Positions 1 to 64,000 of a DNA stretch of 64,000 bases are shown here, piece after piece. Positions within the stretch are counted from its first letter, which is position 1. Each line of letters starts with the position of its first letter. Both the position numbers and the translations under genes were made by a program. The stretch spans positions 16,106,501 through 16,170,500 of the forward strand of contig NC_056538.1 in NCBI RefSeq assembly GCF_910596095.1, given 5' to 3'. Below the pieces are notes generated by a model. The model made no database searches. It saw nothing but the letters and a program-made list of their open reading frames with translations, and was not told the DNA's origin. Source of the stretch: Thunnus maccoyii. Its lineage: Eukaryota; Chordata; Actinopteri; Scombriformes; Scombridae.

Positions 1-144
1 TAGGGTCATTTTCTCATAGACTTCCATACAATCGGACTTCTTTTTGCAGCCAGTGGAGTCTCCCCCTGCTGGCCATTAGAAAGAATGCAGGTTTAAGGCA
101 CATCCGCATTGGCTTCACTTTTAAAACCAGGAGCTACCTACTTG
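1..144 (+). repeat. End of an unclassified interspersed repeat (same family as 40780-41286)
   Basis: The stretch resembles the right end of the 507-bp repeat at 40780-41286: both contain a variant of GCATTGGCTTCACTTTT followed by a proline/glycine-like GGAG segment and end in a CTTG next to a GTT. The left part is cut by the window edge. It lies in intron 1 of hhipl1. Confidence 0.5.
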
Positions 145-1514
145 GTTATGACTAAAGTTGTCTGCTTTTTTAAGAGTACATTCAATAATTAAAATAAAAA
201 ACAACAAAACCCACTTGAGGCTCTTTAAAAAACACTGAGTGAGCACTTAACAGAACTGCAGAACTGAAATCGAATGAATTGTTTCCCCTGTTGGATTTTT
301 ATAGGCACTTTTAAGCACTGTACCCGTGTTTCTACATGTGTGACAGTTGCAAAAAATTGCAGATGTTCAAGTTTCCCAGCAGCATAAGGATGCACCACAT
401 TACAGCAAATCTCAAACACACAGATTATATAACAATCTGCGTTTTCCCCCTTTTAATCTCTAACCACAATTACAACCTGGCATCCACATAAATGACTCCA
501 GCTATGATACAGTAGCTGGACGAGACCTAATTGTAGCACTCCTCCCTCCCTCTCTATTTTCCTCTTCTCTCATTCTCTGTCTCCCTCTCTTGGGGTCCAG
601 TCCAGGTCCAGTTTCACACATTTAGTGGCCATCTGTTTGCAATGACTCTCCTCTCTCTCAGCTTCAATAAAACAAACCACGTCGACCAGTCAGCGCAGCA
701 CAGAGAGTCAAGAAGACAGATGACAGCGAGAAGGACTGAAAATAAAAAATCTTTTATTACCTAGTCAGGTTTGAGTCTTAGTCTATTCTGAACTGTCAAG
801 TAAACACCAAATTATAGTAGTTTGAAGTGGTTGCCTTGTTAGGGAACAGATGTTAACAGTTACATGCATTTATCCTACAGGAGCCAAAATAAGACTGTCT
901 CACAACAATGACTAGTTTACCAGTTTCAGTGAATCAAACAGGAGTGCTGAGCAGGCATCAACTGACTCGAATGAAGCTCTCTATATTTTACACTTTTATT
1001 GTACCTTTCCCCAGTAATCAAATCCTACCAGGCACTTTGAGGTAAACATCTAGTTGACTCCTGACTGAAATACAGCATCCGATCGTATAAAAGATAAATC
1101 AAACAGCAGGAAAAGCTATAATTCAATCATTCATCTGCTCCACATCACTAATTTTCTCCAGAAACTTCATCAACAGTTCCAGCAGCTGAGACTGAACACA
1201 GCTTTTGTTTTGTCCTGCTGAGCAAAAAGGCTGTTTCCAAGGCAGACTCTGATGTCTGCCCAGCAATGTACTTTCATGTCTTTAAACAAAGATTCTCTGT
1301 TACAGTAAGCTTTTTTTTTGGTCAGTTATGATTTATTTATAATTTAGAGTATTGGTTCATTTTGGCGTCCACTGAGGTGGAACAGAAACAGAGGTCACAT
1401 GAGGATAAGTCAACTCAAGATATTCATACTCAATCAATTTGAATAATTTCATGAGCCCCCAAGAAAAGGGAAGCCCTTTAAAGAATCAAAGTGACACTGT
1501 GCCATGTTGGACAC
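145..1514. other. hhipl1: hhipl1 intron 1, no recognised feature
   Basis: AT-rich unique-looking sequence with a pyrimidine run near 540-600. No open frame with protein-family features and no clear terminal repeats were seen. It is assigned to intron 1 because the exon carrying the hhipl1 signal peptide is absent from the window. Confidence 0.4.
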
Positions 1515-2007
1515 ATTGGGCCTCATGTAGGAACATTTTCGTATTCCTATCATAAAACTCTCTTACATTTTTTTCTGTGAGGTTTGCACATACGAGTGTT
1601 CCAAGTCAGATTCACCATAGTCTCTTAACTGCCTGAATTTGTCGTATATTGCTCATTTCAGCTTGACATGATACCAGCAGTCATGATGATGATAAAACTG
1701 TGAATAGAATATTAATTTTAATTAATAATTAATTAAATAATTTAATCAATTTTTATTTTAGCTGATTTTGGTATCATATTTAAACTCCAAATTCCATCAG
1801 ATTAAGACATTTATTCTAAGTCAAACAAGTGTTTTCTTCTTGTGAAGAAAGTCTCTGTTCAGGACAAGTATGACAGGTCTGGACCACTCATAAATTCTGT
1901 TCGTAATTAAGAGAAAATTCTAAATATGAGAAAATTGATAAAAGAATGTTCTTAAATCACTCTTAAAAACTAATTTGTTCATATGAGCGGTTCTTGCATG
2001 GCCCATT
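1515..2007. mobile_element. Decayed MITE-like element with GGGCC-type inverted ends
   Basis: The left end TGGGCCTCATGTAGGAAC (1517-1534) is an imperfect inverted copy of the right end GGTTCTTGCATGGCCCAT (1989-2006). The interior is AT-rich and non-coding. Ends of the type GGGCCTCATGTA are common in fish MITEs of Harbinger type; the superfamily call is an inference. Confidence 0.5.
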
Positions 2008-2589
2008 GTGTTGAATTGAAAACTCTCTCATCAGTTCAGGGGCTCACTAGAGAGACTAACCCTACAGGTCCTGGTGGTCCTGCAGGATTCCCTCTAAGAA
2101 TCGTATTGTTTTGGCGGGACTGAAAGATCAAACCTCTCGGGCTAACAGGAATTAGAAAAAGTTGTCTGTGATACAGTATATTTTCTGACAGAGATTTTAT
2201 ATGCAATTGATTCAAAAATACACAGATAAAGCATACACACGTATTGCTGTAACCATGATTAAAAAAGAAAAAAATGCTCAGTTTCTGACTGCAACAAGGA
2301 AACTTTCTTATTATAAGAAGAAAATATCTCAAATATCTTATTTAAACAAGAAAAAGATTCTCATTATAATTCTCACAAAATTTGTTACAATTATTTTCTA
2401 GATCGAGGAAGTGATCTGCATAAGCTGTATATAAAACAATGGCAACACACATGCCAATCAGCAAGTAACAGATTTTCCCAAAACAATCAGAAAGTGAAAA
2501 GCACTTTCATTAGCACTGGACCATTAGCGCAGAAGATCAGAAACACTTGAGAGGTGGAACAGGTTGTTGTGAACAAGACGTCATAAACT

Positions 2590-4655
2590 GACTTTATATG
2601 CTGATGATTAATTATTATTTCTTGACAATGTGCCACAATCCTCACCAGCAGCGCTAAATATCATTCATAAGTTTAACACTGTCACAGGTTACAAGATCAA
2701 TTTGAACAAATCCTCCCTAATCTCTTTGAACTTGGCAGTGGATGATGTTGATGATGGAACACCAATAGTAGTGCATTTTCATTACTCGGGTATAGATATG
2801 TATTCATCAGTTGACAAAATTTAAACAAAAAACCAGAAGCAGCAGTTCTCCTCGGTACACTTTAACACAGTTTTTCATGGTAACTTGCAGGGAGGTTGTT
2901 GTACCCATCCTGGAGAAAGAATGTTCTTCTGTGGATTTATTATTTTGGCCATCTCAGGTGCTTCTTCATGTAGTCCCAGATTGACTCCATGATGTTGAGA
3001 TCAGGGCTCTGTGGGGGCCATACCATACCATCTGTTGCAGGACTCATCATTCTTCTTGTTGCTGAAAATAGTTCTTTATGACTCTAGCCGTATGCTTGGG
3101 GTCATTGTCATGTCATGAATAAATTCGGGACCGATCAGACACCTCCCTGATTGTATTGCTTAATGGATAAGAATCTAAACATCTAGGGTGCCTAAAACTT
3201 TTGCACAGTACTGTATATATATTTTTTAAACATGATCCACCTACCACAGCCAGTAGGTTTTTTGGGAGAGACTGCAAGAACAAATTTCCAAGTTTATCTG
3301 GTGTGACAAACAACCAACAATTAGTAATTCTACAATCATAAATAGCAGACAGGCAGTCTTATCTTTTCCTAACTTTGAAATGTATTATCTTTCATTCATG
3401 CTTAAGCCTTTGCTGAAATGGCTTGGAAATGATACCATGGCTTGAGTTGGAGAAACAAATAGTACCATATATTCTTAAGGATTTTTTTTTATAGGTCAAT
3501 GGGACATAAAATGGAATTTAGACACACTCATATTAGAAACAATTATTTACTTATTGGTGGCAAACCAGTTATATATCAACAATGGCAAAAACAAAAACTG
3601 CATACTTTTTCAGATATTTTTAATGAGGATGGACTTAGAAATTTTCACAACGCACTCTTAATTTACCTAGCAGCTCCTTCTTCATGTACCTACAGCTATG
3701 TAAAGCAATGCATAACTATGGTGTCCTCTGGCATCAATCCTTGGCACATCATTCTTTCCATTTAATGACTGTGGTAAACTCAAAATTTGGTTTTGGTTTT
3801 ATATGTGTAAAAAATACAAAACAAATTGAAAAGACCTGTAGGCTGTTGCTGCTGTATGGAATATTGATCTAAAAGAGTATGATTTCAATGTAAATTGGCA
3901 GAGTAGGGAACAACGTGACTCTTTCCTCTTGCAATTATAATGACCAATTATAATATTTTATAAGTTAATTCAAAGATTGTACTTAACACCAAGAAAAAGA
4001 TGCCAATTAAGAATTACTCAAAACCCTTTATGCATCTTATGCACTCCAAAATCAATTGGTACTTACACCCATATAACGTGGGATTGCCCAAAAGTGTACT
4101 TGTTTTGGATGAAGGTTGCCTCCATCCTCTCTGCCATACTGGATAGTTCTGTTCCCTGTCCTGTACAAATCATGCTACTGAATGATGATTCAACCATAAC
4201 CCTACCTGTGTTTGCAGAATTAACAGCAGCAAAACAAATCCTGGCTATGAGATGGAAACCTCCCCACAAATTTAGCATATTTCAATGTTATTTTACAAAA
4301 TATTATGATTTGAAGCTTCCTGTGCATGGGCACAAGGAGCTAAAATAAAATCTATTCAAGCATTGATGAAGGCTGCTCAAGACCTCAAACTCCTTTAATT
4401 TTGTTTTTGTTAGTTTGTTTCTATTTTTTTTCAAGGTTTTTTTTCTATTTATTTCTTTTCTTTTTGTCTTTGCAGCCATGGGGTATAGGGTAAAGTAAAG
4501 ACCCTGGACAGAGATGTTGATACATCTTGAATGAGTTTTTGATTCACATGGAGTGTATATTCTTTGCATGACAATTCATTTTGTACTGTGGGCCCTGTAC
4601 CCTTACCAATCTACATGGTGGAAAAAAACAATAAAAAGTTGGTCACAAAAAAAAA
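2590..4655 (+). mobile_element. Degraded L1-type LINE (ORF2 remnant), interrupted by a Tc1-like fragment
   Basis: Broken reverse-transcriptase sequence can be followed in several frames. A YADD-like active-site box lies near 2599-2612, a GYKINLNKSS block near 2690, and the C-terminal Cys/His motif (CILC...HITWDC) within 3977-4348, which opens with YLTPRKR as in L1 ORF2. Many stops and frame changes show it is dead. The 3' end is an A-rich tail near 4620-4655. The RT part resumes after the inserted Tc1-like segment at about 2830-3222. It lies in intron 1 of hhipl1. Confidence 0.75.
2830..3222 (-). mobile_element. Truncated Tc1-like element nested in the L1 remnant
   Basis: Read on the minus strand, the segment starts with the terminal sequence ACAGTACTGTGCAAAAG (complement of 3201-3217) and contains the end of a Tc1/mariner transposase (WPPQSPDLN.ME..WDYMK, near 2985-3030). 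It matches the element at 59970-60499 along most of its length but lacks the last ~150 bp and the second terminal repeat. The flanking L1 frame is broken at both edges, so it probably inserted into the LINE. Confidence 0.7.
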
Positions 4656-5894
4656 GAAAGTGAAAAGCAGTTGAATAAAAAGTAATAATAAAGAGCAGCA
4701 ATGGGCTGCATAGCTTGCATAATATAACGAGTTGTTTGCAGCAACAACTACAGCACATGCATACACACACACACTCATGCAAACATAGCTTTCTTCCTTT
4801 TGAGTTTCTGTACTGTATCAATAATTAATATTATGTCACCGTTAATGGGGCTTTTTGAACTCGACACGCACAAAGAAATGAACATGGAAATTATTTATAT
4901 GCAGTTGATCCAGGCACAAGCAGACACACATACACTGTTACACTCACACAGTTTGCCTGTGTCGGTGCAAAACTAAAGTTGATGTCCAGTGTTTGTGCAT
5001 TTGTGTTTGCAGGTGTGCATGTTTTATATCACTCAGTGTTGACTCTGCTTGATACAGTTAGACACAATGAGTCACTTTGTCACACATGTCAGCATTTATA
5101 CATACAAGAAATACAACTTGTGTCCATAATCTCCATTTGTAAAACTACTGAGTTTAAGTGTAAGACTGTGACGCACTACAACAGAAAGCTTCCTATTATT
5201 TATTATGCTTTTATCTGTCCTTTGGCAAAATGAGACAACAGCACTATTTGGTTTTAAGACCTTCAACTGCAATGCTGACTATTAAGAGGCAGTCTACAGT
5301 AAGTTGTTTTTATGTGTGCTGAATTATTCAAACCTTTTCACCCCGATTACTAGATTTTTTTAAATAGTATCCTTATCTCAACAATTATCCTTTAGAAATG
5401 AAATTTAGTATGTGTCATCATTCTACAAGCTGCAGTATAATAAAATCTGGCATTTACCATCACTATTGTTCTTTCTGATCAATACTGTAGGCACACAGTA
5501 AACATGACTGACACCGCACCTAATCACAAGCCTCCGATCGGTTAACCATCTAGCTAAGAGTAAATAAGTGACCATGCAGTTTGTGTTTTGGGCTCTGTTT
5601 CCTGCTGATGGTTGGTTAGGCTGATCTGGCACTGAGTGAAAAAGCACCAGTCGACCACATGATGGTTTTGGATGTTGTGCTTCCTTGTGCCTGCAGCTCA
5701 CCATTCTGGGTGTGGACAGTGTGGTTGTGACTTAATAACTGACTGGACCTTCCTATGATCCATTTATACCAGGCTACACTCTGACACAGACAGGCTGTAT
5801 ATAACCCAGTCCTGACCAGTCATAGTGAGGTGGTCAGAAGTTGTGGTGGAATAAATACACACATCCTCTATTTGTGTAATCCATACATGTCCTT
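4656..5894. other. hhipl1: hhipl1 intron 1, no recognised feature
   Basis: Short CA tracts and AT-rich sequence only. The open frames at 4979-5233 and 5423-5704 show no family features and are treated as chance. Confidence 0.35.
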
Positions 5895-6269
5895 AAAGGT
5901 GTAGTGTGTAGAATGTAGTGGCATCTAACAAAACGGACTTGGCAGAAATGGAATCTAATATTCGTAAGTATGTTTTTAATTAGTGTTTAATCACCTGAAA
6001 ATAAGAATTGTTGTGTTTTTGTTACCCTTTATATCTACGTAGGGAGCGGGTCCTCTTCCATGGACACTGCCATGTTGCATTGCCATGTTTCTACAGTAGC
6101 CCAGAGTGGACAAACCAAACACTGGCTCTAGAGAGGGCCTTTTGCGTTTTTCGTGAGTTTCGTGGCCACCGTAGGTTCTCCTACATGTTTGTGAGGGGAG
6201 GGGTATTCATTTGGTTGCGATCTGCAACCTCACCACTAGATGCCACTAAATATTACACACCGGTCCTTT
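5895..6269. mobile_element. MITE with inverted ends ending in AGTGGCATCT
   Basis: The left end (5895-5930, AAAGGTGTAGTGTGTAGAA then AGTGGCATCT) and the right end (6231-6269, AGATGCCACT then TTACACACCGGTCCTTT) are inverted copies. The interior is non-coding; the 87-codon open frame at 6008-6271 is incidental. A clear target duplication is not visible. Confidence 0.6.
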
Positions 6270-6339
6270 GACGCTACTTCTGAAATAAACATATTTGCTT
6301 AAAAGTGGTCTAATAAGTATGGACACTTTAAATTCTCCA

Positions 6340-6860
6340 CCCCTGGTGAAGATCTATACATAAGGAAGCAGAAATATCCTTCTGCACAGATTTTAAGCTG
6401 CACTTGTTGTTTGTTGTGACAAACTCAGTGGCAATTATTGCCAGAATCTGCAGTTTTCTTTAGCTTTAAACAGCATTTTAGCTTCTTTAAGCTCATTGTT
6501 TTGGTTTAATGGCATTTAACTTTACTGTTAAGTTCACTCTCACCGCTCTCATGGTGTCGTTTCCAGATGCAGCAGGCAGCTGTTTCCACAGAAAAAGCTC
6601 TGATAAACCCACAAGTTACCTGCTTGGCACCAAACAGCAGACAGACAAACTTTGTGACTAGCTGGTGAACATAGTGGAGCTTTTATCCTGATATTTAGCC
6701 GGCTGGTTATGGTTGGATCATTTTTAGAGGCCAAAACAGAGCTAAAAGATTGACTTAATGATTTTGGCGTCCAGTTTCCCCCCCAAAAAACAGCATTATG
6801 CCCCAAAGCAACAAGTGTTTACGTTCAAGTGACAAAGACCTCTAGTGGCCGAAGAAATTA
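6340..6860. repeat. Probable interspersed repeat
   Basis: The text around 6540-6730 (dysfunctional open frame on the minus strand, then CTCTAGTGGCCGAAG near 6840) looks like a dispersed fish repeat seen in many teleost introns. This call rests on recall of similar sequence, not on visible terminal structure. From 6860 to 7318 only intronic sequence was seen. Confidence 0.3.
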
Positions 6861-7318
6861 TGACCCTTGTCTGTTGGCAGAACCACAAAGCTGTTCGTTT
6901 CCCATTTCCTACGCAAGCCAACATTGCTGTCTTTTAACCCTGACCACGGTCATTCCCAAAGTAGTCATTTTAATCCGAACCATGATCTTTCTCTTAACCT
7001 CACTAAGTTGTTTTTGTTCCTAAACCTAATGAAACCCTAAATTAAGTTTTGTCACATCACAAAAGAATCTTATTTTTGAAATGGAGAGTTGTAGTGGCTT
7101 TGGACAGCACAGATAAATGATGTTGTCTTGCCGATGCTTTATATGGAGGGCAGACTGGAGGGCATGGACAAATGGCGTATTCTGTAGTTTAATTTGGAGG
7201 ATTTACCAGTATCCATGGAGGCCATGTAAAATCAAACTTCATATTCCTACAAAAAACAGTTATATCTGTTATACCGTAACAATTTAGTTGCTAAATCAGT
7301 GTTTCTTTTCCTGTTTAG

Positions 7319-20360
<13,042 letters not shown>

Positions 20361-20438
20361 TGCAGAGGGGTGAAGTGAGGGGAAAAAGGGAAATGTAGGA
20401 AAGAAAGGAGGAGACAGTGGAGTGATGTGTGGTTATTA

Positions 20439-21724
20439 AATAAATGAAGCGACAGGATGAGGAAGGAGCAAGAAGAAGAGAGTGTGTGGAGAAGTTTGTG
20501 AATTTCCTTCAAGGTTATGAAGTGTATTTTTTTTTATGTTTTCCTGTTTTACATTCTGATAATCAGTATTTCAACCCCCTAACCACTGCAAAATACAGTT
20601 GTCCTTAAAACACTTTACATGCACTTTTCACACAGAAGAGAGGAGTGCAGATAAAGGAAAAAAGGCACATTGATACTTCAGGCCCTGTGTTGACTTAGTC
20701 TGATCCTATTTGAAGAGAATTTCTTCTAAACTCACTCAGTCCACTTTTGGTAAAAACAGAGCAAACAAAACATAAATGATACTAGTGAATATTAATGCAT
20801 TAATGAGAACCATTGTAAAATTTCAGTTACAGTAGTTACACGTATTGCCAGTCAATCTGGTGACTCACTTTAATCTTAACTTGTGTAAGGGTCTGGTCAC
20901 ATGAGCATTTATCAGGTTAAATCAAGTCAGTTCAAAGGAAATGCAGCCATCAGTGGAGTCTCTCACACAGAGACATGAGCTCTGACACGCAAATTCACAC
21001 TGTTGACCACTTTATATAACCGTACTGCCAGAGCGTGAACTGCTCCACAAAAGAGAGGCAGCATCACTTCCATCTACTCCTGTCAGTCAAGAGACAGGAG
21101 TGGATAGCGCGTTCCCTTGAATACAGTAACTGTGTTAACTTATTGTACAGTTAGTGACCGAGAATCCAGGAAGTCACTATGTCACCGAGCATTAAGCACC
21201 ACTTATTTCAGGAAGACACACAAATGAATTTCGTCATACCACTTTCTGGCACTTATTGCAAAACTCTTAAGTATTGTTAGTAAAGATATCAACAGTTGAA
21301 GAGTGCAACTGATAATGTGGACAAACAGTTTGATGTTTTTGGGTTTAGCTGTTCATTTTTTGGAGATTCAAGCATCAACAAATTTTCTGGTCAAAATGTA
21401 CTAAGTGAGTTTTGGAGAAATCTTTATCACATTCTGTTTCTTGTGTTTACATATTCACTAGATAAAAGCCACCATATCCTGTTAAAATAGTCAAATGTTC
21501 TGAGAAGATTTGTATTTTTGTATTGTATGATTACAGCAGGTCTATTTTCTGAAGCCATTTTTTTTAATATAATATTTTCATTCTTGAATGTAGTATTAAA
21601 ATTAAGAGTTTTAACAAGGAAATGCTGGACATTATGTACTTTGAATGTAAGAAAATGTTTCCAGTTTTATATGAAAAAATATATTGTGGACAAAGAGTGC
21701 TTGTGATATTGTGATTTGAATAAA
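20439..21724 (+). promoter_or_regulatory. hhipl1: hhipl1 3' UTR with two candidate poly(A) signals
   Basis: After the stop at 20360 two AATAAA hexamers lie at 20439-20444 and 21719-21724. The second sits in an AT-rich stretch and would give a 3' UTR of about 1.4 kb. No other coding sequence was recognised between them. Which site is used cannot be decided from sequence. Confidence 0.45.
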
Positions 21725-21740
21725 GTTTACAGCAAAATAA

Positions 21741-24700
21741 TTTTCTTATTCTCTATTATTCTCTGCTAATGTGTTCTAATTCGCTGAAGAACAATGGCTC
21801 ACGTTGATTCACACTTATTTTTTCTCCAAAGGCACACACTCCCAAATTTGTTTTGACACTTTCTCTAAGAAACTCAAACAGTTTTTCTCATTATGTAGCT
21901 CTGCGAGTGGGATGGTGTCCTTGATCCTGCAGATTTTCAAACATCCTCTGTGTTTACAACATATCCAGGGACACCGTGTGGCACTATACTTTAAAGTGTC
22001 CCACTTTTCTCATCTTGTAACTGTGATCAAACAGAAAAGAGCACAAAGAAACAGCAACACTACTCCTCAACATTATCAGATTGGCCATCAGTCACCATGT
22101 GTTAGCATGCTATTCTAAACACATTTTGTGGCCAGACAGAAAGAATAAAGAAAGTATTCTGACAAATGTGTAACACACTGTTTTAGACCAGATGTCTTAT
22201 GGGCATTTAAAATATTCAGTAACATATTGCTATCTGAAACAGAATTTGTTTTGGGGGTGAGGAGGTCCTGCTGTCCGCCCTTCTTATGTATAATACTGTC
22301 CACATTAGACAGAAGGAAAACAGACTTGAACAGATTTTCATGCTGTCGGGTTAGAGTCACAGTTCAGTGAGGTGGAAGGCAGCAAACAGCAACATTTTCT
22401 TAATCATTTCTAAACTATCACTTGATTAAAAAAAATGTTCGTATATACAGTTTTTGTGCTGCAAATGTGATTTTCGACTGATTTCTAGGGAAACCCCTCA
22501 TTTTTACTCCTGCCTTAATCTGCTTACTGAAATCAGTTATATCATCATAATAGTAAATGCAGAGGCCAAAGAGTATATACAGTAGGCAACAAAGGCAGAT
22601 AGCAATACACTGTCTTGAATGACTATTTGTAGAGTAGAAATAATCAACATCATAAAAGAGTGTATTAATTTATGAACAGGGTGGCTGAATGAACAGGTAG
22701 AACAACTGCTTGTGCTTATAAAAGAAAAATGAGCCTAGAAGAAAAAAAAAGATGATATTAAATATTTCATCTTATGTTGCACTGACCTCTGTGGGTAGTT
22801 TCAAGCCAACTGAACATGAAAAAACATCCAACAGTGATGCAATTTTGCACCACTGTGTAACCTTTGTTATATTTTAAGTGTAAAAATGATGGCCACAAAT
22901 AATAAAAATCCAGTTCCCCCAAATGTTTAGGTTTGGATTCATAACTACAGTTTATGAAGACTGGATTTACCACATTTACTACATTGCTATATCTGGAAGA
23001 CAACTGACCAAAGGGCCCCTTAATAACTATGCTGTAAAACATCAGAAACGTCCTTTGAGTTACACACACTCTTCCCTGATGTAACACAGAAAGAAAAGGA
23101 AAAATGGGAGGCAATGTGTGCATGTATCAGACAAATCTTCTGACAAACAAATGTGTCTGTTTTGTCCCATGTAATGCTTAACAGTACATTACACATCAAT
23201 AAACCTAAAAAGGTGTGACACAATGCTCAGTCAGAGAGGTACAGTAGGCATGAGTGAATGAATGAAGAGATGCTTCAGGCACATGTGTGTATGCAAATAT
23301 CACATGTGTGTCTGTCGGTGTACAGTAATATGTCTTTCCTATGTGTTTGTATGCATGCATATTGCTATATACAGTATGTGTGATATGAACATGAGTGCAC
23401 TGCTGCTGTGAAGCCTAAAAAAAATTGTGTATTTGTGTTTCAATATGAGTCTTATTTTAAGTCAAAGTGTCTCAGATCAATACAGAGGCATTATAAGGGA
23501 GTAAATGAATTGTAACAGATGATAGCAATGTACTATAGCTCAATGTTTCCAATGAATAATCATAATATTTGAGTATCTACGGCAGAATCATGGGCCATTT
23601 CAAAGATAAACCCCTGAGAAACATTAAAATTGGCTAAAAAATGAAAATGATCCTCAGTAACACACAGGGAGTCTATCCATGCTACATTTTTGCTCTCAGA
23701 CCAGAGGGAGGCAGTCATGCATCATGTTTTATCACCAGTTAAAAAGCAGTTAAGAGAACAGTGCATAACACCATCAATTTCCCTTTCACATCTGTGTCAT
23801 CAGTTTGCACAATCAAGCCACAAATTTCCAGAAGACGAAAATCTTTCAGAAGATTTTCATTATTCATTCATCCATGATGAATAATAAGTCAATTTTGTCT
23901 TCCATCATTTTTCCATACCACTGTATTCATCTGTCCTCTTCACTGTGTCTGAAAGGCTCAAGCTAATCCAGCCAAAGCTAAAACTAATCTGGCCTGTGAG
24001 AGTTTGTGAAGACTCCAGCCTTTTTGTTGTGCGCACAATGTAATGTTTAACCGATAATCTCATTCAGTTATGTTCATGTGAATGTCTCCAATAAAGAGAG
24101 TACAAAAAGTAATAGAGACAGTGAAACTGATCTCAAAGTTGTTACTTGTTGCTTTTATACAAATAACAGTAATCACAAAACCACCACTCTGTGTAGGGTT
24201 GTCACAAAAACATTTTATTTAGTGCTTTTTCTTGATTACTTGCTTTCAATCAGAGAGCTTGGGCTATTTTCATTGATTTGATTTTCATGATTTCTTGTTT
24301 TTGTCAGTTACTCTGGATGTCTTTCAGCCAAATGCTTCTATTTAAAATGTGCTTATAGCTGGCCACAGCTGTTCATGATGTGCTATACCAAAGCCTCAGG
24401 AGAGACATTGTTTCAAACATTGTTTCTAGCCATTTAACCAAGCAAGAGGACTACTGAAAACACAGTTCCCGTAACAGCTATGGCCTGAGGAAAGAGTTTT
24501 ACATTGCATACATGCACATTCACACCTGAGCAGCTCCGCTCCAGTAGAGGATCGTGTCTTGCTCCAGGGCACATTAGCTTATCTTCCCTAGCCATTTGGT
24601 TAGTTCATCCAAAAAATGCCCCATATAAAATTAATAAAGATTTTGTCAAATTTGTTTTTGCTTTTGCTCATTTCATAAACACAGAGGACTTTATGGCAAG

Positions 24701-24929
24701 GAATAAGGTTCCTTGGTCAGTCAACCACAGATCATTGTTCTTCCCAGTTCCCAGGGGTAAACCTCAACGGCCATAATGCCTGCTTATTGAAGTATATTAA
24801 TCATGTACAGTATGCACTCACCATGAGCAGATACAGTATGTGACTCAGACTTCACTTAAAGGAACACTCCATCACACCCTGCAGTCCCAAACATTAACGT
24901 AAGGGAGAGTCATAACACTGTGCAGATGA
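21741..24929. other. Intergenic, no recognised feature
   Basis: AT-rich sequence downstream of hhipl1. No splice-bounded coding exon, RNA gene or terminal repeat was recognised. The frames at 21804-22118 and 22767-23123 show no family features. Confidence 0.4.
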
Positions 24930-25326
24930 TTGTAGCTGAATATTTACACAGTCTAATGAATGTTGACCTAGATTTAGTTTTAAACACTGGAGCACCACAA
25001 GGCTGTGTGCTGTCACCACTGCTGTTGGTCCATTTTCACAAATCAAATGCATATTCACAGCAGTAATGTCAAGCTGTTCAAATATGCTGATGATATGGCC
25101 CTTGTTGGTCTTCTCCTGAAAGACACTGCCATACATGAGGAGGCTTACTTCAGACAGGTCACTATACTGCAGGACTGGTGTCAGGCAAGTAAACTGGAAA
25201 TGCATGTGGCCAAAACAAAAGAACTTATAATGCAAACAAAACCAAGGGGAACTGTTATGGAATTTTCTATCTTTAGGGGTTACAAATTGGGTTACGTTGG
25301 GTCAAGCCTGGGCCTTGAGGTCACAC

Positions 25327-25867
25327 TGTAATTCTTCAGTAGAAAAGAGACATTCTCTCCTCTCCTTGAGACTAGGGAACCCTCTGTGATGTTTTGGGGA
25401 AGCAGAGGCCTCTCTGATAAAGGGTAAATCAGCATTGCCATGGTTACCAAGGTCAGAGGGAGCCTTCCTAGACAACACAGATAGGTGAATGATTCTAGAT
25501 AGATAGATCTAGATTCTATTTGACACAATCAGACATTCAAACCAGAATGTGCTGACAATGACCTGAAGTTTCATGCAACATGACCTGAACTAACATGGGT
25601 AAAATGCAGTTCCTTGTTTAGAAACTAGTGAACCAATAAGACTAATTTTTCATATTGTAGGCTGGTCTGTTGGGGTTAATGACTAAGAGTCAGACCTTTA
25701 GGAGACAGAATGGAAAGAGACAGCATCGGAGCAGAACACGTTGATGTTTGCTGTTTCAGTTTCTCCTTGATCCATTTTTTCAATAAATATTTTCAGCATT
25801 AAGACATCAAAGGCTCGTGTGCACTTTCTCCACTGAGGTGCTGAGCATCGTTCAATATTTCCACAAC
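25327..25867 (+). mobile_element. Possible solo LTR inside the LINE remnant
   Basis: The ~540-bp block separating the two halves of the LINE begins TGTAATTCTTC, ends TTTCCACAACA and has AATAAA at 25782-25787 about 85 bp before its end, as an LTR would. No flanking target duplication was found, so this is only a suggestion. Confidence 0.25.
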
Positions 25868-26464
25868 AGGAACCATTAACATCCTCCCTTTCAAATTCAA
25901 TAACCAGCCTGTAGAACTACAATCATTGATCAGACCCTAATGTTTAATGAGAACCCAGAGAGCATTTTTAAGAGAACCAATCATTGATTGGTTGATTTTA
26001 TCATTTAACATAACAGCTTGGTACCGCAACTTGAGTGTAAAGAGCAGAATCAAGCTCTCCAAAATTGTTAACATTGCAGGGAAGGTGACAGGGATTGTGC
26101 TACACACACAAAGGCTAAACATATAACTGCAGATACCTCACACCCACTACACTCAGAGTTTGAGCTGCTCCCGTCTGGCTATTGATTCAGAGTCCCAAGG
26201 GCCAGCTGGATCATATATAAGAAGTCTTTTATTCCCTATGTCATACAGGCATTGAACACAGAATGACTGCATCAGGGAACACTTGTTATTTTATAAGATT
26301 TGCTCTCTGGTAATATTTACATAACCTACCTGCTGCTATTTGCACTATTGTATGTTGTATATTTTGTATGTTTTAAATGGTCTGTAGTGCTATGAGTAGT
26401 GTATGCACTTTTGCTAAATTTAGGAGAAGCCAAAGACACATTTCAACTGAGGTGCACAATAAAG

Positions 26465-26493
26465 TCAATCAATCAATCAATCAATCAATCAAT
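26465..26493 (+). repeat. (AATC)n tail of the LINE
   Basis: Seven tandem AATC units directly follow the LINE 3' end. Confidence 0.9.
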
Positions 26494-26494
26494 T

Positions 26495-27505
26495 TATGCT
26501 GGAAAAAAATAAACATGTGTATCTGTGCATGTGCATTCACAGAGATGCAAATGCATTTCTTAATTTTTAGATTTTTTTCACAAAATATTTTGACAGTTTT
26601 TGGCTGTTGCAATGATGATCCTTCTGTTGTTATCACTCTGGGACTGGGTCCAAATTAACTTTGTACCACAAGTGTGTGCAGGTGTGTGTGTGGGATGATC
26701 TTATTACATCTTTGACTTAAGCTTGAGTCAGTGTATTTCTGTCAGAATTGATATATTGTATATTAAGACAAATTAAGAGAGAGACTGATTTATAGTAAAA
26801 GAGTGCAGGGAGGGAGAGAGAGAGAGACAGGGCGCTAAATGATAGTTCAAGGGTGACAATAATCTTTGCTAGCAGACAATCTAACTTGACATTAATTTCC
26901 TCTAATGGATCTATGTCTGATTAAGACGATGAATATCCCTGAACTGGATGGGACGCAAAAAGAATAGATTGGATGTCCTATTGATGTACAGTAAAACATT
27001 TTTCCCATGTCTCCTCTCAGGCATAAAAAAGATATTTTTTCCAGACTATGAAAGAGACAAAAAGTAGAATTATAATTTTGTCATGTATTCATTTTTATAG
27101 GACACAGGTCAGATTTATAACAAGGTCACAAACATTAGAAATGAAATTGTTCTTGGTTGTGAACTTTGGAACTTTGGATACCTTACTTCTGTGTTTCAGA
27201 TTTATGATTACCTGATAAAAAAAATATACAAATTCACATTTATGCTTCATGTTTTCTGTGAAGCTTTTTGTTTCACTTGTTTGTTTATTTATTTATTTAT
27301 TTATTTTAAGTAATGTGATTAATGTTTTGTATCTCTGTATGGTATATATATATATATATATATATACTAAAAAAGAGGGAGATAAGAGGGGAACGACTAA
27401 ACTGGAAAAACCGAATTACTGTAAGTAGCCTGTGGTTTTATAAGGGTTTTTGTAAAGATGCACACATACACAAAAACATGCAAGCATGCACATGCAATAA
27501 ACACG

Positions 27506-27560
<55 letters not shown>

Positions 27561-28641
27561 ACATTTTCCCTGGTTTCTTGTCTTTTGTTCCTAATTTAGC
27601 TCTCCCTCTCTTACACTGTCTCCTTATTTCTGTCTTAATGACTCTCGCCCTATCTCTTCTCCTTGTGTTAATCTGCTCTGCTGTTAAAAGTTTTTCTTCT
27701 TGCAAAGGCACATTTGGGTTTGTAGAGTGGGGGAAGGGAGAGAAGGAAAATATGGAAGACAGATGAAGGGGAAGAGAGCAGTTTAGGTCTGATCAGGGTA
27801 ATGACGCAGCAAACTTTGGAATGAGCAGAAGATATACAGTATGTGCCTGCTTCCTTCCTGCCTCTGTGTCTTTCTCCTGCTAGATATGCCTGTGTCAGTA
27901 TTTATATTAATCTTTTATCCTCCATATCTGTCTCTTTGCTCTGTCTATTCTGTCCGTCTACCTGCCTGACTGTCTATCCAAGTAAAGCATAAAAAAAAAA
28001 TCCACATCACATAAAATTACTGAAAGAGATTCCTGCTCCAGAGTTGCCACATCTCTGAAGTATTTAGTAGGATTAACCACTGCGTCAGTTCTGCTCTTCT
28101 GTACCTTATTCAATATGTACATATATTTGTACATTGGCTTCTTATTCCTGCCTGACATGTGGGTTCCTTTATGCTGATAGACACAGCCAACATAACAAAT
28201 AACATCCAGATCACATAACTGTATGTGGTCTCTGCATGCTGCTACATACAGTGGGCATACAGCAAGCCTTAAACAAAGAGACTTTTTCAGTGTGTGTATT
28301 AGCCTTGAACATGAAATTGTGACATGCATCTCTGTCATTTCATCTCTAATGGACCAAGATATTTGAACCCACTGCTTACTTTAGAACATAGATTTCAGAA
28401 CTTTTGTTTCATACACCATTATATTACTCTTTTTGGTATTAAATCTAATGTCAAAGTCAGCACAATATTGTAACTCTTTTGTCATCGATATTGACAATTC
28501 AGCAAATCCCTGGATTATACTCAATGACAGCATTGCTCATATTATGTTTATTCACAATTAAATCAATCTTTAACCCTCTTCAGTACAACCTGGGCTATTT
28601 GAGTATGTACTGTATGCTACAGTGATGTCACATGACATAAA
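26495..28641. other. Intergenic with microsatellites
   Basis: Contains a (TTTA)n stretch near 27287-27306, (TA)n at 27343-27366 and (CA)n at 27509-27563. The Thr/His and Val/Cys frames across 27397-27766 are repeat translation. Nothing else recognised. Confidence 0.6.
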
Positions 28642-28643
28642 TA

Positions 28644-30242
28644 AACTTAGCACAAAAAGTAAGGAAATTTGTGTTTGGTAGATTATTTCTTTGTTGTGAC
28701 AATGCTTCTTGGCAATAAATCATTGGAAAGCCTGTTTATTTCCCTTTTAAATGGTGCCACATTTGTAAGGAACATGCATTTGTGGGATGAACAGCAGAGC
28801 TGAGTATGTGAGTTGCCCCCATGAAAAATTTGCCAAATCTTCTCTGCCAATGCCAAACAGCTTATTCTGCCATTGACTCTTGTTTGGTGTTTGGTGGATT
28901 GGATGATTGAAGTTTGAAGAAACAAGACATATTGGCAATTTAACAATTTATTCATTTAACAAACAGGAGCCTCAGTAGCGTGTGGAAGAACCATACACAG
29001 CCACAACAGCCTGGCGTTTCCTCCTCATGCTGGTCACCAGCCTGGTCACACACTGCTGTGGGATGGCATCCCATTCTTCAACCAGCATTTGTTGCAAGTC
29101 AGCCAATGTGGTTGTGTTGGTCACTCTGGCACGAACAGCACGCCCAAGCTGATACCACAAGTGTTCAATGGGGTTGAGGTCAGGACTGCTGGCAGCGTTG
29201 TCATTTTGGAGGATAGAGTTCGGTCCCAGACTGTGGAGATATGGGTTTGCTACTGGTTGCAGAATCTCATCTCAATATCTCTCTGCATTGAGATTGCCTC
29301 CAATGATGACAAGCCTCATTTTTCCAGTAAGGGATATGCCGCCCCACACCATCACACTGCCTCCACCAAAAGATGTTACTCTATAGGTGCAGTAATCAGC
29401 ATAGCATTCTCTGCGTCTTCCCCACACTTTGACCCAACGATCCAACTGCCGTAGGCAGAATCTGGACTCATCGCTGAACGTAACGTTGGTCCACATGTTC
29501 AGGTTCCAGTGCACGTGTTGCCGACACCAGCGCAAATGGGCCTGACGGCGAAGGGCAGTCATGGCAGGCCTCCTGACAGCCCTATGAGACCGGAGATTGG
29601 CTGCGTGCAGTCTGTTCCAGATTGTCTGGGCTGCGAGCCGTCAGCCATATCGTCCTGCAAACCTTGACTGCAAATCTGTAGAAGACAGCCTACGGTACCT
29701 AAGGGCTGACAGGGTGAGGAAACAGTCTTCTTGGGGTGTCGTCTTCTTGGGATGCCCACTTTGCGGCCTGTCTCTGACATCCCCCATTATATGGAACTTG
29801 GCCTTCACTTTAGAGAGGGTATTAGGGCTCACTCCAAATAATGCCGCAACTTGGTTTTGCGGAACACCAGCTTGAAGTTGCCCTATTGCACGAGCCCTAT
29901 CCAGATCAGTCAAACGTGGCATGCCGATTCTTGGAGCAGACACCTACTGACCACTGTAGCAGGGTCCATGCTCCCAGGTGCTGCCAGAAGCTCAAAACAA
30001 GAGTCAATAGCAACAGCAAAATAAGCTGTTTGGCAATGGCAGAGAAGATTTGGAAAATTTTTCATGGGCACATACTCAGCTCTGCTGCTCATCCCACAAA
30101 TGCAAGTTCCTTACAAATGTGGAACCATTTAAAAGGGAAATAAACAGGCTTTCCAACGGTATACGACTTATTGCCAAGAAGCATTCTTACAACAAAGAAA
30201 TAATCTACCAAACACAAATTTCCTTACTTTTTGTGCTAAGTT
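28644..30242 (-). mobile_element. Tc1-like DNA transposon, 1.6 kb, long terminal inverted repeats, decayed
   Basis: The element is bounded by TA at 28642-28643 and 30243-30244, the expected target duplication. Its arms 28644-28882 and 29998-30242 are near-identical inverted repeats of about 240 bp, starting AACTTAGCACAAAAAGTAAGG. The interior carries minus-strand transposase pieces: an N-terminal helix-turn-helix region (ATG near 29943, VAALFGVSPNTLSKVK), a DDE-type segment (TNVTFSDESRFCL, then GGGSVMVWGG) and a C-terminal piece (SSPDLNPIEHLWYQLGRAVR). These sit in different frames and a segment before DLNPIEHLW looks deleted, so no active enzyme is made. Confidence 0.92.
28972..29943 (-). 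pseudogene. Frameshifted Tc1-like transposase
   Basis: Three minus-strand frames must be joined to follow the protein: 29943-29641 (DNA-binding domain), 29640-29272 (catalytic core, with FSDESRF and a GGGSVMVWGG block) and 29160-28972 (C-terminus, ending in VAVYGSSTRY). The breaks lie near 29640 and in 29160-29272, where the part holding the second catalytic Asp region is shortened. It is internal to the transposon at 28644-30242 and cannot encode an active transposase as it stands. Confidence 0.85.
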
Positions 30243-30679
30243 TAGTTGTAAGGCCAAAATACAAAAGAAAGAGTGAAATGCAGCGACATGGCTTACTTCC
30301 AATTTCTGTGTTTCTGCTGCCAAAATTCATTTTCAAGTCATGAGCAAACACTTGGAGTTATCAACATCATGTTTATATCCCGAAGATGCTTCATTTAGCA
30401 TATGTTGAAGACTGAATCATATTTATAGGAGAAGAAGCAGGAAACAGAAGACAAAAGGACAAAATTCTAGCAGTTATTTGGATCAGTTTGACCATACTGT
30501 ATTTGCTGAGTTCAACCAAAAAAAACTTGAAACTGAAAATGTGTCTGTATTGATTTACAAGTTTTTGGTTCTATGTACTGCCATAGACTGAAAAATAAAT
30601 AAATAAAAAGAAAGTTAGAAAATAAAAAATAGTACACAAACAAAAAGGTGCCACTGCGCCTTCAGTGCTGAGCTTGGCC

Positions 30680-31015
30680 TCCTTAATAATAAGACCAGGT
30701 CAGTCTGTGTAATCCCATCCTGTAAATCTGTGTAGCTTCATGGTGGCACTGAGAGCTTAACACACTGCAAACACATGCAAAAAGACAAACAAAAGGCAAA
30801 TGAAGACATGAACACATCTTCGTCAATTTGACAACACAATATGTGACATTTAGAAGAAAACACTGCAAAGTGTGAAAATTCAACAAAATACAGAAAAGCG
30901 CCGCAAATACAAAATGCCAAATACAGAAAACACAACCAGATACAGAAAAGTGCTGAAAATACAGAAAACATAACACAGAAATGATGCAAGTTGCACAGAA
31001 CACAATGGAAATTAA
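30680..31015. repeat. Degenerate tandem repeat of AATACAGAAAA units
   Basis: Between about 30885 and 30985 the unit AATACAGAAAA recurs with 15-20 bp spacing and divergence; flanks carry related ACAAACAC text. It gives long minus-strand Cys/Phe-rich frames that are not genes. Confidence 0.5.
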
Positions 31016-31194
31016 TCACTCTTTCCATTTCCAGAGGACATTAAAAAGTGATGAACAAGCCTGAACATAGCTGTTTTTAACATAATAATAAATTGATATA
31101 ATAATTAATTATATAATTTCTGGAAAACAATAACCATCATAACTAGTAATGATCTTTAATCAGTCCACCCACACAAATAAAAGTCTCCTCACAC

Positions 31195-31198
31195 GTGT

Positions 31199-31250
<52 letters not shown>

Positions 31251-31386
31251 ACACAGACACACACACACACACACACAGATGCAGACACACACTCACATCA
31301 CACACACATCCTTTCCATCTGGCTGGCTGCATAATAGATGGTGGCACTGGGTGATGCTAGAGGCCAAAAGGACAACTCTAACCAGC

Positions 31387-31416
<30 letters not shown>
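31195..31416. repeat. Two (CA)n microsatellites
   Basis: (CA)n tracts at 31195-31279 and 31386-31416 are separated by about 100 bp of unique sequence. More CA/GT tracts follow near 31530-31550 and 31850-31890. Confidence 0.95.
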
Positions 31417-31420
<4 letters not shown>

Positions 31421-32039
31421 AAGGATGATGTGATACAAATACATGCCATAGTTTACACATGCGCATACAAATGTTCAATACTGAACAATAGACACATCTT
31501 GACACACACTACGTCCATACTGGCAAACACTCACACACACACTCAAACACACTCTCTCTCTTTCTCTTTCTCTCCTCAGTCACACAAACCTAATGGGGCT
31601 GATGTTTCATTTATTTATTCAATGATTCTGTCACTGTTTGTCAAACAGAATTTACATTTCAAATGAGAACATTTTTCTCCCCACATGTGCAGTGTGTGTG
31701 TGTTTGCGTGCTCTATACATAAAGTATGTGTGTGCACGGCTGTAGCCTTATGAACATGCTCTACATATATTCTCTGTTCAATCTTTCAACAATTTGCAGC
31801 TGCGGTCTCACTCTGCAGAAAAACCTCTTTCATTATCAGTGCCATTAGTGTGCATTTGTGTGTGTGTGTGCGTGTGTGTGTGTGTGTGAGACTGTGAACG
31901 TTGCTCAGGTATGCATACATAACAAAAACCTTCCTGTATGTTCACTTTAGCCAGAAGGAGAAAGAGTGTGTGTTTTCTGTGTGTACATGCATATGAGAAA
32001 ATATGAATGTATTGTGTTTGTACATAATTCATGTGGCAG

Positions 32040-34715
32040 GCAGGGTTATGAATGGTGTTCACATGTCCTGAGAGCTTTCCACTCGCTAAGCCTGTCCACT
32101 CTCTTCTGGAAGCTTCTCTTCGCGAGGGAGGGGTGAAAAAAAGCACGTGGAGGACGGTGAAAATGAGAGGAGAAGTGGTGGTGGTGATGGGGGAAGCAGA
32201 GATAGGGTGTAAGAGAAAAAAAAAAAAAGCAAAGGGGCGAAGGAGGAGATGGAGAGAGTGGAAGACAGCGATGCAGAGAAGGACAAATATAGAGAGAACA
32301 GGAGCAGAGGGGGGAAAAGGGGGGGAAATGAGGGAAACAGAGTGGGAGAGACAGAGAGGAGGAGGAGGAGGAGAAGGGAGGGGGGGAGGAAGAGGGATGC
32401 TGCATTTTAGTGATAGCACAGACTGAGGCTGCAGGAGCAGACAGAGGGATGGAGAGAATCGATGAGAGAGGTAGAAATTAAGAGAGAGGATTGTCACAAG
32501 AGGATTCCCATTCAGGTAGCTATAAATTAATGGCTTCAATAGCTATAAATCAATAAAATATCAATAGAATATATTCTGAATAGTTTTGACTAAATAGGGA
32601 CTGTGAGAGGCCTTTTCTTCCTGAATTTCCTAAATATCACAGAAGAGCAGTCAACCTGTCAAGCCATTCATCCACCCATCTATAAATCCATGCATGCTTC
32701 TGCTTGACTGTCTATCCACTGGCTATCCTTCCATCTGTCTCAGCAGGATGCAGAGGCGTCATTTTGGTGCCTGGGACAAAGAAAAATGCTGAATGGATCC
32801 TGACGTGTTGTTAGAGAGAGAAGATAAAAAAAAAAAAAAAAACAGGAACATTTGCAAGCTTCTGGAAGGAAAAGGGAGGAGAGAGCAGTATGAGTCAGAG
32901 CACAGCAGCTCTGCATGTGAGAGAAGAGGTAGAGGGAGATAGAAGAGCATTGAGAGAGATATAGGGGAGAAAAAATAAAGAGGAGCTGACCAGAATTGAA
33001 CAGTCTTTAGAGGAAGGACAGGATGAAGACAGAATCCACACTGGCAAGTGGTGAGTGAGATATAGGCCAAGTGAATCAGCTTGCTAGAGGGAGAGGGAGG
33101 CGAGAAAAGGCGGTGAGTTTAGAAAGTGGAGGGTTTAGTATGACTGAAGCCAGTTGAGGGAAGGTTGAATGAAGGTTTGCTGCAGGGTAGACAGTGGACG
33201 CAGAACTGCAAATGACAGAAGGACAGGCTTTATGAAAAACTGCTTGAGCTGCTACAGGGGAAAAAGTCCTGAGTTAGTGAGTGTCTTGCTACAGGGAAAG
33301 AACATGACTGCGTATGGGATGATGAGCTTTGAGAAGGTTAGAAAATGAAGAAAGGAGCAGAACAGACCAAAGAACACAACAAATTGGGCCATATCAGAGC
33401 AAAATCTACCATCCAAGCCGAAAGCAAGAGGGGAGAAGGACTGAAAGACCAGACCTGACCAGAGAACATGTCATCCACCGCACAACAACAGGAACATGTA
33501 AACTTTAACTGTGACAGAAACATAGCAAGACGTTCCTGTTAAATATTGATGCTGACAGGCCACTCTGGAAAGAACTTGCTCCTTGCACCACAGAGGGGAA
33601 AACAGGATGAAGAAACACAGATGATTTTTTATTCGAGTTGATGTCACACTGGAATAGATAAGCTGCCACTGTGGTTAAATTGAGATGTTGCTGCCAATTA
33701 AGACAAGACCTACAAATTAACCAAGACTCGGCTTCCTGGCTGTGTGATTTTTTTTGGGAGAGTGGAACGACTACAGAGAGAGGAACTGGACCTGTATCAT
33801 GTGGCAGCAGCAAGGAAGGAGAGCTCATTAAGACCACATCGGGACTGGAACATCCTCTTTTTTTCTACAAGAACAAGATCCATCCCTGGCTGATGAACAG
33901 AGAGTGGATTTACATGTTGTACCAGCTTTGAAAGCCACTGAGAGGTACCTGCAGTATCACTGCCAGATGTGATAAGCCAAACACTGTTAAAGCTATTCAT
34001 AAATGTTTCCTATTTCTGTTTTGTCCTGGACTGGTCACTGAAAATAGCTTCATTACAGGGATTTTACGAGAGAAGGATTGCTGTCATGGCTTGAGGAAAT
34101 ATAAGTCCTGAACTGCTTTGATGTGCATCAACACGAAGGATCCTTTTAACTGGAAGCAGGATGTATACTCCATTTTTGACTGAATAAGTCACGATGGGTG
34201 ATTCTCAAACTCAATAAGTCTTAATGGCAAAAAGATACAGACTTCCTTCTCTCTGACCTGAATCAGAGATTCCTCAAAACACCACGAGAATAACGCGGGG
34301 AGACACAACGCCACAGTCCCCATCCAGCTGCGGACAGACCAGCTGCATGTTTATGTGTGTGTGTGGCTGCGTGGGGGTGCAGGGACTGTCGAGGAGCTCG
34401 GCTGTGTTCGTGCTTGTGTGGGTGTAGGTGTGTGTGTGTGTATAAGCTTTGAACCCAGCTGCGTCTGAGTGCATTTTCAAAGCATCGCCCGGAGCTGTGT
34501 GTTTGTGTGTATGTGTCGCCTGGATTCTCCCCACCAGCGACAGAGCTGGACGTGAACAGCAGTGGTGATAGGGGGGACAGGGAGGGGGAGGAGAAGGAGG
34601 TGAAGAGTGAGGTGAAAGAAAGCAGCGGGACGGAGGATAGGAAAAAACAGACAACATGCTTGGATAAAGAGAAGAAGGAAAGGAGTTTTTGGCTGCCCCC
34701 CTGGTGCAATGTGTG
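32040..34715 (+). other. Purine-rich block ending in a consensus splice donor; possible 5' exon(s)
   Basis: Unlike its flanks this block is poor in recognisable transposons and strongly GA-rich (32120-32500, 32820-33130, 34560-34690). It ends at TGCAATGTGTG followed by GTGAGTACATG (34705-34726), a near-perfect 5' splice site. The TUNAR-like exon A begins 14 kb downstream after a good acceptor, so this may be a non-coding first exon of that gene (inference). No AUG-initiated frame with family features is present. Long minus-strand Ser/Pro frames (31808-32539, 34274-34795) are complements of the GA-rich text. Confidence 0.3.
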
Positions 34716-34948
34716 GTGAGTACATGTTTCAATGCTACACTTTCATGTGTACCAGCGTCTGTGCCTGTAGTGTGTGTAATTTGTCTACCCACCAATGAGC
34801 ATCGTATTCCCTCAGGAGGTAGGCCAAAGTCAAAGGTGAAAGGTCAATAAGAGGACTCAGAGTTCAGGAGCATCACAATAATTTACATTAATGGATGCAG
34901 GTCATGTGATCTGCATGATATGTAGGTCCAGTGGATCACATTATTACT

Positions 34949-35112
34949 TTGTGAGGCAGCTGGATTCGCAAGATCATAAGATCACAAGATCACGCAAGAA
35001 TCCATCTTGTCAGGCTTCTAGTTATGCGTTTGTGTCTGAACCACCACTGGTTCGGACCAATCAGCATCCGATGAGGATTCTTGCGTGATCTCGCGAATCC
35101 AGCTCTCACAAG
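34949..35112. mobile_element. Fold-back (inverted repeat) element
   Basis: GAGGCAGCTGGATTCGCAAG...GATCACGCAAGAATCC at the left is inverted at the right as GGATTCTTGCGTGATCTCGCGAATCCAGCTCTCACAAG (35075-35112). The left arm carries an extra ATAAGATCACAAGATC duplication. The loop includes GGTTCGGACCAATC. Class unknown; the following ~130 bp may belong to the same element. Confidence 0.6.
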
Positions 35113-35410
35113 GTAAGATGGTGATAAACAGATGATTCATCCAATCACGTGCCAAGTATTTTTTGAAAGTGCCTGCCCTTTTCCACAAAGTTTCCAAGGA
35201 TGACTTCCCAGATGGTTCTGTGTAACAAACCATGTGGCGCGTCAGGTTACTGATTCACATAAGATACGCACAAGATTCCACATGATACAGGTGCCCAGTG
35301 GGTCAAATGACATCTAGCCTGGCACCAGAATGAAAACTGAATCAATCCCATGAACCAAGGCATGTTTAACCATAAAGAATGAGTACAGTATGAATGAAGA
35401 ATGAAACATG

Positions 35411-35453
35411 AAAACACCATCCTGGCATGAAGTTCATGCCAGGATGGTGTTTT
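35411..35453. repeat. Perfect 20-bp palindrome with 3-nt loop
   Basis: Arm AAAACACCATCCTGGCATGA (35411-35430), loop AGT, then the exact reverse complement (35434-35453). No transposon ends were seen around it. Confidence 0.95.
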
Positions 35454-36378
35454 ATCAAAAACGCACACCAATACCCTTATATATAAATGTATAGCCCCGC
35501 ATGCAGGGATAAATAATGCTTTCCCATGTACAGTCACAAATCTGAGACTCTGCTTCAGCTAGATTTTCATAAAATACAGCTTTATATGTACCATAACCAT
35601 GTTGCTAAATCACATGCTATCCATAATATCAGCCACATCAGAGCAATTAATGACCATGAGAACACCTCTATTTAATGAAGTAATCATCACTGTCCAATCA
35701 AAACCATGTAGTGTTGAGAAAATTCTCCTACTTCTTAATCTATATATTATAAACTATTAAAACTTATCTAAATTATCTGAAAAACTGCCACAAAGCTGAA
35801 AACAGGGTTACTTTTGACAATTTACAGAAACAGGTTTCATTAGTATTTGTCAACATCATCTCCCAAAACCAAAAGATAAAAATCCAAGACCCAAGATTTT
35901 GATGCCATTAGATATAAATTCTGAACCTGACATTGCAGGGAATATTGACACCCGGTCAAGTAACACCTGAAGGATCTGACTTTGTCATTAATTTGTTGTC
36001 AAAGAAAATGTGTTGCTTGTGTTGCTTCCCATTTGAGAATAGCCTGATCTATCTATAAAATGTATGTAAATCGACTAGAAAACAAATCACAGTTTGAAAC
36101 TCTGAGCCAATCAATGTTGCCTTTGGTCAGCAAGTTTTCATTACCACTTGTTTTATGATAAGAATTTCTCCAGTTCTTCATAATGACTTCACGATTTTAG
36201 CACTTGAACTGTTGAGCTACTGGAATAGAGAGACTGGTACCACACACACACACACACACACAAGCATAAAACACTTTCTCCTTCACACAGATGCATTTTC
36301 TCTCTTCTGTTGCTGTAATGCATATATACATGTACAGTCACTTACAACACATCATTCTCTCTTTCTCTCGTGCTCTCT

Positions 36379-36423
<45 letters not shown>

Positions 36424-37395
36424 TAAAAACACACATGCACAAACACAGAGAAACCAGGGCTGTGGCTGAGGAGAAGTGACAGTCGCTTCATGGCCGCTGG
36501 CCTCGTATTCTAGGTCGTAATGAGGCTGTGGAACATTCTAGTGTCATACGGATCTCGTTCCCATACCATCACTCTGTGCAACAGCACAGTGTGTGCATGT
36601 GTGTGATGTGTATGTATGAGTGTGTGTGTGTGTGTGAGAGAAGAAGAAGGAACCTTGTGAATTTATGTAAAATATACAAGTGTTTATAGGCTTTACAAAA
36701 TGATTTTAGAATACAGCAGTAAAGTGCTGCCTTGCTAACGTACTAACCATGCAGAGAGATATATGTCGGCAACAAACAGCTCCTCCACAGTATATTGTGA
36801 CGGGTCTTTACAGCTTAGACATAACCCATACAAGCTTTCTTTATGTGCTTATGTGTGTGTGTGTGTGTCTCTGTGTGTGGGTGTGTGTAATTGATTCATT
36901 GATCTCTGCACAGGCTGAACAGTGTGTAGTGTAGCAAACACAAAAGCTGTAAGATCATTGATTGAGACTTTCTGTAGAGTCCATAACAATCAATGACTCC
37001 AATCACTACTTGCAATTGCTCCTTCCCCTGATGATCACTACTGAATGCACATCTGATAAACACACAGTGTGCCACAGTAGAACTAATTTTATTTACATTG
37101 TATTTGACATTATTAGTATTTTAGTCTTGCTTACCAATAATCAAAAACATTGGTGCAAGATGAGGGTTAAAAAGGTCAGATTACCTGACCATGAGATTTC
37201 GAAGTCATGAATCTATGTATCTATGTACAGACTGTGTTTGATTGACATTGACATCATTCTTATTTGTACACTTGACATAACCCCCAGAATAGTTTTGCCT
37301 ACCTTCAACCTGAGCAGAGTTCTAACTGTAAGAAACTTAACTAGCAGCGATTGACAAGTAGTATACTGCAAAAATAAATTACAGTAGGTTTACTG
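35454..37395. other. Intergenic with CA microsatellites
   Basis: (CA)n at 36241-36261 and 36380-36419 and (GT)n near 36620-36640 and 36852-36890. No genes or terminal repeats recognised. Confidence 0.5.
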
Positions 37396-38814
37396 TGTTT
37401 ATAGTTCTATCTCACACAGGTTCCACCCTCACAGGACTCTATAGGTAATACACTCCTCTGATTACACGCATGTAATCGCACACTGAAATTTGCATGTACA
37501 TAGCCGGCAATTCTGGACACGCCTACCAATTACGTGTGTCTCACACAGTATATAAGGCAGTGCTTCTCTGCCGCTCTCATCCTTTTCACTTTAGCGATGG
37601 CAAATCTGTTCACTGATCTTACCTCTCCACGGATGGAGTCGCTGCTCCAGCAAGCTCGTTTCTGTCCATCCTGCCCTGGCCTCATCACCGCCGCTGGCAG
37701 GCATCTCTTCTGCTTCAAGTGCTTCGGTCGGGACCACACAGAGAATGGCACGATATAGCCACCACCCTGCGTTCACTGCCGAGGACTTCCTCATTTTCGA
37801 CTCCAGCAATGGTGGGACCATTTTCGGTTGTGTGACGTCTTGCTCTGTTGCGATGAGATTAACCCGGAACTCAAGATAGATCTCTGCATCAATCATGAGT
37901 CCCCCACTTTACCTGGTGCTTTGCCACCGCCTCTGCTGCTGGACCCTGCTGGATGCCGCCAGACACCTTGGCTGAGACTGTCCCAGGGTCTTCGCCAATG
38001 GACAATGGTGACAATCTCTCTACTGTGTCTGCAACATCGCTGACCTTCGGGAGTCCATCTCTGACTTCAGTTCATGATTTTCCGAAGGTTATGACCATGG
38101 TGTATACACTGCCCCTGCTTATCCCGTCCAACCGGTTAGCTGGCTATGTGAAGGCTTTTATGGCCCAGCTCATCCAGCTCCACCATCCTTTGTTTCACCT
38201 CCTCTCCAGGACATATGTGTGTCGAACCATTCTGGAAGGAGCTGCTGAAAACAAAGTCACCAGTCACGGGACTGATTTCCTTCCTGAGACTGCAGGGCCG
38301 TACAGGGAGAAGCTGTCCCCCCCTGGAAAGGGCCCTTGCAGCCCTCCTGATTCCTCACTCAGCTGGCTGGTCAGCTAGCTGGAAGCTGCTACCTCAGCTG
38401 GTGCAGGGTAGGTACACGCTGGAATATTTTGAGAGAATTTTTCAGTGTTTTCCCCCACACACACACAAACAACGGAACAGGTCAAATTTCTGGGCCGCAC
38501 CATCAGTCAGACAACCTGATTCAAGGAGTTGCTACTGCCGCAAGGTGTGTGATGTCGCTTGCCACAGTGGGTTCACATCACATGTGCCTGGGACTCACAG
38601 CCCTACAGAGAAAGGACAGAGAAGACATCGTGGGAGCTCCCATAGCTCCAGACGGGCTTTTCGGGTCCATTTCCTCTGTCACTCAGTGCTTCAAGAGGCT
38701 GGAAGAGGAAAAGGCACAGCTGAGCTGCCATCTGCCGCTCACCCCTTCTTCTAGTCAGGGAGGAGACAAGGTGCATTGCAATTCTTGTTCCTCCTTTGAA
38801 TAACATGCAATCAG

Positions 38815-41404
38815 GGTTACTGCTCCTGTTAAGCTGTTTGTGGTTGTCATATACCGCCCACCAGGGTGTCAACTGGGGAACTTTGTTGTCAAACTTCACA
38901 CATCACTCTCAGCCATGCCTGATAATGACGCACCACTAATTGTCATGGGAGACATGAATATTCATATTGACAAAACCCAAGCAGCTGACCTCCTGTCACT
39001 TCTGTCCTCATTTGACCTCAAACAGGTGTCCACCCCTCCCACACACAAAGCAGGCAATACTCCTGATCTGATTTTGACTCGCCATTGCTCCACAGCAAAT
39101 ATGTCAGTCACCCTCCTACATCCCTAACCCCTACTTCTTTATTCAATTCACGATCACCTTACCAGAGCATCCTCATATTCCTCCTTCTGCTGCGAAATCC
39201 GGTACCTCACACTGACTCAACTTTCCAATGAGGTCTTGGCTACCCTGCCTCCTCCTAATGAATTTTCCTCACTCCTGGTCAATGAGACTACAGACACACT
39301 CTGTTCCTCACTAGCTGCCTCTCTTAACAATCTCTGCCCTCTAACATCCAAACCTGCTTGCATCACCGCCCCAGTCCATGGCTCACTGAAGTCATCAGAG
39401 AGCAAAGGGCGGAACTCAGAGCAGCAGAGAGAAAATGGCGTAAATCCAGAGAGCCCATTGACCTCACTGACTATCAGGGTCTCCTCGCATCATTCTCCTC
39501 CATTTTAATTACTTACTATCAGAACAAGATCTGTGATGCCACAGATGTGCGGAAAATGTTCTCTGCCTTTAACTCACTCCTCAGTATGCCTCCTCCTCCG
39601 CCCTCCACTCAGGGCCACACTCTCCTCATTCTACCCTCTGACTGAGGACGAAGTCTCCAAACTTCTGCTGGACTCTTGTCCTACTACCTGTCCACTGGAC
39701 CCAATACCATCCAACCTTCTACAGACCATTTACCCCGCACTTAACCTCGCAGTTACACACATCATCAACTCTTCACTCACAACAGGTGTCCCCGCCGCAT
39801 TTAAGCAAGCCTGAGTCACCCCGCTGCTCAAAAAACCTACACTCAACCCAGCCCAGGTTGAAAACTACAGACCGGTTTCACTCCTGCCCTTCCTATCAAA
39901 AATACTTGAGTGCATAGTCTTTAACCAAGTATCTGAATTCCTTTCTGAGAACAACCTGTACGACTCCAATCAGTCTGGCTTTAAGTGGGGTCCTTCTACC
40001 AAGACTGCACTCCTGTGGGTTATGGAATCACTACTACTAGAGCTGCTGGTGAGTCCTCAGCTCTTTTGCTGCTAGATCTGTCAGCTGCCTTTGATACAGT
40101 TAACCATCAAATCCTCCTCTCCACACTCACTGAGCTTGGTATCTCAGGATCCACACTCCACTGGTTCATGTCCTACCTCTCAGGGAGATATTTTAGAGCA
40201 TCTTGGAGGGGGAAAGTGTCCAAACCTACAGCTTATCCACAGGGGTTCCTCAAGGGTCAGTGCTTAGTCCCCTTCTTTTCTCAATATGCACCATTTCACC
40301 TGGCGCAATCATCCACTCCCATGGTTTCTTATACCATTGCTATGCTGACGATACCCAGCTCTTCCTGTTGTTCCCGCCAGAAGACCACACGGTCTCGGCT
40401 CAGATCTCATCATGCCTTGCTGATATATCAGCATGGATGAAAGAACGCCACCTTCAACTCAACCTCTCTAAGACTGAGCTCCCTGTCTTCCCATCCAGTC
40501 CCTATATACAACAAAACATCAGCATCCAGCTCGAATCAACCCAACTCATACCCACAAAGTCTGCCCGTAACTTGGGTGTCATGATCGATGACCAACTAGT
40601 CTTTAAGATTCATGTGGCCTCAATTGCTCGGTTGTGTCGGATTGTCCTGTACAACTCATGAAGATCAGACCCTACCTGTCTGAGCATGCAGCACAACTCC
40701 TGGTACAGGCTCTCGCAATATCACGCATTGACTGCTGCAACTCCTTACTGGCAGGCCTCCCTGCATGTATGTTCAAACCATAGACTGTATAAAAATATGG
40801 ACGTTGTTACCATGATGTCACCTGTTGGTTTCTGAAGTGCGGTTTTGAGGCTCAAAGTGAGCGCCATCTGTCGCCATCTTGGTAGTGTGTGACTCTGCAT
40901 AACTCCCAGCCAATCAAAAATGGGCAAAGAGGCGGGCCGAATGGCTGAAACAAGCCACCTAGCGGCTGGTGGACCTGTCACTCAAAGCAGCCATGTCCTT
41001 CATTATGCATAACTTTACGGCCTAATAAAATTTAAACAGGTGAGTTATAGAAGAAAAAATCACCCCCCATACAGTTGTCATGAAAGGGAAATTAGCTATA
41101 GAGACCAAAACTGTTTTTTGCACCAGGCTGTAAACATGTTTTCTGTAATTCTGCTGTAAAGTTTGGCATTTTAACATGGGGGTCTATGGGGATTGACTCA
41201 CTTTTGGAGCCAGCCTCAAGTGGCCATTCAAGGAGCGGCAGTTTTCTGCATTGGCTTAATTTTTCAGCCCCAGAGTTTGCCGCTTGGTTCAAACCTCTGC
41301 TTACTTACTCTTGTTGTTCTCTCCTGACTAGATCCTTGATTGTGTTGTATCAGCTCTCAGATGTATGTCGCTTTGGATAAAAGCATCTGCTAAATGAAAT
41401 TGTA
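38815..41404 (+). mobile_element. L2-like LINE nested in the DIRS-like element
   Basis: Starts within an endonuclease domain (VIYRPPGCQLGNF, MGDMNIHID, AADLLSLLSSFDLKQVSTPP at 38840-39060), continues through linker text, then reverse transcriptase (LLLDLSAAFDTVNHQILL near 40060-40110; [15 protein letters not shown] near 40240; YADDTQLFL near 40335) and a C-terminal region to about 40770. The 3' tail CGCTTTGGATAAAAGCATCTGCTAAATG (41370-41397) is that of fish L2-type elements. Frameshifts near 39125, 39820 and 40250 make it inactive. The 507-bp repeat at 40780-41286 splits its 3' part. Confidence 0.8.
40780..41286. mobile_element. 507-bp unclassified repeat with 9-bp target duplication
   Basis: Inserted in the L2-like LINE and flanked by GTTCAAACC at 40771-40779 and 41287-41295. 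It starts ATAGACTGTATAAAAATATGG and includes CGCCATCTGTCGCCATCTTGG. It has no coding frame of note. The terminal sequences are not obvious inverted repeats, so it could be a SINE-like or an end-eroded DNA element. A second copy is cut by the start of the window. Confidence 0.75.
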
Positions 41405-42694
41405 ACACCACAGTGAGGAGGAGAGTGCACAGGCATGGCAGAGCACTGTCAGCCACCTCCCAGACCACCTCGACGGACACACTGCAGCACTGACCCGCCC
41501 ACGCCTGCTGAGTCGCCCATGCCAGGACGAAAATCACCAGCAGACCCCCACAGAGGCCCTATGCATGGGGAGAGCCTGCAGCCAAAACGGCTGTCAGTGG
41601 AAGGGAGCGTCATATCAGCAAGAGCTATGTTCAACAGCCGCCCCTCCCCCCTCGGATGTGCCAGCAGAGTTAACCACCCCCTCCCACCACTGTTCATGCT
41701 CATGCTGTTCTGTGTGTGTTGAAAATGTTTTAATAAAAACAAATTACATTTTTCTCCAGGAAGCAAAATCCTCCACCCTCCTTTCACCTCCCCTTTCTGG
41801 CCCTCCATGACGCTGTGATGATAGCGTCCCATCCTGTTTCATCCAGCTGGTCACAGAGGCTATGTAATGCAGAAAGCACTCACTCAGCTGGTCTTTTATA
41901 AAACATTCCTACAATGTTACATGATAACAAAGGAAGAACATTCTCACTGCAACATTTGGAAAATGTTTTGAGACTGTTAGGGGATAATGCTCTAATAATG
42001 TTATCACTAAACATTTTAAGAAGGTTGTCACCAAACATTTTTAGGATGTTTTTAGAGAATGTTATCCTAGAATATTCTGAGAACCAAAAAAAACCTTCCC
42101 ACTGAAAACATTTCAAGGAATGTTTGGGCATAATGTTCTAATAATGTTATCAACAAACATTTATAGGATTTTTTAGAGAATGTTATCCTAGAACATTCTC
42201 AGAACCAAAAAAAAACATTTTCTTTAAAACATTATTAGAACTTGTGGGTAGTGTCAACCAATGTTGTGGGAACGTTCACTGCTAGCTTGGTATGTATGGC
42301 AACATCTTGGTCTACACCTTGTCCGTTCACAAGGTTCTATCTCTTGGACATGTCGGGCTCCTTTTCAAGGTCTGTACTCGCAGAGGTGACTCAGGCCTTG
42401 TGAAAAGGGTGGTGTGAGTGTAAGCTGTGGTTCACCTGACCCCTCCTGGGCAATTATACACCAACATTCTCCCATGATCCAAGATGACTCAGGAAATGAG
42501 GTGTGCAGGATGTCTGTTATATGATTTTTGACCCCTGCTAGGTTAGGCCATGGTTACAACCAGTTTCATGTTCATGGTAACTAGACTGGGTTGGGCCCCC
42601 TACTGCCCCGCTGAAGCAGCTTGGATTATTAAGAAGTAGGAGGGCCGCAGTGACTAACTTATAGTAGGGCAAACATTCATCAGGCTCAGCCTAC
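41405..42694. repeat. DIRS interior of unclear origin with ~121-bp AATGTT-rich tandem repeat
   Basis: 41405-41880 is CAC-rich sequence I cannot assign. From about 41925 to 42235 the block GAGAATGTTATCCTAGAA recurs at 42055 and 42178 together with ATAATGTTATCAAC/ACTAAACATTT units, indicating two to three diverged copies of a unit of about 121 bp. 42236-42694 shows nothing recognisable. Confidence 0.5.
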
Positions 42695-42992
42695 TGTAGC
42701 CACAGGGTCCTGTAGAGGGTGGAGCCTGTGTGAGATAGAACGAAGTTACGATATTGTAACCCTAGTTCTATAAACACAGGCGGAGCCCTCTACCCATGAA
42801 CCCTGCCACTCCTACACCGTCTGCTGAAGTGGTTTTGGGATGAGAGCCGCAGAAAAGCCCTGCCTTATACACTGTGTGAGATACACGTAATTGGTAGGCA
42901 CATCCTGATTGGCTGGCTACAGATATGCAAATTTCAGTCAGCAATTGCATGCGTGTGATTGAAGTAGAGTATTACCCATAGAGTTACGGTAG

Positions 42993-45395
42993 TAATATTG
43001 CAACTGTAAAATGAAACATGGTAATTTAATGATACTGTACTTACATTCACAGTAAGGAAATTGTAACTGTAAAAAAGGGAGAATGTGCCTTTAAGAGTTT
43101 GTGGCAACCGTGAATACAGCAAAATTGTATATACCAAGACTGTAATTATGAATAACAAAGTGACAATGAGTCATATTAGTGTTGAGATAGTGCAACTGCT
43201 GAAAAATTATGTCACAGTGCTAAAGAGATATGTTAAGAAGAGGATGAAACACATAGAAAGATTAAACTGAACAGGCTAGGCACTGGTGATATTGTTGCTG
43301 GCTTGATGATGGCTAACAGCTGTCAACCATGTAGCACAGGTGACATGCTGATGGCAGTGGGAAACTCAAAACTTCCATCAGCCCTGCCTTGATCATGATT
43401 GCTGGGTAGGTAAAGCACTGAGATGATGACTCAATCTTCTTACATCCAGATATAACAAAGCAATTTAAACATTTACCAGATTTATTACATGTTCAAGTAT
43501 TTGAACTGTTTTTGGATATAGCCTCCTAAGATGATGAAGTAGACAATACTTTATTAATTGTCAGTTCTTCATTAACAGCATGGAATCAGTACCAGTCAGG
43601 TCCACTAAAGACTTTGAGTACATTCAGTGCTTGATTTTCTCCTCCCACACTGTTGGGTGAACTAGGTTCACAGAAATGTATTAGTGGGGTTTATGTATTC
43701 TCTCTTTTGCAAAAATAACAGATTGACAGCAACTCAGAAAGAGCACGACAATGTAGATGAAGACATGGGATAAAACCATGTGCAAGATAAATGTAAATAT
43801 GGTGTAACTATTACCAAATGAATGTATAATTTAGAGTACACGTGAAATGAACTATGTGTGAACTTGGAGACAGTCTAGTCTACCTTTTGCTAATGTTTCA
43901 GACAAAGATCAGAACAAAACCATTAGAGCACCCCGCTGGAAAAGATTGTTGCTATTTAAGACCTTACGCACAGAAGTACACACACACTCACACACACACA
44001 CACGATTTGGATGCTAAAATTTTCAGCATTTTAACTGCTGCTTCTAATTATGTCTGCCTATCTGTCCGCATATTTGTAGGTCTGTATCTATTTGTGTACC
44101 GTATCCTTTTAGCAAATCCCTGCATGACTAAATATACAATACTAAATATTTTGTTTATGAAGCATTGCAAAGTCTCACAAGAAGCACCATCTGTTTAATA
44201 AAGGGCAAAATAGTCCTTCAAGAAGTGGCCATGTCTGCACAGATCTTTTATAGATATTTGAAGAACACATACAACAGCTCACACTTACATAAACTTAAAT
44301 TAAACTTTCTGCAACAAAACCTGCAAAGATGGTTTTAATTGGTAACAGCAAAGCAATGACTTTTTTTGTGCTAGAATTTAAGTATGCATCTCACAAGCTC
44401 CTATTTCCATTCTAGATGTTTCCATGAGATTACCTTGGTAGTGAATGCAACCTCAGACTCCCACAGTAATGCATGCTGCACTGCAGATGGACCATCCGTA
44501 GGGAATTCATATCACACCCTATATAAATTAATTTGACAGTTAAATAAGCAGAGCAGCTATCTGCACCAATTATGATGAATATTATGCATGAGTTTCATGG
44601 GGCAGACTGCCTTGCATTGCTCACTCAGTGGGGAAGCCGTTGGTGAATTCCCCAGCGCTGCTGTGCATTTGTAATGCAACTGCACAGTGTCCTCATTGTG
44701 TGGTTCAAAACAAGTTCAGAATAATATTTGCCATTTGTAAAGTATGCAGAAGCAAGAGCATCCAATTATGATTGATTTACAATGACTTTACTGACTTCAT
44801 ATTGTTTTCCAAAACTATTTCTGTACATGAAAAGAGCTGAACTTACAGTCAGAACTGGGGACACAGAGCTTCATTTTTATTTAGTTAGTTATATACTAAT
44901 GTTAGAGTCACAGTGTTTCAACCAACATTACGTGTTGAAATGGGCAAAACTGAGATTTAATTCAAATATGATGCTTCTGACTGCTTCCTACAATGCAACT
45001 ACAATTAATGGGAAAGACCTTTATAGTGATTAAAAATAAATTATATGCTAGTGTTTCACATAGGCCAAAAATATCACAAGTTGTACCAGATAATCACATC
45101 TGATTCCTCCTCCTCTTCCTCCTGCTATTTTGTTAATATGATAGGATGGTAGAGGTTTGAAAGGCTGAGTCGATGTATTCAAATATTAATTTGAATTGAC
45201 TAAATGCTTGAGCTGCTGCACGGTTCATTAAGATGTGTGTTCTTGAAGGGGGGAGGGAAGGAAGGACGGGAGAGAGAGGAAGAGAAAGAGTGTGTTCATG
45301 GAATATAATAATCACATTTTTATAGTGTATAGTCTAATGTCTGTAGTTTGTGAATGGAAGGTAGAAACTAACATTTATAAGATATGTTATTGTGC
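42993..45395. other. Intergenic; possible conserved non-coding element at 44530-44720
   Basis: No gene or transposon recognised apart from a short (CA)n near 43980-44000. The 44530-44720 stretch is unusually balanced in base content with homeobox/POU-like motifs (AATTATGATGAATATTATGCATGAG as consecutive sites), which is the look of a developmental enhancer. This is only an impression. Confidence 0.25.
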
Positions 45396-45399
45396 ATAT

Positions 45400-46775
45400 A
45401 TACAGTATATAACAAAACTGAGTACACCCCTGGTCATATACACTAAAATGTATGTAGTAATTACAAATAATTTTCCTTTAATACAATTTGATTTGTTTTC
45501 AGACAATACCCAAGAAGAATTAAGCCAATTCACTTGAAAAACAGAATGTTTGATTACTTAAACTATAATAAAAAGTACATATTTAAGAATGAACTGCAAC
45601 AAAAGGCAGCACACCCTTCATCACTGAGACTCCATTCTTTTATTTTTCAATATTTCGTATGCCTGCCAACAGATTCAATCCTGCTGGGCATGGATGATAC
45701 CAGTCTTGTACAAATCTGTGGAGAGATGTTCTGCCATTCTTCACAGATGATTGTTTTCAACTGCTTTTTGCTGGAGGTATTTTGTTGCTATACCTCCCTC
45801 TTTAAATTCTCCAATGGTGTTCTATTGGATTCATGTCAGGGGACATACTTGGCCGCTTTTCTCTTTTTTCTTCTTTAAAAACTTTTTGAGGTGTGTTTGG
45901 GATCATTGTCATGTTGGAATATTCCTCTCCTGCCAGCCTTCTTGAGACCAGGAGTCATCTTTTCATTCAGTATTTGGTTATACAAACTTGCTTTCATGGT
46001 GGCATCTACCTACCATCTACCTTTTGCACTCATGCAGCCTCATATCGGCACACTCCCAGCTCCATGTTTCACGGTTGGCACTGTGCAGTCACTGTGGTAG
46101 TCCTGGCCAGGTCCACGCCAGACATGCTGGACTCCATCTGACCCAAACTAATTTATTTTGGTTTCATCTGACCAAAGAATGTGCTGCCAATATTCATCAG
46201 GCTTCTTTTCATGTTCTTTGGCAAAGTTTAATCTTGCAAGTTTGTGCTGTTTTGTGAGCAATGGTTTTCTTTTTGGACATCGTCTGTAGAGTTTGACTTC
46301 ATGCAATGTCCCTTGCAATGTCTGAGCAGTCACTAAAACACCAATTTCCACAGATAATCCTTGTACCAAGTCAGAAGCACTTGCCGTCTGTTTTTCAATG
46401 CATGGTTGCGAATTAGCAAATAGTGAATTATGCGCGCCGTCATTTTTTGAGGATGACCAATGCACCTTCTGTTATTGGTAGTATGGGTCTTCCTGTACCT
46501 CCTAACCACTGCTGCAACTAACCCTCTCCCATCTTTATGAAGTCTCACAGTCTGGTTTCTTATGTCTGCAGGCAATTCCTTACCATGTGGAACCATGTTG
46601 CATTAGACACAACCAAGACCAAAACTCAGAAAGTTGTGATGTTCACAGGTTCTTTTATAACATTGTTCAGGCAATTAGTCTTAATTGGAAGTCACAAGTG
46701 TAATCATTTTTGTATCAGTGATCACAGGTGTACTCACTTTTCTTTCAGTGGTCACAGGTGTACTCACTTTTATTG
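45400..46775 (-). mobile_element. Second Tc1-like transposon, decayed
   Basis: Terminal text at the left (ACAAAACTGAGTACACCCCTG, 45411-45431) is inverted at the right (CAGGTGTACTCACTTTTATTG, near 46755-46775; a duplicate lies at 46725-46741). Minus-strand transposase pieces run 46596-46333 (N-terminus) and 46465-46148 (ASASDLVQGLSVEIG, YRRCPKRKPLLTKQHKLARL, ILWSDETKIN) in overlapping frames, so at least one frameshift is present. The C-terminal DLNPIE region lies near 45800-45850 in broken form. It belongs to a different Tc1 subfamily from the element at 28644-30242. Confidence 0.8.
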
Positions 46776-46893
46776 CATCGAGGTTGTACTTTGAGGCCTG
46801 TATTTTCAATTTAGTCTATCTAACCTGTTTGTTTTTAATTACAAATAAGATCAAATACCCTACACTTCACTTCGGTTATTGTAAGACGATAGT

Positions 46894-47041
46894 GCAGTAG
46901 GTGGTGGTGGTGTACTGGGGTGCATTATACTGAATGGTGTTCCTAATATTTTGTCCACTGCATTAATATACAAGAGGGGGGCAAAATATTAGGAACATTT
47001 TTCAATATAATGCACTCCAGTACACCACCACCACCCACTGC
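46894..47041. mobile_element. 148-bp fold-back MITE
   Basis: Left arm 46894-46957 (GCAGTAGGTGGTGGTGGTGT ... TGTTCCTAATATTTTG) is inverted at 46981-47041 (CAAAATATTAGGAACA ... ACACCACCACCACCCACTGC) with few mismatches and a ~20-nt centre. It has no coding capacity. The target duplication is not clear. Confidence 0.85.
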
Positions 47042-47783
47042 GACCTCATTAATAAATATAAAGTAGAATTATCACCTAAATGTGGATGTTCAAAAATGTT
47101 CACTCTACATTGTTGTAGCAGCAAATTTTGTCCCTATGTTTAATCTCATTTATCTATTGTACTTTATTCTTTGTCTCTTTGTAACTCTTCATTCTCCCCA
47201 TTGAAGTCTTTTTTTCCCTTTTTCTTCTATCAATGTTCTTTATGGCCATAAATTTTGAGGTGTGCCATGCATTCCCTCTAATTGGGTCGGAAATAATCAC
47301 ATTACACTGTTGAATGGCTAAGCTGCATCAAAAGATAGTGCTATGTCCCTGTCCTTACTCTACACACACACACACACACACACACCCCTGGGCTGCCAGA
47401 ACAGCTGCTGGATGTTGAAATGTTTACCCAGCGCACCAACAAAATGAAAAGACAGAACAACAAGTGGAGAAGGGAGTAAAGCATAAACACAAAAGAAGAG
47501 GGGGCAGGAGAAGAGAAACATTTGATTATACATTCTTTGGTGTTGGTATCCATAATATAACAAAACAAAACATAACAAAACAAAACAAAACGAAAATAAT
47601 ATTTTCTGTGATTTCTATTTGTCTATGATTTTATTGGTAGGAGCTGAATTATTGACAAAACTGGATGAGGCGATTGACCAGTGGACCGTATTATGGATAG
47701 CCTTCCCGGTTGGGACAGCTCAGTGCAGTCTTACTTTCTGTGTAAAGCCCAGAAGTCATTCTTATTTTAGCGTGCATGCATTA

Positions 47784-47828
<45 letters not shown>

Positions 47829-48756
47829 CACACACACTAACACTGCCCTCATCCTAACCTCCTTTTCGCCCTGCACTCACAAATTATCTCAGAGGACTGC
47901 AGATAATTCCCTCATCAGCGTCCAACCTCATTCATTTTTAACCGACACCACTGATCTCACATCAGCACTAATGCTCAGTGACAGGGTGAAAAGGGAGACA
48001 AACAGATGAATGGAAAGGAGGAAAACTGAAGAGTATAAGGAATTTTATAGACTGGACCATATGGAATTTCATCACATGTTTTGATTGAAATAATTTGGAT
48101 GTTCATATATATTTTGTTGAAAAAATTATGTTATAGATGTATGAGTAGTTAAGAAAAGGGAGAGAAGAGGGGATAGGTAAAAGTGAAGGAGAGGAAAAAC
48201 AAAGCGTGACATAAGAGGATGATGGGAGAAATTAGTAGAGGTGAACAGGTGAATGAAGAAGGCCTGTGCACAACACGCAAGCAAGCACTTAAATAAAACC
48301 AGAAGGTGTTGAATGATGTCCTGTTGAGTTGTACTTGTCTTGCAGTCAATATGATGTGAAACAGGTGAGAAAATATGAGGGGAGGAAGAGGAGCAGGAAG
48401 GAGGGAAGGAGGAAAAAAGAGAGAGTTAGAGAACAAAGAGTCAGAGGAGGAAAGTAAGAGGAGATATGCTTTGGAATAAGACAAACTCCTACTTTTGGTG
48501 CAGCTATGCGAACAAACACTGGTGTGGTTAATATTCAATGCCCAGATGCATGGCTGAAAAAGTTTTTAACTGAAAAGATTGTGTGTGCAAATGTACGTGT
48601 GTGTGTGCATGTGTTTGGGAAAGAGCGGAAGAATTTTCAGCCACTCTGTGTCAGAAATAATTAATCTATTTTTTCCTCTCTTCTCCCTCCCATTTCCATT
48701 TGCCTCTCTCCTCTTTTTAATTTCAACATTGTCCTCCCTTTCACCTCCATAAGCAG
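47042..48756. other. Region upstream of the TUNAR-like exon A, with microsatellites
   Basis: Contains (CA)n at 47362-47386, (GA)n at 47787-47826 and a GA-rich tract at 48140-48470. A long pyrimidine tract (48665-48750) leads into acceptors at AAG (48753) and CAG (48756). Confidence 0.5.
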
Positions 48757-48787
48757 GCGTCGCGCCCTGTGGGGGTGGGGTTCTGTG

Positions 48788-48955
48788 ATGGTAACCATGG
48801 TCCCCGGCAGCCGCTATGTCTGCAGCGCTCATGCAAGAGAGGAGGACGCCACGAACGACCGCGAAGAGCGAATTCTAGCCGTGCTGGGCATCATTGGAAC
48901 CATCCTCAATCTTTTAGTGGTCATATTCGTCTACATCTACACCTCTGTCACTTAA
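48788..48955 (+). CDS. tunar: TUNAR-like microprotein, copy A (55 codons)
   Basis: A complete frame from ATG 48788 to TAA 48955 sits in an exon preceded by a strong pyrimidine tract and CAG acceptor at 48754-48756. The second ATG, at 48797, has the ideal context ACCATGG and may be the true start; either gives a protein beginning MV, as in mammalian TUNAR. Layout: a polar acidic N-terminus (EEDATNDREER) and one hydrophobic C-terminal segment (about residues 30-51, GIIGTILNLLVVIFVYIYT) with only three residues after it. The tail is nearly identical to that of mammalian TUNAR, a 48-residue ER-membrane microprotein (BNLN/pTUNAR) reported to bind SERCA2 and influence calcium in neural and beta cells. 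The locus was long treated as a non-coding RNA (TUNA/megamind). The fit in tail, size and linkage with hhipl1 (both on human 14q32) makes orthology likely. The start codon choice is unproven. Confidence 0.85.
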   Translation: MVTMVPGSRYVCSAHAREEDATNDREERILAVLGIIGTILNLLVVIFVYIYTSVT

Positions 48956-48980
48956 GGTTTTTGGCGAGACTTGAACAAGA

Positions 48981-49041
48981 ACCATTGGCACTGTCGCCAA
49001 CTCTTCTACTGCCATCTCCTCACCGCTGTGCTCCTCTTTAA
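48981..49041 (+). pseudogene. Very weak possible TUNAR-like relic
   Basis: ACCATTGGCACTGTCGCCAA (48990-49009) lines up with the start of the copy A membrane segment (IIGTILN read as TIGTVAN), but agreement fades quickly (about 23 of 39 bases). It may be chance. Confidence 0.2.
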
Positions 49042-49089
49042 GTATTTATGTACTTGGAGGGTTTGATTATTCAGAGTAAGTGATAAAAT

Positions 49090-49165
49090 GTGAGGATCAT
49101 TGGCAGCGTGTTCAGCTGGATAGTAGCCATATTTATCTAAGCCTACACCTGCATCGCTGAGTATC
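49090..49165 (+). pseudogene. Decayed TUNAR-like copy, 206 bp after copy A
   Basis: Ungapped comparison of 49093-49155 with 48887-48949 gives about 40 matches in 63 bases, including ATCATTGG and the ATATT core. The translation (RIIGSVFSWIVAIFI, stop, AYTCIAE) follows copy A (GIIGTILNLLVVIFVYIYTSV) but has a stop where the Tyr should be, and no upstream ATG frame. It is not coding as it stands. Confidence 0.6.
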
Positions 49166-49309
49166 CCTTGAGACAGTTCCCACGCTGTTATCTAAAGACT
49201 GCTGCCAATCAGAAAAAGGAGCAACAGGTGGATCCCTCCGCTATTCATATCAAACTGTATCTTTGATTTTTTTCAAGACAGCTTCACACAACCACACGTT
49301 AAATGACTG

Positions 49310-49360
49310 CTGACAGTGTGTCCAGTCTGGTAGTGGTCATATGTGTCTGATCCATGACTG
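49310..49360 (+). pseudogene. Decayed TUNAR-like copy, 416 bp after copy A
   Basis: CTGGTAGTGGTCATAT (49327-49342) matches the LLVVI part of copy A, and the frame reads DSVSSLVVVICV then stop. The TAGTGGTCAT block begins at 49331, 210 bp after the equivalent TAGTAGCCAT in the previous relic (49121), which itself is 206 bp after copy A (48915). A further partial echo, GATGGTGGCCATATTT, is at 49391-49406. Confidence 0.45.
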
Positions 49361-49739
49361 CGACAGGAGATGAGCTCCTGTCTTTGATCTGATGGTGGCC
49401 ATATTTGACTTTGCTGCATCTGCCATTTTCTTATATCACTCTGTAAAAGTGTGTGGTTTCTGTCTTTTTTTCATCACACATTTGTAGAATTAGAATTTTT
49501 TTACTGCAAGGTAAACATATTTAAATGGTTTGACAAACACGGCTCTGAGTGATCAAATTAGTATAAAAGAAGATATACAATAGGGACCAAAATTGCCAAG
49601 TGAACCATCAGATGAAGGACCCTCATGCCTATCCTTAACTTCACTTGAATAGAACATCATTACAGATAAACTAATAAAAAAATCACTCAGTGCTGATTTT
49701 CAGTTTCTGTAGTTAGTAGCATCACTGAAGAAGTTTTAC

Positions 49740-49862
49740 ATGGAACTAACATGTCCATACCTGAGCACACCAGAGGAGAGATTCCTGGCTGTGCTCGGAG
49801 TCATCGGAATTGTACTCAACCTCCTACTTCTTGTTTTTGTCTATATATACACCTCCATCTGA
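49740..49862 (+). CDS. TUNAR-like microprotein, copy B (40 codons)
   Basis: Complete frame ATG 49740 to TGA 49862: a short N-terminus (MELTCPYLSTPEERFLAV) followed by the hydrophobic tail LGVIGIVLNLLLLVFVYIYT and two last residues. The tail matches copy A at most positions and the differences are conservative (I/V, V/L), while the linking DNA differs at many third positions; this suggests protein-level constraint. The acidic N-terminal stretch of copy A is almost gone; only PEER remains. Start context is weak (T at -3). An acceptor-like TTTTCAG lies at about 49698-49704, so it could be an alternative last exon of the copy A transcript or a separate small gene. Function unknown, presumably a single-pass ER or membrane peptide. 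Confidence 0.65.
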   Translation: MELTCPYLSTPEERFLAVLGVIGIVLNLLLLVFVYIYTSI

Positions 49863-49994
49863 TATATGTGCTTCCTCTCCACCTACAGTATCAGTTATGA
49901 GATGAACCTGCCAAACCTAACTGCACCTGTACCAAACAGCCAGGGGTGCCAGTGATTGTATGTACGTACATTTAGTATGTTCTATAGCCACAAT

Positions 49995-50035
49995 CTCTAG
50001 CTATTCTTGGGATTATATGTAATATACAGAGCTCA
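49995..50035 (+). pseudogene. Possible TUNAR-like relic after copy B
   Basis: CTAGCTATTCTTGGGATTATA (49998-50018) reads LAILGII, matching LAVLGVI of copy B and LAVLGII of copy A, then degenerates. Too short to be certain. Confidence 0.25.
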
Positions 50036-50289
50036 GGAGAAGGAGGTTTGTTCACTGACCAACTTACAATAGAAATACACTTTCAAAGACACTTTTTTGT
50101 GGAAATGTATGTCCTGCAATTAGTGTTTTAGTTGTCTTTCACATATGTGCATCATAAGCTTGCATTGCTATAATCTTTATTATGCTTTGACCAAAATAAC
50201 TGATGCAAAGACTGCCTTCTTTGCTGTAATTTGTCTGTTTGTTCTACACGCCTGTTGATGTTACAAGTAGAAAGCACCCAAATTTGGAA

Positions 50290-50799
50290 ATGGATGGTGT
50301 CAACAACAAAGATCCCTCTGTGGAAGGTCAGTACCACAGAATAATGGTCTATGTTCTGGTGTCATGTTTCTGTGATTGGATCTCTAAACCAGCCACGGAG
50401 CATCATCAAAGAAGGCAAAGTGTGGAACTGAGACAATGTCACACAAATCAAGATGGTGTACTATTGCAGTGCAATACAAAGGCATGGAATAGTAACAAAG
50501 AAATCGTGCAGAACTGGCGAGGATTGCCTAAAAAAAGAGGACATAAAACCTCTGTGCAAGGCCTCACCATCTGTCTCGAAACTCGTCAAGGCATGAAAAA
50601 CTCCCTGGGATTGGGTTACAACATTTCCATTGGAGCAGCATGTCACTATGGGTATGATTTAAAGTCTAAGCGCTGTGCCTCTGATGGAGGAGCGAACTTA
50701 AATGCAGTTGACAGGCGAGCAGGAAGGACTGGTCTGAATCTACACTTCATCCTTGTCATTCTCTTTTCCACCAACAAGCTAACGCCAGAGAAGACATAG
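50290..50799 (+). CDS. Unrecognised 169-codon open frame
   Basis: From ATG 50290 to TAG 50799 this is the longest AUG-started frame in the window outside hhipl1 and mobile elements. The product is polar, has several Cys and no obvious signal peptide or membrane span except a short hydrophobic run near its end (LNLHFILVILF). I recognise no family. It lies 430 bp after copy B on the same strand and could be part of the same transcript's 3' region. Base composition is more balanced than its flanks. It may be a chance frame, an old transposon fragment or a real lineage-specific gene. Confidence 0.2.
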   Translation: MDGVNNKDPSVEGQYHRIMVYVLVSCFCDWISKPATEHHQRRQSVELRQCHTNQDGVLLQCNTKAWNSNKEIVQNWRGLPKKRGHKTSVQGLTICLETRQGMKNSLGLGYNISIGAACHYGYDLKSKRCASDGGANLNAVDRRAGRTGLNLHFILVILFSTNKLTPEKT

Positions 50800-51439
50800 T
50801 AGTGAGAGGACCCACATGAGCAGCAAGTGTCATTTCACATAGCACAATACTTTTATATTTACACACATGCATCAGTCAGAGGTACTAGGGAAGACACAAT
50901 GACGAAAACCCCCCAAAACATTTGGTTTTCCACATTGAACTCTGACTGCTCACTTAACTGCAATTTTACATGTCGGCTTGTGAGACTAAGTATTGAGATT
51001 TTGCATTGTAAGATTCCTTGTTACATTGTGTGTGTATGCTCGTAGTTTTAGTATCAGTTTACCTTTGAGTGTTTCGTTTGAACTGGTTTTGCAAGCAGAC
51101 CTGAGAGTCACAACATCGGGATGAAACACAACAGATGTCTCTAGATATATGAGGGTTCTAGTGGCCACAGTCTATCTTTGTGTAGACGGTCATCTTCAGA
51201 TACAGATTTTAAATATTTCCATGGCCATGTTTACAGAATGCTGGATGAACAAGTATTCACCATTTGCCTGCTGGAATAATTAGCTTTTATTAATAATGAT
51301 TAGTTGCTTTGTTGAATACCAAAACAGTGAAGAGGACAAATAAAAAAGGTACGTATTGGATTTGCTTGTAATGCATAAGCAACTTAATGCCTTAGGACTC
51401 TGTTTCACATCTTCTCAATTGCAAATACACACACATTTG
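50800..51439. other. No recognised gene; candidate poly(A) signal
   Basis: AATAAA occurs at 51339-51344, a possible 3' end for a transcript carrying copy B. Nothing else recognised. Confidence 0.3.
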
Positions 51440-51999
51440 TACTTCTATACTTGAGGACGTTCACTTACATATTGTATTTACCTCTAACCTTAGCTTTCAC
51501 ATGCCTGACCCCAAATCTCTATGTAACTATAACCTAAACCTGATTCTAACCTTAAAGTTAAACTGAGATTTATCACAAATTCAGGTTTTATTTTAATCGC
51601 TCGGGTGATCATTTCTATCAGCTATGCTAACAATGTCCTCACCAAAATGATTGCTGAGATCTGGGAACACAGTGGCATTAATAAAAATCCAGTGCAGCAG
51701 AGTACACAAAGTTAGTCAAACTTATTATTACCCAAATTGTTGTTACCATGCTTCACTCAGTTTTTCTGCACAACGAGGGATTATTAGCAGCAGGGAAGTT
51801 TCCTTTTGGTAGCTATCTAGTGAAACTGTCGGCTACTGCTACTGTTTCTTGCCCTGTTATTCTCATCAATGCAATATCAGCAATTACTTTGGTCACTCTT
51901 AATCGTTTCCACGCTTTGAAGAAGCGAGAACTAAAGGCTGAAATGCCTGCACTTTCCAAAACCTTCCTCACTAAATGGGTCCTCACAAAGATAGAAGTA
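51440..51999. mobile_element. Probable non-autonomous transposon with inverted ends
   Basis: Left end TACTTCTATACTTGAGGAC (51440-51458) is inverted at the right as GTCCTCACAAAGATAGAAGTA (51979-51999). The left interior has CTAACCTTAGC/CCTAAACCTGATTCTAACC text common in a dispersed fish repeat. The 91-codon frame inside (51748-52023) shows no transposase motif. Confidence 0.5.
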
Positions 52000-52958
52000 A
52001 GCACTCACATGCTCGCTACTTAGATCTCTCTTCATGAGTTTAATTTTACACCATCTTTCAGCACACATCAGGAGATTTGATGTTAGCATGCTGAGATAGA
52101 TGTGACTTGTGCATTTACTTCCTGTCACATCTAATAACTGTACAGTGGAGTTTGTTGAGCTAAATCCATTTTAAGTGTGCACCAAAGCACAGTATGAGCC
52201 ACCTTCGGTTCGCTAGACATCTGCTGTCAGACGGTGACAGTCGAAGCAGCAGCTGTGCGACTGTGAGACACATTTGAATATACTTTGACTAAAGTACTGG
52301 AGATATTTTGGTCCACTTTGTACTGCCTCAGAGGGGTTACTTGTTGCAAAAAAAAAAAAAAAAAAATACACACACACACTCTTAGCTATTTAGCTCAGGT
52401 TTACTCAGATACAGGCCATGGTTTTGCCAATGTGGGTTTACAAAGACCAACAGAAAAATATATTTTTAGACTGAAAAAAGCAAAAGACATTTATTTTGAG
52501 CCTATAATCAGTCTTTTTAACTTGACAATGCTCATGCCAAAATGATTAAAATGTGTATCCAAGAATAGTTTTATTGTTTATTTAAGCCCAGACCCTAAAA
52601 GGCTGAGTTATAGTATAGTAGGCCTGAAAATGAATAACATCGATTTTTAGACTGTTTTGTTTGTTTCCTGTAGCCATGGTCACGGAGAACCCTCGGACAT
52701 GTTGGCAACGGCAGTGTAACTGGTATTTTATTGAAGTCCAGTATTATCCCAACATATTGGCTTTTGATAAGTCCATAGTCTGCCTGGGATACATACAACC
52801 ATGTTTTCTGCATGAAGTTCAAGTTTTCGGTTAAGACCAGTTTTAACATGACAGACTCACTGCCGAGCAGACCAATGAAAGCAGAGCGCCCACAAGGCAA
52901 GTCCTGGCCATCTGCTGTCCCCACAGACACCCAGCCACCTCCTCAACGTACACACACG

Positions 52959-52999
<41 letters not shown>

Positions 53000-53681
53000 A
53001 GCATGGACTTTCATCTAACAATTCAACATAATTTTCCACTTTGCATTCAAATACAGAGTTTTAGATTGTTCAAGATTTATTTTGATGCATGTTTATGTTT
53101 TTTTAATCATTCTACAAGTTAAATAGGCTACTATGTGCACACACATTATGTTATGGAAAAAGCCTCCGGTGCCACAGAGAAAACAGGCGCATCAGAGCAC
53201 ACCTGGGACTGCACTGCTATTGCCCCAAGCCTGAAATATTAAAACACTGAAAACAAGGTGACAATGGTCAAAGACAAAATGTTCATTCTGAGTCTGAGCC
53301 AGTCAGCGTCTGTGTTATGTTCAGCCAAGGCAAAGGATGGATTCTCATGTTTTTTCATGATGCATAAGCTGAAATGATTTTTTAGCCTGACAGGGCATAT
53401 TGGACACAGCCTGTCTTAGACTAGAGAGAAAATCATGGAGAAAAGAAGCAGCTTGAGATATTTTAATTTAAAAATATTTTAATTCAGCAACAAAGCTGGA
53501 TAATATTTAGGAAAAATAAATATTTTTTTTAGCGATTAAAAATAATCTTGCGTGGGAAGGCAAAATTGGGGCATGACAGGTTCCAGTTTTACACTGTATG
53601 ATGTATTATAGCTGCAGCACAGTTCCCAGTTCACAGTACCCAGGGGAAAGTGTTGGTGCCTTTTACAGGTCCTGACATTCA

Positions 53682-53734
<53 letters not shown>

Positions 53735-54618
53735 GAGATACATTTTGTTTGTTTTACACATAACTTTTTATTCAACTTCAGATTACTTCCCGAGCAGGGT
53801 CTGAGAAATGATCCCTTAATCAAAGTTTTGAGTGATATTTAGATAGTGACTGACATTCCAGGACAGGAGCTGCTGCAGTACCAGCTGAGCATGCTGTAGA
53901 TCTGTGATGGCAGATGTCCAGAATGTCTACCCCACTGTTCATGTTTGCTTCTATCAGCAAGTAATAAAAGCTGTATTGTCTAAGGAAAGAAACTGCGTCC
54001 TCACATTTTATCTATTTATGATGAAGAAACAGTTTGTTAAATACCTTGAAAGGTCCCATTGAAAAGGATGCTGTGAAATCTGGTGTACTTTCATGTAATG
54101 TTTATATATATAATATATAGTTAAAGCAATGCCAATAAAAATGAAAAACATCACTTTCAAGGAGTTACAGTTTTTTATATAATGGAAAATAGACACACTG
54201 AATTTCTCACCTGCAACATGTGTTTTCACAACATTGTTCTAGAGAAAACCTTCAGTTTCAGGGTTCTGGCTCACTGTCACACTATCAGGGCTTACTGGGT
54301 CACTTCTGATCATGACAAGTGTTAGCTGTGAAAAAGGCCTATAATTTTGGTCATCTCATCCACTGGAGAGTGGATGAGTGGTCAAACGTTATGCTAATGT
54401 ATCTCAGGGTGGTCCAGTGACACTGAGATTCTTAATAAAATTAAGTCAAAACTTAACACTGTTGAATTGAGAATTTGCACATTGCATAGCTTTTTTAATG
54501 TTGGTATTGATATTTTTGTCTACTTGGGGATTTTACCTGTTAGTCAACATCTGTCATATTCAGCAAAAAATGACTTGAAAAAGCATCTGAAGCTTTTCTT
54601 GTTGGATGAAATATGAGT
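52000..54618. other. Intergenic with microsatellites
   Basis: Poly(A) at 52348-52366, (CA)n at 52949-53000 and (TA)n at 53684-53731. No gene recognised. Confidence 0.6.
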
Positions 54619-54987
54619 AGAGCTTCAACGAGTAGTTGATTAATCGATTAGTTGCCAACTATTAAATTAATTGCCAATTATTTAATCAATTAATTGTTTT
54701 GAGTCTATTTTTAAGAAGAAAACTACCAAATTCTCAAATTCTAGCTTATCAAATATGAATATTTGCTGGTTTCTTTAGTCTTCTTTTACAGTAAACTGAA
54801 TATCTTTGGGTTGTGGATTGTTGGTCGGGACAAAACTACACATTTGACATTAGGCTTTGGGAAACTGTAATCAATATTTTTCACCGTTTTCTGACATTTT
54901 ATGGACCAAACAACTAATTGATTACTGTAATTGAGAAAATAATGGACAGATTAATCAATAATGAAAATAATCAACAGTTGCAGCCCT
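54619..54987. mobile_element. MITE with AGGGCTGCAAC-type ends
   Basis: The left end AGAGCTTCAACGAGTAGTTG (54619-54638) and the right end CAACAGTTGCAGCCCT (54972-54987) are imperfect inverted repeats; both are next to ATTAATCGAT-like blocks. AAATATGA at the left and AAATATAG at the right may be a decayed 8-bp target duplication, which would fit a hAT element. Internal text is AT-rich and non-coding. This is a familiar teleost repeat. Confidence 0.75.
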
Positions 54988-55714
54988 AAATATAGGACTG
55001 ATTTTGAGCTGTTTTTCTACTAGCTGGCGTGTTTTGCATATTGTTTTTGTACATTGATTTATAAGTTACCAACAAATGAGGAGTGAAGATGCACATACGC
55101 TTAGCTGCACCTTGTTATGTACACATTTGACATGGGTTACATATAATTTATGGAAAATGTGTAGGTTTATAGATCATATTTGCCATTTTCAGACTCGTAT
55201 TTTACCTGCTGCCCTGCTGCCTCTTGTCTCCAGGCATATCAGGGAGCATCTAAGTCCTTTCAGCAGACATAATAATCAAACTGAGCAACCATCCTAACTA
55301 CTTCAAATTCTGTTCATTCAGGGATGATCTTTGATATGCGTCAGAGTACCTCAAACATGGCCAACATCCAGTTTAGTTATGTATTCACAGTTTCACTTTT
55401 TATCTGGATTCAACTTGAGTGCTCGGTGCTCTTATACCCTTCAGCTCCTCTGAGGGTTTTTCCTCTTGTTTATTCTTCTGGCTTGTCAGTGGGATGCATC
55501 TTAATTCCATGTTGTCTTGAATGCACTAGCAGTATGAGAACAAGGTTATCACCCACGGAGCAGAGCTCGTTTTAAGTAGTGTAGTTGCTTTGGCAGACCT
55601 GTGCTGTTGTGTGCAGCCATGCTCAGCCAGCCAGATAAACTAACAGTGTGTCCTCAGGCGCCCTATGACACAGCCACTGACTTGGCTAATATGGGTGGCT
55701 GCCCTCTGCACACA

Positions 55715-55765
<51 letters not shown>

Positions 55766-57612
55766 CACAACACAAATGCGAACATGCATACACACAAACA
55801 GACTCATACGCACCAGCCTATAATCTCTAGCAAAGATCTGACTACTGCTCAAATGTAAAATCTAGTGTGACTTAATATCTACCTTTTTCCTGTTCTCCTC
55901 TACCCTCTGCACCCTCTGCACCACAAACATTTATGATCTTCTCTCAGCGCCTCAGTCCATTGTTTGCTGAGATCCTATTTTAGTCTTTAGTTAGTTTGCC
56001 AGCTCAAGCATGAACTCCATCCCTGGCTTTAAGCCTCAAGCAACTATCACTGGAACAAGGAAAGATGTTTTATGTAAACAGTAATATAATGTCCTATTTG
56101 CCTGTTGAGTGTAACAATTCCCTCAGAAGTTCACCCAGGCTTGAAGGGAAAATACCCACTGAGTCACATAGGTTTCTGCTCATGTTTATTGTTTCTTAGC
56201 TACTTCAGATGCACCTAGAGCTCAGTTTAATGCACAAGCTACAATGTGTCTACAAAGATCTAAGTCATTTACATGATATTTTCTTATATATATTAATATT
56301 TTCTTCCTCATAGCTTTATGAGAAAATGTGGATGGTGTGACTACTTCATAGGATATCAGTACTAATATGTTCATATTTCTATTTGTCAATCACTGTTTTT
56401 CCTTATTTTGTACAAATGAATAGTTTTCTTTTCTATGTTGTTACTGTTATTTTAGCTCAATTTCTTTATAATTGGGAGTGATTGGAAGGATTAGACATTG
56501 TGACATTACCATCATCACCATCATCATCTTTGGGATGGTGTTGTTTTTCTGTGTTGTTGATTACATTGACATTTCAGTCCTAATGGTGTTTTTAGTGTTT
56601 GCTCCCATTCCTAATTACTTATCACTCATGCAGCCTTCGAGGGAGCTCAGAGAACTGCTGGAACTGGGCGATGAACACGCACACACACACACATACACAC
56701 ACACACACTGGAAAGAGAAATAGTAGATATCAGGGGATGAGAGAAACGCTTTTTTAGCTGAAAAGCTGCTCTCTCAAATGAAGATAGCACATTCTCATGT
56801 CTCTGGGGTCTCATTATTCTTTCGTCATCCCATGAGAGTCCCTGATCAATTGATTAATCGAATCTTTTACTCCCTCTATGGTCTGCTACCTCTGTCCCAG
56901 TAAGGGAGGAAGGACAAAGATCTGCTTGTTCCCTGAACATACAGTGAGACATTATTATTCCAATGGTTTGGGAGAATTTAATCAAGGTTCAAAAATGACG
57001 GATGGAGGGAAGATAAGCCTACAGGCGAGATGATGATACAGTTCAATACAGTTCGACGTCATTTACAGCAAATGGAAAGAACATAAATTCAACTTCTGTA
57101 CTGCTGAGTGACAAGTACGGGATAAATTAATCCTCTTTTTGGCAATTAAGAGCAGTATTCACACAGATTTTGAATAAACAAACCTAATCTCACCTGAACT
57201 TAAAGCTTATTTTTTCTCATAATTAAGTGAAATGATCATTCACATGGACTTAAACTGCTGGCATTAGATGACAAATGGTTTGAAGGAGCTCATCTTTGAC
57301 CCTAATTAACACCTCACCTCTACCCCTCAGCATTGCCTGTAATAAAGCCTCAATGGATCTTTATTATCAAGGGGCTCCAATGGCAAACAATCTGTTCTTC
57401 CAACTGCTTTAAATATGATTGATGTGAATCAACATTACACTATGTGTGTATGTATGTGTCTGTCTGTCTGTGAACAATGGTGTACAAAGGTAAACAAATT
57501 CCCAAAAGTGTTTGGCAAGACAGCGGCAGATAGTTCAGTATGACCAGATTTCACTTACAGACAGAACAATGATCCGAATGCACGCACACACACACAAATA
57601 AGAGGGCACATG
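54988..57612. other. Intergenic with (CA)n; upstream region of copy C
   Basis: (CA)n at 55711-55764 and 56678-56710. The 57290-57430 stretch (TAATTAACACC, then balanced sequence to AATATGATTGATG) has the look of a conserved non-coding element but nothing proves it. Frames in 55076-56723 show no family features. Confidence 0.4.
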
Positions 57613-57636
57613 TGACGTCACCATCAAGTATTTAAG
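57613..57636 (+). promoter_or_regulatory. CRE plus TATA-like core promoter of copy C
   Basis: A perfect palindromic CRE, TGACGTCA, lies at 57613-57620, followed by a TATA-like TATTTAAG at 57629-57636. A start site about 25-30 bp further (57660-57665) would give a 5' UTR of about 350 nt before ATG 58012. A CRE directly next to a TATA box is the arrangement of many cAMP/calcium-responsive neuronal and endocrine genes (established); its use here is inferred. Confidence 0.55.
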
Positions 57637-58011
57637 GGAAGGTCCTCTTCACTCCCTCGGTAACATTACCCACCAGACACACACACACACACAGAAACAC
57701 ACAAGCCACTATATTTGACCTGACACAGAAATACAGTGGCCAGGCAGCAGAGCAGCTTCTTGGCCTTGTGTGACAGTCTCAGCGACTCAAAACAGCATCC
57801 CTTTATACTCTCATTTATCACAGACCCCTGGGTCTCTGGAGTACTGATAGAAGAGGATAAAGAAGACTTTGAAATCTAAGAGCTACCAGTGCCACACAGA
57901 GTACTGTCAGTCATCGCCCGTGTGAATATTTGGATCTATTTATTTTGAGACTGGACGGGATTAGGTTAAATTAGTTTTTACTGCTATCTCAGTAAGTTTG
58001 GAGGAATATAA

Positions 58012-58639
58012 ATGGAGCCCATGACGGAAGAGAGTGATAACAAAGGAAGGAAAAACAGCTGTGAGGTAAATTTTTAAACATAAAACATTTTAAACATAAA
58101 CTTTCTTCTTCTCATCACTTAGATTTTTTTCTCTGCTTAAAAAATATATGGTGGTTGATACACTTTTATCACTGTATTGATCAGAATGGAATAAAGTACA
58201 CATATGAAATACAATAGACTCAAATATAATCCTTTAACTATCATGTTTATAAATGAATTAAACACAATGCTCATGTGGAAGGACATGAAATGTTTGCAGA
58301 TACTGAGTTAACTGCAAACTGCGGCATAGTACAGAATACCTTTAGAAGATAATTATGCCTGTACTGGAGGCGCCACCAGGTGGCTGTAAACTGTCACTAC
58401 ACCAAAGGTAATTTAATAATTCTTGCCGTGAGTACATGTGAATCATACATACTGGCCACGCACTGTACCCCTCCCTCTGTATGTCTCTGTATCTGCAGGT
58501 GGCTGATCCTGTAAGCATGCTCTCTAAACTGGTCTGGTGCAAGGTGGACCCTGAGCACATGCTCGGCCTTGTGGGTATTGTGGGCACAGTCCTCAACCTG
58601 CTGGTAGTGGTGTTGGTTTACATTTACACACCCGTCTGA
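58012..58639 (+). CDS. TUNAR-like microprotein, copy C (64 codons, two exons)
   Basis: Exon 1 coding part 58012-58065 (18 codons, MEPMTEESDNKGRKNSCE) ends at GAG with donor GTAAAT. Exon 2 58499-58639 follows acceptor TCTGTATCTGCAG; both are phase 0 and the joined frame is open to TGA. The polar, charged N-terminus is followed by a linker (residues 19-37, with KLVWCKVDPEH) and a hydrophobic tail GLVGIVGTVLNLLVVVLVYIYTPV (in two overlapping pieces, GLVGIVGTVLNLL and LVVVLVYIYTPV). The tail pattern is the same as in copies A and B. It has its own promoter (57613-57636) and poly(A) signal (58704-58709), so it looks like an independent gene 9 kb from copy A. By analogy with TUNAR it is predicted to be a tail-anchored ER-membrane microprotein; no function is known to me for this copy. 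Confidence 0.75.
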
Positions 58640-58703
58640 CATACCTGCAAACAGACTGTATATATGGATTCATGATGAAGCTGTTGACTGTTGTATGGGA
58701 TGG

Positions 58704-58709
58704 AATAAA
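58704..58709 (+). promoter_or_regulatory. Poly(A) signal of copy C
   Basis: AATAAA lies 65 bp after the TGA at 58637-58639, giving a short 3' UTR. Confidence 0.55.
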
Positions 58710-59969
58710 GACAAACAGAAGGAAGGGATGCAGGGCGCTTTGAACAAACGCGGAGTGTTTTGATGTAATACAACATAATGTAATACAAACAAGACATAGT
58801 CATGCCTATCATACCAGTATAGCATTCTTTGATAATTCACTGGATAATTCACTGGTATAGCATCTAGTTGTGTTTGTAAATGTGATTAGATTACTTAATT
58901 GAAGTCCTTTTTCACGAGGTGTTTCAAAGTTTGAGCATCACTGGACATGATTTGTTGATTTTCTGTGATAGAAACTGAGTTGCAGTATTTTAAATGCTTT
59001 GGCTCATTTTTCACAACAGTTTGCAAAACTCTTACCACAAAACCCTGTACTCCTAATTTTGTCCTCAAAATCTCACACAGCACACACAATAAAAACATAT
59101 TTATCAAATAAGGTAATAAATCACACAGAGAATCCCATTGTGTATGTTTATCACTGAATTTCATTATTACAATGAGGAAAAAATATATACTGTATACAGA
59201 AGTCTGTTTGAGTGACTTTTCAAAATTTTCATTTTTATTTATTGTATATGCTTTATTTCTGTTAATATAAATAATCAAGTGTATAGTCCAATTACAGCCA
59301 GTTTGACAAAATCATGATTGTGATTGTACTTCACTGCATAAGTTTGTTTATTCAAGACACTAAAGTACATACATTTCAGCCACTTGTAAGTTCAATCATA
59401 GTACTAGTAAAACTGTAAATTTATGTAACATAGTATTTCTCCACAGTAAAAAAATGTGTAAAACGATATGTGTTCTGTGTGTTTGCCACCATTTGTTTTG
59501 AAAATAAAGTTATGTTTGTAACCAAAAGTGCTATTGAGGAAATTCTTCAAAGTTCTTTCAAATATCTCCATCTTCCATAAAGAAAGTACAAAATAAAACA
59601 TATATTAGAACATAGATCCACACCAACAACACTGCATTATAATTTAAGAGAATTGTGACATCTGTTATTATTTAATCACAATAGCATTATTAGCATTTGG
59701 CGTCCTTAACCTATTGCAGCAGAAAAACAGCAAAAATAGAAAAAGATTTGGCGTATAAAATTTTCTGACAGTGATTCAGAAGAGTGTGTTGACTTACATC
59801 AATATGGTGGAAAACTTGGATATGACAAGTAATTTCCAAGAAAAATGTAAACCAAAGTGTAAGCTTGGCAGAAAGCTGCAAAACATGAGATCACAGGATG
59901 TGCTCCTCTTTACAAGACTATACACACACACACAGAGACAGTTCCTGACAGGTAAATTACAATCTTACA
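58710..59969. other. Intergenic, no recognised feature
   Basis: AT-rich sequence with several minus-strand frames (58895-59278, 59404-59601) lacking family features. Nothing else recognised. Confidence 0.4.
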
Positions 59970-60499
59970 TACAGTACTGTGCAAAGGTTTTAGGTATTTT
60001 GGATGTTTAGATTATTATCCATAATGTAATACTATCGGGGAGGCATCTGATCGGTCCCAAATTTATTCTGCAGCATGACAACAACCCCAAACATCCAGCC
60101 AGAGTCATAAAGAACTCTCTTCAGCAACAAGGAGTCCTGCAACAGATGGTTTGGCCCCCACAGAGCCCCGATCTCAACAGCATGGAGTCAGTCTGGGATT
60201 ATATGAAGAGACAGAAGCAACTGAGACGCCTAAATCCACAGAAGAAGTGTGGTAACTTCTCCAAGATACTTGGAACAACCTATCTGCCAAGTACCTTGAA
60301 AACCTGTGTACAAGTATACTGCGGAGAAATGCTGCTGTTTCAAAGGTAAACTGTGCTCACACAAAATATTGATTTGATTTTTTCTGTTTATTTCAATTTG
60401 TATGAAGTTAATTGATAAATAAAAAACCTATTCATGGAATTATTATTGAAAGCATCCTCACTTTACTTTTAGTGCCTAAAACCTTTGCACAGCACTGCA
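59970..60499 (+). mobile_element. Internally deleted Tc1-like element
   Basis: The ends ACAGTACTGTGCAAAGGTTT (59971-59990) and AAACCTTTGCACAGCACTG (60479-60497) are inverted repeats. Inside is only the last part of a transposase (60146-60349: WPPQSPDLNSMESVWDYMK, then LPSTLKTCVQVYCGE). At about 530 bp it is a deletion derivative that cannot move itself. It is the same family as the fragment at 2830-3222. Confidence 0.85.
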
Positions 60500-60670
60500 T
60501 ATATGCCATATATTGTGAAGCTGTTAAACATACAGTATGTATTTGTTCATATGTATAGGCATTATTTGTACACACTGAAGTTAAGCTAACATTATATTTT
60601 TTACACCTTCAGTCTCTGATATTCAATGAAAATGTACAAATAATAATGTTTAAACATCATAAGTGATATG

Positions 60671-60676
60671 TTTATT
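60671..60676 (-). promoter_or_regulatory. bloc1s3: Poly(A) signal of bloc1s3
   Basis: TTTATT on the plus strand is AATAAA on the minus strand, 35 bp after the bloc1s3 stop (60711-60713). Confidence 0.5.
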
Positions 60677-60710
60677 TTAAAAAATGCATCCTGATTCATA
60701 CTTTGATACT

Positions 60711-62104
60711 TTATGGTACAGGAGTAGTATTATTAAATTCATTATTGATTTTAATGTCAGGCAGTATTTGACAGCTGGTGATGATGTCAATCTTCTCAGA
60801 CACCGCCTTCAGGTCCTCCAGGATTAATCTGATGCTGTGGGAAGCGTTGATGATGGCGCTCTGTGAAGTATTGAGTTGAGCTGTTGCATTGCGCACCTTC
60901 ACAAAAACAATCACAATCAAACAATTGCTGTCACAAGAATACTAAAATGAACATTTCTAAACTGTTTGCTGTTACAAGGTGGTTATGATTTTCAGTTCTT
61001 CTCTACTTTTTAACTTTATGCTTCTGACATTATAGTACATACTTAGTTTGCTTAAATTAATGCAACTTTTTATTGCAGTATCTTTTTCTGTACTGTTCAG
61101 CATTAGTCTGATTAGTTTTCTTGTGCAGAGCAATATGATATTATGGTGCTGCCACATGCAGTTTGACAACACCAGGGAATCAATAGGCTGTAGTGGCCTC
61201 TGTAATTGTGTTGTAGTATCAAAAGGGCATTCGGGAGGACCTTTGCAAAATATGAAATCAATGGTAAGTGTTCAGAGTCAAAAATAGCAGCGTACCTCCC
61301 TGCTGGCACTGCCATAAATGTGCCGAATTGCCTGTCCCACATCAGAGTACAGCCGGCTGTTAGACTCCTGCAATTTCTGCTGTAGCAAGGTGTCACCTGG
61401 AAAATTAACATCCGAGAAATAAGTGAGAACTATAAGCAGGGCTAGTATTTCTTTATTTGATTGTACACTTATCCATTTGATAGAAGCCATCCATGACTAA
61501 ATACTGATGATACTTTACTGATGGTAAAGAGGAAAAAAATGTGACATCTAAATTGTCTCAGTCCTTATCAGAGTAACTGTATTTATCAATCCACAATATA
61601 CTGCAGTCACTGAAAAGATCAAATGTACTATCATCAGAATAACTGTAATTATAATTATGGCCAGCATTACTCACTGTGTGGTCTGTGTTTGGGGCTTGGC
61701 CTGTCTTCTACTATCGATTGTACATCAGGGTGGTCTCTCACAACAATGAGAGGAGGCAGGTCCCTCCTGAGTATCTGAGCGCTTTCCTGGCTCACTGCAA
61801 AGGCTCGGTCCACCTGCTCCAGCTCACCCTCACTGTCCGTTTCAGATGCCTCCCCTGGAACCTGAGAGCATCCACAGACAAAACACAATGTAAGTTCATG
61901 ACAGGAGAGGTGGAGAAATGGTTTGATACTGATGAAAACACAGTTCTCTCTCTCTCAAAACACACACACAGGTGTGTACGCCAAAACAACCTTGGCTCCC
62001 ACTGTGGCAGATTGGGGAGGAGGCAGGGAGGTGATGTAGACTTCATCATCAGAGTCTGTCTCAGATGCCTCGCCCTGCACCACTATCTGGTACCTGCTGG
62101 ACAT
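60711..62104 (-). CDS. bloc1s3: BLOC-1 subunit 3 (BLOC1S3), complete, four coding exons
   Basis: Minus-strand exons 62104-61991, 61861-61675, 61396-61296 and 60896-60711 join in frame to 195 codons plus TAA (588 nt), close to the about 200 residues of mammalian BLOC1S3. Recognisable features in order: two copies of the acidic GEASETDS motif (residues 11-18 and 41-48) as in the human protein, RDLPPLIV, a helical, coiled-coil-like region (LLQQKLQESNSRLYSDV through AINASH-type text) and the closing SCQILPDI. BLOC1S3 is a subunit of the cytosolic BLOC-1 complex needed for lysosome-related organelles such as melanosomes; loss in humans causes a Hermansky-Pudlak syndrome form. The donor after exon 1 (AAG then GTTGTT) is weak, the others are standard. 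The acceptor just before the ATG is preceded only by a 70-bp GT repeat. The gene is head to head with the TRAPPC6 gene, the arrangement also seen on human 19q13. Confidence 0.93.
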
Positions 62105-62109
62105 GACTG

Positions 62110-62181
<72 letters not shown>
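62110..62181. repeat. (CA)n microsatellite abutting the bloc1s3 splice acceptor
   Basis: About 70 bp of (CA)n on the plus strand, that is (GT)n on the bloc1s3 strand, ends in GCGCGCAG directly before the exon that holds the bloc1s3 start codon. Confidence 0.95.
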
Positions 62182-62183
<2 letters not shown>

Positions 62184-62544
62184 TGTTAACTTAAGCCAGA
62201 GTACCTGATGTTAGCTACAATAAACTTCAGCTAAATAACGTTTGGCAATAACACTGTAGCACGATAAAGGTTTCGTTTTGCTCTTAGTACAACTTTACTC
62301 AATAAGAAGTTACAATGTGTACGTCACCTAAAGGATCGCAGTCTGAATAAAGTCGTCTAATGCGCTGAAATAAATCCAAAACCTCCTCTGAGACGTTAAA
62401 AACACAAAAATCACATGAGCAGTCAGGAAGTGCCTTGTTTTTTCCAAGAGCCAATCCGAGCTGAACAATTATGTCACGTTGAACAAATATTTCAAGCCGT
62501 GATTGGTAGAAATGGCTGCCTTCGTAAGCAAGGGTCCGCTTCAA

Positions 62545-62872
62545 AGGATATCCGGCGTACGCCGCAATTGATTTCTGGTGGGCTGCACTCTTCTAGGCTT
62601 AATGCTGCCCTCTTCATACAGTCTATGCTGCTTACACAGTAAAGATAACCGACGTTTGACGGATCATACATGTTTCATTATTGGATGGATAATTTCTTTG
62701 CATGCCTCTGGCGTTTGAGGAGCACGTGATCCTCCACTACCAACCGGGAGTCTTTTTCATGCTATTTTAAAGGCTAACTCCGCCTACGTGAAGCCGGTGG
62801 AGTGCCCCGGCGTCAATAACGAGTGCATCCCAGGACACAAGCTTTTGTTTACTTCCCGCAGTCATTTGACAG
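62545..62872. promoter_or_regulatory. Shared bloc1s3/TRAPPC6 promoter region and TRAPPC6 5' UTR exon
   Basis: The interval between the divergent genes is richer in CpG than the surroundings and has a CACGTG E-box at 62723-62728 (context AGCACGTGAT). A non-coding first exon of the plus-strand gene ends at 62872 before the donor GTAGGTGT; it pairs with the acceptor TTTGTCAG at 63174-63181. No TATA box was seen. A bloc1s3 5' UTR exon probably lies around 62330-62560 (inference). Confidence 0.5.
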
Positions 62873-63183
62873 GTAGGTGTAACTGTCTATTCTGTTGAAT
62901 TAATGTCGATTAAATGTAAGCTTTGTCACATATACATACGTACACTGTTTTGTCCTCATTGTCTCCCATACGCGGAGAAAAGAAAACTGTTTATCATGTC
63001 CTGAACGGTGTTGCTACAACACTAACTAGCTATTTGTTGCTAACTAGCTGGCTAACGCTAACACCGTGTCTTAATAGTAAGCGAGCGTCCGTCTATCGTG
63101 TCGCATCGCTAAACTTCTAGCGTTAAGTGAAACGCTTTTACGTTATAGTGGCCTGCTTAATGTCTTCTGTGTGTTTGTCAGGA

Positions 63184-63279
63184 ATGGCAGACGAGGTTCT
63201 ATTTGAATTTCTCCATATGGAGATCGTGTCACATGTTTACAAGGAGCAGCAATCCAGTAAAGGAGAGATGGACAACAAG
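63184..63279 (+). CDS. trappc6bl: TRAPPC6 (A/B-like) TRAPP complex subunit, first coding exon only
   Basis: ATG 63184 follows an acceptor (TTTGTCAG, exon begins 63182) by two bases; 32 codons end at AAG 63279 before the donor GTGTGT. The start MADEVLFEFLHMEIVSHVYK combines the VLFEFLH form of TRAPPC6A with the VS.VYK form of TRAPPC6B, the two paralogous small subunits of the TRAPP tethering complex acting in ER-Golgi traffic. The remaining exons lie beyond the window; 63280-64000 is AT-rich intron with nothing recognised. Synteny with bloc1s3 matches human TRAPPC6A, but the residues do not decide between A and B, so the symbol is provisional. Confidence 0.8.
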
Positions 63280-64000
63280 GTGTGTTGAATAACTGTACGA
63301 TATCAACTGGCAGATATATAGAGGAAAAAACAACATTGTTAGACTTGCAAAACACCATCACCATCTAATCATACTAGCTTTTTTCCTTTTACATATTAAC
63401 CAATTTCAGTTTCCTCTTCCACAAAATGATCATATACAAAATATCAAAGTATTCATCTTACAGTACAGAAAAGTAAAAAGCAAACAAACTCTGAGCTAGG
63501 AGGAGTTACAAAGATTTTAAACAAAAAAACAGGTATTCATAGTTTTTACAGCTTTTGGATTAGAGGAAAATCGAATTGAGTCAATTAACTGTTTGACCTC
63601 CTTTGTGAAATCCAAGAAGTTTGGATTTTTACCTGTAAATATACTGTACTGTACTGTAAAGTACCTGATTTAAATTAGCCAACACAATGTATATGTATAT
63701 AAATGTAATATATAGCTGATAATTAAATTAAAGAGTTATCTTCTAGGATTCCAAACAGTACATGTTTCCAAAATAATATAGCATTTTATCAATTGGGCTG
63801 TTAAAGATAGATAAAGATAAATATAAAGATAAAGACAAAGATACACGTTATTCCAAAAAAGGGCAGTACCAAAAAGAAGTGAACAGCAACCTCAGGGGAA
63901 CTACAACAAAATGTACAACTTATATCAGTATCTTTTCTGGGGTTTTTAAATGATATCTTAGCTATGATTAATAATCATGCTAGCTAGCCAGTATATCCAG

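Follow-up and report, generated by a model that had tools for sequence, protein, structure and literature searches.

In brain and pancreas, the TUNAR microprotein adjusts the activity of the cellular calcium pump. In mammals this protein, pTUNAR, is described as residing in the ER membrane and co-precipitating with SERCA2, and is reported to lack the LFxxF motif of the regulins, while the direction of its effect on SERCA differs between two published reports (PMC8758570). The literature cited here treats TUNAR as a single gene, mammals included, and our literature search found no report of TUNAR paralogues. Here we describe a 64 kb stretch of fish DNA (the window), which we read, with a probability of about 0.75, as the TUNAR locus of a probable percomorph, in which local duplication has given rise to three protein-coding microprotein genes, A, B and C (Table 1). 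The three intact plus-strand frames proposed in the initial annotation translate exactly as their positions imply, and the GT donor and AG acceptor claimed for C are present, giving a spliced product of 64 residues from two coding exons. Copy B lies 0.8 kb downstream of A, its start being 785 bases past the stop of A, and C lies about 9 kb downstream within the same locus.

Table 1. Features of the three-copy region, in window coordinates.
Feature	Position	Strand	Basis or remark
Probable start of A's last exon	48757..48787	+	Pyrimidine tract and CAG at 48754-48756; putative splice site
Copy A, canonical TUNAR	48788..48955	+	55 aa, stop included in coordinates; translation; PF21954 56.7 bits
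Relic 1, decayed TUNAR tail	49091..49150	+	66.7% identity to A over 60 bases; blastn E 0.005; 0/500 shuffles as high
Relic 2, possible decayed TUNAR tail	49323..49348	+	80.8% identity to A over 26 bases; 0.6% of 500 shuffles; weak, blastn E 0.26
Candidate core promoter of B, TATAAAAG	49562..49569	+	Match found post hoc; 4 on plus strand of window vs 1.6 expected
AATAAA before B	49673		Candidate end of A's mRNA
Copy B, paralogue	49740..49862	+	40 aa, stop included in coordinates; translation; PF21954 40.0 bits
Full CRE, TGACGTCA	57613..57620	+	Sole one in window, 0.44 expected; putative function
TATA-like box, TATTTAAG	57629..57636	+	16 bases past CRE (start to start); putative function
Copy C, coding exon 1	58012..58065	+	18 codons
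Copy C, intron	58066..58498	+	GT...AG, phase 0; in-frame fourth codon is a stop
Copy C, coding exon 2	58499..58639	+	Carries TUNAR tail; stop included; PF21954 36.6 bits (exon 2 alone)
AATAAA, probable poly(A) signal of C	58704..58709	+	Putative function

All three copies pass the 27-bit cut-off of the Pfam model for TUNAR, PF21954, with C scoring 35.9 bits when taken as the spliced protein, and the model is matched in all 69 rows of our comparison (A 52, B 10, C 7). An ungapped six-frame scan of the window scored the A, B and C tails at 104.3, 100.3 and 99.0; the profile was built from these same tails, so that their own high scores arise by construction and Pfam provides the independent test. 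The runner-up, a TA-repeat stretch at 27285, reached 42.0, and 32.3 was the highest score among 40 shuffled windows; the scan of the 64 kb window showed no fourth intact TUNAR copy. Chance likeness of the three tails is ruled out by the Pfam scores together with the scan against shuffles. A viral-contig scan with A returned two loci (L001 and L002; 36% identity over 33 residues), which we judged to be chance likeness between membrane segments, and a PDB search with A gave no relative (best E 0.15).

The common tail pattern put forward in the initial annotation is real, but its register had to be corrected to [LV]-G-[IV]-[IV]-G-[TI]-[IV]-L-N-L-L-x-x-x-[FL]-V-Y-I-Y-T, in which both glycines are fixed and C carries V where A and B carry L. 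Two or three residues follow the final YT (SVT, SI and PV), and never the single residue that had also been allowed for. Nine tail positions are fixed; since the tails were excised with a pattern that itself requires Y, Y and T, six are left that count (G, G and L-N-L-L), identical in 70 of 70 proteins. A helical-face test on the nine found no significant conservation of a single helix face (p 0.30). Each of A, B and C has one strongly hydrophobic stretch (mean 2.7-3.0), and the predicted structures of B and C place terminal helices at residues 11-39 (pLDDT 86) and 36-61, the head of C being of low confidence; hydropathy in all three copies and the predicted helices in B and C thus point to a single C-terminal membrane helix ending in Y-x-Y-T. 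The N-termini, initially regarded as unrelated, do differ further upstream, but A and B share EER[IF]LAVLG beside the membrane, and this juxtamembrane EER becomes PEH in C.

We propose that each copy would make one such helix. As YT is followed by just two or three residues, one would expect tail-anchored insertion into the ER, the head facing the cytosol, and we infer both this insertion and translation in this species. Through the shared helix, the copies would bind the type of partner that mammalian TUNAR has, the SERCA calcium pumps, and the differing heads and control sequences would set the timing, place and strength of each copy. By analogy, the most likely role of A, B and C is that of tail-anchored ER microproteins modulating SERCA through the common helix; for B and C taken by themselves, action on SERCA is an even bet. 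The six fixed tail positions could alternatively serve helix packing or dimerisation, without SERCA.

It is credible, at somewhat short of even odds, that B and C are tail-anchored paralogues working on another partner, whether a different pump, the machinery of membrane insertion or A itself in dimers. Their heads are unlike that of A, the juxtamembrane change in C would fit such a partner, and the regulin motif LFxxF is found in none of the 70 proteins. The regulin criterion is a polar helix residue described as contacting M6 of SERCA; the tail Asn, fixed in 70 of 70 proteins, sits 13-14 residues from the C-terminus in A, B and C, against 18 for PLN and 20 for SLN as their lengths place it, so that the regulin contact need not apply. 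The regulin helix Asn is Asn34 in PLN and Asn11 in SLN, and the luminal tail of sarcolipin is described as containing a Tyr (PMC8396278). Against another partner stands the G..G..LNLL core itself, invariant across the 70 proteins, and the report that mammalian TUNAR, which has this helix, binds SERCA2 (PMC8758570).

A database protein, P0065, equals the spliced product of C across all 64 residues, and neither this protein nor its junction 12-mer occurs in any plus-strand frame of the window; on the strength of this identity, C is probably transcribed and spliced. The putative CRE, TATA-like box and poly(A) signal flank its coding exons, and C likely has its own promoter. That C might serve A as an alternative terminal exon was ruled out, since C has its own ATG exon, which is kept in annotated proteins of Pampus and Epinephelus. 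Upstream of A, the in-frame extension R-A-L-W-G-W-G-S-V, for which 22 of 52 A rows fit a loose pattern, possibly marks a longer isoform. A search for the first exon of A with the N-terminal extensions of its relatives gave nothing convincing among the matches listed, apart from the bases immediately preceding A and B.

Copy B may instead be a second cistron on a long 3' part of A's mRNA, with C alone independent, a reading that we consider possible but rather doubtful. The 785 bases between A and B could be spanned by a single transcript with no need of an intron, and bicistronic mRNAs for small paralogues are described in Drosophila for Sloth1 and Sloth2 (PMC9681215). In three cases the A and B proteins trace to longest contigs of identical length, a coincidence suggesting that A and B are neighbours in three other assemblies as well; such nearness is no less compatible with a shared transcript than with a shared locus. 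However, the AATAAA ahead of B could terminate A's mRNA and the candidate core promoter could start B's own. Moreover, P0006, which is one or more of the linked A proteins to do so, continues through the apparent pyrimidine tract before A's exon; its source contig therefore looks genomic and is uninformative on A-B transcripts.

The relatives of A number 52 proteins, the window's own included, range from percomorphs to elephant shark and bear the names TUNAR-like or TCL1 upstream neural differentiation-associated; by this comparison A is the canonical TUNAR gene. The protein collections hold 10 B-like proteins (73-97% identity) and seven C-like proteins, four of which have the full exon-1 head (64-66 aa), and on a short alignment the B set and the C set each form one group with support of 99/100. 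A name is attached to one of the ten B relatives and to two of the C relatives. The initial annotation had named absence or breakage of B and C in related fish as grounds for rejecting the family; open relatives of both exist, and because the collections list open frames alone, broken copies in other fish would stay invisible and loss in some of them is possible. The start of B, M[ED]L, is kept in 11 of 11 rows and the motif C-x-V-D-P-[DE]-H of C in seven of seven, so that the heads are conserved within each copy. Differences between copies fall on 77-83% of synonymous sites vs 14-24% of nonsynonymous sites (Fisher p 3e-8, 1.5e-6 and 6e-6); with synonymous sites saturated while the proteins are kept, the copies must be old. 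The proposed paralogy is supported by Pfam, grouping and substitution pattern alike, and on these sequence comparisons B and C are paralogues of TUNAR and new members of a known family.

Two further TUNAR-like stretches, both between A and B, appear to be relics; in searches for more of them downstream of B and of C, ahead of A and of C, and in the B-C interval, nothing stood clearly above shuffles (lowest p 0.14). It is very improbable that function is confined to A, with B and C as recent decaying duplicates open by chance: two decayed tails at the same place indicate that copies here do die, but the synonymous sites of B and C are saturated with the proteins kept, both have relatives with kept starts and heads, and C splices in frame. 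Least probable of all is conservation of the RNA with the frames incidental. In favour of it, TUNA/megamind was originally characterised as a lncRNA, and a mutant in zebrafish is reported to have revealed no function (PMC6347452); against it, the changes between copies fall on synonymous sites, the opposite of what RNA constraint would lead one to expect.

Three TUNAR-type genes at one locus, each with intact relatives in other sequences, suggest the expansion of a regulator hitherto described from a single gene into a small family. Copies B and C would be natural variants with a fixed membrane core and different heads, in which the role of the helix is separable from that of the head. Where a fish has B and C, these copies could mask the effect of knocking out A by itself; the dispute over zebrafish megamind is unexplained by paralogues unless zebrafish has such copies. 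As a tentative extension, on which we lean towards doubt, percomorphs would possess a set of three or more SERCA regulators of the TUNAR type, corresponding in neural and endocrine tissue to the regulins of muscle, with a constant helix docking on the pump and copy-specific heads and control, in which the CRE-TATA promoter would make C inducible by cAMP or calcium, B would perhaps be translated as a second cistron, and pump activity would be tied to different signals.

Our comparison with known systems places the locus closest to TUNAR itself (pTUNAR or BNLN; PF21954; the TUNA or megamind lncRNA): A is this gene, and all three copies have its helix and C-terminal Y-I-Y-T, whereas the heads of B and C differ, the coding sequence of C is interrupted by an intron and C probably has a promoter to itself, and the cited papers describe TUNAR as one gene. 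Sloth1 and Sloth2 of Drosophila are a pair of small peptides with neighbouring coding sequences, like A and B, but they are described as mitochondrial complex III regulators on one bicistronic transcript (PMC9681215), and a single A-B transcript is hypothetical. In their working, the copies would resemble the regulins (phospholamban, sarcolipin, myoregulin, endoregulin and another-regulin) and DWORF. No regulin Pfam model appeared among the matches of A, B and C up to E 1, a range in which filters drop most matches above about 0.1, and the regulins form a different family, the Asn of PLN and SLN lying farther from the C-terminus than that of A, B and C; they are small tail-anchored helices that act on SERCA in several paralogue-like versions and have a polar residue in the helix.

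Two further copies of the known TUNAR family lie beside the canonical one at this locus of Thunnus maccoyii. The three plus-strand frames claimed in the initial annotation, A (canonical TUNAR, 55 aa), B (40 aa) and C (64 aa, two exons), were reproduced exactly on translation, and TUNAR (PF21954, cut-off 27 bits) is the top Pfam family for each, all scores lying above the cut-off (A 56.7, B 40.0, C exon 2 36.6 and spliced C 35.9 bits). Scanned without gaps over both strands of the whole window, a profile built on the three tails, the shared C-terminal membrane segments, scored 104, 100 and 99 at the A, B and C sites, with a runner-up of 42.0 at 27285, inside a TA-repeat stretch, and a maximum of 32 in 40 first-order shuffles; because this profile was made from the tails themselves, Pfam is the independent test. 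The top non-TUNAR score belongs to a hydrophobic tail look-alike (27285-27362, plus strand) running into a TA microsatellite, which we took as low complexity. Among the matches listed from mostly open-access literature, none mentions paralogues of TUNAR in its title or displayed abstract.

Features of the window; all control-sequence matches near B and C were found after the fact.
Feature	Position	Strand	Basis or remark
Possible upstream exon of SRCR-bearing gene	12773-13183		no match in Pfam or PDB
SRCR domain, after threonine-rich stretch	19617-20360 with 17547-18113	+	Pfam PF00530, 97.8 bits
LINE-type reverse transcriptase pieces, two frames	39985-40661	+	Pfam PF00078, 31.1 and 51.8 bits
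Copy A	48788-48955	+	translation
Relic 1, decayed tail	49091-49150
Relic 2, possible decayed tail, weaker	49323-49348
TATAAAAG, before B	49562		post hoc match
AATAAA, between TATAAAAG at 49562 and B start	49673		post hoc match
Copy B	49740-49862	+	translation
Full CRE, upstream of C exon 1	57613		only one in window; post hoc match
TATA-like box, upstream of C exon 1	57629		post hoc match
Copy C	58012-58065 + 58499-58639	+	translation, two exons joined
AATAAA, after C	58704		post hoc match
Remnant resembling Tc1-type transposase end	60146-60349	+	Pfam DDE_3, 25.8 bits, below cut-off 28.6

HHIPL1 has an SRCR domain and would sit upstream of TUNAR; the SRCR-bearing segment is probably the end of an HHIPL1-like gene.

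The protein collections list 52 relatives of A, the window's own among them (named ones include Perca, Nerophis, Xyrichtys, Boreogadus, Oncorhynchus, Silurus, Pimephales, Megalops, sturgeons and Callorhinchus), 10 of B (73-97% identity; one called 'hypothetical protein', nine nameless) and seven of C (named records from Pampus and Epinephelus, both 'hypothetical protein'); these counts cover predicted open frames only, to which copies broken in some fish are invisible. PF21954 is present in 69/69 rows. A 46-aa TUNAR protein of Callorhinchus milii (P0054, UniRef) is labelled 'HHIP-like protein 1', which is probably a misnomer. Conservation of B starts at its proposed methionine: M[ED]L stands there in all 11 rows compared, the window's B included, and the five that extend upstream do so with differing residues. 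C-x-V-D-P-[DE]-H is retained in 7/7 C proteins, six of which form alignment A1, headless P0071 being omitted.

Read on into the intron, the C frame stops at the fourth codon, and no other ATG occurs in the 361 bases preceding its own. The database protein P0065 matches the spliced product at 64/64 residues; its six contigs, none longer than 2034 bases, bear the tag 'lgn', which we take to mark assembled public sequencing runs. Neither this protein nor its junction 12-mer occurs in any plus-strand frame of the window. The match to P0065 most naturally reflects a spliced transcript; the protein may instead derive from a retrocopy. By genome annotation the Pampus (89% identical to C) and Epinephelus proteins both carry the C head, and the C relatives P0069 and P0070 appear to be translations of unspliced sequence.

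Over 26 tail codons the copies differ at 77-83% of synonymous sites, which are saturated, and at 14-24% of nonsynonymous sites (Fisher p 3e-8, 1.5e-6 and 6e-6); by this comparison A, B and C are old copies, retained as proteins. The relics fit, as expected, a locus duplicated repeatedly. A tree on 35 columns, built from the 49 distinct rows left after repeats were removed from 70 and with bootstrap values that had not yet stabilised, places B and C in one group each (99/100, long stems) without resolving the branching order. After YT, A rows carry two residues in 22 (among named rows carp-, catfish-, herring- and salmon-type fish, Megalops, sturgeons and elephant shark), three in 29 (among named rows percomorphs and the cod Boreogadus) and 27 in one; B rows carry two in 9/11 and three in 2/11, C rows two in 6/7 and 14 in 1/7. 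This single character, with its exceptions, hints that the duplications predate the extra residue of A.

When longest-contig sizes (contigs <10 kb) of 10 B and 32 A proteins were compared, three B proteins matched an A protein (2028, 4511 and 4646); jittered sizes gave 0.09 matches on average and at least three in 0.011% of trials. A and B are therefore probably neighbours in three more assemblies, as judged from equal sizes rather than gene context. C gave no such match (5/7 proteins compared).

Upstream of A's methionine, 48757-48787 translates as R-A-L-W-G-W-G-S-V, retained in many relatives; this extension agrees with the longer isoform (65 aa) proposed for mammalian TUNAR (PMC8758570).

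Hydropathy (best 19 residues 2.7-3.0) and structure models (B, pLDDT 86, single helix 11-39; C, pLDDT 68, helices 22-30 and 36-61, uncertain head) predict a helix reaching the C-terminus, and because it ends there, insertion would be tail-anchored. In mammals, pTUNAR resides in the ER membrane, co-precipitates with SERCA2 and accelerates the removal of calcium (PMC8758570); the same paper cites another group's report for SERCA3 in beta cells together with reduced reuptake. A bold reading would make A, B and C a panel of TUNAR-type SERCA regulators with a constant helix and copy-specific heads and control; for docking of B and C on SERCA we see roughly even odds. In regulins, a polar helix residue (Asn34 of PLN, Asn11 of SLN) contacts SERCA Thr805, and for SLN the luminal tail, which carries Tyr29, is important as well (PMC8396278). 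TUNAR-family proteins terminate in Y-x-Y-T and retain G, G and L-N-L-L in 70/70. Against docking count a helix-face test favouring no single conserved face (p 0.30) and two differences from the regulins: their LFxxF motif is found in 0/70 TUNAR-family proteins, and in the window's three proteins only 13-14 residues separate the fixed Asn from the C-terminus.
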